DNA from: Parvicella tangerina
GTDB lineage: Bacteria; Bacteroidota; Bacteroidia; Flavobacteriales_D; Parvicellaceae
Assembly: GCF_907165195.1 (NCBI RefSeq)
Contig: NZ_OU015584.1
Location: forward strand, 3,482,978-3,546,977
Direction of reading: 5' to 3'
Length of the DNA: 64,000 nt
The notes under the pieces were generated by a model, which worked only from the letters and a program-made list of their open reading frames with translations, had not been told where the DNA came from and made no database searches. Below are positions 1-64,000 of this stretch, one piece after another. Within the stretch, counting starts at the first letter, position 1; each line of letters opens with the position of its first letter. A program made the translations under genes and the position numbers.

Positions 1-717
1 ATGCCTATTGAAGGCACAAAGGTTGAATACGAAGTGAATGGATTGAATATTAACATCAACGTAACGGTTAAAACGATTTATAAAACTGGAGTGGAGGTTG
101 AAGCTATGCACGGTGCTAGTGTAGTTGCGCTTAACATCTATGACATGTTAAAACCTATTGACAAAGGGATTGAGATCGGCAATATTAAACTTCTTCAAAA
201 GAAAGGGGGTAAAAGTGATTATACAAATCAACAGCATAGCGACATCAATGCTCAAGTCATTGTTTGCTCTGACACTGTTTCAAAGGAGCTCAAAGAAGAT
301 AAAGCTGGAGAAGCAATTCTAGAAAAGCTAGCTACACATCATGTTAAAAATGCATCTAAGCAGGTCATACCTGATGAGCCAGAGCAAATTCGAAGCATTG
401 TAGAAAAAGCAAAAACGGATGGCGTAAACCTTTTAATTTTTACTGGTGGAACAGGTTTGTCGAGTAGGGATGTAACACCCGAAACATTAGCACCTTTATT
501 TGACAAAGAAGTTCCTGGTATTGCAGAAGCCATCAGAGCTTACGGTCAGGATAGAATGCCTTATGCGTTTCTTTCCCGATCTGTAGCTGGTACGATTGGT
601 GGCATGTTAGTGATTACACTACCAGGTTCTACAAATGGGGCAAAAGAATCCATGGACGCCCTATTTCCACATGTTTTGCATGCCTTTAAGGTATTGAGAG
701 GTGAACGACATGATTAA
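1..717 (+). CDS. moaCB: Bifunctional MoaC/MoaB molybdenum cofactor protein, 5'-truncated by window edge
   Basis: The first 70 or so residues are the C-terminal half of MoaC (cyclic pyranopterin monophosphate synthase): the stretch GVEVEAMHGASVVALNIYDM and the end motif IEIGNIKLLQKKGGKS fit that family. The rest is a MoaB/MogA domain (molybdopterin adenylyltransferase-like) with the signature FTGGTGLSSRDVTPE at about residues 142-156. Such MoaC-MoaB fusions are common in Bacteroidota. The ATG at position 1 falls inside the MoaC fold, so the true start lies upstream of the window and the N-terminal half of MoaC is missing here. The gene converges on the lipoprotein gene at 719 with one base between the stop codons. 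Family assignment is firm; whether both activities are retained cannot be judged from half of MoaC. Confidence 0.9.
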   Translation: MPIEGTKVEYEVNGLNININVTVKTIYKTGVEVEAMHGASVVALNIYDMLKPIDKGIEIGNIKLLQKKGGKSDYTNQQHSDINAQVIVCSDTVSKELKEDKAGEAILEKLATHHVKNASKQVIPDEPEQIRSIVEKAKTDGVNLLIFTGGTGLSSRDVTPETLAPLFDKEVPGIAEAIRAYGQDRMPYAFLSRSVAGTIGGMLVITLPGSTNGAKESMDALFPHVLHAFKVLRGERHD

Positions 718-737
718 GTCACTTTTGACACTTAATC
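712..737. terminator. Hairpin spanning two convergent stop codons
   Basis: GATTAAGT (712-719) pairs perfectly with ACTTAATC (730-737) around a 10-base loop. The hairpin covers the stop codons of moaCB and of the facing lipoprotein gene. No clear U-run follows on either strand, so it may be a weak bidirectional terminator or a protective 3' structure. Confidence 0.35.
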
Positions 738-1456
738 ATCATTTCGCTATTCTCAAAATCACACGTGGAAACTACTAAGCGTGCCTCAATAACAGTTGAA
801 TCATTGGTGACTACTTCAAAAAATTCTTGACCTGAGGTTATTGAACTACTTACCGTGAACTCAAAAACATCTGGTCCGCCCCAGGCTCCAACATAATTAT
901 GTATGAACTCATATTTGCCAGGTACTAAACCATCGGGGACATGTATGATGACTTTATTCACATTCGTTGGATTAGACGCTATCGAATTGCCGAACGGATG
1001 TATGTCACTAATCAGGATATCCACAGTATCCTTCAGCAAATCATATTCAATATTCCAACTTTCAAGATCATACTCTACGCATGATTGATACCCACCATTT
1101 TCAAAGTCTTCCATAAATACCGATTTGGCATAGAAAAAAGCACTTGTTTTATTGACCGCTATCTCTCTTTCTTCAATTACCTTGTTTTTATAGTACTGTA
1201 CGATACTTGCGCTGTTCTGTTCGCTTCCAATCATCATATCAAATTGACTATAAGGCATCTCTATTTCTTGATAAGCTTCTGCTATTGGATTATACAAGGA
1301 GAGCAAGAACTTACTCTCTCTCCGTTCACTATAACAATCCTCAATATGGTAGAGATTCTCCATTAAGGCATCTCTCTGAACATCTATACAACCTTCTTTC
1401 TTCTTACACGAGAAAAAGAGTGCTATCATGATTAAGCAAAAGGAGACGCAACGCAT
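719..1456 (-). CDS. Putative lipoprotein, unknown function
   Basis: I do not recognise this family. The reading frame can be extended to a TTG at 1504, but the ATG at 1456 gives a clean lipoprotein signal: MRC, a hydrophobic stretch, then the lipobox-like ALFFSC followed by a Lys-rich KKKEG. The mature protein (about 230 residues) would be anchored to a membrane on the periplasmic side. It is acidic and beta-rich, with no enzyme motif visible. It lies just downstream of, and on the same strand as, the small membrane protein ending at 1501, so the two may be co-transcribed. There is no sign of frameshift or transfer. Confidence 0.7.
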   Translation of the reverse strand: MRCVSFCLIMIALFFSCKKKEGCIDVQRDALMENLYHIEDCYSERRESKFLLSLYNPIAEAYQEIEMPYSQFDMMIGSEQNSASIVQYYKNKVIEEREIAVNKTSAFFYAKSVFMEDFENGGYQSCVEYDLESWNIEYDLLKDTVDILISDIHPFGNSIASNPTNVNKVIIHVPDGLVPGKYEFIHNYVGAWGGPDVFEFTVSSSITSGQEFFEVVTNDSTVIEARLVVSTCDFENSEMMIKCQK

Positions 1457-1500
1457 AGTAACGGTAAAATACAAAGAATTAATGACATTCGGGAATCTTA

Positions 1501-1989
1501 TCAAATCTCTGTTTGGATATCGTTGTCTTTTTCCTCAATATGAAACATTTGCCTATTAAAGAGTAAGACCTGTATCGCTAAGACAGTTAATAACATTAAA
1601 TAAAATGACCAGGTAGGTGCATTCCAGAGGGTAAGAGGAATGGTGAGTAGGACGATGGTGCTCAAGAAAGGTAAATAACGTTTTAATTCGAGACGATAAC
1701 GGAACGTGAACACCTTTGCAAGCACGTTATCTATTATTAACTCAGTTGAAAAAGAGGTCATTGCAACATTCTCAGGTGTGGTTCTTACTGTGTAACTTAC
1801 CCCTTTGAATTCAAATGCTTGCTCAGTTCTTAACTTCAAGGACTTTTTTTCGGACGCAAGAGTTCCATTAACATAGACACATTGATGCCCACTATTCTTG
1901 AGTTGAATATGAATGGTAGTCTCTTTATTGTCATAAACGAACCAGGTTCCTTTAAAAAGATGCCAAGTCGATTCTTTTGGTAAACTCAT
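1501..1989 (-). CDS. Small membrane protein with two C-terminal transmembrane segments
   Basis: Unrecognised family. The protein is about 162 residues, starting MSLPKES at the ATG at 1989. The first 105 residues or so look like a soluble beta-strand domain. They are followed by two closely spaced hydrophobic helices (from YLPFLSTIVLLTIPLTL to MLLTVLAIQVLLF) and a short acidic tail. A longer frame begins at a TTG at 2019, but that codon lies inside the nrdA terminator hairpin (2000-2030), so the ATG is the credible start. The gene probably has its own promoter or depends on terminator read-through. Confidence 0.6.
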   Translation of the reverse strand: MSLPKESTWHLFKGTWFVYDNKETTIHIQLKNSGHQCVYVNGTLASEKKSLKLRTEQAFEFKGVSYTVRTTPENVAMTSFSTELIIDNVLAKVFTFRYRLELKRYLPFLSTIVLLTIPLTLWNAPTWSFYLMLLTVLAIQVLLFNRQMFHIEEKDNDIQTEI

Positions 1990-1993
1990 ACTA

Positions 1994-2030
1994 ATAAAAG
2001 GGGGAGCTAGTGCTTCCAACTAACTCCCCC
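1994..2030 (-). terminator. Intrinsic terminator of the nrdBA operon
   Basis: On the minus strand GGGGGAGTTAG (2030-2020) pairs with CTAGCTCCCCC (2010-2000) with one mismatch, and is followed by TTTT. It lies about 65 bases downstream of the nrdA stop codon. Confidence 0.85.
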
Positions 2031-2095
2031 ATTTGCGGATTATATTTTTTGTGACTAGGTTGTTAAACTACTCTGAACATTACTTAGCTCAAATG

Positions 2096-4453
2096 TTAAC
2101 CGCTGCACATTTCACAGTTGTCTGGATCGTCTAATGAGCAGGCGATCTCTGCTTGTCTTTCCTCTTCTGTCTTAGCTTTTGGTTGCTCCATTGATGACTT
2201 ATCTAAGGTAAACTTGATCGCATCAGTAGCTGCTTTTGTTCTCAAGTAGTACATTCCTGTTTTCAACCCTTGTTTCCATCCATAGAAATGCATTGATGTC
2301 AACTTCGCAAAATTCGCATTTTCCATGAAGATATTCAGTGATTGAGACTGATCTATATAAGCCCCTCTATCAGCTGCCATTTCTATGATCGTCTTCTGAG
2401 AGATCTCCCAAGCTGTTTTGTACAACTCTTTGATGTTATCTGGAATTTCATCAATATTTTGAACAGAACCGTTCGCTGCCATCAGTTTGTTCTTCAATGT
2501 ATCATTCCACAATCCTAACTTCACTAAATCTCTAAGTAAATGCTTGTTCACAATGATGAACTCTCCTGAAAGTACTCTTCGCGTGTAAACATTTGAAGTA
2601 TACGGCTCAAAGCACTCGTTGTTACCAAGTATTTGTGCAGTTGAAGCAGTTGGCATAGGAGCCAGTAATAATGAGTTTCTTACTCCGTGCTCTTTCACTT
2701 CTTCTCTCAACACATCCCACTCCCATCTGTCTGTAGGGGTTACTCCCCACATATCAAACTGGAATTCTCCTTGTGAAATAGGTGATCCTTCCCAGGTTTC
2801 ATAAGCTCCATTCTCAATTGCAAGATCTTTAGAAGCAGTAACCGCAGCATAATAGATCGTTTCGAAAACTTCTTTGTTTAATGCTTTTGCCTCTGGAGAA
2901 TCAAACGGATATCTCATTAAAATAAAAGCATCAGCCAAACCTTGAACTCCGATTCCAATTGGACGGTGTCTCATGTTTGAATTTCTAGCCTCAGGAACTG
3001 GGTAATAGTTTCTATCAATTACTTTATCTAAGTTCTTCGTAACTCTGTAAGCTACCTGGAATAATTTTTCATGGTCAAATTGTCCATCCTTAACAAACTT
3101 AGGAAGTGCAATTGACGCCAAGTTACAAACCGCTACTTCGTCAGGAGCTGTGTACTCCATGATCTCTGTACAAAGGTTCGAAGACTTGATTGTACCGAGG
3201 TTCTTCTGATTGGATTTGCTATTAGCCGCATCTTTGTAAAGCATGTAAGGAGTACCCGTTTCGATCTGAGATTCTAAAATCTTAAACCAAAGGTCTTGTG
3301 CCTTGATGGTTTTTCTTCCCTTCCCTTCAGCTTCATACTTTGTATACAGCTTTTCGAATTCCTCACCATAGGTGTCAGACAGTCCAGGACATTCATTAGG
3401 ACACATCAACGTCCAGTCTTCATTTGCCTCCACACGTTTCATGAACAAATCTGGTGTCCACATAGCATAAAACAAATCTCTTGCTCTATTTTCTTCCTTA
3501 CCTGTATTCTTCTTAAGATCCAAGAAATCGAAAACATCCGCATGCCAAGGCTCCATATAGATCGCAAATGATCCTTTTCTCTTCCCTCCACCTTGATCTA
3601 CGTACCTTGCAGTGTCATTAAACACTCTTAGCATTGGTACAATACCATTTGAAGTGCCATTCGTTCCTTTAATATAAGAGCCAGTTGCTCGAATATCATG
3701 AATAGATAGCCCGATTCCACCAGCTGACTGAGAAATTTGCGCACACTGCTTTAGTGTATCGTATATTCCTGAGATACTGTCTTCTTTTGTTGTCAACAAG
3801 AAACAAGAAGACATTTGTGGTTTTGGTGTACCCGAGTTAAACAAGGTTGGTGTTGCATGTGTAAACCATCCTTCACTCATGTAGTGATAGGTCTCAATCA
3901 CCGATTCGATATCATCCATGTGGATACCCACAGCTACACGCATGATCATGTGCTGAGGTCTCTCTGTGATTTTACCTTCAGTCTTAAGTAGGTAAGATCT
4001 TTCCAGTGTCTTAAACCCGAAATAATCGTACCTGAAATCTCTATCAAAAATAATTGTTGAATCCAATACATCTGAATGCTTTTGGATCACTTCCCAAACA
4101 TCATCTGCAATCAAAGGTGCTGGAGCTCCAGTTTTTGGATCAGTGTACTCGTATAACTTCTGCATCGTTTCAGTAAACGACTTAGTAGTATTCTTATGTA
4201 AGTTAGAAACGGCAATTCTAGATGCTAATAAGGCATAATCAGGGTGTGTTATGGTCATTGTTGCAGCGACCTCTGCGGCAAGGTTATCCAGTTCAATAGT
4301 GGTTACACCATCATACAGACCTTCGATAACTCTCATAGCCACCTTTTCTGGGGTAACTAATGGGTTTAGTCCGTAACATAATTTTTGTATCCGAGCAGTG
4401 ATCTTGTCAAACTTCACTGCTTCCTTTCTGCCGTCTCTTTTTATTACATACAT
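2096..4453 (-). CDS. nrdA: Ribonucleoside-diphosphate reductase class Ia, alpha subunit
   Basis: Large catalytic subunit of aerobic ribonucleotide reductase, which reduces ribonucleoside diphosphates to deoxy forms in the cytoplasm. The 785 residues carry an N-terminal ATP-cone ([18 protein letters not shown], an allosteric activity site), the barrel with the active-site segments [22 protein letters not shown] and [10 protein letters not shown], and a C-terminal mobile tail with the redox pair CEMC that is recharged by thioredoxin or glutaredoxin. Length is normal for the family. It follows nrdB on the same strand after 112 bases that hold a hairpin, and ends before a strong terminator. The ATP cone implies dATP feedback inhibition. 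Confidence 0.97.
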
Positions 4454-4498
4454 GCTGTTTGAAGTTTTTGGGTATTAAAATTCTGGTTTTATATTTTG

Positions 4499-4547
4499 CC
4501 AACCAATCCCCAAAGCTCTTCAACTATGGGGATGATTGTATGGTTGG
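4499..4547 (-). other. Two-tier hairpin between nrdB and nrdA
   Basis: CCAACCA (4499-4505) pairs with TGGTTGG (4541-4547), and directly inside it ATCCCCA (4506-4512) pairs with TGGGGAT (4527-4533), leaving a one-sided 7-base bulge. On the minus strand no U-run follows, so it looks like an mRNA processing or stability element between the two cistrons rather than a terminator. On the plus strand it is followed by a T-rich tract, but no plus-strand gene precedes it. Confidence 0.4.
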
Positions 4548-4565
4548 TTTTTGTTTGTTGCTTAA

Positions 4566-5630
4566 TTAAAAATCTGCATCCAAGCTGAATGCGTTACCTT
4601 CAGTTGTTCCGTTCTTCACTCCTGCTTTTTGGTATTCACCCACTCGCTTCTCAAAGAAATTTGTTTTCCCTTGAAGATTAATCATATCCATAAAGTCAAA
4701 CGGATTCTTCACATTGTATACTTTATCGTTACCAAGTTCTGCAAGTAATCGATCTGCTACGAACTCAATGTACTGACACATTAAATCTGAGTTCATTCCA
4801 ATCAATCTCACTGGTAGTGACTCCACTACAAACTCCTTCTCAATTTCTACGGCATCCATAATGATCTCAGCTACTTCTTCTTTGTCTAACTGATTTACCA
4901 GATGCTCATTGTATAGCAAGCAAGCGAAATCACAGTGAAGACCTTCATCTCTTGAGATCAACTCATTAGAGAATGTTAAACCAGGCATCAGCCCTCTCTT
5001 CTTCAACCAAAAGATCGAACAAAACGAACCTGAGAAGAAAATTCCTTCCACAGCTGCGAAAGCAATCAATCGTTGTGCAAACGTTCCATTCTCGATCCAT
5101 CTCAAAGCCCACTCCGCTTTCTTTTTAACTGGAGGGAAAGTTTCAATAGCGTTAAAGAGATAATCTTTTTCTTTTGAATCCTTGATATAAGTGTCAATCA
5201 ATAAAGAGTATGTTTCAGAGTGAACGTTCTCCATCATAATCTGAAAACCGTAGAAGAATTTCGCCTCAGCATATTGCACCTCACTCAAAAAGTTCTCAGC
5301 CAGGTTTTCATTTACGATACCATCAGAAGCAGCAAAAAACGCCAGCACGTGCTTAATAAAGAAACGCTCATCGTCATTCAGTTTGTTCTCCCAGTCATTA
5401 AGGTCAGCCGCAAGATCCAACTCCTCTGCAGTCCAAATCATGGCCTGTTGTGTTTTGTACATCTGCCAAATATCATGGTGTTTAATTGGGAAGATCACAA
5501 ACCTGTTGGGATCATCTTTTAGTATAGGCTCTTCTACCTGCGTATTTTCAGGTAGCACACTATCCAATTTCACATCTTTAACGTTCAATGCTTCTGCTTC
5601 GGTTGACTTTGGATTCAATTCTTCTGACAT
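4566..5630 (-). CDS. nrdB: Ribonucleoside-diphosphate reductase class Ia, beta subunit
   Basis: Radical-generating subunit that forms the diiron-tyrosyl cofactor and delivers the radical to NrdA. The segment [15 protein letters not shown] holds Glu134, His137 and Tyr141, with the tyrosine four residues after the histidine, as in class Ia enzymes (E. coli His118/Tyr122), so this is not a radical-less class Ic protein. The helical ferritin-like core (residues 45-340) is preceded by an acidic, probably disordered N-terminal extension of about 40 residues. It is the first gene of the nrdB-nrdA unit, reversed from the enterobacterial nrdA-nrdB order. The promoter lies in the 659-base divergent gap upstream. 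Confidence 0.96.
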
Positions 5631-6250
5631 CTCTTATATGCTTTTAATAATTAGTATAATAGTTTTCAGCTCGAAAATAAAGAGGAAAAAAAGCCTTTAG
5701 CACAAAAAGCGTTTTTTGCACTTTACTTTAAAAATGTTCGTAAAGTAATCGACTTTTAGGAAAGGTAATTTTCCATCTTTCGAGGACAACAAAAGTCAAA
5801 AAAAATCTCTCTCGACCCAAGCTAATTTCGTCCACAATTTTTCAAGTTTTCAACACGACATTTTAATAAGTAACGTAACCCTTTGAATTTCAAGTAAAAG
5901 AACTTTTTGTCGCAAAAATTCATTGATTTATCCCTTGAAATGAATCGCTGAACCTTTGCACCATGCTAATTTACAGCATCCTATAATAGAATATCAACCG
6001 CCCTTAAAATGCTTATCAAATTCCCTATGTTAAAAACAATAAAACAACCTGTTTTCAGATAATGACAAAACAATAATATTAACGCGTGTTGAGTATTGAA
6101 ATATTATTCTGAAAAACGAAACTAAAAATTCTATTCAGGTCCAATTTTAACTCAGCTTGAATTTGTTATCAACACGATCAAAAAATAATCGAAACAACAG
6201 ATTGCATTTAAAAAAAAGCTTATCACCCATCATATTGGCATAAAACCTTA

Positions 6251-6258
6251 TAAATTTG
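6251..6258 (+). promoter_or_regulatory. Bacteroidota -7 promoter element
   Basis: TAAATTTG matches TAnnTTTG exactly, 31 bases before the start codon at 6290. No TTG is seen at the expected -33 distance. The palindrome at 6262-6276 sits just downstream, over the predicted start site. Confidence 0.45.
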
Positions 6259-6261
6259 TTC

Positions 6262-6276
6262 TTAGAATAATTCTAA
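6262..6276. promoter_or_regulatory. 7-1-7 palindrome resembling a Fur-family (PerR-like) box
   Basis: TTAGAATAATTCTAA is a perfect inverted repeat of 7-base arms around a single A. This is the architecture of Fur/PerR/Zur operators (PerR consensus TTATAATnATTATAA). It overlaps the predicted transcription start of an operon ending in glutathione peroxidase. No PerR/Fur gene is in the window, so the regulator is inferred. Confidence 0.5.
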
Positions 6277-6289
6277 ACAAGAAAAAAGA

Positions 6290-6640
6290 ATGTCAGAGGA
6301 AGTTGATTTAACAGGTATAGACAAAGATGAAGCGAAGAAGATTTTACAAAAGAAAATCATCAACATGCTTAAGACAATATACGACCCAGAGATTCCAGTG
6401 GATATTTTTGAACTAGGTCTGATCTATGAAATTAAAGTAGATGATGAGTTCAACGTACAGATAGAGATGACGCTTACTTCTCCTAACTGTCCAGTTGCGG
6501 AGTCAATGCCTGCGGAGGTGAAAGAAAAAACAGGACTGGTAAACGGTGTTAAATCTGCCGATGTTCAGATCGTCTTTGACCCACCCTGGAATCAGGAATT
6601 CATGAGTGAAGAGGCTAAATTAGAACTAGGATTTCTTTAA
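6290..6640 (+). CDS. DUF59/MIP18-family Fe-S cluster assembly protein (SufT-like)
   Basis: A 116-residue protein of the MIP18 (DUF59) family. The motifs YDPEIPVDIFELGLIYEI and MTLTSPNCPVAESMP are those of the SUF-associated member common in Bacteroidota. The conserved Cys in SPNCPV is present. The family acts in maturation of Fe-S proteins; in related genomes it accompanies sufBCDSE, none of which is in this window. A short charged N-terminal region precedes the domain. It heads an operon with DUF2480 (8-base gap) and glutathione peroxidase, behind a -7 element and a Fur/PerR-like palindrome, which suggests response to peroxide or iron. Confidence 0.88.
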   Translation: MSEEVDLTGIDKDEAKKILQKKIINMLKTIYDPEIPVDIFELGLIYEIKVDDEFNVQIEMTLTSPNCPVAESMPAEVKEKTGLVNGVKSADVQIVFDPPWNQEFMSEEAKLELGFL

Positions 6641-6648
6641 AAATAATC

Positions 6649-7152
6649 ATGATCGAAAACAAAATAGCAAAGAGCGGACTTGAAACCATTGACGTGGGCG
6701 TATTTTATGACTCAACTCAAAAAAACTCAATTGACATCAAGAATTGGTTGTTTCAAGAAATGATCATCAAGGAAAAGGACTTCAAACAACACCTTGAAGA
6801 ACACGATTGGAGCCAATACGAAAACACCTATGTCTGTTACTATTCGTCTGTAGATGCCATCATCCCAAACTGGGCGTGGCTAATGATCGCTAACAAACTT
6901 CAGGGAAATTGCAAACGCTATTACAACGGAACCCCTGAACAGTTTAACGAAATTCTTTTCAGTGAGCACATCCAAGCTTTCGACACCAGTCCGTTTGACT
7001 CAAAAAGGGTTTTGATTAAAGGCTGTGGTGACAAAGAGATCCCATCAAGTGCATTCAGCATGTTAGCAGAACGACTTTTCCCTACCGTCAAATCACTTAT
7101 GTTTGGTGAAGCCTGTTCTAATGTTCCGATTTATAAACAAAAGAAGTCTTAG
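6649..7152 (+). CDS. DUF2480 family protein
   Basis: Matches by recall the Bacteroidota-specific DUF2480 family of about 170 residues, with features such as NWAWLMIANKL, FDTSPFDSKRVLIKGCGDKEIP and a terminal segment rich in small residues. No signal peptide, so cytoplasmic. The single conserved Cys in IKGCGDK and the position directly after a SUF-type DUF59 gene suggest an accessory role in Fe-S assembly, but no activity is known to me. The start ATG lies 8 bases after the DUF59 stop, so the two are surely co-transcribed. Confidence 0.8.
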   Translation: MIENKIAKSGLETIDVGVFYDSTQKNSIDIKNWLFQEMIIKEKDFKQHLEEHDWSQYENTYVCYYSSVDAIIPNWAWLMIANKLQGNCKRYYNGTPEQFNEILFSEHIQAFDTSPFDSKRVLIKGCGDKEIPSSAFSMLAERLFPTVKSLMFGEACSNVPIYKQKKS

Positions 7153-7179
7153 ATTGTTATCGTTCTAAAGGATAAAACC

Positions 7180-7743
7180 ATGAAAACAAAAACATTATTC
7201 ACCATCTTAATTGCATTATCTATTCTATTACTTAGTGCAATCTCAAAAACTAACCAACCCATGAGTCAAACCATTTATCAGTTCAAAGTAGAAGATCTTT
7301 ATGGAGAAAGCTTTGATCTAGCCTCCTTGAAAGGAAAGAAAGTAATGATTGTGAACACCGCTTCTAAATGTGGTCTCACACCACAATACGAAGACCTGGA
7401 AAAGCTTTATCAAAAATATAAAGGAAATAACTTCGTAATCATCGGATTTCCAGCCAATAACTTCATGAGCCAGGAACCTGGAACCAATGAAGAAATTGCC
7501 GCATTTTGTAAAAAGAATTATGGTGTTTCTTTTCCTATGATGGCTAAAATTTCTGTTAAAGGGAAAGACATTCATCCTCTTTACACTTTCTTAACTTCAA
7601 AAGAAGAGAATGGAGTGATGGATTCAAAGGTGAAGTGGAATTTTCAGAAATACCTTATTGGTGAAGAGGGAATGCTTGAAAAAGTAATCGACCCCACCAC
7701 TAAACCAATGGATGAAGAAATCATTAGTTGGATCGAAGAATAA
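7180..7743 (+). CDS. Glutathione peroxidase family, Cys-type, exported or membrane-anchored
   Basis: Thioredoxin-fold peroxidase reducing hydroperoxides. Peroxidatic Cys64 lies in ASKCGLTPQY; the family segment appears as FPANNFMSQEPGTNEEI (the common NQF is NNF here), and Trp153-Asn154 in WNFQKYL complete the usual active site. Cys110 could act as resolving Cys, so thioredoxin is a likelier reductant than glutathione. An N-terminal hydrophobic segment (residues 5-22) suggests export to the periplasm or anchoring in the inner membrane. Third gene of the DUF59-DUF2480 operon; its 3' end overlaps the convergent gene at 7724 by 20 bases. Placement under a PerR-like box fits peroxide defence. Confidence 0.92.
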   Translation: MKTKTLFTILIALSILLLSAISKTNQPMSQTIYQFKVEDLYGESFDLASLKGKKVMIVNTASKCGLTPQYEDLEKLYQKYKGNNFVIIGFPANNFMSQEPGTNEEIAAFCKKNYGVSFPMMAKISVKGKDIHPLYTFLTSKEENGVMDSKVKWNFQKYLIGEEGMLEKVIDPTTKPMDEEIISWIEE

Positions 7744-9775
7744 CCTTTTGATAGTATTTTCTTCCTCCTTGGTCTACACAGACCACGTAAAGACCATCTG
7801 CGACATTATCTCCGAAACGTATAAGCACTTCGTTAGCATTGACGATTGATGTTACATTCACGCTATTCCCAGCGAGGTCAAACACCTCTACCCCCTCTAT
7901 ATTTTTTTGAATTGACGCTACAATCCGCACACTTCCGCTGAATGGATTAGGAAAAGCTCTTAAACCACCAGCAGACAAGTTCTCCATTCCGTCTGTTGCA
8001 GCTGTAATGTCCTGATAAAATAGTTTTTTTGCCCCATTAAAATTTTGACTATTAAACGTCAGCGAATTGCCGTTTTCATCAAAAAAAGCAACTTCCTCTA
8101 ACCCCGAAGTATCAATCACAAAGGACTGTTCTTCACCCAAATGATTCAACATTCGAACCTCCAATCCAAGTCCGCCATTTACCACCTCTGTAATAAATTC
8201 TAAGTCATTTCTTTGTTTCCAAAACTCTCCATACTCCTCAAAGGGAACTACTGCTTGAGTAGCCTCAAGACTATCAAGAAAAGCCTCCTGTGCGATCAAC
8301 TTCCAGCCTCTATTGGGGTGAATTAACAAGATAATCGCAGCATTGTTCCTATCATATCTTCGATTCACATCACTCCATATCGCTACCTTATCCATGTAGT
8401 TATTTTCTGTAATTGGGTCGCTTGAAAAAACATCAGAAATGGTCATAGGAATCTCTAACACATTACTGGGAACACCAGAGAAAGAGCTATTCCGAATCGC
8501 ATAATAAGGGAAATTTGTTAGAATATCGTTAGAAGAATACGTGCTACTAAATTCATAACCCAATGTATCCAGTGCCAGGGGCAAAGAGTCAGGATAAGCT
8601 AGGTGACCAGACCTCCAACTTCTGATCGAAACCCCAAAATCATCTTCCAGCAGGTTTTTAGACACCTCTGTTTCTCCCAGAATTGAACCCCCAATGGTCA
8701 TTCCCAAAAAATATACTGGCTGGTAGTTGGCAGGAGTATTACCCAGCTCACCAAAATAAAAAACGCTTTCGTCTCCGAAATCAGGAAAGTGACCCACAGA
8801 ATGCGAAGCGAGAACATGGCCCTGGTCTCTTACATAGGCCAATTCTTGATGACCTCCTACATAAAAATTAGTCATCCAGGCATCAGAAAGATACCTCACC
8901 GTAACATTGTATTGAGCCGATATACCGCGACTCGTCTCCGCATCCACAAAAGCCTGCATGGTATCAACAGCCGTTCTACTATCAATATCGTGTGTTAGAC
9001 AAACAACAGAAGAATAATTTCGAGGAGCTTCATACTTATAAACCTGGTTAGGAATGTGTTGACCTAATATATTTCTCACAATAAAGGCAAACACATCAGA
9101 GGAAGGTTCAAAGCCATTACTGTAGACTCTATGTGCATTAATATCCTGATTAATCCGAGGCCTAAAAATGACATCCCTGAAGTCTGGACCAAATGTATAT
9201 ACATGTCCACTACCTAACGCATTGTGCACGAGTGCTGATTTCCCGTTTTCAAAAGAACCCAATGATTCTCCAGAGGAAATAGTGTACGTCCTTGAATAAA
9301 ACGTTGAACCACTACTCTCCCTCCCCAGAGAGACAACCACCTCCATGGAGTCATCTACCTGATCAAAAAGATGTGGATTCATCATGGTATCCCAAGTAAC
9401 CGTGTACACCTCATTATTGGAGATAATAGAATCGATACCACATATCACCCCAAAGGTTGTATCTCTTAGATTCGAAGTGATTAAGACGCCACCATTTTGG
9501 ACGTAACTCTCTAATGCCGTCTTTTCAGTACTTGAAAACGCATCTTGTTTGATGCGTGAACCCGTTATTATTATTGGATAATCAAAAGCAGTGGTCAATT
9601 GCGAGGTCGAATCAAAAGGAACTCCTATTAAATCCAACATTTGCTCTACGGCTAAATATCTTGACCAGTTTGTTTCTGCATTCCTGGTAGTCATATCCAG
9701 TATCACCACCTTTCTGTCTTGACCGAAGCAACCAACTGCAAACGACAACAATACGACCAAAATACAACTCTTCAT
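7724..9775 (-). CDS. T9SS-secreted protein with NodB-like polysaccharide deacetylase domain
   Basis: A 683-residue exported protein. Residues 1-18 are a signal peptide ending GCFGQ. Residues 20-120 resemble a GATase/ThuA-like alpha/beta fold (KVVILDMTTRN, YPIIITGSRI, YVQNGGVLITSNL). From about 250 a NodB-like region follows, with the metal-site Asp pair in CLTHDIDSR and a histidine motif HSVGH near 325. The last 80 or so residues form a type A sorting domain (AFPNPFSG ... GLYVVCVDQGGRKYYQKVIL) for T9SS export and surface attachment. Likely acts on extracellular glycans, but catalysis is inferred only from the Asp/His motifs. Its 3' end overlaps glutathione peroxidase tail to tail. Confidence 0.75.
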   Translation of the reverse strand: MKSCILVVLLSFAVGCFGQDRKVVILDMTTRNAETNWSRYLAVEQMLDLIGVPFDSTSQLTTAFDYPIIITGSRIKQDAFSSTEKTALESYVQNGGVLITSNLRDTTFGVICGIDSIISNNEVYTVTWDTMMNPHLFDQVDDSMEVVVSLGRESSGSTFYSRTYTISSGESLGSFENGKSALVHNALGSGHVYTFGPDFRDVIFRPRINQDINAHRVYSNGFEPSSDVFAFIVRNILGQHIPNQVYKYEAPRNYSSVVCLTHDIDSRTAVDTMQAFVDAETSRGISAQYNVTVRYLSDAWMTNFYVGGHQELAYVRDQGHVLASHSVGHFPDFGDESVFYFGELGNTPANYQPVYFLGMTIGGSILGETEVSKNLLEDDFGVSIRSWRSGHLAYPDSLPLALDTLGYEFSSTYSSNDILTNFPYYAIRNSSFSGVPSNVLEIPMTISDVFSSDPITENNYMDKVAIWSDVNRRYDRNNAAIILLIHPNRGWKLIAQEAFLDSLEATQAVVPFEEYGEFWKQRNDLEFITEVVNGGLGLEVRMLNHLGEEQSFVIDTSGLEEVAFFDENGNSLTFNSQNFNGAKKLFYQDITAATDGMENLSAGGLRAFPNPFSGSVRIVASIQKNIEGVEVFDLAGNSVNVTSIVNANEVLIRFGDNVADGLYVVCVDQGGRKYYQKVILRSN

Positions 9776-9838
9776 AAAACTGTAATTATCAGTAAAGATA
9801 ACCCTAATCAGATGAATTTCTTCAAATGCCTTCCATCA

Positions 9839-9871
9839 ATTTTACCCTTTACGCTTTTATTTTACCCTTTA
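9839..9871. repeat. Tandem direct repeat ATTTTACCCTTTA, 20-bp period
   Basis: Two identical 13-base copies at 9839-9851 and 9859-9871, start to start 20 bases, about two helical turns. That spacing is typical of direct-repeat operators bound by LytTR-type response regulators. The copies lie 64-96 bases upstream of the T9SS deacetylase-like gene (minus) and about 250 bases upstream of the receptor gene (plus). Confidence 0.5.
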
Positions 9872-10069
9872 GATCATTGGTGAAAACAACTGCAAAACAC
9901 AAGGTTAAGATTAACTTTTTACAATCATTTTAACATACGTATATATTTACATTTAAAATTTACAAAATCAATTAAAATGAGGTTTAAATCACAATAATAA
10001 ATATTAATATCTATCTAATTAAAGTACGTATTTATGTATTTAACATTCATTTCATGGGAAAACTCAACC

Positions 10070-10077
10070 TAGCTTTG
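10070..10077 (+). promoter_or_regulatory. Bacteroidota -7 promoter element
   Basis: TAGCTTTG, an exact TAnnTTTG match 47 bases before the ATG at 10125. No clear -33 TTG. Confidence 0.4.
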
Positions 10078-10124
10078 TAGTCACATAAATAAGAATTACT
10101 AATTTGGCACAAACATTCAGGAAA

Positions 10125-12515
10125 ATGAAAAACATTTTAACTATTCTAACTACCCTTTTTATCATTGGAACTTCCTTCTCTCAGCAAACTGTTAAAGGAA
10201 AAGTAGTTGATTCAGAATCTAAATTTCCTTTACCAGGCGTTAATGTTCTGGTAATTAGTGACACCACAAAAACGTATGGAGCCGCTACTGATGTAAACGG
10301 AAACTTTAAAATCACTGATGTACCCTTGGGTAGACAGCAGTTGAAATTTTCATTTATTGGATACAACCCAAACATCATCACTATTGAAGTGAACTCGGGT
10401 AAAGAAACCGTTGCAAATGTGGAACTAGAAGAATCTTCCATGGAAATGGAGGAGTTCAAGGTGGTCGCTTCTGACAATAAGGAGGTAGCGAATGAAATGG
10501 CAGTGGTAAGCGCTCAACAGTTCTCTGTAGAAGAAACGAACCGATATGCAGGGAGCAGGGGTGATCCAGCAAGAATGGCATCGAATTTTGCTGGGGTACA
10601 GGGTGCTGATGATAGCCGGAACGATATAGTAGTTCGAGGAAACTCACCTCTAGGAGTAATATACAGAGTAGAGGGCATCACTATACCGAATCCAAATCAC
10701 TTTTCAATTGCAGGGTCCAGCGGTGGTCCGGTGAGTATTATCAATAACAAATCAATGGCGAATAGTGATTTCTTTACTGGGGCATTTCCTGCAGAGTACG
10801 GTAATAGTACTGCTGGTGTGTTTGATCTAAAGTTAAGAGCTGGTAATAATGAGAAATTCGAGTTCTCTGGTCAGTTTGGGTTTCTGGGGACAGAACTTCT
10901 TGCTGAAGGACCATTAAGCAAACAACATCGTTCTTCTTTTCTGGTCATGTACCGTTATTCTACCCTTACTTTATTCAGTTCACTCGGCATCAACATTGGA
11001 ACCTCCGCAGTACCTGGATATCAGGATTTTGCCGCTAAATTTAACTTCCCATTGAATAACGGAGGTAACTTGGCGATCTGGGGGCTGGGAGGAAAGAGCA
11101 ATATTGATATTTTGATCAGCAATCAAAAAGACACTTCAGAAGTGGACCTTTACGGTGAAAACACGAAAGACCAGTATTTTGGAACACAAATGTATGTAGG
11201 TGGGGTTACTTACACTCACCCATTAAATAAAAGCACCTACCTAAAATCTACGCTTACTACTAGTTTAGATCAGCAGAATTCGTTTCACGACACGATCTCC
11301 AGAAACATCACTTCAGAGGGGACGTTTGAGCTACTTGGAAAAGCACAGTACATGGCATACGAATTTAAAACACTTCGATTTTCTAGTGCAACATCTATCA
11401 ATAAGAAGTTTGGTAAAAAGGATGTCTTAAAGTTTGGGTACGTTGCAGACTACGCTGACTACAACTTTTTAGATAGTGTAACGACTAATTCTGCACTACA
11501 AACCTATCGATATCGATGGAATTCATCTGGAAGCTATTATTCGCTTCAACCTTATGTGAGTTGGAAGCACAAGTTCAGTGACAACCTAGTTCTTACTGCT
11601 GGTTTGAGCAGTTTCTACTATTCAATTGGAGATGCTTTCTCTCCCATAGAACCGCGTTTAGGATTGAAGTGGGACGCAACGAAAAAAGGCTCTTTCAGCT
11701 TTGGTCTTGGGCGACATTCACAAGCTCAGCCAACTTATACTTATTTTTACCTCAATCCAGGAAATTCTCAACCGCACAATACAGAGCTAGGGCTGACCTA
11801 TTCGAATCATATTGTTGCTGGCTATACCCATAAGTTCAACAAGAACCTAGGAGGTAAAATTGAAACTTACTACCAATCGCTATCGGGAATTCCGGTGGAA
11901 ACAGATTCATCTTCCTTTGCGCTAACCAATGCAGGAGGCGGTTTCTCAAGATTGTTTCCTGATACACTACAAAACACTGGCACCGGGTATAATTATGGCG
12001 TAGAAGTTACCCTGCAACGATATTTTAGCGGAAACTGGCACGCCATGTTCACGGGATCTCTGTATAATTCAAGATATGTTGGTTCTGATGGAATTGAGAG
12101 AAACACTTCATACAACGGTATTTATGCGGTTAACTTCTTGGCGGGAAAAGAGTTCGTTATTAAAGAAAGAAAAACCATTGGAATCGGAGTGAAAGTTACT
12201 TCTGCAGGAGGTAAAAGATATGGAGAAGTTGACACTACTGCATCCAACTTACAAGGTGAAGTAGTTTTTACTGATAACAACTTTAACGAATATCAATTTG
12301 ACAACTACTTTAGATTTGATCTCAAGTTAACTTTCAAAGCAAATACAGAAAAGGTAACTCATGAAATTGGTCTTGATCTGGTCAACTTATTGAATACGAA
12401 GAATATTCTGAGTTTATCCTATGCTCCAGTACCTGGCGATCCAAGTGCGAACCCTATTCGTGAGAATTATCAGTTAGGCTTCCTACCCATCTTTTATTAC
12501 CGCATCGACTTTTAA
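10125..12515 (+). CDS. TonB-dependent receptor with carboxypeptidase-like N-domain
   Basis: Outer-membrane active transporter of about 796 residues. An N-terminal signal peptide (MKNILTILTTLFIIGTSFSQ) is followed by a carboxypeptidase-regulatory-like domain (GKVVDSESKFPLPGVNVLV, residues 24-105), a plug domain (NDIVVRGNSPLGVIYRVEGI), and a 22-strand type barrel ending YYRIDF. The frame extends upstream to a TTG at 10104, but the signal peptide starts at the ATG at 10125. No SusD partner follows, so it is not a classical SusCD glycan importer. The substrate (siderophore, metal or peptide) cannot be read from sequence. The next gene starts one base after its stop. Confidence 0.9.
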   Translation: MKNILTILTTLFIIGTSFSQQTVKGKVVDSESKFPLPGVNVLVISDTTKTYGAATDVNGNFKITDVPLGRQQLKFSFIGYNPNIITIEVNSGKETVANVELEESSMEMEEFKVVASDNKEVANEMAVVSAQQFSVEETNRYAGSRGDPARMASNFAGVQGADDSRNDIVVRGNSPLGVIYRVEGITIPNPNHFSIAGSSGGPVSIINNKSMANSDFFTGAFPAEYGNSTAGVFDLKLRAGNNEKFEFSGQFGFLGTELLAEGPLSKQHRSSFLVMYRYSTLTLFSSLGINIGTSAVPGYQDFAAKFNFPLNNGGNLAIWGLGGKSNIDILISNQKDTSEVDLYGENTKDQYFGTQMYVGGVTYTHPLNKSTYLKSTLTTSLDQQNSFHDTISRNITSEGTFELLGKAQYMAYEFKTLRFSSATSINKKFGKKDVLKFGYVADYADYNFLDSVTTNSALQTYRYRWNSSGSYYSLQPYVSWKHKFSDNLVLTAGLSSFYYSIGDAFSPIEPRLGLKWDATKKGSFSFGLGRHSQAQPTYTYFYLNPGNSQPHNTELGLTYSNHIVAGYTHKFNKNLGGKIETYYQSLSGIPVETDSSSFALTNAGGGFSRLFPDTLQNTGTGYNYGVEVTLQRYFSGNWHAMFTGSLYNSRYVGSDGIERNTSYNGIYAVNFLAGKEFVIKERKTIGIGVKVTSAGGKRYGEVDTTASNLQGEVVFTDNNFNEYQFDNYFRFDLKLTFKANTEKVTHEIGLDLVNLLNTKNILSLSYAPVPGDPSANPIRENYQLGFLPIFYYRIDF

Positions 12516-12516
12516 C

Positions 12517-13005
12517 GTGCTAGAGGAATACAAGTCATATTTAGAAGAAGCCAAAACGAACCGAAAACGCTATAAGAAAAAAGCACAAACGTTCAAAAAG
12601 CTAAAAGACAAAGACCTAGACAATTTGATGCATGAAGCACATGATGAAGCGTTTAATTGCATCGACTGTCTTCAGTGTGCGAATTGTTGTAAAACTACCG
12701 GGCCCTTATTCACGCAAAAAGATATTGAGCGAATTGCCAAACACCTCAGAATAAAACCAGGAGAGTTTATCGAAAACTACCTTAAAAGAGATGAAGACGA
12801 TGATTACGTGCTGCAATCTACGCCCTGCACTTTTCTGGGTGCGGATAATTATTGTAGCATTTATGAGGTTCGCCCAAAAGCGTGTGCTGAGTATCCGCAT
12901 ACGGATATGCGAAATCAAAAACGTATTCTCCATTTAACGTTAAAAAATGCAGAGATGTGTCCTGCCGTAGCACTAAGCTTAAAACGATTGATTGAAACCG
13001 TCTAA
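12517..13005 (+). CDS. YkgJ-family cysteine cluster protein
   Basis: A 162-residue protein with the YkgJ pattern: CIDCLQCANCC around residues 48-58, then CTFLGADNYCSIYEVRPKAC further on, the Cys set thought to bind an Fe-S cluster or zinc. The N-terminal 35 residues are highly charged. Starts at GTG (12517), one base after the receptor stop, so it is translationally linked to the receptor gene; the charged N-terminus is usual for Bacteroidota homologues, which supports this start. Function unknown. Ends with a 4-base overlap with the convergent membrane protein gene. Confidence 0.82.
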   Translation: MLEEYKSYLEEAKTNRKRYKKKAQTFKKLKDKDLDNLMHEAHDEAFNCIDCLQCANCCKTTGPLFTQKDIERIAKHLRIKPGEFIENYLKRDEDDDYVLQSTPCTFLGADNYCSIYEVRPKACAEYPHTDMRNQKRILHLTLKNAEMCPAVALSLKRLIETV

Positions 13006-14405
13006 GTATCCTCCCCTTTCTTCGCTTTGTCGTAATCGGGTTCTTCGAGCGCCTCCCAATATCCTTTAACAGGGTCTCGATCCCAAAAATTCATCCAGTA
13101 AGCTTCTTTTGTCATACCATGATAGTGGATGGAACCGTACCTATACCTTGCTGTTTGAAATAGATTTAAGCCCGTCAGTAAAATTGCAACAACTGAAAAA
13201 CTAACTATACCAATCCAGTGCTTTCTGATCCAGTCCACCCAAACTCCCATTGACAAGGCTAGCAAAGCATATGCTTCTATCATTGGTCGAGACCCAAAAC
13301 TACCACCATACCACCAACACCACCAACTAAAAACCACGTAAAGATGAATGGGTAAGTAAATTGCCAGAGGCCAGAAAAGTTCTCGTTTCTTAAAGTAAGA
13401 TAAGGCAATGCCAAGAATGGAAAAGATCATTATTGGAGTGTACAACAGCCATCCTTTTCGGTAGCTAAACAGTCCCTCCAAAATGTGGGGATTATCGAAG
13501 AAAAATCGCTCATCTGAGTAAGAGTAGTATATCCAACTGCCAGAATTCATCTTCCAAAAAAGTAACTGAGGGAATATCACGAGAAAAGCGCTCATTGCAA
13601 GAAGAAGTATCTGCTTGTAACGAGCTATTATTAAACTGAATCGGTCTTTGAACTCTGACCAACTTGCCACTTTTACCAGGAGCGGAAAAATGAACACAAA
13701 AATATTCACTGGCCGAACTAAAACAATTATTCCACCAATAACACCGATCAAAGCAGCTTTTTGCCAGGTTTGTTTTTCATGCCAGATCACTGACAAATAG
13801 CCAAACACAGAAAAAAGCGAAAATGAATACGCATGAGACATTGCGGGCTCCGTAGATCCGTAATAATACAGGTTAGTAGCAAATATCGTCAGCAGCATCA
13901 CTACGGCAGTGACTCCATCGTTAAAAAACCTTAGTAGTAAGCGTCTTAGAAAAAAGAAGCCAACAATCAAGTAGCACACCGAAGACAACACTAAAAAGAA
14001 CTCATACGGAGGGGAAAAACCATCTGGTTCATAATTCGTGAAATTCTTCGTGTAAAAATCTGCCATAAGAAAGAACGGCATGTACAAATAAGCCATTCCC
14101 ATAGACGTTTTTATCACGTGGGCATCTCTCCCCTCAACAGGGATTGGCCAAATCTCGCAATCCTGTCCAAAGGTAGTTCCCGGCTCTACTGCAAAATTAA
14201 AGGAAAGGTCTTCGTAAATAAATGCTGCTGGTAAATAGGCGTAAAAACTAGCCACATCGTTATTGATCACTGCCCTGTGGCACTTCTCTCCAACCTTCCA
14301 CAACTTAAGATTAAACATAGACCAGATGAGGGCAACAGCTATGATTAATAAGCTGAGGCCCGACCAGGAAAACCTGATCTTTTTATTTTTCAAGACTGAA
14401 AGCAT
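13002..14405 (-). CDS. Polytopic membrane protein, GT-C glycosyltransferase-like
   Basis: 467 residues with roughly ten hydrophobic segments: one at the N-terminus, then a periplasmic loop of about 80 residues, then a dense set to the C-terminus. The arrangement (first TM, long first external loop with acidic residues, later LVRPVNIFVFIFPL) resembles GT-C fold glycosyltransferases such as the PMT/ArnT group that use lipid-linked sugars, but I see no decisive catalytic motif. No sugar-metabolism genes lie next to it. A near -7 element (CAACTTTG) ends 4 bases before the ATG, so its mRNA may be leaderless. Confidence 0.55.
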   Translation of the reverse strand: MLSVLKNKKIRFSWSGLSLLIIAVALIWSMFNLKLWKVGEKCHRAVINNDVASFYAYLPAAFIYEDLSFNFAVEPGTTFGQDCEIWPIPVEGRDAHVIKTSMGMAYLYMPFFLMADFYTKNFTNYEPDGFSPPYEFFLVLSSVCYLIVGFFFLRRLLLRFFNDGVTAVVMLLTIFATNLYYYGSTEPAMSHAYSFSLFSVFGYLSVIWHEKQTWQKAALIGVIGGIIVLVRPVNIFVFIFPLLVKVASWSEFKDRFSLIIARYKQILLLAMSAFLVIFPQLLFWKMNSGSWIYYSYSDERFFFDNPHILEGLFSYRKGWLLYTPIMIFSILGIALSYFKKRELFWPLAIYLPIHLYVVFSWWCWWYGGSFGSRPMIEAYALLALSMGVWVDWIRKHWIGIVSFSVVAILLTGLNLFQTARYRYGSIHYHGMTKEAYWMNFWDRDPVKGYWEALEEPDYDKAKKGEDT

Positions 14406-14524
14406 GTAACAAAGTTGCTAAATCCATTTATTTAAAAAAATTTAAGTTTCGATTTGGGCACATTTTTTAATCACAGTTATTACCTTTACGAGTATAATTT
14501 TAATAACTAAAAAACTTAATAATT

Positions 14525-15133
14525 ATGGCTTTTGAATTACCAAATTTACCTTATGCATACGATGCATTAGAACCACATATTGATGCAAGAACAATGGAGA
14601 TTCACCATGGCAAGCATCATGCTGGATATACAAACAAATTAAACGCAGCGATTGAAGGATCAGACCTTGCTGGAAAGTCTATTGAAGACATTCTAAAAGG
14701 AATGGACATGAATAATGGAGCTGTTAGAAACAATGGTGGTGGTTTTTATAATCACTCGTTGTTTTGGGAAGTGATGTCTCCGAATGGTGGCGGACAACCT
14801 TCTGGAGCTTTGGCTGATGCCATTAATGCTGCTTACGGTTCTTATGATGGTTTTAAAGATGCTTTCTCTAATGCTGCTGCAACTCGATTCGGTTCGGGAT
14901 GGGCTTGGCTTTGCGTTCACCCAGGAGGGAAAGTAGAAGTTTGTTCTTCAGCTAACCAAGATAATCCATTGATGCCAGGAATTGGATGTGGAGGATTCCC
15001 TATCTTAGGTTTAGATGTTTGGGAGCACGCTTATTACCTAAACTATCAAAACAGAAGACCTGACTATATCAGCGCTTTCTTTAATGTGATCAACTGGGAT
15101 AAGGTTGCTGAATTATACGAAGCGAACAAGTAA
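14525..15133 (+). CDS. sodA: Superoxide dismutase, Mn/Fe family
   Basis: Converts superoxide to peroxide and oxygen in the cytoplasm. 202 residues, no signal peptide. Metal ligands His27 (MEIHHGKHH), His77 ([10 protein letters not shown]), Asp164 and His168 (LDVWEHAYY) are all present. The active-site Gln in the NQDNPLMP segment (about 145) and GGG before FYNH favour the Mn-type subgroup, though cambialistic enzymes look the same. Single-gene transcript ended by a strong terminator at 15157-15189. The promoter is unclear: TACCTTTA at 14481 is one base off the -7 consensus. Confidence 0.96.
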
Positions 15134-15156
15134 TCAGAATATTGATTGTAAATTTA

Positions 15157-15189
15157 CCCAGACACTCCCAAGGAGGTCTGGGTTTTTTT
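15157..15189 (+). terminator. Intrinsic terminator of sodA
   Basis: CCCAGAC (15157-15163) pairs with GTCTGGG (15176-15182), with an inner CTCC/GGAG stem, followed by seven T residues (15183-15189). The last T directly precedes the ATG of the next gene. Confidence 0.9.
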
Positions 15190-15585
15190 ATGGCTAAAAA
15201 ATTGTTTACCATATTGGTCTTGATGCTGTTCACGCTCTCAATGAGTGCGCAAAAATCTGCTATTCTGCCACAACCTCAGTTTCAATTCTTGAAGGGGAAA
15301 AATATCCTGAATCTCAGAAAGCGCAAAACAGCTGATCATTCAAAAGTTGTAGCAGCCAGTCTTGACATTACGCTGGGCTTATTTGGCGTTCATCGACTGT
15401 ATTTAGGTACTTCTCCGCAGATTCCCGTAATCTACACGCTAACATTAGGTGGGGGCGGCTTTCTTGTATTGTCTGATTTAGGAGTCATTCTTTTTACAAA
15501 AGATCTGGAGCAGTATGCAGACAACCCTCATGTGATCATGTGGGCGGATGCTAACAAAGAAAAAAGCCCTCAGCTGGAGGACTGA
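15190..15585 (+). CDS. Exported TM2-like membrane protein
   Basis: 131 residues starting MAKKLFTIL. A signal peptide (to SMSAQ) is followed by a basic stretch and a pair of hydrophobic helices with the TM2-like turn LGLFGVHRLYLG (about residues 78-89), then a GGGGF linker and a second helix. The frame extends upstream to a TTG at 15142, but that would cross the sodA terminator; the ATG at 15190 gives the signal peptide. The start codon abuts the terminator U-run with no leader, so expression depends on read-through or a promoter inside the hairpin. The last nine codons lie inside the terminator of the facing acc operon. Function unknown. Confidence 0.65.
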   Translation: MAKKLFTILVLMLFTLSMSAQKSAILPQPQFQFLKGKNILNLRKRKTADHSKVVAASLDITLGLFGVHRLYLGTSPQIPVIYTLTLGGGGFLVLSDLGVILFTKDLEQYADNPHVIMWADANKEKSPQLED

Positions 15586-15592
15586 AGGCTTT
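15558..15592 (-). terminator. Intrinsic terminator of the acc/fab operon, embedded in a coding region
   Basis: On the minus strand AAAGCCTTCAG (15592-15582) pairs with CTGAGGGCTTT (15573-15563) with one mismatch, followed by a U-rich run. It is 27 bases past the accC stop and overlaps the last codons of the TM2-like gene on the other strand. Confidence 0.85.
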
Positions 15593-15618
15593 AGGAGATT
15601 AGTTATATCTAAAACGCT

Positions 15619-16995
15619 TTAAGGCTCTTTCAGTTCGAACGTTTCCATAAACTTTGTGGTAAAGTTTCCTTTACAGAAATCTTCATCTTGCATCAATTGC
15701 TGATGGAACGGAATGGTTGTTTTTACTCCTTCTATGATATATTCATCCAGGGCTCTTCTCATCTTCTTAATGGCTTCTTCTCTTGTTTGAGCCACTACAA
15801 TCAATTTAGAGATCATGGAATCATAGTAGGGAGGAATTAAATATCCTGCGTAAGCATGGGTGTCAATTCTTACTCCATGTCCACCTGGCTTGTGATAATT
15901 CGTGATCTTACCTGGTGAAGGTCTAAACCCATTGAATGGATCCTCGGCATTAATTCTACATTGAATAGAATGCATTGCTGGGAAATAATCTTCTCCAGAG
16001 ATCTTATGGCCAGCAGCAATTTTGATCTGTTCTTTAATCAGGTCATAGTTAACTACTTCTTCCGTAATGGTATGCTCAACCTGAATACGCGTGTTCATCT
16101 CCATGAAATAGAAGTTCCTGTGCTTATCCACCAAGAATTCAACCGTACCTACACCCTCGTAGTTAACTGCCAGCGCAGCTTTCTTGGCTGCTTCCCCCAT
16201 ATCCTTTCTCAACTTATCCGTCATGAATGGAGAGGGAACCTCCTCAACTAGTTTTTGGTGCCTTCTTTGAATCGAACAATCTCTTTCTGAGAGGTGACAA
16301 ACATTTCCGTATTGATCTGCTGCTATCTGAATTTCGATGTGTCTGGGTTCTTCCACGAACTTCTCCAGATACATGCCGTCATTTCCAAAGGCAGCTCCAG
16401 CTTCTTGACGTGCACTGTGCCAACCTTCTTCAAACTCCTCATCGTTGTTACACACTCTCATTCCTTTACCACCACCACCAGCTGTAGCTTTCAGCATAAC
16501 CGGGTAACCAATTTTATTCGCCAATTTTAACCCTTGCTCAAGATCCTTCAGAATCCCTTCAGAACCGGGCACACAAGGCACTTTTGCTTTCTTCATGGTA
16601 GCTTTAGCCGTTGCTTTATCTCCCATACCTTCAATCTGCTCAGGCAATGCACCAATGAACTTGATATCATTTTCCTGGCAGATTCTGGAGAAATTCGCAT
16701 TCTCTGATAGAAATCCATACCCAGGGTGAATGGCGTCAGCATTGGTGATCTCTGCCGCTGCCATAATGTTTGGAATCTTTAAATAAGACTCTGAACTAGA
16801 TGGAGGTCCGATACAAACTGCTTCGTCCGCAAAGCGCACGTGCAAACTATCTTTATCAGCCGTACTGTACACAGCCACGGTCTTTATGCCCATTTCTTTA
16901 CATGTTCTAATTACCCTAAGTGCAATTTCTCCACGGTTGGCAATTAGAATTTTCTTGAACATAAAATCTTCTTTTTTAGCTCTTCTTTTAGCCAT
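15619..16995 (-). CDS. accC: Acetyl-CoA carboxylase, biotin carboxylase subunit
   Basis: ATP-grasp enzyme that carboxylates biotin on AccB, first half of malonyl-CoA synthesis. The canonical start [21 protein letters not shown] is at residue 12 (ATG at 16962); an in-frame ATG at 16995 adds a basic 11-residue leader [12 protein letters not shown] keep the longer form but the shorter is equally likely. Glycine-rich ATP loop [13 protein letters not shown], biotin-site [13 protein letters not shown] and [15 protein letters not shown] are all present. About 450 residues is normal. It follows accB by 24 bases. Confidence 0.96.
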
Positions 16996-17019
16996 AATAA
17001 TGCTATTATATGTTACTGA

Positions 17020-17544
17020 TTATGACGGATCAACCAAGAACAATGGCTGATCAAACTCAACTGGCGAAGAGTCATCAACAAGTACCTTAACAATCTTACC
17101 TGAGATCTCAGATTCGATCTTGTTGTACAGCTTCATTGCTTCAATGATACAGATCTCCTGACCTTCTTTGATGGTATCACCTACCTCCACGAAAGGATCT
17201 GCGTCTGGATTTGGCTTTCTGTAGAAAGTACCAATCATCTGTGCTTTGATGGTAACGTATTTATCATCATCAGCTGCTTCTTTTGACTCAGCGGCAGGTG
17301 CTGCTGGTGCCGGTGAAGCTGCAGGTGCTGCAGCTGGCGCAGGAGCCGGTGCTGGTGCCTGTGCAGGAACAACTGCTTGAATATGTTGTGGTTGCTGAAC
17401 GTAAACTGGTTCTTGTTTAGCCCCTTTTTTAGGTTTAGGATTTGCAACGATTGAAATCTTGAAATCTTTTTGTTCTAACTCAACTTCGCTTACGCCTGAT
17501 TTGGCAACGAATTTTATGAGTTCTTGAATTTCTGAAAGCTTCAT
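17020..17544 (-). CDS. accB: Acetyl-CoA carboxylase biotin carboxyl carrier protein
   Basis: 174 residues: an N-terminal helical region (1-35), a long Pro/Ala linker (about 50-90, alternating PAPAPA), and the C-terminal biotinyl domain with the biotin attachment Lys138 in EAMKLYNKIE (the common form is EAMKLMNEIE, so Tyr and Lys replace the usual residues after the modified Lys). Carries CO2 between AccC and the carboxyltransferase, whose genes are not in this window. Lies 92 bases after fabH and 24 before accC on the same strand. Confidence 0.95.
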   Translation of the reverse strand: MKLSEIQELIKFVAKSGVSEVELEQKDFKISIVANPKPKKGAKQEPVYVQQPQHIQAVVPAQAPAPAPAPAAAPAASPAPAAPAAESKEAADDDKYVTIKAQMIGTFYRKPNPDADPFVEVGDTIKEGQEICIIEAMKLYNKIESEISGKIVKVLVDDSSPVEFDQPLFLVDPS

Positions 17545-17636
17545 AGCGTATGTCTGTTTTTATTAGTAAAGACGAAATTATACAATTTCGCTTAATGCTT
17601 TTAATTTTTCTGTTTTTTTGACAAAATAATGAGACT

Positions 17637-18632
17637 TTACTTTGCGTTGTAAGCCCACTTCAAATAAATGGCTCCCCAAGTGAATCCACCACCAAAAGCG
17701 GAAAGCACCACATTGTCTCCTTTCTTCAGTTTATCTTCCCATTCCCATAGACAAAGCGGAATAGTTCCCGAAGTTGTATTTCCATATTTTTCGATATTCA
17801 CCATCACCTTATCACTACCGATGCCCATGCGGTTTGCGGTAGCGTCAATAATTCTCAAATTTGCTTGATGCGGAACCAACCAATTAATGTCATCGCCCAC
17901 TAGGTTATTTCTTTCCATGATTTCGGCAGAAACACCTGCCATATTCGTTACAGCATGTTTAAACACGGTTCTACCTTCTTGGAATACGTATCTATCAGGT
18001 GAATTGACGTTATCTTCGGTAATAGGTTCATAAGACCCTCCAACCTTCTGGATCAAGAACTCCCTACCACTTCCATCTGCTCTCATAATCGCATCCTGGA
18101 TGCCATCACCATCTTCGCTTGGCTCTAATAGCACACCACCAAAACCATCACCAAAGATGATACAGGTAGCTCTATCTTTATAGTTGATAATGCTGGACAT
18201 GACGTCTCCACCGATCACAATCACCTTCTTTGCAAAGCCAGTTTCGATGAACTGCTGACCAGTAGTCAACGAGAAAATAAACCCAGAGCAGGCAGCACTT
18301 ACATCATACCCCCAGGCATTCTTCGCACCTGCCTTATCACATATTACATTAGAAGTACTTGGAAAAACGTAATCGCCTGTTATGGTTCCTACGATAATCA
18401 TATCAATATCCAACACATCAATCCCTCTTTTCTCGCATATTGTCCTTACGATCTCTGCGCCAAAGTCAGAAAAAGCCTCTCCTTCTTCTACGATTCTTCT
18501 TTCTTTTATTCCGGTTCTGGTAGTGATCCACTCATCGTTGGTATCTACCATTTTTTCTAGATCAAAATTGGTCAACTTTTTCTCGGGAACTGTGCCATGC
18601 ACTGCCGTTATAGCCGCTCTAATTTTTGTCAT
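17637..18632 (-). CDS. fabH: 3-oxoacyl-ACP synthase III
   Basis: Starts fatty acid chains by condensing acyl-CoA with malonyl-ACP. Thiolase fold of 331 residues with catalytic Cys115 in VSAACSGFIFSL, the His of PHQANLRIID, and the Asn of GNTTSGTIPL. Its start overlaps the plsX stop by 4 bases, so the two are translationally coupled. Gene order plsX-fabH-accB-accC links chain initiation with phospholipid acyl supply. Confidence 0.96.
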   Translation of the reverse strand: MTKIRAAITAVHGTVPEKKLTNFDLEKMVDTNDEWITTRTGIKERRIVEEGEAFSDFGAEIVRTICEKRGIDVLDIDMIIVGTITGDYVFPSTSNVICDKAGAKNAWGYDVSAACSGFIFSLTTGQQFIETGFAKKVIVIGGDVMSSIINYKDRATCIIFGDGFGGVLLEPSEDGDGIQDAIMRADGSGREFLIQKVGGSYEPITEDNVNSPDRYVFQEGRTVFKHAVTNMAGVSAEIMERNNLVGDDINWLVPHQANLRIIDATANRMGIGSDKVMVNIEKYGNTTSGTIPLCLWEWEDKLKKGDNVVLSAFGGGFTWGAIYLKWAYNAK

Positions 18633-19567
18633 TTAAATGCGTTTTTTATTCTTTCTGGCAATTTCGCTTTTGCGACATCACGGCTCAAAAGTAACATATT
18701 TTTAATAGCGGTCGAAGAAGATATCCCATGACCTATTAACACATTTCCATTTACTCCTAAAATTGGCGTTCCTCCGTACAACTCGTAATTGAATCTTTTG
18801 AAATAGTCGTCTAACATGCCTCTTTTTGCCAGAATCTTGTAGAATGCTTCAGCCTCTTTCAGCACTACATTCCCCGTAAAGCCGTCACAAACGATCACAT
18901 CAGAAGTTGAATCAAACACATCTCTTGCTTCTACATTTCCAACGAAGTTAAAGTCGTTGGAGTCTTTCATTAATTTATACGTTGCTTGTGTTAACAAATT
19001 TCCTTTTTCTTCTTCTTCACCTATATTCAGTAAAGCCACCTTCGGATCTTTAATTCCATAAACAGACTCTGCATAAATACTTCCGAGAATACCAAACTGG
19101 TATAATACATCCGGTTTGCAGTCTGCGATTACACCAACATCTAAAATGATACCTGCGCCTCCATCTTCTTTAGGAAGAATTGACGTAATGCAAGGTCTAT
19201 ACACACCTGTTATTGCTTTTACAGAGTACATCGCTCCAACCATCATCGCACCAGAGTTTCCGGCACTAGAAAACGCATCAATCTCTCCTTTTGCCAAATA
19301 GTGAAAGCCTACTGAAATACTACTATATGGTTTTTGCTTTAACGCTTTTACTGGATGCGCATCCATTTCGATCATATCAGGAGCGTGAATAAAGTCAAAG
19401 TCGGTTACATTTCCTCCAAGGGACTTAATTTTTTCTTTTGCTAGGTTTTCATCCCCGATCAAGATAATCTGATCATCTTTATCCATACTCTCCAGTGCCA
19501 TAATTGCACCTTCTATCGTCACTTTTGGGGCATAATCACCCCCGTAAATATCAATTGCTACTTTCAT
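18629..19567 (-). CDS. plsX: Phosphate acyltransferase PlsX
   Basis: Makes acyl-phosphate from acyl-ACP for phosphatidic acid synthesis. 312 residues starting MKVAIDIYGGDYAPKVTIEGA, with the family segments SAGNSGAMMVGAMYSVK and CDGFTGNVVLKEAEAFYK. Normal length. In many bacteria rpmF (ribosomal protein L32) sits just upstream; here that place holds only a doubtful 63-codon ORF. First firm gene of the plsX-fabH-accB-accC cluster. Confidence 0.95.
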   Translation of the reverse strand: MKVAIDIYGGDYAPKVTIEGAIMALESMDKDDQIILIGDENLAKEKIKSLGGNVTDFDFIHAPDMIEMDAHPVKALKQKPYSSISVGFHYLAKGEIDAFSSAGNSGAMMVGAMYSVKAITGVYRPCITSILPKEDGGAGIILDVGVIADCKPDVLYQFGILGSIYAESVYGIKDPKVALLNIGEEEEKGNLLTQATYKLMKDSNDFNFVGNVEARDVFDSTSDVIVCDGFTGNVVLKEAEAFYKILAKRGMLDDYFKRFNYELYGGTPILGVNGNVLIGHGISSSTAIKNMLLLSRDVAKAKLPERIKNAFK

Positions 19568-19742
19568 TTTGTTGTAGTTTTCTATTGGCGAAATTAGAAA
19601 GATTTTTTTGGGTGATTGTTTGCGACAGATAAACTGACGTTATGAGTTCTTTAACTTCTTGTGGACCAATTATTAAACTAAAGCGGTCAACAGCTGTTTT
19701 ATACTGCCCAATCAATTTCAATTTCCTTTTGTTTCTTTCCAT
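19551..19742 (-). CDS. Possible small protein between gamma-CA gene and plsX (doubtful)
   Basis: A 63-codon frame with an ATG start that overlaps the end of the carbonic anhydrase-like gene by 25 bases and the start of plsX by 17. The product is basic at the N-terminus (MERNKRKLKL) with no zinc-ribbon Cys, so it is not ribosomal protein L32. No homology is recalled. It may be only a chance frame in a 150-base leader. Confidence 0.2.
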   Translation of the reverse strand: MERNKRKLKLIGQYKTAVDRFSLIIGPQEVKELITSVYLSQTITQKNLSNFANRKLQQNESSN

Positions 19743-20314
19743 ATCTTCAGGCTCACTTCTTGTTTCGGCCGATTAGGCTCCGGTTCTCGAAGTGGTTCAC
19801 ACTCTTTGAGTGTTTGCCTACAGTCTTCTGGTAATTGCTGATACAATTCAGTGCCAGCAGTTTTCCAAGCGATCATATCATCACTTACCTCCTTTACGAC
19901 TTTTGCCGGATTACCCACAACGATCTTGCGATCTGCTATTTCCATTTTGCTCGGCACAAAACAAAGCGCACCAACAATACATTCCTTACCTATAATCGCA
20001 TCATCCATGATTACCGCATTCATACCAATCAGGCTATTCTCTCCAATTGTTCCTCCATGAACAATGGCTCCATGCCCAATGTGCGCTCCTTTTTTCAGGG
20101 TAACCGTTGTGCCCGGAAACATGTGAATGGTGCAACTCTCCTGCACATTACAGCCTTCTTCAATGACAATCTTACCCCAATCACCTCGCAGTGTGCAAAA
20201 GGGACCGATGTACACATCTTTACCTATAAAAACATTTCCTGTAACATTGGCCTGCGGATGAACAAATGCAGATTCATGAATGACAGGTCGTAATCCGTTG
20301 AACTCGTAAATCAT
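19718..20314 (-). CDS. Gamma-carbonic anhydrase-like hexapeptide-repeat protein
   Basis: Left-handed beta-helix of the PaaY/CaiE/YrdA group, about 198 residues. Hexapeptide repeats run from residue 20 to about 140. The three metal-binding His of gamma-class carbonic anhydrases appear in CTIHMFPGT and GAHIGHGAIVHG. A C-terminal helix region (about 150-198) ends the protein. Such proteins are zinc or iron trimers, and carbonic anhydrase activity varies among members. An exact -7 element (TACTTTTG) ends 4 bases before the ATG, which predicts a leaderless mRNA. Confidence 0.85.
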   Translation of the reverse strand: MIYEFNGLRPVIHESAFVHPQANVTGNVFIGKDVYIGPFCTLRGDWGKIVIEEGCNVQESCTIHMFPGTTVTLKKGAHIGHGAIVHGGTIGENSLIGMNAVIMDDAIIGKECIVGALCFVPSKMEIADRKIVVGNPAKVVKEVSDDMIAWKTAGTELYQQLPEDCRQTLKECEPLREPEPNRPKQEVSLKIWKETKGN

Positions 20315-20318
20315 ATTT

Positions 20319-20326
20319 CAAAAGTA
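20319..20326 (-). promoter_or_regulatory. -7 element 4 bases upstream of the gamma-CA ATG
   Basis: TACTTTTG on the minus strand, an exact TAnnTTTG match, followed by AAAT and the ATG at 20314. Transcription would start at or next to the start codon. Confidence 0.4.
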
Positions 20327-20424
20327 ATTTTTTTGTTGTAATTGTCGTAGGATCAAAAACCACAATTATCAAAAGGTTTGAACAGGTTACTCATCACTCA
20401 TCAGCAATACGTCAACCCTGGTAG

Positions 20425-21168
20425 TTATATCAATAGTAACATCACCAATACCAGTAAGATCCAGGCTGCTCCCAAACCAATCCCCACGTAGGCAAATCCT
20501 TTACCCTTGTACCTTCCCGGTTCTTTGTTGAACATTCTTAACCCAATGACACCAAAAACAATGGACAAGCCAGGAATAAAAAATACGGTTGCAAAAACAA
20601 CACTTAAGACAGAAAATATTTCAATTTCTCGAGGATCATTCGCCCATGTTGTATAGCCATTAATATACTCTTCAGAGCCCTCATAAGGTGTTGTTTCCAC
20701 ATAATTTCCATAGAACTCTTTGGTGCCGTTTCGATATAGAATTGCCGAGACTTCTGGAACTTTGACAGTATATAACGGCCCCTCCTCAAAACCACATTTT
20801 TTATACCTGATCTCAGTTGGCGTGACTTCTTTAACAATACACGTTTCTTTATGGCCATCTCGGAAAATGACCTTATCACACGCAGTAGTGTCCAGATTAG
20901 GTTTTATTTCCGTTGAAGGACTTTCATTTGTTGCTTCCGTCTTTTGACTGATCACTAACGCATCTTCTTCAGCTTTTGGCGTTTCATTCTTGACCAGCTT
21001 ATGTTTTGAAAGCGTCTTACTTGACACCACTTTCGACTGCGCATCATTACTTGGAACGTTAACGATTGTTTGCCGTTTTACATAGAAACCTTTGTTGTAA
21101 TGGCGTTTTTCTATTGAGCAGGATGCTGCCAAAAGACAAAGAAGTAGTAATGTAATGAAAGCCTTCAT
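20425..21168 (-). CDS. Lipoprotein with two C-terminal transmembrane segments
   Basis: 247 residues. The N-terminal lipobox LLAASC is followed by SIEKRHYNKGFYVKR, a post-lipobox motif seen in several Bacteroidota lipoproteins. A low-complexity Ser/Glu/Lys region (40-90) follows, then a beta domain (RDGHKETCIVKEVTPTEIRYKKC ... AILYRNGTKEFYG) that often occurs in Bacteroidota proteins of unknown role, and a C-terminal pair of helices (about 187-207 and 224-246). Lipidation plus two membrane helices suggests it stays in the inner membrane. It lies 31 bases after mfd and may share its transcript. Function unknown. Confidence 0.65.
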   Translation of the reverse strand: MKAFITLLLLCLLAASCSIEKRHYNKGFYVKRQTIVNVPSNDAQSKVVSSKTLSKHKLVKNETPKAEEDALVISQKTEATNESPSTEIKPNLDTTACDKVIFRDGHKETCIVKEVTPTEIRYKKCGFEEGPLYTVKVPEVSAILYRNGTKEFYGNYVETTPYEGSEEYINGYTTWANDPREIEIFSVLSVVFATVFFIPGLSIVFGVIGLRMFNKEPGRYKGKGFAYVGIGLGAAWILLVLVMLLLI

Positions 21169-21199
21169 AGATCAATAATACGAAATGAAATCCATTTTA

Positions 21200-24100
21200 T
21201 TATTTTGGTTGAAGTACAACTTCTTCCAACAACTCCAATGCTTGACTAATGGTCTCCACGTTATCGTATCTCATTCGAAGCCTTCCTTTCTTCTCGGCCA
21301 TATCCGCTTTGTGGTGATTGTGCTTGATATACTCCAACACTCTGGTAAACTTGGGCGATTGATAGTACAAGGATTCCTGATCAGTAATAAAGGTTCCGAT
21401 GAGCGTGTTTCGTTTTAAGACCAACTTTTCGAAACCAATTTCTTTGGCAATCCATCTCAACTGAACTGCTTTGATCAACTCTTCTGTTCTAGCTGGGATA
21501 TCACCAAACCGATCTTTTAATTTTTGCTTGTACTTCCTAATGTCTTCTTGGGTCTCGCAACTATCTAACTCGGTGTACAAGCTTAATCGCTCAGCCACTT
21601 CATTCACATAATCATCCGGAATCACAAGATTGAGGTCGGTCTCTAGGTTACAATCAGCCACGAAAGGTTTATTTGCGAGCTCTTCCTTAAAAAGTTCTTT
21701 AAACTCTGTCTCTTTCAATTCCTGAATGGCTTCATCCAGAATCTTTTGGTACGTATCAAATCCGATATCAGAAATGAATCCACTTTGATTAGCACCCAAC
21801 AAGTCTCCAGCTCCACGGATATCTAAATCTCTCATGGCTATATTAAAACCGCTTCCAAGATCAGAAAATTGGGCAATAGCATTTAATCGCTTTCTCGCTT
21901 CTTCCGTTAGGTGATGCTTAGGTGGCGTAAACAAGTATGCAAATGCCTTTTTATTACTTCTTCCAACTCTACCTCTCAATTGATGCAGATCACTTAATCC
22001 AAACTGGTGCGCATTGTTGATGATCATCGTATTCGCATTTCCTACATCGATACCTGCTTCAATAATCGTAGTTGCTACCAGCACATCATACATTCCTTCC
22101 ATGAAGTCCATGATGATGGCCTCCAGCTTACTACCTTCCATCTGTCCGTGACCAATTGCCACCCGCACATCCGGACAAACCCGCTGGATCATCCCTGCCA
22201 CTTCTTTGATATTCTGCACACGATTATTCACAAAATAAACTTGTCCTCCACGCTGCACTTCATAGTTGATCGCATCACGAATGGTATCCTCGCTGTAAGA
22301 TTGAATGATCGTGTCTATTGGGTAACGATTAGGCGGTGGGGTTTGAATAACTGTTAGGTCACGCGCATTCATTAAACTGAATTGAAGTGTTCTTGGGATT
22401 GGCGTGGCAGTCAGCGTTAGCGTATCCACATTTTCTTTGAGCGTCTTCAACTTATCTTTAACGCTTACCCCAAATTTTTGCTCCTCATCAATAATGAGTA
22501 AACCAAGATCATTAAACTCCACTCCCTTTCCTGCCAAACGGTGCGTACCGATTACGATATCCAATTTCCCCTCTTTCAGTTTTTTGAAAGTTTCATTATT
22601 CTTTTTTGTTGATTTAAAGCGATTCACATAATCTACCGATACCGGAAAGTCTTTTAATCTTTCTGAAAACGTTTGAAAGTGTTGAAACGCCAGAACGGTA
22701 GTTGGCACCAACACAGCAACTTGCTTTCCGTCTAGCACAGCTTTAAAGGCCGCTCGAATAGCTATTTCCGTTTTACCAAAACCAACATCTCCACAGATCA
22801 GCAGATCCATAGGAGCGTCTTTCTCCATTTCTTCTTTGACCTTAGCAGTGGCAACCATCTGATCTGGGGTATCTTCATAAATAAACGATGCCTCCAACTC
22901 GTTTTGCATGTAATTATCTGGTGAAAACGCAAACCCTTTACTTGCTTTCCTTTTTGCATATAATTTGATCAAGTCAAACGCAACTTCTTTGATTTGCTTT
23001 TTCGCTTTGGATTTTGCTGTGTTCCACGAAGGAGAACCTAACTTGTTCAAAGAAGGCTTTGTTCCTTCCTTGCCAGTAAACTTGCTGATTCGATGCAGTG
23101 AGTGAATACTTACATAGAGAATATCTCCTCCCTTATATTCCAACCTCACAGCCTCCTGCATTTTTCCGTTGGCATCAATCTTCTCTAATCCAGAAAACTG
23201 TCCTACGCCATGATCAATATGAACGACAAAATCGCCTTTTTGAAGGTTATAGATCTCTTTTAAGGTAAATGCTTGTTCTGATTTTTTATAACCTTCCTTT
23301 AATTTAAACTTGTGATACCTCTCGAAAATCTGGTGATCTGTATAACAAGCTAAATGAAGATCCTTATCAACAAACCCCTCATGAAGATTGGTGAGCAGTT
23401 GTTTATACTTCACCTCCTTGCCAATATCATCGAAGATCGTTTCCAGCCTTTTGAGCTGACTTTCGCTGTTGCTGCAAATAATGTTGATGTAATCTCCTTT
23501 TGATTTATTATTGAGATCGGTAATCAGTAATTCAAAGTTCTTGTTAAAAGGAGGTTGAGGTCGTTGGTTAAACACCACTTCCTCGGCATTATCAATATGA
23601 AATCGCTGTCCGAATTCCACCAGTCTGTGGTTCATGAGTTGGTTTTCAAAATCAACAGGAGCAAGATATAGTTGAGCGGGTGTTAGTCGTTTAACTTCAG
23701 TATCTAGTTTATCAAATGTGTACTGTGCTTTTTCATATCCCTTATCAATTCTAGATTTTGCATATTCAAAATCTTTGATCCAAATCTTAGTATCCTGAGG
23801 GATATAGCTTAAAAATGACTCCCGGGATTCCTGAATAAGATTCTGGGTAACATTTGGAACAACGTTAAACTTCTTCACTGTTTTGATAGAAAGTTGATCC
23901 TCGGGATTGAACTCTCTGATGCTCTCCACCTCATCACCAAAAAACTCAACTCTGTATGGGGTATCGTTCGCAAATGAGTAGATGTCTACAATACCTCCTC
24001 GAACAGCAAACTGACCAGGGTGATACACATAATCTACCTTTTCAAATTCATATTCGATCAGGAGTTCATTGATAAAATCGATGGAGTAAGACTTCCCAAC

Positions 24101-24547
24101 TTCTATTTCTAGCGTGTTTTTCTCCAGATTCTTTTTAGTCACCACATTCTCTACAATGGCTTCAGGAAAAGTAACGATGATCGTATTCTTTCTTCGCTTC
24201 CGAATGGTGCTTAGCACTTCTGTTCGTTGAATTACATTCGCGTTATCAACTTCCTCAATCTGGTAAGGACGTCTGTAAGAGGCCGGATAGAACAATAATG
24301 TTGTGCCCTTCTCTCCTTGCGTTAAACTTTCCAGGTTATTGAAAAAGTAAGCCGCTTCCTCCTTGTCATTCAACACATACAAGTAATTCCCCGGATAGTT
24401 AGCGGTAACCGCATGTGCTACGATGGTCTCAGCAGAACCGACTAGTCCCTTTGCCTGCACCTTAGCGTTTGCTGTATCTAATTTTTGCCCTAGTTCCTTA
24501 ACTAGTGGCGACTGTATATATACCCCTTTAAGGTCTTGAATATCCAT
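21200..24547 (-). CDS. mfd: Transcription-repair coupling factor
   Basis: ATP-dependent translocase that removes RNA polymerase stalled at DNA damage and recruits UvrA. 1115 residues: an N-terminal UvrB-like region, the CarD-type RNA polymerase interaction domain at about 435-510 ([19 protein letters not shown]), the helicase motor with Walker [15 protein letters not shown], the DEEQ box in [23 protein letters not shown], and [15 protein letters not shown], then a C-terminal TRCF domain. Length is normal. A near -7 element (CATCTTTG) ends 9 bases before the ATG. The dnaK terminator lies immediately upstream, so mfd has its own promoter. Confidence 0.97.
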
Positions 24548-24590
24548 GAGAAGTTACAAAGATGGTGAAAGTTTATCAATCAACGTACTG

Positions 24591-24629
24591 AAAATAAAAA
24601 ACCCAGACGCTCCTATCGAAGGTCTGGGT
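24591..24629 (-). terminator. Intrinsic terminator of dnaK
   Basis: On the minus strand ACCCAGAC (24629-24622) pairs with GTCTGGGT (24608-24601), followed by a T-rich run. The stem repeats the CCCAGAC/GTCTGGG stem of the sodA terminator. Confidence 0.88.
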
Positions 24630-24652
24630 TGATTGAATATTTAATTTAGTCC

Positions 24653-26560
24653 TTAGACTTCCTCAAAGTCTACATCTGTCACTTCTTCATCTGAGTCTCC
24701 AGCTCCTCCTTGCCCTTCAGCTCCCGCTCCAGGATTTGGATTAGCTCCTTCAGCACCACCAGCTTGCTGATACATTTCAGCGCTTGCTGCCTGGAATAAC
24801 TGATTTAGTTTTTCCATACCCGCATCAACAGCAGCGATATCTTTCGCTTCGTGTGCTTTTTTCAACTCAGCCAAGGCATCCATGATGGGTTGCTTCTTAT
24901 CTTCAGGAAGTTTATCACCCGCTTCATTCATTTGTTTCTCTACCTGGAAGATCAATGCATCTGCCTGGTTCAACTTCTCGATCTCTTCTTTCTTCTTCGC
25001 ATCCGCTTCAGCATTTGCTTCAGCCTCTTGCTTCATTCTATTGATTTCATCTTCACTTAATCCTGAAGAAGCTTCGATCTTGATCTTTTGCTCTTTTCCA
25101 GTAGCTTTATCCGTAGCTTTCACATTGATGATACCATTGGCATCGATGTCAAAACTCACTTCAATTTGAGGAACTCCTCGTTGCGCTGGTGGAATTCCAT
25201 CCAACACGAAGTTTCCAATTGTTCTGTTATCTGCCGCCATAGGTCTTTCTCCTTGTAACACATGGATGTTTACCGATGGTTGGTTATCTGCAGCTGTAGA
25301 GAACACCTGAGATTTTTGTGTTGGGATCGTAGTGTTCGCTTCGATTAATTTTGTCATCACACCTCCCATGGTTTCGATTCCTAAAGAAAGTGGTGTTACA
25401 TCTAGAAGAAGTACATCTTTCACTTCTCCAGTCAATACTCCACCTTGGATTGCAGCCCCTAGAGAAACCACCTCATCAGGGTTCACTCCTTTTGAAGGCG
25501 CTTTTCCGAAATACTGCTCAACAGCTTCCTGAATCGCAGGGATTCTTGTAGATCCACCTACCAGGATAATCTCATCAATATCTCCATTTGAAAGTCCTGC
25601 GTTCTTCATTGCAGACTTACATGGTTCAATCGTTCTTTTGATCAAATCATCAATCAATTGTTCGAATTTAGCTCTAGACAGTGTTCTTACCAAGTGTTTT
25701 GGCACACCATTTACTGGCATGATATACGGCAGGTTGATTTCTGTAGAAGTTGTGCTTGACAACTCAATCTTCGCTTTTTCAGCAGCTTCTTTCAAACGTT
25801 GAAGCGCCATTGGATCTTCTCTTAAGTCAAGACCTTCATCTTTCTTAAATTCATCTGCTAACCAGTCGATGATTTTCTCATCCACGTTATCACCACCTAA
25901 GTGCGTATCACCATCTGTAGATAGTACTTCGAATACACCATCTCCTAATTCTAAGATAGACACATCGTGCGTACCGCCACCAAAATCGAACACAACCACC
26001 TTCATGTCTTTACCTGCTTTATCTAAACCGTAAGCAAGTGCAGCCGCAGTAGGCTCGTTGATGATTCTTTTAACCTCCAGTCCAGCGATCTCACCAGCTT
26101 CTTTTGTAGCTTGTCTTTGAGAGTCGTTAAAGTACGCAGGTACCGTAATCACCGCTTCAGTAACTGAAGACCCTAAATAATCCTCAGCTGTTTTCTTCAT
26201 TTTTTGAAGGATCATGGCTGAGATCTCTTGTGGCGAATACTTCCTGTCACCGATCTCTACGCGAGGGGTATTATTGTCTCCTTTAACCACTTTGTAAGGT
26301 ACTCTACCAATTTCATTTGAGCACTCATCATACGAGTTCCCCATGAATCTTTTGATTGAGTAAACTGTATTTTGTGGATTTGTGATGGCCTGACGTTTTG
26401 CAGGGTCACCGATTGTTCTTTCACCATCTTTTGTAAAACCTACAACAGAAGGTGTTGTTCTTTTTCCTTCGTTATTAGGAATTACCACAGGCTCGTTTCC
26501 TTCCATAACAGAAACACATGAGTTTGTGGTTCCTAAGTCGATTCCTATTATTTTTCCCAT
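24653..26560 (-). CDS. dnaK: Molecular chaperone DnaK (Hsp70)
   Basis: 635 residues. The ATPase domain starts [21 protein letters not shown] and carries [35 protein letters not shown] and [13 protein letters not shown]. The linker [15 protein letters not shown] precedes the substrate-binding domain, and the Gly-rich tail ends in DVDFEEV. It binds unfolded polypeptides with DnaJ and GrpE, neither of which is encoded here. It is monocistronic: a terminator follows the stop. Upstream lies a sigma-54-like element with a perfect 12-bp inverted repeat further up, rather than a CIRCE element. Confidence 0.98.
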
Positions 26561-26627
26561 TTTAAATTGTGTGTTATAAAGTTCTTAAATCGTTTCAATT
26601 TTTGTTCAACCGAACGACCAGCTATGG

Positions 26628-26643
26628 ACAATTGTTATGCCAA
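26628..26643 (-). promoter_or_regulatory. Sigma-54-like -24/-12 element upstream of dnaK
   Basis: On the minus strand TTGGCATAACAATTGT keeps TTGGCA at -24 and TTG at -12 with the spacing of the RpoN consensus TTGGCACGnnnnTTGC, missing the final C. A start about 12 bases downstream would give a leader near 55 bases before dnaK. Confidence 0.5.
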
Positions 26644-26666
26644 CGGGAAAATACTGTCACGAACTT

Positions 26667-26718
26667 CAATTTTGTCAGAAACCACCTGAAAATCTGGAGA
26701 TTTTAACTGACAAAATTG
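26667..26718. promoter_or_regulatory. Perfect 12-bp inverted repeat upstream of dnaK
   Basis: CAATTTTGTCAG (26667-26678) and CTGACAAAATTG (26707-26718) are exact inverse complements, 28 bases apart. Further TGTCAC half-sites lie at 26655 and 26746. It sits 24 bases upstream of the sigma-54-like element, the place of an activator enhancer; it could instead be a repressor site. Confidence 0.55.
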
Positions 26719-26752
26719 CTTAGTCATTAATCTCTAAAAGAAATTTGTCACA

Positions 26753-28885
26753 CTACTCAATAATAATCTTAAGAAGTTCAGCATAGTCATTTGTGGTAAT
26801 ACTGAGCAAGTAAATTCCAGCGGACAGACTAAGATTCAGGTGATTTATTCCAGCCACTATATCGCCTTGAGACAACCTTTCACCTTTCATTGAATAAATT
26901 TCATATTCAGCTTTCATATCTGATTGGATACTAACCTCCCCATTGGACGGATTAGGAAAAGCTGAAAAGTTGCCGCCCCTTTCCTGATCAACACCCATTT
27001 CAAAACCACAGCTAGCATCAAAGTCAATTATTTGAAGTGAGGAAGACCCTGTTACAAACATTTTGTTCTGACTGTATAAGATATCCCAAGCCCCGTACCA
27101 TGAGTGATACAAATTACTATTATTCTCATCATACTTTTCATAGGTATACCCATTATAAACCACAATACCTAATGGAGTAGCAAACCAAATTCTATTTGTA
27201 CAATCAATCTCCATTTGAGCAACATCTTCTAAGCTATTTACCCCAGTTCCTGGAAAAGAACTTAAAACCTGATAACTACCATTAGAACTTATCTTATAAA
27301 TACTATGCTCAACGTTACCTGAACCAAAGGTATTATAGTCTGTGATTCGTGCCCAAATTGTACCGAAGTCATCTTTAACCATATCAAGACAGTACACCAA
27401 GCCAAAATAGCTATCTCCTGTTGCCACTGCCATGTCTATTTGATTCAAAATTGCACCAGAAGAAGAAAGCTCATGAATTACTCCATTTTTATCGAAGATG
27501 AGATAATTACCTTGTTTTGTGGATCTAATGATTTTGCAAGAAATTGTTTCAGCTACTGATAAGAACTGTTGGTTGTCCAAATCATAGATCATTAGAGAGT
27601 CTACTCCAGTATTATTGAACCCCCAAACAAAGTGCGTTGTTGTATCGTAGAACTCAGCTTTAAAATCTGTCAACAACGTTTGAACTGTTCCGTTCCATCC
27701 AACTTGTACGAATTCATACCACCCATTCACGTCTTTGATATTTCCGAAAATAAAATCATCACTAAAGGACATGGGATAAAATTCATCGTCTTGACCCAAC
27801 ATTGGCTCAATACATAGTTCACCCCATTGTTCATCTGTCAGATTGATATAATTAAAACCCCAAGAAGAATAGACTGAAAGAATTTCATTATCAATCAAAT
27901 GCATAATTCCTAAGTGATTTAAACCAAAATCATCTTCCCAGCCTGTTGGGTTAATGTAGCGCAGAAATTTATCTTGATCTTGTCCGGCAATCATTTCATC
28001 CTCTGAAACTTTATCAAAACACTTAATCGATCTAAAACGATCAACAGGATTGTCATTGTATTCGAAATTTACCCCATCAAAAACGGTATAGCCATCATAC
28101 TCATATCCGCCAGAAACTTGATAGGTGTGCGCGATATAGAGCGAATCATTAAACCACTCTATATTAAAACAATAATTAGTAAATAGATCACCGCCTGTAC
28201 TTCCTGTGGTATAGTGATTGGTCAAAACATCATTCTCATAAAGGTATATCCCATTATTTGTGGCCAACCACAAAGAATCTCCATTTTCTGCCACATCATA
28301 AGTAACATAATTCCTATTTAACGAATCTAACCAAATAAACTCTGTACCATTATGTTTTACTATCCCGTTAGATGTAAATCCATATAAATCACCTACATCG
28401 TTTTTGTAAATAAAACTGGACGTATATGGTACACCTTGAACATCTGGAACTTCTATCCATGCATTATTTTGTAAGTAGTAAAAGTGATACTCGGCAAACC
28501 ATACATTAGAAAACTGATCAGTTGCAATACTCCAAATATTATAATTATTCCAAGGATGACTATTGCTCAACCATGTTGTATCAAGCAATTCATTTACATA
28601 CCTGGCAACTCCTTGCCAAGAACTGGTATAAAATACAGTATCATTAATAAGACATAAGTCTCGTTGAGCAGATACGCCATCAACAACTGAAATGACACCA
28701 GCAGAATCTTTGTACAGCGCATAATTTTCTGACATAAGGTAAATTTGTCCATCCGTACGGACTTCAACATCCACTATATCCTTCGGCCAATTTTTTAAGG
28801 TGTTTTCTCTCGTATAAGTTGTCCAATTTTGAGCATGAACGAAAGTTGCAAAGAGTAAAAGATAGCTGGCTAATCTTAATTTCAT
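26753..28885 (-). CDS. T9SS-sorted secreted beta-propeller-like protein
   Basis: About 710 residues starting MKLRLASYLLLFATFVHAQ, a signal peptide; the frame extends to a TTG at 28924 but the ATG at 28885 fits better. The body has repeated Trp/Tyr-rich blocks (for example WSIATDQFSNVWFAEYHF, TDYNTFGSGNVEHSIYKIS, CTNRIWFATPLGIVVYNGY) like the two-component-regulator or ligand-binding propeller repeats. The last 70 or so residues are a type A sorting domain (FSAFPNPSNGEVSI ... LSAGIYLLSITTNDYAELLKIII). Exported through T9SS to the cell surface. Function unknown. Confidence 0.75.
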   Translation of the reverse strand: MKLRLASYLLLFATFVHAQNWTTYTRENTLKNWPKDIVDVEVRTDGQIYLMSENYALYKDSAGVISVVDGVSAQRDLCLINDTVFYTSSWQGVARYVNELLDTTWLSNSHPWNNYNIWSIATDQFSNVWFAEYHFYYLQNNAWIEVPDVQGVPYTSSFIYKNDVGDLYGFTSNGIVKHNGTEFIWLDSLNRNYVTYDVAENGDSLWLATNNGIYLYENDVLTNHYTTGSTGGDLFTNYCFNIEWFNDSLYIAHTYQVSGGYEYDGYTVFDGVNFEYNDNPVDRFRSIKCFDKVSEDEMIAGQDQDKFLRYINPTGWEDDFGLNHLGIMHLIDNEILSVYSSWGFNYINLTDEQWGELCIEPMLGQDDEFYPMSFSDDFIFGNIKDVNGWYEFVQVGWNGTVQTLLTDFKAEFYDTTTHFVWGFNNTGVDSLMIYDLDNQQFLSVAETISCKIIRSTKQGNYLIFDKNGVIHELSSSGAILNQIDMAVATGDSYFGLVYCLDMVKDDFGTIWARITDYNTFGSGNVEHSIYKISSNGSYQVLSSFPGTGVNSLEDVAQMEIDCTNRIWFATPLGIVVYNGYTYEKYDENNSNLYHSWYGAWDILYSQNKMFVTGSSSLQIIDFDASCGFEMGVDQERGGNFSAFPNPSNGEVSIQSDMKAEYEIYSMKGERLSQGDIVAGINHLNLSLSAGIYLLSITTNDYAELLKIIIE

Positions 28886-28994
28886 TGGGTTATTTTTTTG
28901 CAAGTTACGAAATTCTATATGCAATACCTTACCGATAAATGACTCGACAAAACCTTATCCTAAACAAATTCTTTGTAGTCTTCTTAATAAAAAA

Positions 28995-29561
28995 CTATTC
29001 ACAAGTGTCGTTGTAAAACTCCAACATATACCGCCAAAAGGTGATATGCTTCGGTAACAGCACTTTTTTGGTCTTATTTAAGTCATGGTAATGAATAAAC
29101 TCTTGATCAAAAGCTGAGCAACTAGCTAGTTTATTCCAGACTTTATTAGAAAAATGAGGCCTAGAGACTCTATAATATACCCCATCAATCAAGACATAGT
29201 AAATCCTACCGTTACCTCTACTGGTTGCCAACAGTTTTACTTTACCATCCAACATGACATTGCCTGAGCTATACATCACTTTACCTTGGCGGTTCTCCTG
29301 ACTAATCATCAGGTACTTTGATCCTTTATACAAGTAATGTGATACATTGGATATTGCAATCACGACATCAGACTTTCCTTTTTTCCTCTTGACAACCAGT
29401 GAATCATCGCTAAGCAGTTTGTAGGATATTCGATTTCCTGGAATGCTATCCTGGTCTTTTGTGATCACAACAATTTTTGGTTCTCGATGCTGACCAATAA
29501 CCCGACTCAGATTTAAAAAAAGGATTCCCCCAATTAAGGCTACCAGAAAAAGCTTATTCAT
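28995..29561 (-). CDS. Small exported protein of unknown function
   Basis: 188 residues with a signal peptide (MNKLFLVALIGGILFLNLSRVIGQ). The mature part is basic, with beta-strand patterns (KIVVITKDQDSIPGNRISYKLL) and aromatic segments near the end. No motif I recognise. The start overlaps the end of the upstream gene by 8 bases, so the two are translationally coupled and probably act together in the periplasm or outer membrane. Confidence 0.6.
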   Translation of the reverse strand: MNKLFLVALIGGILFLNLSRVIGQHREPKIVVITKDQDSIPGNRISYKLLSDDSLVVKRKKGKSDVVIAISNVSHYLYKGSKYLMISQENRQGKVMYSSGNVMLDGKVKLLATSRGNGRIYYVLIDGVYYRVSRPHFSNKVWNKLASCSAFDQEFIHYHDLNKTKKVLLPKHITFWRYMLEFYNDTCE

Positions 29562-30615
29562 TTCTCTTTTCGATCTCCGCCTCCATCACTTCAATCGACT
29601 TTTCGATATCAGCAATTTGAGCTTCTAACTCTTCCACCTCATTTGGAGACATGAATTTTTTCTTTGTTTTCAGCTTGAGCTTTAGTTTCCCTAGCTTTGA
29701 TTTGTAATCCAACCTTTTCTTTTTTAGCTGAAGGTTGCTCATATCTGCCATTTCAGCATCAGTAACCTCTAAGGCTTCTGCCTTTTCTTCTTCAGACAAA
29801 AGAGAAACTCCTTTTTTACGGTCTTCCTTAATCTCGTCCAGCTCTTCTTCGTAAGCCTTTTCATTCTCCTTGAACATTTGTCTTTCAGACTTATTCAGCA
29901 TCCCTTTATCCATCTGAAGATTAACCTTATCTAACTTATTGCTTGTAATCTTCTTTTCAACTTCCCATTCCATGATGTCATACATTTCGTCCTCCTTCTT
30001 CTTTCCTTCCACTTTTCCCTCGTCAATTTTGGATTGCGACTTGCTAATCTTGTTATCCAAGTTACTCAGTCTGTTTTCTAACATCATCTTTTGAGACTCC
30101 AGGCTTTCTTCTCTTGTCATTAATGGCGTTGAAGAAACACCTGTTGATCCGGTATTATTTGATGTATTATCCGCTGTACCTGAACTAGAGGACGAACTGG
30201 AAGAACTTCCACTTGAACCGCTACAAACCAACCCGTAAGATGCTACCAAAGTTGACTCACTCATAAAACCTCCAGATGCCTCTACCATTTCGGCAATAGG
30301 CTCTTCCATTTTAAGATGAGCATAATTGCTACCATCCAAGGTTACATAACCTTTAACTTCCCAACTCTTTTCAGCATTATTACAGATCTTTTCGCCTTTG
30401 ATATCAATACTCTTGGTTGGCAATGAAGAGACGTTGACAGAAACTTCACCATAGGAGTCAGTAACGCCAGAACCTAAGACCCCACCACCAATCATCACAT
30501 AGACGGTGTGCCCAGAAATTCCACTACCGTTATAGGTAATCTTTAGTTTAACAGTTTCTGCGAAGGAGGTTAAAGCGACTAATGACAACGTCAAAAAAGT
30601 AAATAATTTATTCAT
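29554..30615 (-). CDS. Exported protein with Ig-like domain and long coiled coil
   Basis: 353 residues. Signal peptide MNKLFTFLTLSLVALTSFAE, then a beta-sandwich-like domain (about 20-115, TVKLKITYNGSGISGHTVYVM, GSGVTDSYGEVSVNVSSL, with a transthyretin-like look), a Ser-rich low-complexity linker (about 133-160), and a highly charged Lys/Glu coiled coil (about 165-353). No enzymatic motif. Periplasmic scaffold or spacer is a guess from architecture. A -7 element lies 18 bases upstream of its ATG. It lies just past the carotenoid operon but is probably unrelated to it. Confidence 0.6.
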   Translation of the reverse strand: MNKLFTFLTLSLVALTSFAETVKLKITYNGSGISGHTVYVMIGGGVLGSGVTDSYGEVSVNVSSLPTKSIDIKGEKICNNAEKSWEVKGYVTLDGSNYAHLKMEEPIAEMVEASGGFMSESTLVASYGLVCSGSSGSSSSSSSSSGTADNTSNNTGSTGVSSTPLMTREESLESQKMMLENRLSNLDNKISKSQSKIDEGKVEGKKKEDEMYDIMEWEVEKKITSNKLDKVNLQMDKGMLNKSERQMFKENEKAYEEELDEIKEDRKKGVSLLSEEEKAEALEVTDAEMADMSNLQLKKKRLDYKSKLGKLKLKLKTKKKFMSPNEVEELEAQIADIEKSIEVMEAEIEKRNE

Positions 30616-30632
30616 GTTTTTCTTATTTGGTT

Positions 30633-30640
30633 CAAAAATA
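30633..30640 (-). promoter_or_regulatory. -7 element for the exported coiled-coil gene
   Basis: TATTTTTG on the minus strand, exact TAnnTTTG match, 18 bases before the ATG at 30615, and just past the stop of the lycopene cyclase gene. It separates the secreted pair from the carotenoid operon. Confidence 0.35.
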
Positions 30641-30654
30641 GGAAAATACAGGTA

Positions 30655-31332
30655 TCAAGAAGTATGCCTTAATTGCTCATAGGGTATCAAAACGAGCGTG
30701 TAAAAAAACAAGAAGTAAAACATATCCTCCACAGGAATGGTTAAAATCCGTATTCCGAGGTTTTCATCGTTGTTATACCAAACAATGGGCTCTTCTAATA
30801 AACTGCCTGTAAGCACCCCATTTACCAAAAGAAAAGGAACCAATGAAATAAGAAAACCCATCATTAGGTATCCAATAGACTTTTGTTTTGTCATCAACAT
30901 CACCAATATGATTAGACCAGCACCTACAAAATTGATGAACGTGTACCATCGATCATGAAAAAACACTCCCAAGATCAGTAATATTACTCCTATCACCCAA
31001 AACGATGGACGGGCTACTTTCTCAAAGACATCTCGAATATAAGCCCTACAGCATTCATAAATAAATACTGTGGCATAGGGCACCACGATAAAAAACAACC
31101 ATTCTTCAATTGGTAAATGAAATATCTCTAAACCACTTAAATAGTTTGGGTTGAACCCCCATACTCCATGAACTGTGAATGCAATGTCCCATGGAATAAA
31201 GATGAGCATCATCAGGCCAATTGACAAAAACAGACGTTTCCAGTTTTTGAAAAACCCTACTTTCTTGTCAAAAGATAAGGCAAGCGGCCCCAAAAATGTA
31301 AAGAGGTCAATCCAGAGGTATAAATACTGCAT
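30655..31332 (-). CDS. crtYcd: Lycopene cyclase, CrtYcd type
   Basis: 225 residues with six or seven hydrophobic helices. Two homologous halves each carry the Pro-x-Glu active segment of heterodimer-type lycopene cyclases: FHLPIEEWLFFIVVPY in the first and LTIPVEDMFYFLFFYT in the second, as in fused CrtYc-CrtYd proteins. It forms beta-ionone rings on lycopene ends in the membrane. Last gene of the carotenoid operon, 2 bases after crtZ. In a pathway with CruF, cyclisation of one end only would give a monocyclic product. Confidence 0.88.
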   Translation of the reverse strand: MQYLYLWIDLFTFLGPLALSFDKKVGFFKNWKRLFLSIGLMMLIFIPWDIAFTVHGVWGFNPNYLSGLEIFHLPIEEWLFFIVVPYATVFIYECCRAYIRDVFEKVARPSFWVIGVILLILGVFFHDRWYTFINFVGAGLIILVMLMTKQKSIGYLMMGFLISLVPFLLVNGVLTGSLLEEPIVWYNNDENLGIRILTIPVEDMFYFLFFYTLVLIPYEQLRHTS

Positions 31333-31334
31333 GA

Positions 31335-31817
31335 CTAGGCAGTTTTTCGTTTAAGGCTCATGGACTTTCTTGCCTCTTTGAAGTATTTTTTGGGAACGAT
31401 GAGCATGCCAAAACACTCTCCATCTTCTTTTCCTAAATGCTTGTGATGGACTTTATGAGCCTTTCTAAGCGCTCGAAAATAAATGTTATCTGTTCTCGTG
31501 AACCATTTGAATCGTTGGTGAATGAACACATCGTGCACCAAGAAATAGCAAAATCCATAAATAGCAATACCAATCCCAATGCTTACAGCAATGTAATTTG
31601 CATTCATCATGCCCAACATGATACACAACCAACTTGGCACAGCGAAAATCAAGAAAAACACATCGTTCTTTTCAAAAAAACCAGGTTCGTGTTGATGGTG
31701 ATCTTCATGGAAATACCACATCAGACCATGCATCACATATTTATGTGTGAACCAAGCCATGAATTCCATAAAAAAGAAAGTAGCTACAATTACCAACACG
31801 TAAACTAATGTCATCAT
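31335..31817 (-). CDS. crtZ: Beta-carotene 3-hydroxylase, CrtZ type
   Basis: Membrane non-heme diiron hydroxylase of the fatty acid hydroxylase superfamily, 160 residues with four helices. All four His clusters are visible: HKYVMH, HEDHHQH, HDVFIH and HKVHHKH. It adds a 3-OH to beta-ionone rings. Its start overlaps the cruF stop by 4 bases. Length matches bacterial CrtZ. Confidence 0.93.
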   Translation of the reverse strand: MMTLVYVLVIVATFFFMEFMAWFTHKYVMHGLMWYFHEDHHQHEPGFFEKNDVFFLIFAVPSWLCIMLGMMNANYIAVSIGIGIAIYGFCYFLVHDVFIHQRFKWFTRTDNIYFRALRKAHKVHHKHLGKEDGECFGMLIVPKKYFKEARKSMSLKRKTA

Positions 31818-32479
31818 ATTGCGATTCTTAATGTTGTAAAAAATATCATTTGAATAATAAACAAATAAATGGCGACTTTGTTGTCTCCCTCAGCCTTAGT
31901 GAGCATGATCACTTTATTAAACACTGCTGCTAAAACAAACCAAGCCACATAATTTTGAATAGGAATTTCAGGGTTAGACCAACTCCAAAAATCAAGCTTT
32001 ACGGCTACTGGCTCAATGATGAAATCGAGCAAAACTAAACTCACAGCAGCAAAAAATGGCACAACATACCATTTCTTGAACCACCTGGAGAATGTATACA
32101 CGCTAAAATAGCAAAGCATAGCCCAGTTTAACCCGATAACCAAGGGAACATCAAGTACTTTGACGCCTAGAGAATTTCCATAACTGTACACCCCAAATAT
32201 CTCACCCGTTTTGACGCCCAGCACTTCAATAAAGAACCCCAAAATGGCTACAGCCGCTATACCAAGAACCGTGATCGTCTTCCAATTTTCATGATTTGCA
32301 AACAATACAACGGCTGATATGATCAAGTTTAGCCAAGATAGCTGTGCAAACTGCTGTGGATTATCGCTTACTAACATTCCTGTTAGTCCAACACCGTAGA
32401 AAATAACGAGTAGTAAGAGAGAAATCTCAAACTTATATTTAACTAACTGCTGGAGCATGATTGGTTGCAATTTTAGCAC
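31814..32479 (-). CDS. cruF: Carotenoid 1,2-hydratase, CruF-like (DUF422)
   Basis: A seven-helix integral membrane protein of 221 residues. FGVYSYGNSLGVKVLDVPLVIGLNWAM fits the carotenoid biosynthesis (CruF/DUF422) family, which adds water to the psi end of acyclic or monocyclic carotenoids to make a 1'-OH. The overlap with the desaturase gene is 41 bases; an internal ATG at residue 8 (32458) would shorten the overlap to 20. It lies between the crtD-like gene and crtZ, the gene set known from saproxanthin- and myxol-producing flavobacteria. Confidence 0.8.
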   Translation of the reverse strand: MLKLQPIMLQQLVKYKFEISLLLLVIFYGVGLTGMLVSDNPQQFAQLSWLNLIISAVVLFANHENWKTITVLGIAAVAILGFFIEVLGVKTGEIFGVYSYGNSLGVKVLDVPLVIGLNWAMLCYFSVYTFSRWFKKWYVVPFFAAVSLVLLDFIIEPVAVKLDFWSWSNPEIPIQNYVAWFVLAAVFNKVIMLTKAEGDNKVAIYLFIIQMIFFTTLRIAI

Positions 32480-33923
32480 TTAACAAACACAATGGTATTC
32501 CCCCGCCGGGGTGAGCACTACCACCTACAAAGTAAAGTCCTTTAAGTTTCTTATGAAAATTGGGATGTCGCAAAAACGCAGCATATTTCGAATTGCTAGA
32601 AGTGCCATACAGCGAACCTTGGTATGAGAGTGTTTTGGACTCTATCGTCTCTGGAAAAAGCTTCTCTTCACAAGTGATAAGACCGTCTATATCTTCACCT
32701 AAAGCGACACTTAATTTACGGATAATGTTCTTTTTTGAGTTTTCAATATATTCTTCCCAATTGATCGTTCCTTTTGGAGGCGTGTTGATCATTACAAACC
32801 AATTCTCGCCATTTTCGGGAGCATCATCCTTCTTTACTTTTGATGAGATATGTATATAGATAGTTGGATCATCAAATAGCTGTTTTTTGTCAAAAATGGC
32901 TTCAAATTCACCACGATAGTCATCAGCGAAAAAAATATTGTGTACTCCCATCTGCTCAAACTGCTTGTTGATTCCCCAATAAAATATCAACGCGCTACTA
33001 GACCTTTCCTGTTCCAGTTTCTTCTGAGGCACCTGGATTCCTTTTAGTAGCTTATGATAGGTAAAATATACATCCATATTGCTGTATACAACGTCAGCAT
33101 GCACTACACCATCATCTTGAATACGAACCCCCGAGATGATATTTCCATCGTGAAGGATTTCCAAAACAGGGGTATTATATGTAAACCTAACACCAAGATC
33201 TTCTGCCAGTTTCAACAACGAATTGGTAATGGAAACCATTCCTTTTTTCGGAAAGAAAGCTCCTACATTGAACTCATAATGAGGAATCACCTCCATAATA
33301 CCAGGTGTTTGGAAGGGGCTTGAGCCATTGTAGGTAGCATATCGATCAAAAAGCTGAACTAATTTAGGATCATCAAAAGACCTTTGATTGACCTCATGTA
33401 GTGTTTTATTTAGTCCAAGCTTAGGTGTCCGGAAGATCGCTTTTGCCGTTGCTAAATTCAAGAATCCCCGCCAATCATTAAGACTTTGTTCTAAAAATAA
33501 TTTTCCAGTAGTTTCTTCAATAAACTTTGCCTGCTCAAGCTTTGCTATAATCTGTTCTTTGGTACAATTGAAGTGAAATGCAGCATCCTTAGCAAATTGA
33601 TTAGGTTTGGCATCTGCAACAAAGGAAGTTCCATCGTTCCAGAAATAATGACAAACTTTTTCAAGCCGTTCATAAGTAAAGTACGCTTCGGGCTTCCTTC
33701 CAGCTAATGCAAATAATTCCTCAACGTACTGAGGCATGGTAAACAAGGAAGGGCCTGCGTCAAAGCGATAATCACCACATCGAATTTCCGACAGTTTTCC
33801 TCCTGGATAGCCGTTCTTTTCAAATACGCTGACGTCATATCCTTTAACTGCCAATCGAATGGAAGCAGCTATCCCAGCTATCCCAGAACCTATAACAATT
33901 GCTTTTTTAGGCATTTTTGCCAA
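32439..33923 (-). CDS. crtD: Carotenoid desaturase, CrtI/CrtD family (CrtD-like)
   Basis: FAD-dependent desaturase of 494 residues. The N-terminal dinucleotide fold is VIGSGIAGIAASIRLAVKGYDV, followed by FEKNGYPGGK; the C-terminal FAD segment is GLYFVGGSAHPGGGIPLCLLSAKIA. It is the second CrtI-family gene of the operon. Because crtI is already present at 35220 and CruF is encoded next door, I assign this one as 1-hydroxycarotenoid 3,4-desaturase (CrtD); the split of roles between the two is inferred, not proven. Starts 17 bases inside the SRPBCC gene. Confidence 0.8.
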   Translation of the reverse strand: MAKMPKKAIVIGSGIAGIAASIRLAVKGYDVSVFEKNGYPGGKLSEIRCGDYRFDAGPSLFTMPQYVEELFALAGRKPEAYFTYERLEKVCHYFWNDGTSFVADAKPNQFAKDAAFHFNCTKEQIIAKLEQAKFIEETTGKLFLEQSLNDWRGFLNLATAKAIFRTPKLGLNKTLHEVNQRSFDDPKLVQLFDRYATYNGSSPFQTPGIMEVIPHYEFNVGAFFPKKGMVSITNSLLKLAEDLGVRFTYNTPVLEILHDGNIISGVRIQDDGVVHADVVYSNMDVYFTYHKLLKGIQVPQKKLEQERSSSALIFYWGINKQFEQMGVHNIFFADDYRGEFEAIFDKKQLFDDPTIYIHISSKVKKDDAPENGENWFVMINTPPKGTINWEEYIENSKKNIIRKLSVALGEDIDGLITCEEKLFPETIESKTLSYQGSLYGTSSNSKYAAFLRHPNFHKKLKGLYFVGGSAHPGGGIPLCLLSAKIATNHAPAVS

Positions 33924-34377
33924 AGATATCTTTTATTATTTTTTTTCTGTAGTCGAAGATTTCTTTGAGCTTTTTTCTAATCAACACCTTATTTGCTAAA
34001 TCTCCTAGCACACCCATTGGAGGTTGATAGTGGACAATATCCTCCATCAGTACACCATGTTCAACTTCCTTAAATCGATGTTGATGGTGCCAGATTTTGT
34101 AAGGACCTTGCTTTTGCTCATCGATAAAAAAATAAGGTTCCTTGACCTGGGTAATCTCTGTAGTCCATTTCATCGGAATGCCCGCTACGGGTTTAACCAC
34201 ATACCGAATGATCTGGCCTGGATACATTTCTTCTGTGTCAGCGTTAGAAATAATATCAAACCCCATGTAATCTGGGGTGATCTTTTTCAGGTTCTCCGGA
34301 CTAGAAAAAAAGCTCCATGCCTCTTGCATTGAGACATCTTTCAATAATTGATCTCTTTTTAAGACATGAACTCCCAT
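33907..34377 (-). CDS. SRPBCC-fold ligand-binding/cyclase-like protein
   Basis: 156 residues with the helix-grip (START/polyketide cyclase-like) pattern: MQEAWSFFSSPENLKKITPDYMGFDI and PYKIWHHQHRFKEVEHGVLMEDIVHYQ. No signal peptide or membrane helix. SRPBCC proteins bind hydrophobic ligands. It sits between crtB and the crtD-like gene, with a 17-base overlap to the latter and 4 bases after crtB, so it is co-expressed with carotenoid synthesis. A carrier or chaperone for carotenoid intermediates is a reasonable inference, but no direct evidence is visible. Confidence 0.8.
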   Translation of the reverse strand: MGVHVLKRDQLLKDVSMQEAWSFFSSPENLKKITPDYMGFDIISNADTEEMYPGQIIRYVVKPVAGIPMKWTTEITQVKEPYFFIDEQKQGPYKIWHHQHRFKEVEHGVLMEDIVHYQPPMGVLGDLANKVLIRKKLKEIFDYRKKIIKDIFGKNA

Positions 34378-34381
34378 GGCA

Positions 34382-35218
34382 TTACAATAAGTTGAAACTA
34401 TGCTTCAAATAAGAGCTAAAAAACAGTGCGTACTTCTTACGATTTGGAATTCTAATACGCGTATTCATGATTGCGGAGGCTGGAGTTTTCTGAATCTTAT
34501 TTAGAAGTCGCGCATAATAGATGTAGGCCACATAAACACCAAACCTCGATTCTTTCGGAAGCTTTGTAATCCCGATATACCCCTGTCTGAAATCTTCTGC
34601 GATATCTTCCTCCAATTGAGCTTTTACCTCATCGTCAAAAGCTTCGAAGTCCACTCCTGGAAAATAAGTTCTTCCCAATTCTTTGTAATCATCTTTCAAA
34701 TCTCTGAGAAAGTTTATTTTCTGAAAAGCAGAACCTAGCTTCATTGCATAAGGCTTAAGTTCTTCATACATTTTCTCATCACCATCCACAAACACCTTTA
34801 GACACATCAATCCTACGACTTCCGCTGAGCCCAAGATATACTTTTCATAGGTGTCCTGATCATACTCAACATCTCCCAGATCCATCTCCATACTATCCAG
34901 AAAAGTATCGGTAAGTTCCAAAGGAATTTTATACTTATTCACCACCCATTGGTAAGCATTCAGCACGGGATTTGTACTAATCTTATCTTGTATCGCCTTA
35001 TAGGTGTCTGCTCTAAACTCTTTGAGCAATCGTCTCTTATCAAAATCATGAAAGGTATCCACAATTTCGTCTGCCACTCTTACATAACCGTAAATAGCAT
35101 AAATGGGGTCATGAAAGCGCTTGTGCAAGAAACGAATTCCCAATGAAAAGGAAGTACTGTATTTCTTTGTAATAATTGTACTTGACTTAATCGATATTTG
35201 ATCGTATAACTCTTTCAT
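34382..35218 (-). CDS. crtB: Phytoene synthase
   Basis: Joins two geranylgeranyl diphosphates to phytoene. 278 residues from the ATG at 35218 (MKELYDQISIKSS), 1 base after the crtI stop; a GTG at 35269 would add 17 residues overlapping crtI and is less likely. Asp-rich Mg-binding motifs are in YVRVADEIVDTFHD and INFLRDLKDDYKELGRTYFP. No geranylgeranyl diphosphate synthase (crtE) is in this window, so the substrate must come from a gene elsewhere. Confidence 0.95.
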   Translation of the reverse strand: MKELYDQISIKSSTIITKKYSTSFSLGIRFLHKRFHDPIYAIYGYVRVADEIVDTFHDFDKRRLLKEFRADTYKAIQDKISTNPVLNAYQWVVNKYKIPLELTDTFLDSMEMDLGDVEYDQDTYEKYILGSAEVVGLMCLKVFVDGDEKMYEELKPYAMKLGSAFQKINFLRDLKDDYKELGRTYFPGVDFEAFDDEVKAQLEEDIAEDFRQGYIGITKLPKESRFGVYVAYIYYARLLNKIQKTPASAIMNTRIRIPNRKKYALFFSSYLKHSFNLL

Positions 35219-35219
35219 T

Positions 35220-36695
35220 TTAGTTAGTTTTGAGGTACTTAATAGCTTCCTGAGCTGCGATTTTTCCACTAATTAAGGATGGTGGAACACCTGGTCCAGG
35301 AACCGTTAGTTGACCCGTATAAAACAAATTCTTTACTTTGTCATTATGCATTGATGGCTTCAAGATGGCTGTCTGTTTTAATGTATTTGCCAAACCATAA
35401 GCGTTTCCTTTATAAGCATTGTAGTCTTTTTTGAAATCCTTTAAAGAATAGGAGCGATTATAGATGATATGTTCTCTGACCTTTTGATCTGTTAACCGCT
35501 CTAATCGTTCTACAATCAATTCAAAGTATTTATTCCTCATTTCTTCAGTATCAGGAAGATCTGGAGCAACAGGAATTAACAAAAATAGATTCTCATAACC
35601 CTTTGGGGCAACAGATTCATCCGTTACGCTTGGAGCACAAACATAAAACAATGGGTTACTTGGCCATTTGGGTGTATCGTAAATTTCTCTAGCATGTAAA
35701 TTAAAGTCTTGATCAAAGAACAGGTTGTGATGAAGCAGATTTTTCAGCTTCTTATTCACTCCCACATAATAGAGTAAACAGCTAGGCGCCAAAACTCTAG
35801 AATCCCAATAATCCTCTGAATACTTTCTATGGGCTTTTTCTAGGAGGTTTTGCTCTACAAAGTGATAGTCGGCACTTGCAATAACGGCATCCGAATTTTG
35901 TTCACTATCGTTGGCAATTAAGCTTTTTACTCTCTTATTTTCGATAGACAGCTTTTCAACTGGTGCGTTTGTGTGAATTTCAACACCTAACTCTTTCGCA
36001 AGCAACTCCATGCCTTCGATAACTTTATGCATTCCTCCCATGGGATACCATGTTCCTCCAACGATGTCTGCATAATTCATTAAACTGTAAAGCGCAGGAA
36101 TGTTCTCTGGCTTCGCACCCAAAAACAAGACCGGAAACTCAATAATCTGAATGAGTTTCGGATTATTAAAATACTGTCTGATATATTTCGAAAATGACTT
36201 GAACAACTGCAACCTGAAAACACCTTTTACCACATCAAATGTGGCGAATTCCAGAAGAGACTTACTTGGCTTTTGAACGAGGTCATTAATTCCCACACGA
36301 TACTTGTAAGCCGCATCATCAAGAAACCTTCTTAATCTTGCAGCGCTTCCCTCCTCAATACGTTCAAATGTGTCATAAAGCTCATCCAAGTTAGATGGTA
36401 AATCCACGAAATCGTTTTCACCAAAGAAAACACGGTAGGAAGGACTTAGCCTTACAAGTTCATAATAATCACTTGCTTTCTTTCCAAAATCGTTGAAAAA
36501 TGTCTCAAACACATCAGGCATCCAATACCAAGAAGGTCCCATATCAAACATGAACCCATCTGCTTCAAATTTTCGACTTCGCCCACCAACTGATTCATTT
36601 TTTTCAAAAATACGCACCTTGTGACCAGCCTTAGCCAAATAACACGCTGATGCGAGACCGCTATATCCGCCTCCAATAATATCTACCGTCTTCAT
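35220..36695 (-). CDS. crtI: Phytoene desaturase
   Basis: 491 residues: N-terminal FAD fold DIIGGGYSGLASACYLAKAGHKVRIFEKN with SVGGRSRKF, and C-terminal signature NLFYTGQLTVPGPGVPPSLISGKIAAQEAI. It takes phytoene to lycopene (or neurosporene). Its start overlaps the sigma factor stop by 4 bases and crtB follows at once, so it is the second cistron of the light-regulated operon. Confidence 0.93.
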   Translation of the reverse strand: MKTVDIIGGGYSGLASACYLAKAGHKVRIFEKNESVGGRSRKFEADGFMFDMGPSWYWMPDVFETFFNDFGKKASDYYELVRLSPSYRVFFGENDFVDLPSNLDELYDTFERIEEGSAARLRRFLDDAAYKYRVGINDLVQKPSKSLLEFATFDVVKGVFRLQLFKSFSKYIRQYFNNPKLIQIIEFPVLFLGAKPENIPALYSLMNYADIVGGTWYPMGGMHKVIEGMELLAKELGVEIHTNAPVEKLSIENKRVKSLIANDSEQNSDAVIASADYHFVEQNLLEKAHRKYSEDYWDSRVLAPSCLLYYVGVNKKLKNLLHHNLFFDQDFNLHAREIYDTPKWPSNPLFYVCAPSVTDESVAPKGYENLFLLIPVAPDLPDTEEMRNKYFELIVERLERLTDQKVREHIIYNRSYSLKDFKKDYNAYKGNAYGLANTLKQTAILKPSMHNDKVKNLFYTGQLTVPGPGVPPSLISGKIAAQEAIKYLKTN

Positions 36696-37195
36696 GCCCT
36701 AAATTCTTTAAGTTCTTCCATTAGTTGCTGTCTAGCCATGTAGATTCGACTTTTTACCGTTCCAATGGGTAAGTTAAGTTCATCGCTAATCTCCTTATAC
36801 TTAAATCCTTCAACATGCTTCATAAAGGGTACGCTATACTCTTCATCAAGATTATTGATCTTACTCAAGATCTCTTCTGTATACAATTGAGAGGTTTGAC
36901 TTTGCAACTGTGACGTCTGACTGTTCAACATAAATGAGTTTGGAGAATCATCATGAATCATTGTCACTAATTTTCTTCTTCTGTAGTCATTAATGAAGGT
37001 ATTCTTCATGATGGTGTATAACCAAGCTTTAAGGTTGGTAGGAGATACAAATTTGTCACGATATTTCATCGCCTTCAACACTGTTTCCTGAAAAAGGTCT
37101 TTAGCATCTTCCTCATCCTTTGTTAGCGTTCTGGCAAAAGCATTTAGTTTGTCTTGAAACGTGGTTACTTGATAGTTAAATTCTAGAACAGTCAT
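36692..37195 (-). CDS. ECF-type RNA polymerase sigma factor
   Basis: 167 residues with the sigma-70 region 2 (DLFQETVLKAMKYRDKFVSPTNLKAWLYTIMKNTFINDYRRRK, about residues 28-76) and region 4 helix-turn-helix (FKYKEISDELNLPIGTVKSRIYMARQQL, about 130-157). No anti-sigma gene adjoins. It is the first gene of the carotenoid operon and is translationally coupled to crtI, so its level rises with pigment genes. Similar sigma-crt arrangements occur in light-regulated clusters. Its promoter (37221-37253) is covered by a set of heptamer repeats. Confidence 0.92.
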   Translation of the reverse strand: MTVLEFNYQVTTFQDKLNAFARTLTKDEEDAKDLFQETVLKAMKYRDKFVSPTNLKAWLYTIMKNTFINDYRRRKLVTMIHDDSPNSFMLNSQTSQLQSQTSQLYTEEILSKINNLDEEYSVPFMKHVEGFKYKEISDELNLPIGTVKSRIYMARQQLMEELKEFRA

Positions 37196-37203
37196 TTTGT
37201 TTT

Positions 37204-37286
37204 GTTTAACGTTTTCACTACAAAGTTAAACACTTTTATGTTAGACAAACAAATTTTTGTTTAACTTTTTATTGTATTAGTTAAAC
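37204..37286. promoter_or_regulatory. Cluster of five GTTTAAC/GTTAAAC heptamers, probable MerR-B12 operator
   Basis: Copies at 37204 (GTTTAAC), 37225 (GTTAAAC), 37240 (GTTAGAC, one mismatch), 37259 (GTTTAAC) and 37280 (GTTAAAC). Starts are 21, 15, 19 and 21 bases apart. The pair 37240-37265 forms a 26-base near-palindrome. The cluster covers the -33 and -7 elements of the sigma factor gene, as expected for a repressor. Confidence 0.65.
37221..37253 (-). promoter_or_regulatory. Promoter of the sigma-crt carotenoid operon
   Basis: On the minus strand -33 TTTG (37253-37250 or 37249-37246) and -7 TAACTTTG (37228-37221), exact TAnnTTTG, spaced 21 or 17 bases. This is the clearest two-part promoter in the window. 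The sigma factor ATG follows 25 bases downstream. Confidence 0.65.
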
Positions 37287-38159
37287 GTTTTTGATTAGAT
37301 CAACAAGATCATTCACATGTGAAAGCCTATGAAGTCTATCATTTCGAAGAGTTATCGTTGCAGATTGAATTCCTGAAGAAAGCACCTCTAAGGTTGGGTA
37401 GGAATCCAAAATTTCTTTAAGATATTCATCGATCCATCCTTTTTCAGTCGAATTAATGAATGACGTCAATACATACGCTGGTTGGTGCGTGTCAATGGCT
37501 TTCATGACATCACCTTTCGGTACCATTTGCCCTAAATAGATTACCTTGAACCCATGTTTCTTAAGTTGATAGGAGTAATAAAGCAAGCCCAGCTCATGCA
37601 TTTCATCAGCATTCAAAAAAGAGATAACCGTTTTAGCATTTTCATCCAGACAGGGACCCAGCTCATCAATAGCAGCAACAATCTTTTGCCTTACCAAGTT
37701 CGTAATAAAATGCTCTTGTGCTGGGTCAATAACATTTGTCATCCACAGCACTCCGATACGATCAAGAAATGGATAAACGATGTTTAACATTAACTTATCG
37801 AAGCTATGCTTATCAATGTAATCGTTCAACACTCTTTCAAAACGGGCCTCATCCATATCTATCATGGAAATCGTCAGCGACTCAATAACATTGTTGTCTG
37901 TGTTATCTTTGTTGAGAAGTTCTTCTATTCGTTGCGTGATCTGTTTCTCGGTTAAGTCTGCAATTTTACTGATCTTAAACCCATTATTATAAAGAATATT
38001 GAGCCGCAACAGTTTCTTCAACTCCATATCACTGTAAGAACGAATATTTGTTTCTGAACGCATTGGCTCCAGCAAATGGTAGCGTTGCTCCCAAATCCGT
38101 ATCGTGTGGGCTTTGACCCCACTCAATTTTTCAAGGTCCTTTATAGAATATGTTCTCAT
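37281..38159 (-). CDS. MerR-family regulator with B12-binding photoreceptor domain (CarH/LitR-like)
   Basis: 292 residues. An N-terminal MerR helix-turn-helix (RTYSIKDLEKLSGVKAHTIRIWEQRY, residues 2-27) is joined to a helical bundle with Trp139, Glu149 and His150 in the spacing W-x9-EH, and a Rossmann domain with ExHxxG at 186-191 (His188 the likely lower axial ligand). Both signatures are those of CarH-type adenosylcobalamin photoreceptors: in the dark they bind operators as tetramers, and light breaks the Co-C bond and releases DNA. It lies directly upstream of the sigma-crt operon and its own promoter holds the same operator core. B12 binding is inferred from motifs. Confidence 0.88.
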   Translation of the reverse strand: MRTYSIKDLEKLSGVKAHTIRIWEQRYHLLEPMRSETNIRSYSDMELKKLLRLNILYNNGFKISKIADLTEKQITQRIEELLNKDNTDNNVIESLTISMIDMDEARFERVLNDYIDKHSFDKLMLNIVYPFLDRIGVLWMTNVIDPAQEHFITNLVRQKIVAAIDELGPCLDENAKTVISFLNADEMHELGLLYYSYQLKKHGFKVIYLGQMVPKGDVMKAIDTHQPAYVLTSFINSTEKGWIDEYLKEILDSYPTLEVLSSGIQSATITLRNDRLHRLSHVNDLVDLIKNV

Positions 38160-38192
38160 TTAAATGACTTCTTTCAGCACTAAAACAAGGTA

Positions 38193-38206
38193 AACAAAAT
38201 TTTGTT
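38193..38206. promoter_or_regulatory. Perfect palindrome at the start site of the MerR-B12 gene
   Basis: AACAAAATTTTGTT is a 14-base perfect palindrome. With its flank it gives TAAACAAAATTTTGTT, matching (15 of 16 bases) TAAACAAAAATTTGTT on the minus strand at 37263-37248 in the sigma-crt promoter. Likely the autoregulatory site. Confidence 0.55.
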
Positions 38207-38209
38207 CAG

Positions 38210-38217
38210 CAAAGATA
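38210..38217 (-). promoter_or_regulatory. -7 element of the MerR-B12 gene
   Basis: TATCTTTG on the minus strand (exact), with a TTG 16 bases upstream. The palindrome 38193-38206 lies just downstream, over the start site. Confidence 0.5.
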
Positions 38218-38337
38218 GAAAAAACTATTCCCTCAATTAAACAAGGGCTTCTAGCTAGTTTTAGAGATAAACTATTTTAGCATCAAGATTACAGGCAAAA
38301 CACAAAATAAACTACACGCCACAAGCGAGTCTAAAAA

Positions 38338-39642
38338 TCACTTAAGGATTGGCACATTGTTATTTGACCACCTGAATTGTCCGTAAAACACCTCACCTTC
38401 AGACTTGGTTTCATAACAGTATAAATACCCATCTAATGAGGCAATCAGTATTTCCAATTTACCATCACCATCTACATCTTTAATTAGTGGTGTGGCTTCT
38501 GCTCCTGTAGGAAACTTTAATTCCTTCAAAGCTTTTCCATTTCTATCACTTACGTACAGATCACCAGACTCACTCACGGAAATGAACTGTTGAGCACCTG
38601 TGCCAAGCACATCAGCCACCAAAGTGGTTGCACTCTTTGCCCCATTCATCGTACCGCTATGCTCTGGTGCTTTCTCATTGATTAATTTATTGAATCCATT
38701 TTCCTGCTTTTCAAAAGCGTCATCGCCAATATATATCCAATAGTCTGACAAGTTCAAATAACCCTGGTATACTACTGGTGACATATATTTACTGTAGCCA
38801 AAACCGATTGTCTTGATCAACTGGCCATCTACTCCGAGCTCTTGAAACTCACCGTAGGCATCCAGCGATGCAATCCGTTTTTCTCCTTGCTCCTCGTATA
38901 GAAATGGAGATGCGTGAATTCCTGCTCCTGTTGGCGCGCTCCAAATTGGCAGACCGCTCTTACCGTCAAGTGCCATAAGGTAGTCACCATAATGAGCCAT
39001 TTTAAACCCTGCCGTTTTAGAGCTATTGGGCTTACCTCTAAACCCACAAACGACATCCAACACACCATCGTTGTTACCATCTACGACAAGTGGCGCAACA
39101 TTTCCTTCATGCGAAGAAATCGAATCTAAAACCCATTTTACAGAGCCATCTGCTGCATTCAGGCAGTAAACACCATGGTGCTGCACACAAAACACAACCT
39201 CAGCGCTACCATTCTGATCCAGATCCTCCACCACGGGAACACTTTCAACATCATAAGGTGTCTTAAACTTCCAAAGTTCATTTCCAGATTTTTCATCAAA
39301 ACAATAGAGGTAATAATTGTCGGTGCCAAAAAAGAGTTTACCATCGTAAAGGGCGACTCCTGTGACATCATTATCTCCCATTATTTGAGAAGCATAGGTG
39401 TTGGCCACCTTACCAGTTCTTGCGTCAATTTTATAAACTGCATCACGCTCATCTAGGTCAGCGTTAGCATCATCACCATTAGATCCTATATAAACAAACC
39501 CATCATCCTCAATTATATTGGTCCTGTAGGTGGTTATCCCAATTTTTTGTTTCCATTTCAGTGGAAACTCCTTTGTAATACTCTGACCGCTTACTGAGCT
39601 CATCATCAGCATCAATATTGATATCTCAAAAAACCTTACCAT
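38338..39642 (-). CDS. Exported PQQ/VCBS-like beta-propeller protein
   Basis: 434 residues with a signal peptide (to MMSSVSGQ). Repeats of the type YLYCFDEKSGNELWKF, YKIDARTGKVA and LMALDGKSGLPIWSA are PQQ-enzyme-like blades. Between them are FG-GAP/VCBS-like VEDLDQNGSAEVVFC, VDGNNDGVLDVVCGF and IKDVDGDGKLEILIA segments with Asp-rich calcium loops. No catalytic PQQ ligands are seen, so this is a binding scaffold rather than a dehydrogenase. No sorting domain at the end. Its start overlaps the WG-repeat gene by 7 bases, so the two are made together. Confidence 0.72.
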   Translation of the reverse strand: MVRFFEISILMLMMSSVSGQSITKEFPLKWKQKIGITTYRTNIIEDDGFVYIGSNGDDANADLDERDAVYKIDARTGKVANTYASQIMGDNDVTGVALYDGKLFFGTDNYYLYCFDEKSGNELWKFKTPYDVESVPVVEDLDQNGSAEVVFCVQHHGVYCLNAADGSVKWVLDSISSHEGNVAPLVVDGNNDGVLDVVCGFRGKPNSSKTAGFKMAHYGDYLMALDGKSGLPIWSAPTGAGIHASPFLYEEQGEKRIASLDAYGEFQELGVDGQLIKTIGFGYSKYMSPVVYQGYLNLSDYWIYIGDDAFEKQENGFNKLINEKAPEHSGTMNGAKSATTLVADVLGTGAQQFISVSESGDLYVSDRNGKALKELKFPTGAEATPLIKDVDGDGKLEILIASLDGYLYCYETKSEGEVFYGQFRWSNNNVPILK

Positions 39643-42600
39643 TCTTCTTCTGTGTATCGTTCATTATTGAATACGTATATATAGTACTTTACACCATTCT
39701 CATAACCTATCATAACCTCCGTCTCCCGAAAAGGCATAAAATCACCTGATTCATATTTAGGCTCAACCAGGGTATTTCCATCTTTATCTATAGCTCCATA
39801 CTTTCCATTTTGGTACAAAATATCGAACTCAACGCCTTCAATTACGATTTCACCTTCATGAAAAGTCTCTTCGCCAGTCAGAAAGTTCTTCCTCACAATT
39901 TCATTTCCATTGAATTTGTATGCGGAGTACCCAACAACCTTATCGTAAAAGACACTATCGTTGTACTGAATAGCTTTAGCACTGTCCCTTGGGTCATTGA
40001 TGTTAACATACTTTGTACCATCTAATTCAGCCCAAACAAGAGTTGGCCTTACTGGATCGTAATTGTCAAAAGGATAAATTTTAAAATCTTCAAAAGCAAC
40101 TGGTAGTAAAATATTGCCATGGTAATCGACAATGCCTTTCTTTCCCTTTTGAGTTACAACATACGCATATAATTCTCCTTCCGCGTCATAAACATGATCT
40201 TCTATTCTAGTCATTTCCTGAATTTCATCATAGATCGGCTGAAGAATCATTTTATTCTTTCGAGGCAGGTAAATCCCTAATTTCTTCTTAAGCTCTAACT
40301 CCATGACAGGATTCCAGCCATAGGGAAGAGAGTAATCAAAGAAAAACGACCTAATGTCATCATAAATAGTAGGTAAGACTATCTCACCATTCATATTTCC
40401 CAAGCCCCACTTTTCCTTTTTTGTTTTTAGCAACAACGTATCAGTCTCCCATTCTAGATAGTCATAACCGCTATAAATGGTCTTATATATTGCTGGATAT
40501 ACAACGCCTTTATTGTGAACATATAGCCCAACCCGCTTTTTATCATAGAGCCAAACAGCTTTGGTGTCATAACTAAAGTCATAAGCTATTTGAATATCGC
40601 TATATGCCATGGGGGTAAGCTTTCCATCGCGAACACTAATTAAGCCTTTTCCCTTTTTTCCATGCGCCTCCAAGATTTGGTCGTACTCATATCCATACGG
40701 ACTCCAATCACCATTAAGGTCAGCAAAATACAGTTGCTTATACTCAAACGGAATCAAGGTATCTCCCATGTGATTTACGACACCGTATCTATTATTCATT
40801 CCCTTCATGTGAAAAAATGGATAGACCTCAGAATAACCTTCCTTGAATCTAGCATCAGTAACTGGAACAAACGTCCCTTCATCTTTGCAGTCATAGTAAC
40901 CTATGGCCATTTTACCATTTTCATCAAAGTCGACATCATGCATATCTAAACACTCATAATCATATCCATCTATACCTTTCAAGCTAGTATCGGTTTCGTA
41001 GAAATAGTATGGATAAACATCTCTCCTGACAAAATTAGACTTACTCTTAACTTGAGGTTCCAAAACAACTTCTTCGATAACCTGATGCAGTCCATAGAGA
41101 TCACCTTTTCTAGTTATCACGGCAGAAGGGAAATCTTCTTTTCTGTAGATTTCATCATAAGAGCCAAGGATATTTTTCGTTACCGGATTATAAAATGAAA
41201 TTTTCCCGCTTTTTACAGCTAGAAATACCAAGCTATTCTGCATATCAAATAACTCGATACTATCCCCTGAAACTAGAATACTATCTCTGTTTGTCTTTGT
41301 CACCAAATGATACTCATCGTTCATTTTGAGTAGCATGAAAGGATTATATTCAAAATCTACAACATCCTGATAGATCATTTTTGTAGGCGCAAATGAATTA
41401 GACAAAACACCCATTTTACCATCAGCTGAATAGGTTATCTTATAAGCATTTAGCTCATCACCGTTCTCAAACTTAAACTCAGTATTTGATGGGAGGTTGT
41501 CGATCACGAATTCATTGCGATCAGCATCGTACAGCGCAACATTATCGCTTTGTTTAACCACCAAATATGGGACATCCAATAACGATTCTCTAGTTGACAT
41601 ATTTCCTGCCTTGTCTTCGTATTCCTCAACAACTGTTAGTGGCTTAATGCTCTCTGCTTTCAATAGAAGTTCATCATTGAAATATAAAGATGTCATCCCA
41701 TCTTCCTTTGTCACTCTTGCCTCTCTAAACTTCTGATCCTCTCTCCAATCAAATCCTGTCGTGATCTTAAGGGATGCATTCAGCATTTTCTTTTTACCAT
41801 CACTAAAAGTTAATAGGTAATCATAGGCCCTGTTATAACCTTTTCCCTCCTCCGTCTGCTCATAATTCACAACATTGTCTTCAAGGACATTCAAACTTCC
41901 TGCTTTAAGGATGGACAATTGATTGACCCCATTCGTCTTCTTTCTGATCGAGTAATTCACTTCCCCAACTTCCGTAAATAATGCGTAAACGAACGTATAT
42001 TTGGTGAGTTCACCAAACTCATTGTATTCACTGTACTCTTCAGTATGAAGTGGTTCAATATGCACATACGCTGGGTTAATTACCCAATCCTTGAGAGCGA
42101 TATTATACAAACCGTACTTCCCATTTTTCACTGCTACCGCTAAATTCTCTTTGACATTCCATTTTGAAAAAGCGTGTTCCTGATTCTCAAGGATTAATCC
42201 TTCCTGATCATAAATATCATATAATCCAGATGCTTTTTTGCCATAAGCAATACCATTACTATTCATCCCAACCCCTGAATATTCACAAGGCACATCTTTA
42301 AACGCTGGAGCGTAAAGCCCTTTTTTCTCATCCTTAACCATCTCCACCCAAGATTGATAAGTATAGTTAATCTGATCATAAATTGGCTGTAACACTTGAT
42401 CTCCAGTAACATTAATCAACCCAACCTTTCTACCTTGTGCCACCTTAGCAAAACCTCTATTAAACTGGCCAATCTTATCATAAATGGGTTTTACCAACCA
42501 ATTATTACTCGAATCTATAAACCCCCATTTACCATCCTTTTTAACACATGCAAAGCCTTCAGAAAAGTCAGTTGCATACTCAAAAACTGGTTCAATGATT

Positions 42601-42704
42601 ACATCACCTTTTTGCTTAAAACCATACACGTTACCCTCTCGATACGCTTTTTGTGAAAAGGAATCAAACACGATCAACGCGAGAAAAACACTTATTATTC
42701 TCAT
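39636..42704 (-). CDS. Large exported WG-repeat protein
   Basis: 1022 residues with a short signal peptide (MRIISVFLALIVFDSFSQ). Many WG (KWG) repeats follow: YGFKQKGDVIIEPVFEYA, KWGFIDSSNNWLVKPIYDKIG, KVGLINVTGDQVLQPIYDQI, KYGLYNIALKDWVINPAYV, KWGLGNMNGEIVLPTIYDDI, KKGIVDYHGNILLPVAFEDF, KYGAIDKDGNTLVEPKYESG, among more degenerate copies. WG repeats form beta-rich solenoid or propeller folds of unknown role. No membrane anchor or sorting domain at the C-terminus. First gene of a two-gene unit with the propeller protein. Confidence 0.78.
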   Translation of the reverse strand: MRIISVFLALIVFDSFSQKAYREGNVYGFKQKGDVIIEPVFEYATDFSEGFACVKKDGKWGFIDSSNNWLVKPIYDKIGQFNRGFAKVAQGRKVGLINVTGDQVLQPIYDQINYTYQSWVEMVKDEKKGLYAPAFKDVPCEYSGVGMNSNGIAYGKKASGLYDIYDQEGLILENQEHAFSKWNVKENLAVAVKNGKYGLYNIALKDWVINPAYVHIEPLHTEEYSEYNEFGELTKYTFVYALFTEVGEVNYSIRKKTNGVNQLSILKAGSLNVLEDNVVNYEQTEEGKGYNRAYDYLLTFSDGKKKMLNASLKITTGFDWREDQKFREARVTKEDGMTSLYFNDELLLKAESIKPLTVVEEYEDKAGNMSTRESLLDVPYLVVKQSDNVALYDADRNEFVIDNLPSNTEFKFENGDELNAYKITYSADGKMGVLSNSFAPTKMIYQDVVDFEYNPFMLLKMNDEYHLVTKTNRDSILVSGDSIELFDMQNSLVFLAVKSGKISFYNPVTKNILGSYDEIYRKEDFPSAVITRKGDLYGLHQVIEEVVLEPQVKSKSNFVRRDVYPYYFYETDTSLKGIDGYDYECLDMHDVDFDENGKMAIGYYDCKDEGTFVPVTDARFKEGYSEVYPFFHMKGMNNRYGVVNHMGDTLIPFEYKQLYFADLNGDWSPYGYEYDQILEAHGKKGKGLISVRDGKLTPMAYSDIQIAYDFSYDTKAVWLYDKKRVGLYVHNKGVVYPAIYKTIYSGYDYLEWETDTLLLKTKKEKWGLGNMNGEIVLPTIYDDIRSFFFDYSLPYGWNPVMELELKKKLGIYLPRKNKMILQPIYDEIQEMTRIEDHVYDAEGELYAYVVTQKGKKGIVDYHGNILLPVAFEDFKIYPFDNYDPVRPTLVWAELDGTKYVNINDPRDSAKAIQYNDSVFYDKVVGYSAYKFNGNEIVRKNFLTGEETFHEGEIVIEGVEFDILYQNGKYGAIDKDGNTLVEPKYESGDFMPFRETEVMIGYENGVKYYIYVFNNERYTEEEW

Positions 42705-42772
42705 AGAGACAATCTTATCAAGAACAAATAAATGAAAAACAACTCAAAATAACCTACGTAGGAATACGTAAA

Positions 42773-43795
42773 TTAAAATAAGTCACCCTGAGAAAAGCCA
42801 ATATTCCGATCAAGGTGTTTGTAGGCTAATTCGGTTGCCTTCCTTCCTCTAGGAGTCCTTAAAAGGTACCCCTCCTGAATTAGAAATGGTTCATACACCT
42901 CTTCGATTGTTCCTGCTTGCTCACCCACAGCTGTTGCGATGGTATTCAAACCAACAGGTCCGCCTTTAAACTTATCAATAAGCACCATAAGTATTTTGTT
43001 GTCCATCTCATCGAGTCCGTGCTGGTCTACGTTCAAGGCTTCCAACCCAATATCCGTAATATCTGGTTTAATTGTTCCATCACCTTTGATCTGGGCAAAA
43101 TCCCGAACTCTTCTTAACAAGGCATTTGCAATTCTTGGAGTACCCCTACTTCTTGAGGCAATCTTATAGGCAGCTTCGTATTCGATAGGTATATCCAGTA
43201 TCCCAGCAGATCGTTCAACGATATCTGTCAGCGTCTTTGCATCATAGTATTCTAGCCTACTCGAAATCCCAAAGCGAGCCCTTAAGGGTGAGGTCAGCAT
43301 TCCAGATCGAGTAGTCGCACCGATCAGTGTAAAAGGGTTCAGCGAAATCTGAACAGTTCGTGCGTTCGGGCCAGTATCAATTAAAATATCAATCTTATAA
43401 TCCTCCATTGCAGAATACAAGTATTCCTCAATTACTGGCGAAAGTCGGTGTATTTCATCGATAAAGAGCACATCACCCTCTTCAAGATTGGTCAATAGAC
43501 CCGCTAAGTCACCTGGCTTATCCAACACAGGACCTGAAGTTACCTTAAACCCAACACCCAGCTCATTTGCAATAATATTTGCCAATGTTGTTTTTCCCAA
43601 ACCGGGAGGCCCATGCAAAAGCACATGATCGAGTGTCTCTTCACGCATTTTTGCCGCTTGAATAAAGATTTCAAGGTTATTTGTTACTTTCGACTGACCT
43701 GCAAAATCATCCAACATTTTAGGACGAAGGACTTGTTCAATCTCTTTATCAGACTGATTTTCATCATCTCCTCTTAGGTCAAATTCCTCGATCAT
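42773..43795 (-). CDS. ruvB: Holliday junction branch migration ATPase RuvB
   Basis: 340 residues from the ATG at 43795 ([11 protein letters not shown]); an in-frame TTG 30 bases further up is less likely since RuvB is usually about 340 residues. AAA+ motor with Walker [14 protein letters not shown], Walker [12 protein letters not shown], sensor [19 protein letters not shown], and the C-terminal winged helix ([25 protein letters not shown], ending [16 protein letters not shown]). Drives branch migration with RuvA. An exact -7 element (TAACTTTG) ends 5 bases before the ATG. Confidence 0.97.
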
Positions 43796-43800
43796 AATCA

Positions 43801-43808
43801 CAAAGTTA
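43801..43808 (-). promoter_or_regulatory. -7 element 5 bases upstream of the ruvB ATG
   Basis: TAACTTTG (exact) followed by TGATT and the ATG at 43795. Predicts a leaderless or nearly leaderless transcript. Confidence 0.4.
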
Positions 43809-43879
43809 GCTGAATTGTCTTTCAAGATTACTAGATATCTATCGAAAGTTCAACAAAGAAGTGTCAAAATTTGAAACAA

Positions 43880-44875
43880 TTACCCATTTGGCAATAGTAA
43901 AAGAACACCTAAAAGAACCAATACTATTTGGATTAAGTGAACTACAAAACCAAACATCAGCACCTTTCTACCCGAATGGTAAAGCGTCTTGAAACTTGTC
44001 TTAAACCCAATCGCAGCCATAGCTATTGCCAACAACCATTTACCTGATGTTTCAACACTTTTCAGTGCATCTGCAGGAACATCTACAAAAGAGACAAACA
44101 ACGTAACTGCAATGAACGCCCATAAGTACAAGGGGAGTTTAAAGAACTCTATGATCGACTTCGGTTTTGTTTCACTCGTCATCACATTAAATAACAAAAC
44201 AGCAGGAGCTAACATGGCAACTCTCAACATTTTGATCGTAACCGCCATTTTGCCAACGTCTTCACTGATGGAATAGCCAGCTCCAGCAACGTTTCCAACA
44301 CTGTGTAGTGTACCACCAGTTAACAAAGCCATTTGCTGATCACCGATGGTTACTACCGAATTAACCAACGGCCAAAAAAACATAAAAATAGCACCAATCA
44401 AACTGACTACTGCCAGTGCAATCCCAATATCATTTTTATCCTTTGCAACGGTTGGTGCAACAGCCGCAATTGCTGAGGACCCGCAGATGGTGGTACCGAA
44501 CCCCGTTAACAAACCTCCTGACTTCGGACAGTTCATCTTTTTAGACAACCCAACCGTTACGAATAGCATTCCTAGCACCATTCCTACAATAATCACAATG
44601 GTTTCCCACCCTAAATCACCGATATCATCAACGCTTAAACCACATGCTAAAAGGACGATAGAAAACTCTAGAACCTTGGAGCCGCTAAAATCAATTCCTT
44701 TTTTGTATTTACTCGTCCAATCCGTGAGGTTACCGATGATCATTCCCAGCAGCAAAGCAATTAGAACAGCATTGAAACCGGGGATATAAGGCGCGACAAG
44801 AATACCGACAACCGCCACAGTAACCGAAAGCACAAAACCAGGTAAAATCTTCGATATTTTCTCTTTGTTGATCAC
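43880..44875 (-). CDS. YeiH/UPF0324 family putative sulfate exporter
   Basis: 331 residues, about ten transmembrane helices, with the family features TGFGTTICGSSAIAAVAPTV and LTGGTLHSVGNVAGAGYSIS. Members are annotated as putative sulfate or sulfite-related exporters; the substrate is not established. The start is a GTG at 44875; no in-frame ATG lies upstream. Divergent from rmuC, with a 14-bp perfect palindrome in between. Confidence 0.85.
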   Translation of the reverse strand: MINKEKISKILPGFVLSVTVAVVGILVAPYIPGFNAVLIALLLGMIIGNLTDWTSKYKKGIDFSGSKVLEFSIVLLACGLSVDDIGDLGWETIVIIVGMVLGMLFVTVGLSKKMNCPKSGGLLTGFGTTICGSSAIAAVAPTVAKDKNDIGIALAVVSLIGAIFMFFWPLVNSVVTIGDQQMALLTGGTLHSVGNVAGAGYSISEDVGKMAVTIKMLRVAMLAPAVLLFNVMTSETKPKSIIEFFKLPLYLWAFIAVTLFVSFVDVPADALKSVETSGKWLLAIAMAAIGFKTSFKTLYHSGRKVLMFGFVVHLIQIVLVLLGVLLLLPNG

Positions 44876-44912
44876 AAAAACATGAAAGTAGTTCTTCTCA
44901 CATCCAAAAAAT

Positions 44913-44926
44913 GTAACAATTGTTAC
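44913..44926. promoter_or_regulatory. Perfect 14-bp palindrome between yeiH-like gene and rmuC
   Basis: GTAACAATTGTTAC, symmetric around AATT (GTAAC-N4-GTTAC). It sits 38 bases upstream of the exporter GTG and 56 upstream of the rmuC ATG. The form resembles Crp/Fnr-family sites. Confidence 0.5.
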
Positions 44927-44981
44927 TTCGTATGATTTTTACGTACTAACACCGTATCTTCGCAGTAAAGATATTTGATTC

Positions 44982-46346
44982 ATGGAAATTCTCTTTCTGG
45001 TAATAGGTGTTATTCTGGGTACGATTATAGGCTTTTTAATCGGTAAATCAAAGCAAGGAAGCTCAAACAATGAACATACTGACCAAGCCAATCTTGTGCA
45101 GAAGTTAGAGGCTATTCAGATGGAAAATCGTGAGTTGAGCGTTTCTAAAGGAGAATTAGCAAAGGAGCGGGAGATTTTATCTCAGCGTAACTCCTCGATT
45201 GAAGAAGAGCTTAAAGACCTGCGCAATTCCTATTCAATGGAAAAAGAAAAAAACGCCACACTCCTTGAGAAGCAAAAGAACCTAGAAGAGTTGTTGGTTA
45301 AGCAGAAGGAAGAACTCACTGCTGTTCAAGAAAAATTCACGAAAGAATTTGAATTGATCGCAACCAAAATTCTTGATCAAAAAAGCAAAGTATTTAAGGA
45401 GGAAAATAAAGAATCTATTGGAGAGTTACTCAATCCACTTAAAGAGCGCATCAAGGAGTTTCAGGAAAAAGTAGAAAAAACGAATGAAGAGGGAGTAAAA
45501 AGGAACTCTGTCCTTTCCGAACAGATCAAACAGTTGAGAGATCTTAATCAGGAGATCACAGAAGAAACGAAAAGTTTAACAAAAGCCTTGAGAGGGGATT
45601 CTAAAACTCAAGGTAATTGGGGAGAATTACAATTGGAGGCAATTCTCGAAAAGGCCGGTCTTCAAAAAGATGTTCACTACTCCAAAGAGAGCAACTTAAA
45701 GACCGAAGACGGCAGTAACCAACGCTTAGATTACATCATCAACTTGCCGGATGGCAAAAATCTTATTTTGGATTCCAAAGTGTCGCTTACGGCCTACAGT
45801 AAGTATTTTGACACAGAAGATGAAGAAGAACGTGCGAAAAACCTTAAACAGCATTTAGACAGTATCAATGTGCATATTAAGTCGCTTTCAGACAAGGATT
45901 ACCATAAGTTATATGGCATCAATCCACCTGATTATGTCTTAATGTTTATCGCCAATGAACCTGCTCTCACCATGGCTCTTCGTGAAGACCCGAGTATCTA
46001 TGAAAAGGCTTTATCTAAAAACTTGGTATTGGTGAGCACCACAACATTGTTAGCCACACTTCGAACAATTTCTTATATCTGGAAGCAAGATCTGCAGAAT
46101 AAAAACGCTGAAGAAATAGCCAGACAAGCCGCCAACTTATACGATAAATTCGTTGGATTTACGGACGACATCTTAAAACTAGGAGCTCAGTTGAAAACGG
46201 CCACTGGCACCTATGAAGAAGCAGCAAAAAAACTCTATGAAGGTAGGGGCAATCTTGTGAAGCGCGCAGAAGACCTTAAAAAACTGGGGGTTAACCCTTC
46301 AAAGGATGTCGACAATCGTTTAGTGGAGCGATCTAAGGAAGATTAA
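44982..46346 (+). CDS. rmuC: DNA recombination protein RmuC homologue
   Basis: 454 residues: an N-terminal membrane helix (MEILFLVIGVILGTIIGFLIG), a long Glu/Lys coiled coil (about 30-190), and the RmuC domain (about 205-400) with KALRGDSKTQGNWGELQLEAILEKAGL, LPDGKNLILDSKVSLTAYSKY and the nuclease-like core. RmuC limits recombination at short inverted repeats. Full length. The upstream TATCTTCG (44955-44962) is one base off the -7 consensus. Confidence 0.93.
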   Translation: MEILFLVIGVILGTIIGFLIGKSKQGSSNNEHTDQANLVQKLEAIQMENRELSVSKGELAKEREILSQRNSSIEEELKDLRNSYSMEKEKNATLLEKQKNLEELLVKQKEELTAVQEKFTKEFELIATKILDQKSKVFKEENKESIGELLNPLKERIKEFQEKVEKTNEEGVKRNSVLSEQIKQLRDLNQEITEETKSLTKALRGDSKTQGNWGELQLEAILEKAGLQKDVHYSKESNLKTEDGSNQRLDYIINLPDGKNLILDSKVSLTAYSKYFDTEDEEERAKNLKQHLDSINVHIKSLSDKDYHKLYGINPPDYVLMFIANEPALTMALREDPSIYEKALSKNLVLVSTTTLLATLRTISYIWKQDLQNKNAEEIARQAANLYDKFVGFTDDILKLGAQLKTATGTYEEAAKKLYEGRGNLVKRAEDLKKLGVNPSKDVDNRLVERSKED

Positions 46347-46377
46347 TAATTCAGTCTGCCAGTTAATTGAATAGTTC

Positions 46378-46385
46378 TAATTTTG
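46378..46385 (+). promoter_or_regulatory. -7 element for the SUMF1-type gene
   Basis: TAATTTTG, exact TAnnTTTG match, 21 bases before the GTG at 46407; no clear -33 TTG. Confidence 0.35.
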
Positions 46386-46406
46386 GCTGCGTAAAATTTT
46401 GATCAG

Positions 46407-47477
46407 GTGATTAAAAACTTATTAATGCTTTTGCTTTGCTTATTTAGTTTAAGCCAATCAAACCTTGCTCAAAGAGGTAAAAAGGGAGAACTAGTAGGGG
46501 TGTTAACCTCATTAGAACTTCCAGATTTTCAGTCGAAAAAAGTTCCTAAAGACATCAGACCATACGTTGAGAATATGATTTACATTCCTGCGGGGGTTTT
46601 TAACATGGGCGATGATTTAGATACGAATGCCAGATTTTACTCCAAACGAGTATCAACAGTAGCTTCATTTTTTTTAAGTAAAACAGAAATACCCAACTGG
46701 TTGTATCGTGAGTTTTGTCAAGTAATGATAGATTCTCTCGGTATGGACTCGGCACACCTTTTTCTTCCAGATACGCTTTGCTGGTTGGAAAATGAATCTC
46801 CTTACACGGAACCTATGGCATCATACTATTTTAGTCATCCTGCATACGATAATTACCCTGTGGTTGGAGTAAACTATTTGCAAACCGTACTATTTTGTGA
46901 TTGGCTTACGGACAAAGTTCAAAAAGGACTTTCAAAAGACTCTAAAACCAAGGGCTGGGCAAAGATGATTTCATTTAGGCTTCCTAACGAATCAGAATGG
47001 GAATATGCTGCTAGGGGTGGACTCGATATTTCGGCATATCCCTGGGGTGAATCTTATTACGTCTATAATGATGGAGGCTATACTCCTAAAGCTAACTGCG
47101 GAGCGATTATAGACACTTTAGGGCACATTGTTCTACCAGCCGATCATGACGGTTATCGATATACAAGCGATATAAGCAGTTTCTCTCCCAATGGCTATGG
47201 CTTATACAATATGAGCGGAAACGTTGCCGAGTGGACTTTGGACATTTACAATCCATACGCGAGTATTTTTGATTACGATCTTAATCCAACATTCTATCGT
47301 GACACGCTTTCTCCAAAAGACTCTGTGAGTCGTGTAGTCAAAGGAGGGTCTTTTGAAGATCTACCCTATTTCCTGTCATGTGGAGTGAGAAAAGGCATAA
47401 TGGCTTACACGCAGTCTAAATCGATAGGGTTTAGTGTCGCGATAACCATTTTTCAATACGCTTCTCAAGACTTGTAA
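46407..47477 (+). CDS. Exported SUMF1-domain protein, GldJ/GldK-like
   Basis: 356 residues starting at GTG, with signal peptide (MIKNLLMLLLCLFSLSQSNLAQ). The formylglycine-generating-enzyme (SUMF1) fold is clear: NMIYIPAGVFNMGDD, FFLSKTEIPNWLYREFC, FRLPNESEWEYAARGGL, YPWGESYY, GYGLYNMSGNVAEWTLD and RVVKGGSFEDLPYFLSCGVRK. The paired active-site Cys of true formylglycine-generating enzymes is not conserved, and the ending resembles gliding proteins GldJ/GldK. It is likely a structural component at the periplasm or outer membrane. No other gld gene adjoins, so it may be a stand-alone paralogue. Confidence 0.75.
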   Translation: MIKNLLMLLLCLFSLSQSNLAQRGKKGELVGVLTSLELPDFQSKKVPKDIRPYVENMIYIPAGVFNMGDDLDTNARFYSKRVSTVASFFLSKTEIPNWLYREFCQVMIDSLGMDSAHLFLPDTLCWLENESPYTEPMASYYFSHPAYDNYPVVGVNYLQTVLFCDWLTDKVQKGLSKDSKTKGWAKMISFRLPNESEWEYAARGGLDISAYPWGESYYVYNDGGYTPKANCGAIIDTLGHIVLPADHDGYRYTSDISSFSPNGYGLYNMSGNVAEWTLDIYNPYASIFDYDLNPTFYRDTLSPKDSVSRVVKGGSFEDLPYFLSCGVRKGIMAYTQSKSIGFSVAITIFQYASQDL

Positions 47478-47482
47478 AAATA

Positions 47483-47866
47483 TTACTCCTTAAGCTTCTC
47501 GACAAATTTCATAGAAATGGAATTCACACAATGTCTGGTGTTCTTTTCTGTAAATCCTTCGCCCTCAAAAACATGACCTAAATGCCCTTTACACCTGGCA
47601 CAGACAATCTCTGTTCTACGTCCATCTGCATCTGGCACCCGTTCAACATGGCCTTCGATTTCGTCATCAAAACTTGGCCATCCACAGTGTGAGTTAAATT
47701 TCGAATCAGAAGTATAGAGAGGATAATCACACTGTTTACAGAGGTAATAACCTTTCTCCTTATGATCAGTGTACTCACCAGTAAAAGGCCTCTCTGTGCC
47801 TTTATCCAGGATCACTTTTTTCTCAAAGTCATTCAGTTCATTTAATTTGAAATTTTGTTCACTCAT
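47483..47866 (-). CDS. msrB: Peptide-methionine (R)-S-oxide reductase
   Basis: Repairs oxidised methionine (R form) in proteins. 127 residues with the four zinc Cys in CKQCDYPLY and [19 protein letters not shown], and the catalytic Cys in [11 protein letters not shown]. No signal peptide, so cytoplasmic. Starts 2 bases after the acyltransferase gene, in one transcript with it. Adds to the oxidative-defence genes of the window (SOD, glutathione peroxidase). Confidence 0.96.
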
Positions 47867-47868
47867 TG

Positions 47869-48678
47869 TTACACTATTTTACCGATTACGGGTATTCTTC
47901 CCTTTGACAACTTATTCATCTCTTCCTGCATTAATCTAACAACTTTCTCATTTAGTTGTTTTACAATATGAGGATTATCAGCATCATGAGGCAAGTACTT
48001 CTCAACTGAAATAGGCGGTAACACACTAATCGTAATCTGAGAAGGCAGCGGGAATTGCAATAATTTAAAATGTCCAAACTTAAATCCAAAAGGAAATGAC
48101 CAGTAGATTGGCCAGGTATGAATTTTAAACATTTTTGCCAATTGGTTTCGCTTTACCAATTGTTCTCCACTCGATAGCACAAATAAGGTTTCTCCACCAC
48201 CGATTCCAACAATTGGGAGAATAGGACATCCCGACCTAATTGCCAGTTTAATGTAGCCAGTGTGATCATAGAAATCAATCTTATTGCGCTCACTAAATGG
48301 CTTGGTGTTCTCTCTATCTCCACCGGGATAAACCGTTAATGCATTTCCTGCCTCTAGCGTTTCTAAGGCATTTTGGGGGTTTGCTTTAAGGATTCCAAAA
48401 TCCTTTTCAGTGAAATTGAAAACGGAAGTCAGTTGATGAAAAGCCTTATGGACTAGAACAGTCATTGGAGGCTTGCCTTTTAACGTATGGTATTTGCCCA
48501 ACCATAAATACGATTCTGGAATAAAATATACACCCAAGTGATTTCCGACCCCAATGAATGGTTTATCAGGAATATTCTCCAGACCCTTATATTTTGCCCG
48601 AAAGTACTTTTCAATAACGGGCAAAAGGAGGTGACTTAGTTTTCTAGCTAACGGTTGGTGTAGTTTTTTTTGGGGCAT
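47869..48678 (-). CDS. PlsC-like lysophospholipid acyltransferase family protein
   Basis: 269 residues. Conserved blocks are [13 protein letters not shown] (in place of the classic NHxxxxD, the Asp at the usual position being Phe) and [30 protein letters not shown], followed by [18 protein letters not shown]. This matches the acyltransferase subfamily with a Gly-rich PGG block rather than canonical PlsC. It probably acylates a lipid or lysophospholipid at the inner membrane. It leads a two-gene operon with msrB and is divergent from the fusion gene at 48762. Confidence 0.75.
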
Positions 48679-48724
48679 CTACGTTAAGAAGTCTTTAATT
48701 CAATCCACGTATCTAAATACATTT

Positions 48725-48741
48725 TATCTTTGTCAAAGGTA
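48725..48741. promoter_or_regulatory. Mirrored divergent -7 elements
   Basis: TATCTTTGTCAAAGGTA reads as an exact -7 element on both strands: TATCTTTG (plus, 48725-48732) and TACCTTTG (minus, 48741-48734), one base apart. The plus copy lies 29 bases before the fusion gene ATG (48762), the minus copy 55 bases before the acyltransferase ATG (48678). Confidence 0.5.
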
Positions 48742-48761
48742 ATGATATACCCATACACACC

Positions 48762-50567
48762 ATGGTTAACCAGTTAGAAAAAATAGTTCTACCCAAACTT
48801 ACTGAAGGCGAGCAATATGCAGCTCCAAAAACCGTCCACTTAAATAATCAGGCGGAATTCTCGGCAGCGGTTGGTATTGACTTTATTCAAACGGCAAATG
48901 AAGTCACAGGTAAAGGGAACAAATTTCTTGTAGGATTATCACACGGCATTTCACCTTCTGGTCCATATCAATATATTCTGGATCACTATGAAGAGATCAA
49001 TCATCCCGAATTGATCCATTACACCTTTGTTAACAGTAAGCTTCAACGTCAAAGAGGCCTCATAGAAGTAAAGGATGCTGTTGCCTTTGTGAAGGAATTG
49101 TTAAGAACAGAGAAAATAACTAAAGACCAGATTATAGGACGTTCTGTGGACAGGGATAACCTGGATGTCTACCGAAAGGGCATCAACAAACTGCTCAAGG
49201 ACTATTTCAAGCAATCAGAGAAAAGAGGTTTAGACTATGTTTTTTTAGCTTCTGACCCTAATGGCTTGGTTGCTGGAATTACAAGAGAATCTGAAGCCTT
49301 TGGAAGTAGTGAATTCGTTGTAAAAGTTACGGACACCAAAGAGCCAGAACTCACCTTTACGCCTCAATTTTTGACGCAGTCACATCGTATTGCTTTTCTT
49401 GCAACCAAGGCTGATAAAAGACGAGCCTTGGCTTGGTTGTACTACAAGTGGGCCACCCCAGATAAGAGTCCTGAATTTTTGCGTTTTATTGATGATGTGG
49501 AAGCAAGGATGACTGTTTTTGTGGATGACAGAGCACTTACCTGGCCACAGTTGATTCTTTCCAGAAGAACGGATTACGGGAGTACGACTATTAAAATCGA
49601 TATGGCCGAACCATTTTCGGTTTCTCAGAGTAAAAAGCCCGTTGTGCTCATGATTCATGGCTTTTTGGGACTTAACTCTTTCGATGCACTTTTATCTTTC
49701 TCTCCAGATGAGGAATATATTCCCGCAGCACTTCACTTCGGAACTATTCCTTACCAGCTGCCCATGTCTCAGTACTCTCAATTTGTAGTAGAGAACATTG
49801 ATTATGTAGTTGATTACTTCGGAAAGCACGGTCACCCAGTTTATATATTTGATCATTCGATGGCTAATATCTACATGCTTATGATCGAAGAACAGCTGCC
49901 CAAGCTTAACGGCATCAAACGCTACTTAAAAGGTCGAATTGCTTCAAACCCATTCTTTGGAAGTGAAGTTAAACATACCACAATCAACTTTCTTGACAAA
50001 GTATTACTACCAGGTAAGCTCAGCTTTTCAGATAGAATGGTCTTTAAGGCAAGTAGAAAAGCTATTGCACCACAGTCAAAATCATTCAACCGGGAAATGA
50101 GCATTCAGCTCAACAAGTGGTTGGTCAAAAAAGACAACATCATCACTGAAAAAGTTTGGATGGAGATCAAGAAAAGGGTGATTGCTATAGTAATGGACTT
50201 AGACAGTCTTCCTGAACTCAACCGTATACCTTTGACACATACGGTGATGAAACTTCCGATCAAACTTTTTGCTATTCAGATTCAATCAGCCTTAAGAGAA
50301 TCTAAACACCTGGATAATCTTGAAAAATTGAGCAACTACGAAAAATTCAAAATTCCAACATTGGTTCTAAAAAGCAGCATTGATCCTATTGCAAAGTTTG
50401 TTTACAAGCCCTATGAGTATACTGAAAATTGTACCATTTTGGACATCACCAACTATGATGAAAGGGATCTTTTTAAGGAGCATCTTTACTATTTAATACG
50501 ACCACAAACAACCATTAATGTTATCAGACAATTTGTAGAAGCTACAGAGGCTACACATGCTGATTAA
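48762..50567 (+). CDS. Fusion of a sugar-isomerase-like (NagB/6PGL) domain and an alpha/beta hydrolase
   Basis: 601 residues, cytoplasmic. Residues about 20-270 look like the NagB/6-phosphogluconolactonase/RpiA fold: GLSHGISPSGPYQY (58-71) at the place of the phosphate loop, and DYVFLASDPNGLVAGIT (158-174) at the place of the catalytic GxDGHIA loop but without its His. Residues about 290-600 are an alpha/beta hydrolase: VVLMIHGFLG (oxyanion loop) and FDHSMAN with nucleophile Ser366; the usual GxSxG is DHSMA. A catalytic His may lie in KEHLYYLIRP near 576. I know no characterised protein of this layout. Overlaps convergent recQ by 17 bases. Confidence 0.65.
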   Translation: MVNQLEKIVLPKLTEGEQYAAPKTVHLNNQAEFSAAVGIDFIQTANEVTGKGNKFLVGLSHGISPSGPYQYILDHYEEINHPELIHYTFVNSKLQRQRGLIEVKDAVAFVKELLRTEKITKDQIIGRSVDRDNLDVYRKGINKLLKDYFKQSEKRGLDYVFLASDPNGLVAGITRESEAFGSSEFVVKVTDTKEPELTFTPQFLTQSHRIAFLATKADKRRALAWLYYKWATPDKSPEFLRFIDDVEARMTVFVDDRALTWPQLILSRRTDYGSTTIKIDMAEPFSVSQSKKPVVLMIHGFLGLNSFDALLSFSPDEEYIPAALHFGTIPYQLPMSQYSQFVVENIDYVVDYFGKHGHPVYIFDHSMANIYMLMIEEQLPKLNGIKRYLKGRIASNPFFGSEVKHTTINFLDKVLLPGKLSFSDRMVFKASRKAIAPQSKSFNREMSIQLNKWLVKKDNIITEKVWMEIKKRVIAIVMDLDSLPELNRIPLTHTVMKLPIKLFAIQIQSALRESKHLDNLEKLSNYEKFKIPTLVLKSSIDPIAKFVYKPYEYTENCTILDITNYDERDLFKEHLYYLIRPQTTINVIRQFVEATEATHAD

Positions 50568-52659
50568 CTGGTGTTTCTAATATGGTCAAGGCTAATCTTA
50601 TCTGTCCGTAGGGAACTTCTTCGTTGAAATACTCAAAGTATGGTTTTAGTGCTTTCGAGTCCTTAATCTCTGAATATGCTTTTCTAACTTTATCTAGCAC
50701 ACCACTTTCCAGATACTGCTCAAGTTGTATTGGTTTTCCATCCGAATACAACTTGCTCAGATGGGAGAAGACAGTCGCTTCGTTTAACTTTCTTGACAAG
50801 GCAATCTCTTGAACAGACAAACCTTTTTTATAGAGTTCCCAGGTTTCTTGGTAAGTGTTCGCTTTCTTCTGTTTGCCTTCCTTCTCATAGTTGAGAATTG
50901 CATTCATGAACTGATCTCCATACTTCTCCAGCTTAGCTCTTCCCACACCATCAACAGCCAAAAACGCTTCATCATAAGTTGGCTTATCTTTCACCATTTC
51001 TTTAAGGGACGCATCATTAAACACAATGTAAGGTGGCACACCTTCTTCTTGAGCTATTTGCATCCGCAGCTTCCTGAGTTCCTGAAACAAGTCAGCTCCG
51101 TTCTTTCCTTCAGATTTTTGCTTCTTTTTAGGTTGATGAGAAACGGTCTTATCAACATTGTGTGCTAAAGTGACTTTTTTTCCATGAAACAATACTTGTT
51201 CTGAAAGCGAAGTAAGTTTAATCTTGTTACCATCATGAAAAGCAATCTCGCAATACCCTTGATTCAATAGTTGAACCATATACTGCGTCCAATCTTTCCA
51301 GGACACGTCTTTACCTACTCCATAGGTTTTGAGGTGCTGATATCCCCTCGAGAAGATATAAGCATTACTGGATCCACGCAAAAAATCAACAATATTCTGG
51401 ATGGTTTCTGCTTCTCTTAAACGCTTTATCGCTGACAAAGCTTTTTGTGCGATAACGGTTCCATCAAAGAGAGCAGGAGGACTTTTACAGTTGTCGCAGT
51501 TTCCGCAGTCTTCTTCCAAAGATTCTCCAAAATAACTCAGCAAAGCCTTTCTTCTACAATTGAAAGACTCCGCAAACTGCTGCATTCGGTCTAACTTAGC
51601 CAACTGAAGAGATTCATTACTTGTATTCTCGGCAAACTTTCTAAGTTGCATAACATCAGCAAAACTGTAGAACAGCAAGGTGTCTGAATCGAGTCCATCG
51701 CGCCCAGCTCTGCCAATTTCCTGATAATATCCTTCTATATTTTTTGGAAGGTTATAATGGATCACCCAACGGACATTTGACTTATCAATTCCCATTCCAA
51801 AAGCGATAGTCGCACACATTACTTCCACCTCATCATTGATAAATGCCTCTTGAGCATTTTCTCTAACATCTGCAGGCAATCCTGCATGATAGGCCAACGC
51901 ATTGACCCCAGAATCATTCAATTTCTCAGCCAAACGCTCCGTTGACTTCCTACTTAAACAATAAATAATTCCTGACTCTCCCTTACGCCTGCTAATAAAC
52001 GTCTTTATTTGCTTAATACGTTCCTGACCAGGCCGCACTTCTGAATAAAGATTGGGGCGATTGAAGGATGACACAAATCTGTTCGGATTTTTTAGATTGA
52101 GTTGTTTTACGATATCCTCTCTCGTTGCTTTATCAGCGGTAGCTGTAAGTGCTAACACAGGAGTATTGGGCAATCGTTGTTTCAAGTACCCCAGTTGGGT
52201 GTAGGCAGGCCTAAAGTCATGTCCCCAGGATGAAATACAGTGCGCTTCATCAATTGCAATCATTGAAATGTACTGTTCTTGAATCAAGTGATCGATATAA
52301 GTTAAGCTTTCTGGGGCTATATACAACAATTTGAGTGTGCCTGCTGTTATTTCATGCACAAGCCGTTGATGATCACTCTCACTTTTCGTGCTATTGATAA
52401 AGTCGGCTTTTATCCCATTCGCTTTCAAACCATCTACCTGATCTTTCATCAATGCAATAAGCGGAGAAATAACGATGGTCAACTTGTCAAAAACGAGTGC
52501 TGGCAATTGAAAACAGATGGATTTACCACCCCCGGTTGGCATTATTGCCAACGTATCATTTCCTGTTATTGCACTGCGAATGATATCCTCCTGATTCGGT
52601 CGGAAGTGCTCGAAACCGAAGTTAGCCTTCAGGATATGGTTTAAGTTCTCTTTATTCAA
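50551..52659 (-). CDS. recQ: ATP-dependent DNA helicase RecQ
   Basis: 702 residues. Helicase domains with Walker A MPTGGGKSICFQLPAL, DEAHCISSWGHDFRP and IGRAGRDGLDSDTLLFYS; the zinc module CRRKALLSYFGESLEEDCGNCDNC; an RQC winged helix; an HRDC domain (about 510-600), then a C-terminal extension with a helix-turn-helix pattern (GLSVQEIALSRKLNEATVFSHLSKLY). Acts in recombination and fork repair. An exact -7 element TAAGTTTG (52685-52678) lies 18 bases before the ATG. Confidence 0.96.
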   Translation of the reverse strand: MNKENLNHILKANFGFEHFRPNQEDIIRSAITGNDTLAIMPTGGGKSICFQLPALVFDKLTIVISPLIALMKDQVDGLKANGIKADFINSTKSESDHQRLVHEITAGTLKLLYIAPESLTYIDHLIQEQYISMIAIDEAHCISSWGHDFRPAYTQLGYLKQRLPNTPVLALTATADKATREDIVKQLNLKNPNRFVSSFNRPNLYSEVRPGQERIKQIKTFISRRKGESGIIYCLSRKSTERLAEKLNDSGVNALAYHAGLPADVRENAQEAFINDEVEVMCATIAFGMGIDKSNVRWVIHYNLPKNIEGYYQEIGRAGRDGLDSDTLLFYSFADVMQLRKFAENTSNESLQLAKLDRMQQFAESFNCRRKALLSYFGESLEEDCGNCDNCKSPPALFDGTVIAQKALSAIKRLREAETIQNIVDFLRGSSNAYIFSRGYQHLKTYGVGKDVSWKDWTQYMVQLLNQGYCEIAFHDGNKIKLTSLSEQVLFHGKKVTLAHNVDKTVSHQPKKKQKSEGKNGADLFQELRKLRMQIAQEEGVPPYIVFNDASLKEMVKDKPTYDEAFLAVDGVGRAKLEKYGDQFMNAILNYEKEGKQKKANTYQETWELYKKGLSVQEIALSRKLNEATVFSHLSKLYSDGKPIQLEQYLESGVLDKVRKAYSEIKDSKALKPYFEYFNEEVPYGQIRLALTILETPVNQHV

Positions 52660-52677
52660 GGTAGTATCTTTTTATTG

Positions 52678-52685
52678 CAAACTTA
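52678..52685 (-). promoter_or_regulatory. -7 element of recQ
   Basis: TAAGTTTG on the minus strand, an exact TAnnTTTG match, 18 bases before the recQ ATG at 52659; weak -33. Confidence 0.4.
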
Positions 52686-52806
52686 AAGGATCACAAGCAA
52701 CTACCTTATCAAGAAATGTTATTATTTGAAACAAGCTGAGTCATTGTGTTCAATTACAAAAGAAATTATAATAAACATCATATCCTTACACCAATGACGC
52801 AAACAT

Positions 52807-52865
52807 TCCCGAAAGTGTTCGGGACAGGCGACTCTGTTTGTTATTTTCGTTCGCTAAACGCGAAC
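52807..52865 (-). other. Two hairpins after the SpoIIE phosphatase gene
   Basis: TCCCGAA (52807-52813) pairs with TTCGGGA (52818-52824), and GTTCGC (52849-52854) pairs with GCGAAC (52860-52865) across the stop codon. Neither is followed by a U-run on the minus strand. It could be a structured 3' end or a remnant of a small dispersed repeat. Confidence 0.35.
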
Positions 52866-54986
52866 TCCAATCACGCAAACATCGTCAATTTGATCAAAGT
52901 CACCCTTCCACCGAACAAATGTATCATACAACTCTCTCTTTTGTTCATCCATTGATAAGTCTTGTATGTTGAGCAACGTTCTCTTAAATGGCTTATATTT
53001 CATTTTCTTACCTGTTTCGCCTCCAAACTGATCTGCGTATCCATCAGTAAAAACATATACCGTATCGCCTTCCATCAGCTCCAGAGTATTACTCCTAAAT
53101 GGCTCCATCGAATCATAAAGTCCAACTGGTTGTCGATCACCTTTAATCTCAAATAGGGTATATTCCCCCTGATCAATACATGAGAATTTATTTCTCAGAT
53201 CATTGGTTACAGCACTATGGTTTCTAACTACCCAAAGCGGGTTGTTCGCCCCAGCAAATTGCAGTTTGTTACCCGTAATAGTGCATAAAGCGATATCCAT
53301 TCCATCCATAACATCCTGACCACTTCTCGCGAATGTCTCAATCACCAACTCTCGTGTTGTATCTAAAATGGTTGATGGTTCGTGAAGTTCCATTTCATTT
53401 ACCGCACGATTCAGGGCATTACTACACACTACGCTCACCATAGCTCCTGGGACCCCATGGCCTGTGCAGTCTGCAGCAGCGAAAAACACTTTATCATCCT
53501 TTTTTACGGTCCAGTAGAAATCACCACTAACGACATCCTTGGGCATAAATAAAACAAATCCTTTTCCAAGATTATGAATCAAATCCTCTCGATCAGGTAG
53601 AATTGCCAACTGCAATTTTTCAGCATAATTAATCGAATCTGAAATCTCCTGGTGAACCTCTTCTAACTCTTTGTGCTGAACCTCGATCTTGCTCTTTTGC
53701 GATTCCACTTCAACCTTTTGCTTTTCAATGATCTTACGTTGCTTTTGTGAGACTTGAAACCTTCTATACATAAACACTCCAAATAGAGCTACCAATCCTA
53801 TTCCAATATATAGATACCACTTTTCTTTCTCGTGAATTGCGTTCTTGAGTTCTTCCTGTTCCTTGGCACTTTTCTCGTGCTGGTAAGCCAATTCTTGTTC
53901 CGCAATGATCTTATCTTTCTCAACCGATTTGAACTTCTCCTGCAATTGCGCAATTTGCTTAGTTCTGGTTTCATTGATAAATTCCTCCTTCAATTCTCTT
54001 GATGAATCTATGTAGAGATATGCTTTTTTGAATTCACCCAGTTCAAAGTAGGTCTCACCCATCAGTGAAAGTAAGTTAACCCGATAGCTTTTTTCAACAT
54101 GTGCTGAAGACTCTGATAGCGCTTCTTTAATATAAGACAACGCCTGTTCGGGGTTGCCAAGTTTCAGGTAGCATGATGACACATTTGCTGTTGCCTTCGT
54201 ATACGATGTCTCGTTACCGCTTTCTAAACTCAGTTTTTTAGCCAGATCAAAATACGCTATTGCTTTTTCATAGTTCTGTACATAATACTCGATTACCCCA
54301 ATGTTAAGATTAAACTTACCTTCATCAATCTCCAAATTCTTCGACTCTTTAAGCTCAACGCAAAGGTCTTTGTAAATATAAGCAGAGTCAATTTCTAATC
54401 GCTCTCCATGGATAAAGGCTATGTTCAATGCATTAGAATATGCGGATTGGTAATCGTTGTGCTGCAAGGAAATATTTACCGACTTCTTCCACATTTCCAA
54501 TGCTCCGGCAGTATTTCCAGAATAATAATTTGGAACCGCAATATCAGAATAAGCAGTAGACAACCGTTCGGAATCGTTTGCCAATTCTGCCAATAACACA
54601 TTTCCGTTTAGCATTTGAATAGATAGCTCATAGTTTCCTTCAAATGCATAAGCCAGACCAAATGTTCTGTTGTATTTTATTTGCAGGGTATATTCTCCCT
54701 CAGGTTCAGACTGCAGATCCACCTTATTCAAAAAGAATTTTACGGAGTCAAGGCTAACTTTGTAATATTGAAAAGCCTTGTGGGCATAAAGTTTACTTTT
54801 GAAATATTCATCTACGGAAATGTTTGCGCCTAACATGGCTAGACATTTCTGGTAAACGGTCTCATCATCTGTATCAATGTATGACTCAACTAAAGCATTA
54901 AACTTCTCAGAATCACTACCATATATCTTTGAAGATAAACCAACAACAATAGTCAGGATCAGTAATACACGAATTATGACTTTCAT
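52854..54986 (-). CDS. TPR-containing SpoIIE-type (PP2C) serine phosphatase, membrane-anchored
   Basis: 710 residues. Signal peptide or first helix (to about 22), seven or so tetratricopeptide repeats in the periplasm (about 50-340; e.g. FNLNIGVIEYYVQNYEKAIAYFDLAKKL), a transmembrane helix (WYLYIGIGLVALFGVFMYRR, about 387-406), a coiled coil (to about 460), then the SpoIIE phosphatase domain with metal Asp residues in MPKDVVSGDFYWTVKKDDKVFFAAADCTGHGVPGAMVS and VYVFTDGYADQFGG. It likely senses a periplasmic signal and dephosphorylates a cytoplasmic partner such as an anti-sigma antagonist, which is not encoded nearby. An exact -7 element lies 7 bases before the ATG. Confidence 0.88.
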   Translation of the reverse strand: MKVIIRVLLILTIVVGLSSKIYGSDSEKFNALVESYIDTDDETVYQKCLAMLGANISVDEYFKSKLYAHKAFQYYKVSLDSVKFFLNKVDLQSEPEGEYTLQIKYNRTFGLAYAFEGNYELSIQMLNGNVLLAELANDSERLSTAYSDIAVPNYYSGNTAGALEMWKKSVNISLQHNDYQSAYSNALNIAFIHGERLEIDSAYIYKDLCVELKESKNLEIDEGKFNLNIGVIEYYVQNYEKAIAYFDLAKKLSLESGNETSYTKATANVSSCYLKLGNPEQALSYIKEALSESSAHVEKSYRVNLLSLMGETYFELGEFKKAYLYIDSSRELKEEFINETRTKQIAQLQEKFKSVEKDKIIAEQELAYQHEKSAKEQEELKNAIHEKEKWYLYIGIGLVALFGVFMYRRFQVSQKQRKIIEKQKVEVESQKSKIEVQHKELEEVHQEISDSINYAEKLQLAILPDREDLIHNLGKGFVLFMPKDVVSGDFYWTVKKDDKVFFAAADCTGHGVPGAMVSVVCSNALNRAVNEMELHEPSTILDTTRELVIETFARSGQDVMDGMDIALCTITGNKLQFAGANNPLWVVRNHSAVTNDLRNKFSCIDQGEYTLFEIKGDRQPVGLYDSMEPFRSNTLELMEGDTVYVFTDGYADQFGGETGKKMKYKPFKRTLLNIQDLSMDEQKRELYDTFVRWKGDFDQIDDVCVIGVRV

Positions 54987-54993
54987 ATAGCCT

Positions 54994-55001
54994 CAAAAGT
55001 A
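54994..55001 (-). promoter_or_regulatory. -7 element 7 bases upstream of the SpoIIE phosphatase ATG
   Basis: TACTTTTG (exact) then AGGCTAT and the ATG at 54986; a very short leader is predicted. Confidence 0.4.
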
Positions 55002-55067
55002 ACATTCTTTGCAAGATTAAATTTAAAAGAAACGCTTCTCTTCGGAGTTTTTTTTTGTTTCTTTAAG

Positions 55068-55694
55068 ATGAAAACAAAAAAACTATTAATTATGGCAACA
55101 GGAATTATTGCAACTATTACGTCTCAATCTGGAGATATTAAAAGCGGGTCAATTAAGTTGGACGAAACCGGGGATGAAGTTTTGTTTGAAAAACAAACTA
55201 TTACTTGTGAAGTTGGAGACCCGGTATCTTTCAAATTAAAAATTGCTCCAGATCAACCATCTGTGGCCTATGAGGTTCAGTGTATCACTGGCGAAGTAGA
55301 CCATGTGCTTACCCCACTTAAGACTGCGCATGTGGGTGATGTAACAATCAAGGAAAACGAAAAACTTGTGATTCGATCAGGTGGCTCAATTTCAGGTAAA
55401 GTAACCATTGAAGGTGGTAAACTTCGTATTGCAGGTGGAGGTGATGTTAAGGGTGAAATCATTATCATGAAATCAGGAAGTCTCATTGTTGCCGGAGGAA
55501 ATGTTCAGGGCAATATCAAGGGTGAAGAAGTTGAACTACTCAAGATCAATGGGGGTGGTGACGTAAAAGGTGAGATCATCATTATAAACGGCCATAAAAT
55601 GGTTCTTGACAACGGTTCCATTACAGGCGGGTTGAGTATTGCTGATGCCTACAAAATCGTTGTAAGGTCAAAAAGTAAAATCAAATGTGCATAG
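55068..55694 (+). CDS. Exported beta-solenoid protein, bactofilin-like repeats
   Basis: 208 residues with a short hydrophobic N-terminus (MKTKKLLIMATGIIATITSQSG). From about residue 90 to the end run solenoid-like repeats with Gly and hydrophobic alternation: LVIRSGGSISGKVTIEGG, LRIAGGGDVKGEIIIMKSG, LIVAGGNVQGNIKGEEV, LKINGGGDVKGEIIIINGH, MVLDNGSITGGLSIADA. They resemble bactofilin (polymer-forming cytoskeletal) repeats, but the N-terminal region differs and export is likely. Two DNA blocks (55436-55471 and 55553-55588) encoding GGGDVKGEIII are close copies. Short single-gene transcript with its own terminator. Function unknown. Confidence 0.65.
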   Translation: MKTKKLLIMATGIIATITSQSGDIKSGSIKLDETGDEVLFEKQTITCEVGDPVSFKLKIAPDQPSVAYEVQCITGEVDHVLTPLKTAHVGDVTIKENEKLVIRSGGSISGKVTIEGGKLRIAGGGDVKGEIIIMKSGSLIVAGGNVQGNIKGEEVELLKINGGGDVKGEIIIINGHKMVLDNGSITGGLSIADAYKIVVRSKSKIKCA

Positions 55695-55720
55695 TGTAAA
55701 GCTTAGCAACAGAATACAAG

Positions 55721-55745
55721 AGGGGGCTTATTCGCTCCCTTTTTT
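55721..55745 (+). terminator. Intrinsic terminator after the beta-solenoid gene
   Basis: AGGGGGC (55721-55727) pairs with GCTCCCT (55734-55740) with one G-T pair, followed by a T-run to 55745. It reaches the ribE stop codon on the other strand. Confidence 0.8.
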
Positions 55746-56331
55746 ATTTTCGTAAACTCAACAATTTAGACACATACTTTCCAACAATATCAAATTCTAG
55801 ATTCACTTCTGTTCCTACCTTGAAACTTTTGAAATTCGTATGCTCATAGGTATATGGAATGATACTCACGGAAAATGTATTCACCCCAGAATCAACCACC
55901 GTTAGACTCACTCCGTTGATCGTAATCGATCCTTTTTCTACCGTAATATTCTCAGAAGGTTCGTACTCGAAATGATAATTCCAACTACCATCATTCTCTT
56001 CGACCTTTGTAACAATAGCCGTTTGATCCACGTGGCCCTGGACAATATGACCATCCAGTCTCGCTCCAACCTGCGTGCACCTCTCTAGGTTGACTTCATC
56101 TCCCTCAGCCAAATTACCAAGATTGGTTCGATCTAATGTTTCCTGGATTGCAGTAACTATATACTCATCTCCCTTAATACCAACCACTGTTAGACAAACA
56201 CCATTGTGTGCAACACTTTGGTCAATCTTCAGCTCGCTGGTTATTGAAGAAGCAAAAGTAAAATGAATGTTAGTTCCTTCCTTTTCAATCTTTCTGACCT
56301 TAGCTAATGTCTCAATAATTCCTGTGAACAT
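55744..56331 (-). CDS. ribE: Riboflavin synthase alpha chain
   Basis: Dismutates two 6,7-dimethyl-8-ribityllumazines to riboflavin. 195 residues made of two homologous lumazine-binding barrels: MFTGIIETLAKVRKIEKEG with NGVCLTVVGI in the first, and HIVQGHVDQTAIV with INGVSLTVVDSG in the second. Full length. Starts 10 bases after purL on the same strand, so probably co-transcribed. No FMN riboswitch is seen. Confidence 0.95.
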   Translation of the reverse strand: MFTGIIETLAKVRKIEKEGTNIHFTFASSITSELKIDQSVAHNGVCLTVVGIKGDEYIVTAIQETLDRTNLGNLAEGDEVNLERCTQVGARLDGHIVQGHVDQTAIVTKVEENDGSWNYHFEYEPSENITVEKGSITINGVSLTVVDSGVNTFSVSIIPYTYEHTNFKSFKVGTEVNLEFDIVGKYVSKLLSLRK

Positions 56332-56341
56332 GCTTTATATT

Positions 56342-58579
56342 TTAGCTGTTCATGATAGTTCCAAGTACGTTATCGTACTTTTCTTTATAGTCTTTTGAAA
56401 AGCCATAGTGCTCATCATCCACCACCATTTTACCCTGAGTTACGTGCCCAAGTAAGGTAAATGGAACTTTTGATTCCATCATGTAATCCAAGAACTCATC
56501 TTCTGTAGCGTTATCTACAGCTACCACTACTCTTCCCTGAGCTTCTCCAAATAAGAAAGCATCTTCTCTGATCTCACTATCTGAGACTATGTCAAATCCA
56601 AGCTCTCTTGGAAAACTCATTTCAGCAAGTGCTACAAATAAGCCTCCATCCGCCACATCATGAGCAGCAGCAATATACTGCTTTTCTATGAGTTCACGAA
56701 CAGCATTTTGCATAGCATATTCTTCTTCCAGATTAAAATAAGGAGCTTGCGATCCCTTAATTCCATGGTAACTATATAAATACTCAGAAGAACTAATATC
56801 ATTTACAGATTTTCCGATCAGATAAATCAGCTGACCCTTCTCTTTAAAGTCTAGAGACATTACTTTTTTCTTATCCCGAACAATTCCTAACATCCCAATC
56901 GTTGGTGTAGGAAATACAGGCACTTCTTTTCCATCAATCACAGATTGGTTATAGAAACTTACATTTCCACCAGTTACAGGTGTTTGGAACTTCTCACATG
57001 CCTTTGTCATTCCTTTTACGGAACCAACAAACTGCCAGTACGATTCTGGGTTATAAGGATTTCCAAAGTTCAAGCAATTCGTAATTGCTGATGGTGTTCC
57101 ACCACTACAAGTAATATTTCTTGCTGCTTCTGCAACTGCAATGGCGCAACCTTCTTCGGGATCAGCTTGCACGTATCTACTGTTGCAATCCACTGTCATT
57201 GCCAATGCTTTTTCAGACCCTTTAATATTCACTAAACCAGCATCAGATGGGGCATTCGTAGACATATTTACCGTTCCGACCATGCTATCATACTGCTCAT
57301 ACACCCATTTCTTCGATGCGATGTTCGGGTGTGAAAGCATGAACTCAGCCACTTCTGTTAAGTCTTCAGGTTGCTTAACATCATCAATCTTGAACTTTTG
57401 ATATTCAGCATAATACGCAGGCTCTTTGTATTCTCTTTTATAGACTGGTGCTCCGCCACCCAACACGAGTGAATCAGCATGCACCTCTGCTACTTTTTCT
57501 CCGTGATAGAAAAACTCAATATTTGGACCCTCTGTAACCTCACCTATTTCTGCACAATTGAGATCCCACTTATCAAAGATCGCCTTCACTTCTGCTTCTT
57601 TTCCTTTATGAACAACGACCAACATACGCTCTTGTGATTCTGAAAGGAGAATCTCCCAATCTTTCATATCCGCTTGACGAGTTGGCACCTTGGTCAAGTC
57701 GATCTTCATACCAACCCCACCAGCAGCCGACATTTCCGAAGTACTACATGTAATCCCTGCAGCACCCATATCCTGCATCCCAACGATACAATCCGTTTGA
57801 GCCAACTCTAAAGTTGCTTCTAATAGTAATTTTTCTTGAAAAGGATCTCCTACCTGAACGGCAGGCAAATCACCAGCAGACTCCTCAGTAATATCTTTCG
57901 AAGCAAAAGCTGCACCGTGAATTCCGTCTTTACCTGTTGATGAACCCACTATGAAAACAGGATTACCAACACCTGAGGCAGTAGCTGAAATCATATCTCC
58001 AGCTTTCATAATTCCAGCTGAAAAAGCATTTACTAAGGGATTTTGATCATAGCTCTCATCAAAGAACACCTCCCCACCAACAATTGGAATACCGAAAGCG
58101 TTTCCGTAATCACCGATACCTTTTGTAACACCTTTCACCAACCACTTTGTTCTGTCCTTCTCAGGATTTCCAAATCTAAGTGAGTTCAATTGAGCAATTG
58201 GTCTTGCTCCCATTGTAAAAATATCTCTGTTGATTCCACCAACCCCAGTTGCTGCACCTTGATAAGGTTCTAGCGCACTTGGATGGTTGTGTGACTCGAT
58301 CTTAAAACAGCATGCTAAACCATCTCCAATATCGACTAAACCAGCATTCTCCTCACCAGCTTTAACCAACATGTGTGGTCCATCTTTCGGAAGTGTTTTA
58401 AGCCAGATAATTGAATTTTTGTAGCTACAGTGCTCACTCCACATCACTGAGTAAATACTCATTTCTGTAAAGTTGGGGGTCCTTCCAAGAATTTCCTTGA
58501 TTTTCTCAAATTCCTCCGGAAGTAATCCTAATTCCTGCGCTTGTTCTAACGTTGCTTCTGGTGTTACGATCGTGTTCAT
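56342..58579 (-). CDS. purL: Phosphoribosylformylglycinamidine synthase subunit PurL (small type)
   Basis: Fourth step of purine synthesis. About 745 residues, the Bacillus-type small PurL that needs PurQ (glutaminase) and PurS, neither in this window. Motifs: [59 protein letters not shown] and [22 protein letters not shown]. The frame begins with a TTG at 58582, but the next codon is ATG (58579), the better start. An exact -7 element TAACTTTG is at 58622-58615. Followed by ribE after 10 bases. Confidence 0.95.
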
Positions 58580-58614
58580 CAATCAATTATTATTTAGGTT
58601 GTAAAAAGGAATTG

Positions 58615-58622
58615 CAAAGTTA
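58615..58622 (-). promoter_or_regulatory. -7 element of purL-ribE
   Basis: TAACTTTG on the minus strand, an exact TAnnTTTG match, 35 bases before the purL ATG at 58579. Confidence 0.4.
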
Positions 58623-58661
58623 TGTTTCTGCAATGAATTAGGTTAGACTTATTAACAGAAA

Positions 58662-59441
58662 TTAGACCTCGTGAATAAAAAGTGACTCATCAAATCGTAT
58701 TCTCGGTCCGTAGATGCCATTTTCAGCTCTTTTACCCACGGAAATTACCATGCAAGGATCCGCTCCATGTGGCAATTTGATCGCTTTTCTGATTAAAGTC
58801 TCGTCATACCCTTCCATCGGACAGGTATCAAAACCATGTGCTCGGAAAGCCAACATCAATTGTTGACAAGCCAACGCTGTTGTTTTGTGCGCCCAAACTT
58901 TCATATCGTTAATAGATGCTGGACCTCGGGGTGTTGGTTTTGACAACCCTCTCACAAACATATAGGTTTTCTTTATCACTCCAAAAGCTCCAATCGGACC
59001 TTGATTGTATGCTAATGGGACAAGTTTCTTGTAATAATCAACAGCCGATTTCGGCACCTTAACATCTTTTTGTTCTGCGAAGGTTTTCAACATTAAAGGA
59101 GCGGTTTTTCGCCACATTTCTGGATGAGCAACCGCAACGATCAATTCTTGAGCAGTTCGAGCAGCTGGCTGACTCAAACATGCTTCAACTATTTTCTTTT
59201 TTGTCTCTGGAGTTCTTACCCAAAAGAATTGCCAACTCTGCAGATTAGAAGAATTGGGTGCAAGTAACGCCAGTGACAAACATTTTCGCATCACCTCTTC
59301 AGGTACTTCTTCATCTGTGTAAACACGACAAGATCTCCGTGCTTCACACAGCGCTTCAAATTCCTTTGCGTTTTCATAACTGGAAGGCTCCGTATAATTC
59401 ACTTCAGGAACCTTGCTAAAAATATCCATTTCTTCTGCCAT
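58662..59441 (-). CDS. Nitroreductase family flavoprotein
   Basis: 259 residues with the nitroreductase fold: EARRSCRVYTDEEVPEEVMRKCLSLALLAPNSSNLQSWQFFWV (FMN phosphate and ribityl contacts) and HKTTALACQQLMLAFRAHGFDTCPMEGYDE. Likely a cytoplasmic FMN- and NAD(P)H-dependent reductase; substrate not predictable. Its -7 element TATTTTTG merges with the U-run of the isocitrate dehydrogenase terminator and ends 5 bases before the ATG. Confidence 0.9.
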   Translation of the reverse strand: MAEEMDIFSKVPEVNYTEPSSYENAKEFEALCEARRSCRVYTDEEVPEEVMRKCLSLALLAPNSSNLQSWQFFWVRTPETKKKIVEACLSQPAARTAQELIVAVAHPEMWRKTAPLMLKTFAEQKDVKVPKSAVDYYKKLVPLAYNQGPIGAFGVIKKTYMFVRGLSKPTPRGPASINDMKVWAHKTTALACQQLMLAFRAHGFDTCPMEGYDETLIRKAIKLPHGADPCMVISVGKRAENGIYGPRIRFDESLFIHEV

Positions 59442-59446
59442 AACCT

Positions 59447-59454
59447 CAAAAATA
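59447..59454 (-). promoter_or_regulatory. -7 element fused to a terminator U-run
   Basis: TATTTTTG (exact) begins within the T-run of the upstream terminator (59453-59476) and ends 5 bases before the nitroreductase ATG at 59441. Confidence 0.4.
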
Positions 59455-59476
59455 AAAAAGGGAGCCGAAGCTCCCT
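59453..59476 (-). terminator. Intrinsic terminator of icd
   Basis: AGGGAGC (59476-59470 on the minus strand) pairs with GCTCCC (59465-59460) around the tetraloop TTCG, followed by six T residues. It lies 8 bases after the icd stop. Confidence 0.9.
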
Positions 59477-59483
59477 AAGTGAA

Positions 59484-61715
<2,232 letters not shown>

Positions 61716-61755
61716 TTATCTTTTCTAGAAATTGTACAATAGTAAATACGAAGCA

Positions 61756-61763
61756 CAAAGATA
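61756..61763 (-). promoter_or_regulatory. -7 element of icd
   Basis: TATCTTTG (exact) on the minus strand, 46 bases before the ATG at 61709. Confidence 0.45.
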
Positions 61764-61802
61764 AATTTCTCTTGGGAATAGCATAAAAAAACCAATTAAT
61801 TG

Positions 61803-61841
61803 AAACAAAAAAATCCGCCAAGCACTTCACTTGGCGGATTT
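61803..61841 (-). terminator. Intrinsic terminator of the T9SS beta-helix gene
   Basis: A perfect 12-bp stem, AAATCCGCCAAG (61841-61830 on the minus strand) with CTTGGCGGATTT (61822-61811), around a 7-base loop, followed by a T-rich run. It lies 23 bases past the stop at 61864 and ends just upstream of the icd promoter. Confidence 0.92.
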
Positions 61842-61863
61842 GAAAAAGCTAAGACGGAATGCC

Positions 61864-64000
61864 TTACTCCAAAATCACTCGATCAAAATAAGTTTCTCCA
61901 CTTTCGGTAGTCACCACTACCATATATAAGCCTTTTTCAAACGAAGACAAGTCAACATAACCTAACGAATTTGCGAAAGTAGTATTGACAATCATTTTAC
62001 CAAGGTTATCATAAACCATGATGCTTCCAGTTGAGTTCATTTCATCATCAATGAAGATGTTTACGATGCCAGAAGATGGATTAGGGTAAATAGATATCAA
62101 GCTTGTTGACACATAATCCGATTCATCCTGAGTAGCGAGAATGCCATTTGATGATTTGGGCAGACCATAGTATGGTAGCTTTTCATTGAATGAAAGTTTA
62201 TAGACCTCTTGGAGTATCCTGTAAGCTCTGAGGCATGTTTTGTCTTGTTCTGGTTTATAAGCTATGGCTTCTACTTCGGCTTTCAAGGCAGTATCATTTT
62301 TTATTGCATAACAGCCTTCGGCTGCTGTGTTTAGTTCAATGAGTAGCTCGTTGAATTTGCAAAAATCTTGATGAAGAGCTGAAGCAATTTTCAATTCATC
62401 AATAATGTCTTGTGCTTCTGAGTATTTACCCCTTCCGATAAGGAAAGAAGTTTCGTCACACTTTTTGTAGAATCTACCGTACTGTTTCATTAAAGCATAT
62501 GCTGAATCTTCTCCACCAACAATAGTTGTGTCTGTTAGATACTCCTTGATTAGCTCGGTTACCAGCAATTTGGACTCAATCACATAGCCAATAGACTTGT
62601 ACTTTTCTCTCACGTTCAATGGTAGTTCATTATTTGCCGCCTCAAGAGAAAAAATTTGATTCTTAATCCCTTTCGGCAAAGACGCTTGATCCACCTCATC
62701 GATTACTTTTTTTGAAAGAGGAGCCGAACTTTCCATGATGTTCTTAACAATACCATGAGGTAAATTCAATGTGTTATCCAATTGATCAATCAACCTTTCG
62801 TCATTCAAATAAGGAGCTAGAACCATCATTTGATTCTTATAGTTACCAGACGAAATTTGACCATTTTTATATTGATCAATTAAATCTTTAGCCTCCAAAT
62901 CAGTATAAGCATAAGTCGACTCGATAGCTTCTCCATCAAATAGACGACTTTCCGCAAGGGATTTCTTGCCTCCTAAAAGAGATTTCTTAGATAAATCAAA
63001 GCGGTTAACAGGACAGCTTGTTGCTGGGTTAAAGGTTGATGATGTTTGAGTTGTCTTTGTATTGTAATTATTTGGGGCTGAATTAATAGTAGGCTGTATC
63101 ACACTTCCTGCTGGGCCATTATTGATTGCATCATAAAAATATTGCGTAAAAAACAAATGTCCTTGTATATTTGGATCTGCTTGCCAAACATTGTAATTCA
63201 TAAACTGACTTCCAGCCGGAGAGGGTGAGGTTGAAAAAGTATTCCCCGCACCGTTCTGAAAACCATTGGTTGCTTGAATACTACTAATACCTCCCAAATC
63301 CCAAGCAACATCGTTTTTATTTGAACCTTCAAAATCGTTGCAGATAATGCGTAGACCACTTGCCTGATCTACAGAGCCATCCGTACCTATATCTACGTTG
63401 TTTAACAGCCCAGCTATTCCGTAATCTAAATTTACGTATCTATTGTTGTAAATTCTGTCTGTAACCGTTGTTACATCAGGGTTATGACCAGCATTACTAT
63501 TTACTACAATAGTGCCAAAAGTATGGTTAGACAACTGTGTATTAAACTCATTATTCTCCACAGAATAACCCGTTGTGTGGTCAAGATACAAACCGTAAGC
63601 ACCATTTGCTAAAGTCAAGTTAATTAGTGGCATTGGTACGAGTGGACCGATGTCATTGAAATTGTTGTTTACACAATAAGATAAATCAGTGTTTTGCAAA
63701 TAAACCCCCATTGAAACATCAGAAAAATCACAATACTTTATGGTTGCTGGAGTACTGCTACTCGATGCAGTGGCATAAACACCTCGATGAAGACCGTTAA
63801 AAGCGCCTCGATCTTTGTTATTGCATGGCCCACCAATTATGACAGGACCATTACACCTGTAAGTCACTTCAAATTGTGTATCTATGCTATTAATTCCACC
63901 CCCCCTTTCGGTATCTCCGTAAACTCCTGTTGTTGTATTGGCAAAATCGCAACCTTTAAAGTAGGTGTTTGAGCTATTTACAATTTCAGCATGCCATGTT
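61864..64000 (-). CDS. T9SS-sorted right-handed beta-helix protein, 5' end beyond window
   Basis: At least 712 residues: the frame stays open past the GTG at 63867 to the window edge (reading on through CDFANTTTGVYGDTERGG), so that GTG is not the start. The N-terminal part has beta-helix-type repeats rich in Asn, Gly and Thr (GVYATASSSSTPATIKYCDFSDVSMGVYLQNTD, SVENNEFNTQLSNHTFGTIVV). Then comes a helical region (about 310-560), and a type A sorting domain at the end (SIYPNPSSGIVNIFIDDEMN ... FEKGLYMVVVTTESGETYFDRVIL). Secreted by T9SS to the surface; role in adhesion or glycan binding is a guess. Confidence 0.75.
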   Translation of the reverse strand, partial: TWHAEIVNSSNTYFKGCDFANTTTGVYGDTERGGGINSIDTQFEVTYRCNGPVIIGGPCNNKDRGAFNGLHRGVYATASSSSTPATIKYCDFSDVSMGVYLQNTDLSYCVNNNFNDIGPLVPMPLINLTLANGAYGLYLDHTTGYSVENNEFNTQLSNHTFGTIVVNSNAGHNPDVTTVTDRIYNNRYVNLDYGIAGLLNNVDIGTDGSVDQASGLRIICNDFEGSNKNDVAWDLGGISSIQATNGFQNGAGNTFSTSPSPAGSQFMNYNVWQADPNIQGHLFFTQYFYDAINNGPAGSVIQPTINSAPNNYNTKTTQTSSTFNPATSCPVNRFDLSKKSLLGGKKSLAESRLFDGEAIESTYAYTDLEAKDLIDQYKNGQISSGNYKNQMMVLAPYLNDERLIDQLDNTLNLPHGIVKNIMESSAPLSKKVIDEVDQASLPKGIKNQIFSLEAANNELPLNVREKYKSIGYVIESKLLVTELIKEYLTDTTIVGGEDSAYALMKQYGRFYKKCDETSFLIGRGKYSEAQDIIDELKIASALHQDFCKFNELLIELNTAAEGCYAIKNDTALKAEVEAIAYKPEQDKTCLRAYRILQEVYKLSFNEKLPYYGLPKSSNGILATQDESDYVSTSLISIYPNPSSGIVNIFIDDEMNSTGSIMVYDNLGKMIVNTTFANSLGYVDLSSFEKGLYMVVVTTESGETYFDRVILE

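Follow-up and report, generated by a model that had tools for sequence, protein, structure and literature searches.

The CarH operators that have been studied are made of tandem 11-bp direct repeats with a TnnACA core, and an earlier inverted-repeat reading of the Myxococcus operator has been revised to direct repeats (PMC8156234, PMC9304148). The class II LitR proteins PplR1 and PmlR2 of Pseudomonas recognize T(G/A)TACA-N12-TGTA(C/T)A, whose hexamers are self-symmetric; two such sites are present per promoter, over the -35 region and between the transcription start and the ATG, and PmlR2 is controlled by a LOV protein (PMC9758184). For Chryseobacterium lacus, the light regulator is described as unknown and the authors speculate on a hypothetical gene (PMC7064467). 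Our literature search, for which subscription journals were mostly beyond reach, found no described light-responsive or CarH operator for Bacteroidota. Here we analysed an array of heptamers in a 64,000-nucleotide stretch of the Parvicella tangerina genome (referred to as the window in the rest of the text). The array is real and more general than a first-pass annotation of this DNA had held, as its site is found across the phylum.

Results

Two inverted-repeat units lie between merR-B12 and the ECF sigma factor gene

The array occupies a gap between two minus-strand genes coding for a MerR-B12 protein and an ECF sigma factor. The sigma gene overlaps a crtI-like gene, after which come a crtB-like gene and further carotenoid genes (Table 1). 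The first-pass annotation had described five spaced heptamers in this gap, and their coordinates proved exact: GTTTAAC at 37204, GTTAAAC at 37225, GTTAGAC at 37240, GTTTAAC at 37259 and GTTAAAC at 37280, with starts separated by 21, 15, 19 and 21 bases. The fifth heptamer, GTTAGAC, is however a one-base variant that is missing from both congeners carrying the locus (see below). The other four make up two copies of a 28-bp divergent inverted repeat, GTTTAAC-N14-GTTAAAC, the distal copy overlapping the stop codon of merR. TnnACA is complete in three of the four half-sites of the window; the outer half of the distal unit, at 37280, reads GTTAAACG and is without the A that completes the core.

Exact GTTTAAC-N14-GTTAAAC occurs only twice in the 3.98-Mb genome, both times in this gap. 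No copy with one mismatch was found genome-wide, and the 35 places matching with two mismatches correspond to background (54 for the reversed control). One scan for further sites in the same genome likewise gave none above control beyond the two units (14 vs 10). Four GTTWAAC words within 91 bp (37196-37286) arose in none of 20,000 dinucleotide shuffles, and three arose in 16. When any 7-mer on either strand was allowed, about 31% of 10,000 shuffles reached four copies too because the stretch is very A+T-rich; the heptamer count alone is thus weak, and the case is carried by the comparative evidence.

Since inverted repeats can pair in RNA, the units might instead form a hairpin or an attenuator. 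Such a structure would close a 14-nt loop with seven A+U-rich pairs, the inner one of which is broken in many relatives, where ATTAAAC stands opposite GTTTAAG (judged by eye). The inferred transcription start, too, falls inside the proximal unit. We regard the probability of an RNA element as practically negligible.

Table 1. Features of the predicted operator region and of the neighbouring genes, in window coordinates.
Feature	Position	Strand	Remarks
Proximal operator unit (predicted), GTTTAAC-N14-GTTAAAC	37204..37231		Exact copy; kept in both congeners
Distal operator unit (predicted), GTTTAAC-N14-GTTAAAC	37259..37286		Exact copy; kept in both congeners
GTTAGAC, fifth heptamer	37240..37246		Judged to lie outside the operator; missing in G026 and G027
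-7 promoter box, TAACTTTG	37221..37228	-	Unchanged in all three congeneric gaps; agrees with TAnnTTTG at -12 to -5
TTTG at -33 to -30	37246..37249	-	In the interval separating the units, 17 nt ahead of the -7 box; read from the sequence
Inferred transcription start	37216	-	Counted by hand from the position of the -7 box
merR-B12 gene, CarH-type regulator, 292 aa	37281..38159	-	Pfam MerR_1, B12-binding_2, B12-binding; best solved matches are T. thermophilus CarH
ECF sigma factor gene	36692..37195	-	First gene after the operator; 4-bp overlap with the next gene; Pfam Sigma70_r2, Sigma70_r4_2
crtI-like phytoene desaturase gene	35220..36695	-	Pfam Amino_oxidase, NAD_binding_8; named from homology and context
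crtB-like phytoene synthase gene	34382..35269	-	Pfam SQS_PSY
SRPBCC-type protein gene	33907..34377	-	In the operon; Pfam Polyketide_cyc
Second crtI-like oxidoreductase gene	32439..33923	-	Pfam Amino_oxidase, NAD_binding_8
Carotenoid biosynthesis protein gene	31814..32479	-	Pfam Caroten_synth

The units, but not the fifth heptamer, are conserved in the genus

Besides that of the window, the genus is represented by three genomes, two of which carry merR (G026 and G027; MerR 53-54% identical). The two units are retained in both without a change of order, at distances of 55 and 53 bp, and each right half reads ATTAAAC in G026. Four of the five heptamers are therefore kept in the same gap of both congeners, a comparison that could have overturned the annotated array and did not. 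GTTAGAC and the spacer surrounding it are kept in neither genome. For this reason, the near-palindromic pair that had been proposed at 37240-37265, which depends on GTTAGAC, was dropped, and no conserved heptamer is left over the -33 element. A lattice of five heptamers was rejected on the same ground, GTTAGAC being absent from both congeners. The proposed two-turn phasing holds for the 21 bp inside each unit but not from one unit to the other: the unit-to-unit distance is 55 in the window and 53, 42, 44, 49, 50, 61 or 63 in relatives, so that fixed two-turn phasing between units was rejected as well.

The proximal unit covers the predicted core promoter

In flavobacteria, the TAnnTTTG element spans positions -12 to -5 (PMC9723704). 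Relative to the start inferred from such a box in the window, the proximal unit extends from about -15 to +13 and covers the -7 box ahead of the sigma-crt genes, and the distal unit extends from about -70 to -43. Heptamers had been annotated over both the -33 and the -7 elements. The -7 box does lie inside a conserved heptamer, but the TTTG at -33 (37249-37246) sits between the units. TTTG is the -33 promoter consensus; the exact letters of the window's copy are not retained in the congeners.

We tallied the offset of TAnnTTTG within 57 sites from 43 sigma promoters and obtained values of -6 (4 sites), 4 (6), 14/15 (24) and 31 (1), the offset in the window being 4; in this tally three sites are counted twice and about 25 of the 57 sites are without an exact TAnnTTTG. 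The registers in which the predicted operator covers the core promoter differ by about one helical turn (~10 bp), a pattern that is partly dovetailing because TTTG and TTTAA are common to the box and the half-sites.

These registers bear on the possibility that the same protein occupies the units but acts in the light as an activator or a dual regulator, as is reported for LitR at litS. Classical MerR activator sites are pseudo-palindromes placed in the -35/-10 spacer in a fixed register, and many MerR proteins activate. The protein encoded in the window has a MerR-family DNA-binding domain according to Pfam, and Streptomyces LitR is described as promoting litS transcription in the light (PMC12705666). 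However, the units lie over the -7 box and the start instead of the spacer, and they do so in several registers separated by about 10 bp, a freedom not expected of an activator that works by twisting the spacer. The arrangement suits occlusion better than spacer twisting, which makes activation improbable.

The same spacing recurs in the family and across the phylum

The MerR protein was detected in 31 of 39 family genomes, that of the window included. Across 30 family loci (again with the window), N14 was the only enriched spacing among those compared, from 0 to 30, with 9, 10 and 19 sites at 0, 1 and 2 mismatches, respectively, in 27 of the 30 loci, against at most 7 in all for any other spacing. 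L020, L022 and L026 contain no N14 site in the part of the locus that was fetched. In most loci with overlapping merR and crtI genes, the site lies directly at the merR start codon; in three loci of a single genus that have a gap between merR and crtI, it abuts the crtI start. Where merR heads an operon (L031-L045 and others), only a few bases separate the end of the site from the merR ATG, a position that would imply autorepression and very short leaders. The most regular array seen, four heptamers at exact 21-bp steps, belongs to L021/L095 (G036) and precedes a sigma gene starting about 760 bp after merR.

For the phylum, we used the best 80 of 590 named Bacteroidota loci recovered with a protein profile. 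N14 gave 78 sites in this set (6, 24 and 48 at 0, 1 and 2 mismatches, respectively), and each other spacing from 4 to 25 gave between 2 and 11. A tblastn match to the sigma factor of the window was detected in 49 of the 80 loci. In a segment running from 200 bp before to 20 bp after the start of sigma, an N14 site was found in 43 of these 49 loci at up to two mismatches and in all 49 at up to three, L134, L143, L152, L155, L167 and L187 having none at two mismatches and one at three. Other spacings from 8 to 20 were matched in 0-6 sigma promoters at up to two mismatches and in 1-12 at up to three, and mononucleotide shuffles in 0.1 of 49.

In 137 of 156 halves, the heptamer used for searching is followed by A, and the half-site so extended, TTAAACA, contains TnnACA. 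Among exact half-site words upstream of sigma in the 49 loci, divergent pairs at 23 bp occurred 42 times; the other peaks, direct pairs at 44 and 63, equal unit-to-unit distances, and no 11-bp direct repeat appeared among counts of at least 3. No ECF sigma factor was detected in 31 of the named merR-B12 loci, and 26 of these are without the palindrome too (e.g. L121, L139-L141, L150, L159). Loci of this kind may use another operator form or occupy a different place in the network.

The association with sigma genes could also mean that the repeats are -35 and -10 promoter elements read by the ECF sigma factor itself, that is, autoregulation. The site precedes the sigma gene in 43 of the 49 named loci that have one, and among the 31 loci in which no sigma factor was detected, just 5 have any site at up to two mismatches. 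Yet the site has symmetry, many of its copies are interlocked with a TAnnTTTG box of the housekeeping type, and strict sites (see below) occur in 27 of 39 family genomes whereas, among the matches listed, an orthologue of the sigma factor at 50% identity or more occurs in 4 of 39, the others reaching at most 35%. As the site is not confined to genomes with the cognate sigma factor, we rejected this reading, which we hold to be highly improbable.

The palindrome co-occurs with merR-B12

We scored 296 phylum genomes that are at least 90% complete for a MerR-B12 homologue (E <=1e-20) and for TGTTTAAY-N14-RTTAAACA. The palindrome occurs in 41 genomes, the homologue in 61 and both in 39 (Fisher 1.8e-30), which amounts to 39 of 61 genomes with the gene vs 2 of 235 without it, and within the class to 39 of 56 vs 0 of 17 (1.3e-7), although the P values overstate the case because the genomes are related and many of the sites belong to merR's own operon. 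The reversed-pattern control matched 3 of the 296 genomes. The 22 of 61 merR genomes that are without the strict palindrome may use a diverged or a different operator. Among the eight family genomes without a detected merR, two have the strict site (G007 and G021, both incomplete).

The encoded protein resembles CarH

The MerR-B12 protein displays the domain make-up of CarH and class I LitR, with an N-terminal MerR domain and C-terminal B12-binding_2 and B12-binding domains, all Pfam matches being above the curated cut-offs. Its best solved matches by phmmer are the T. thermophilus CarH entries 3whp and 5c8d (E about 2e-12). The key AdoCbl residues of CarH are W131, E141, H142 and H177 (PMC11796333); W139, E149, H150 and H188 align to them and are invariant in all ten sequences compared, the window's included. 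As these residues are kept, the protein is likely to bind B12 and to respond to light. From its homology and from the position of the units, we infer that it would bind them as an oligomer, in a manner dependent on AdoCbl and light, and that it would repress and not activate.

Candidate targets in relatives

A stricter pattern, TTGTTTAAY-N14-RTTAAACAA, has 58 sites in 27 of the 39 family genomes, whereas its reversed control has none; the window's own units (genome G000) miss this pattern because of their outer flanks. A loose palindrome matched all 39 family genomes but its control had hits in many of them, and it was therefore used only for choosing places to inspect. Neighbours were listed for 50 distinct sites of the 58 (loci L046 upward, L110-L189 excepted), with names taken from Pfam on single members and from BLAST grouping or by eye for the rest, those of the ABC ATPase, transporter and TonB-type proteins mostly by eye. 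Strict sites adjoin genes for glutathione peroxidase (7 sites, one genus), a CarboxypepD_reg/TonB-type protein (7, some merely divergent to merR), a SOUL heme protein with DUF429 (6, three genera), a fasciclin-like protein (4, four genera including the window's), an HMG-CoA reductase-like protein with a transporter (4, one genus), PTPS (3, two genera), an ABC ATPase (3) and rhodopsin (once among the 50). The glutathione peroxidase sites, and likewise the HMG-CoA reductase sites, are not independent, as each group comes from one genus. The remaining neighbours have no evident light function.

In an other-family sample of 22 sites from five genomes, at places that were chosen and not random, 7 sites precede fasciclin-like genes, 2 crtI-like genes and 2, in one promoter, rhodopsin and dioxygenase genes; the genes following the other 11 have an unknown function or none that evidently relates to light. 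The two palindromes of that shared promoter (L258, 1546-1609; G126, another family) are 34 bp apart, with the rhodopsin gene reading away on one side and the beta-carotene dioxygenase gene on the other, an arrangement which suggests that the rhodopsin and the supply of its retinal are under common control by light. We predict from these neighbourhoods that the site controls a wider photoprotection and rhodopsin regulon in relatives.

Association, however strong, is not binding, and another transcription factor travelling with merR might bind the units. In the other-family sample, 5 of the 22 sites precede a protein of ~218-226 aa that is possibly a regulator; one member gave no Pfam match. This protein, starting with MAKKK or similar, lies beside the palindrome in L245, L248, L251, L256 and L261 (G156, G141, G236, G264 and G126) and opposite a DUF2911-like gene in four of the five loci. 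Against a factor other than MerR-B12 stand the facts that merR is the common neighbour across loci, that the half-site carries the CarH core and that the site is found at merR itself where merR heads the operon. Binding by such a factor appears quite improbable.

Discussion

The two units are probably the operator of the CarH-type B12 photoreceptor-repressor encoded immediately upstream, with repression in the dark and release in the light, a reading to which we assign a probability of about 0.8. The first-pass annotation had likewise proposed that a repressor, MerR-B12, docks over the sigma-crt promoter. This is the best-supported reading of the sequence, in the form of two inverted-repeat units and not of a five-heptamer lattice. 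In the dark, a multimer of the AdoCbl-loaded repressor would grip the two outward-pointing half-sites (RTTAAACA) of each unit, which would lie on one face of the DNA because 21 bp make two helical turns. The proximal unit would then cover the -7 box and the start and block the housekeeping RNA polymerase, and the distal unit would add affinity or cooperativity. Photolysis of AdoCbl by light would dissociate the repressor and allow transcription of the ECF sigma-crt operon.

Because the N14 site recurs near a gene for a vitamin-B12 light sensor in many Bacteroidota, it is most likely a switch for light-induced pigment genes and, in some relatives, for genes of light-driven proton pumps. We think it reasonably probable that these loci belong to an undescribed B12-photoreceptor regulon of Bacteroidota, in which a CarH-type repressor reads TGTTTAAY-N14-RTTAAACA and not tandem 11-bp repeats. 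Its targets would be carotenoid genes together with others that depend on the lineage, predicted to be those for proteorhodopsin with a dioxygenase that makes its retinal, HMG-CoA reductase, glutathione peroxidase, SOUL and fasciclin proteins; for the lineage of the window, control would centre on a single ECF sigma-crt operon. The site would offer a DNA signature for light control across Bacteroidota, rhodopsin-bearing genomes included.

Among the described systems, Chryseobacterium lacus is a flavobacterium, and its crt genes rise in the light (PMC7064467). The Streptomyces LitR-LitS system resembles the arrangement predicted here in that a B12 MerR photoreceptor controls a sigma gene that serves carotenoid genes (PMC12705666), but in Streptomyces the sigma factor drives a separate crtE promoter, whereas the overlap of sigma and crt genes in the window suggests a single transcript. 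Class II LitR operators resemble the predicted one in that each promoter has two sites and each site is made of two half-sites; the sequence here, in contrast, is not T(G/A)TACA-N12-TGTA(C/T)A but TGTTTA-N18-TAAACA, and the regulator keeps its B12 residues. The likeness to the CarH operators of Thermus thermophilus, Bacillus megaterium and myxobacteria extends to the MerR-B12 domain make-up, the TnnACA core, present here in the TTAAACA consensus, and the overlap with a carotenoid promoter, which for the window is a predicted one. Those operators are built of tandem 11-bp repeats; in place of three to five such direct repeats, we found divergent inverted pairs 21 bp apart, usually as one or two units. 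With a protein that has the features of CarH and DNA that departs from its tandem repeats, the locus would therefore work like a CarH operator of different geometry. The type of protein is known, and the operator geometry is new relative to described CarH operators; it would imply that half-sites can be recognized by CarH-type proteins in inverted and not just in tandem arrangement, a point of relevance to the docking of the multimer on DNA.
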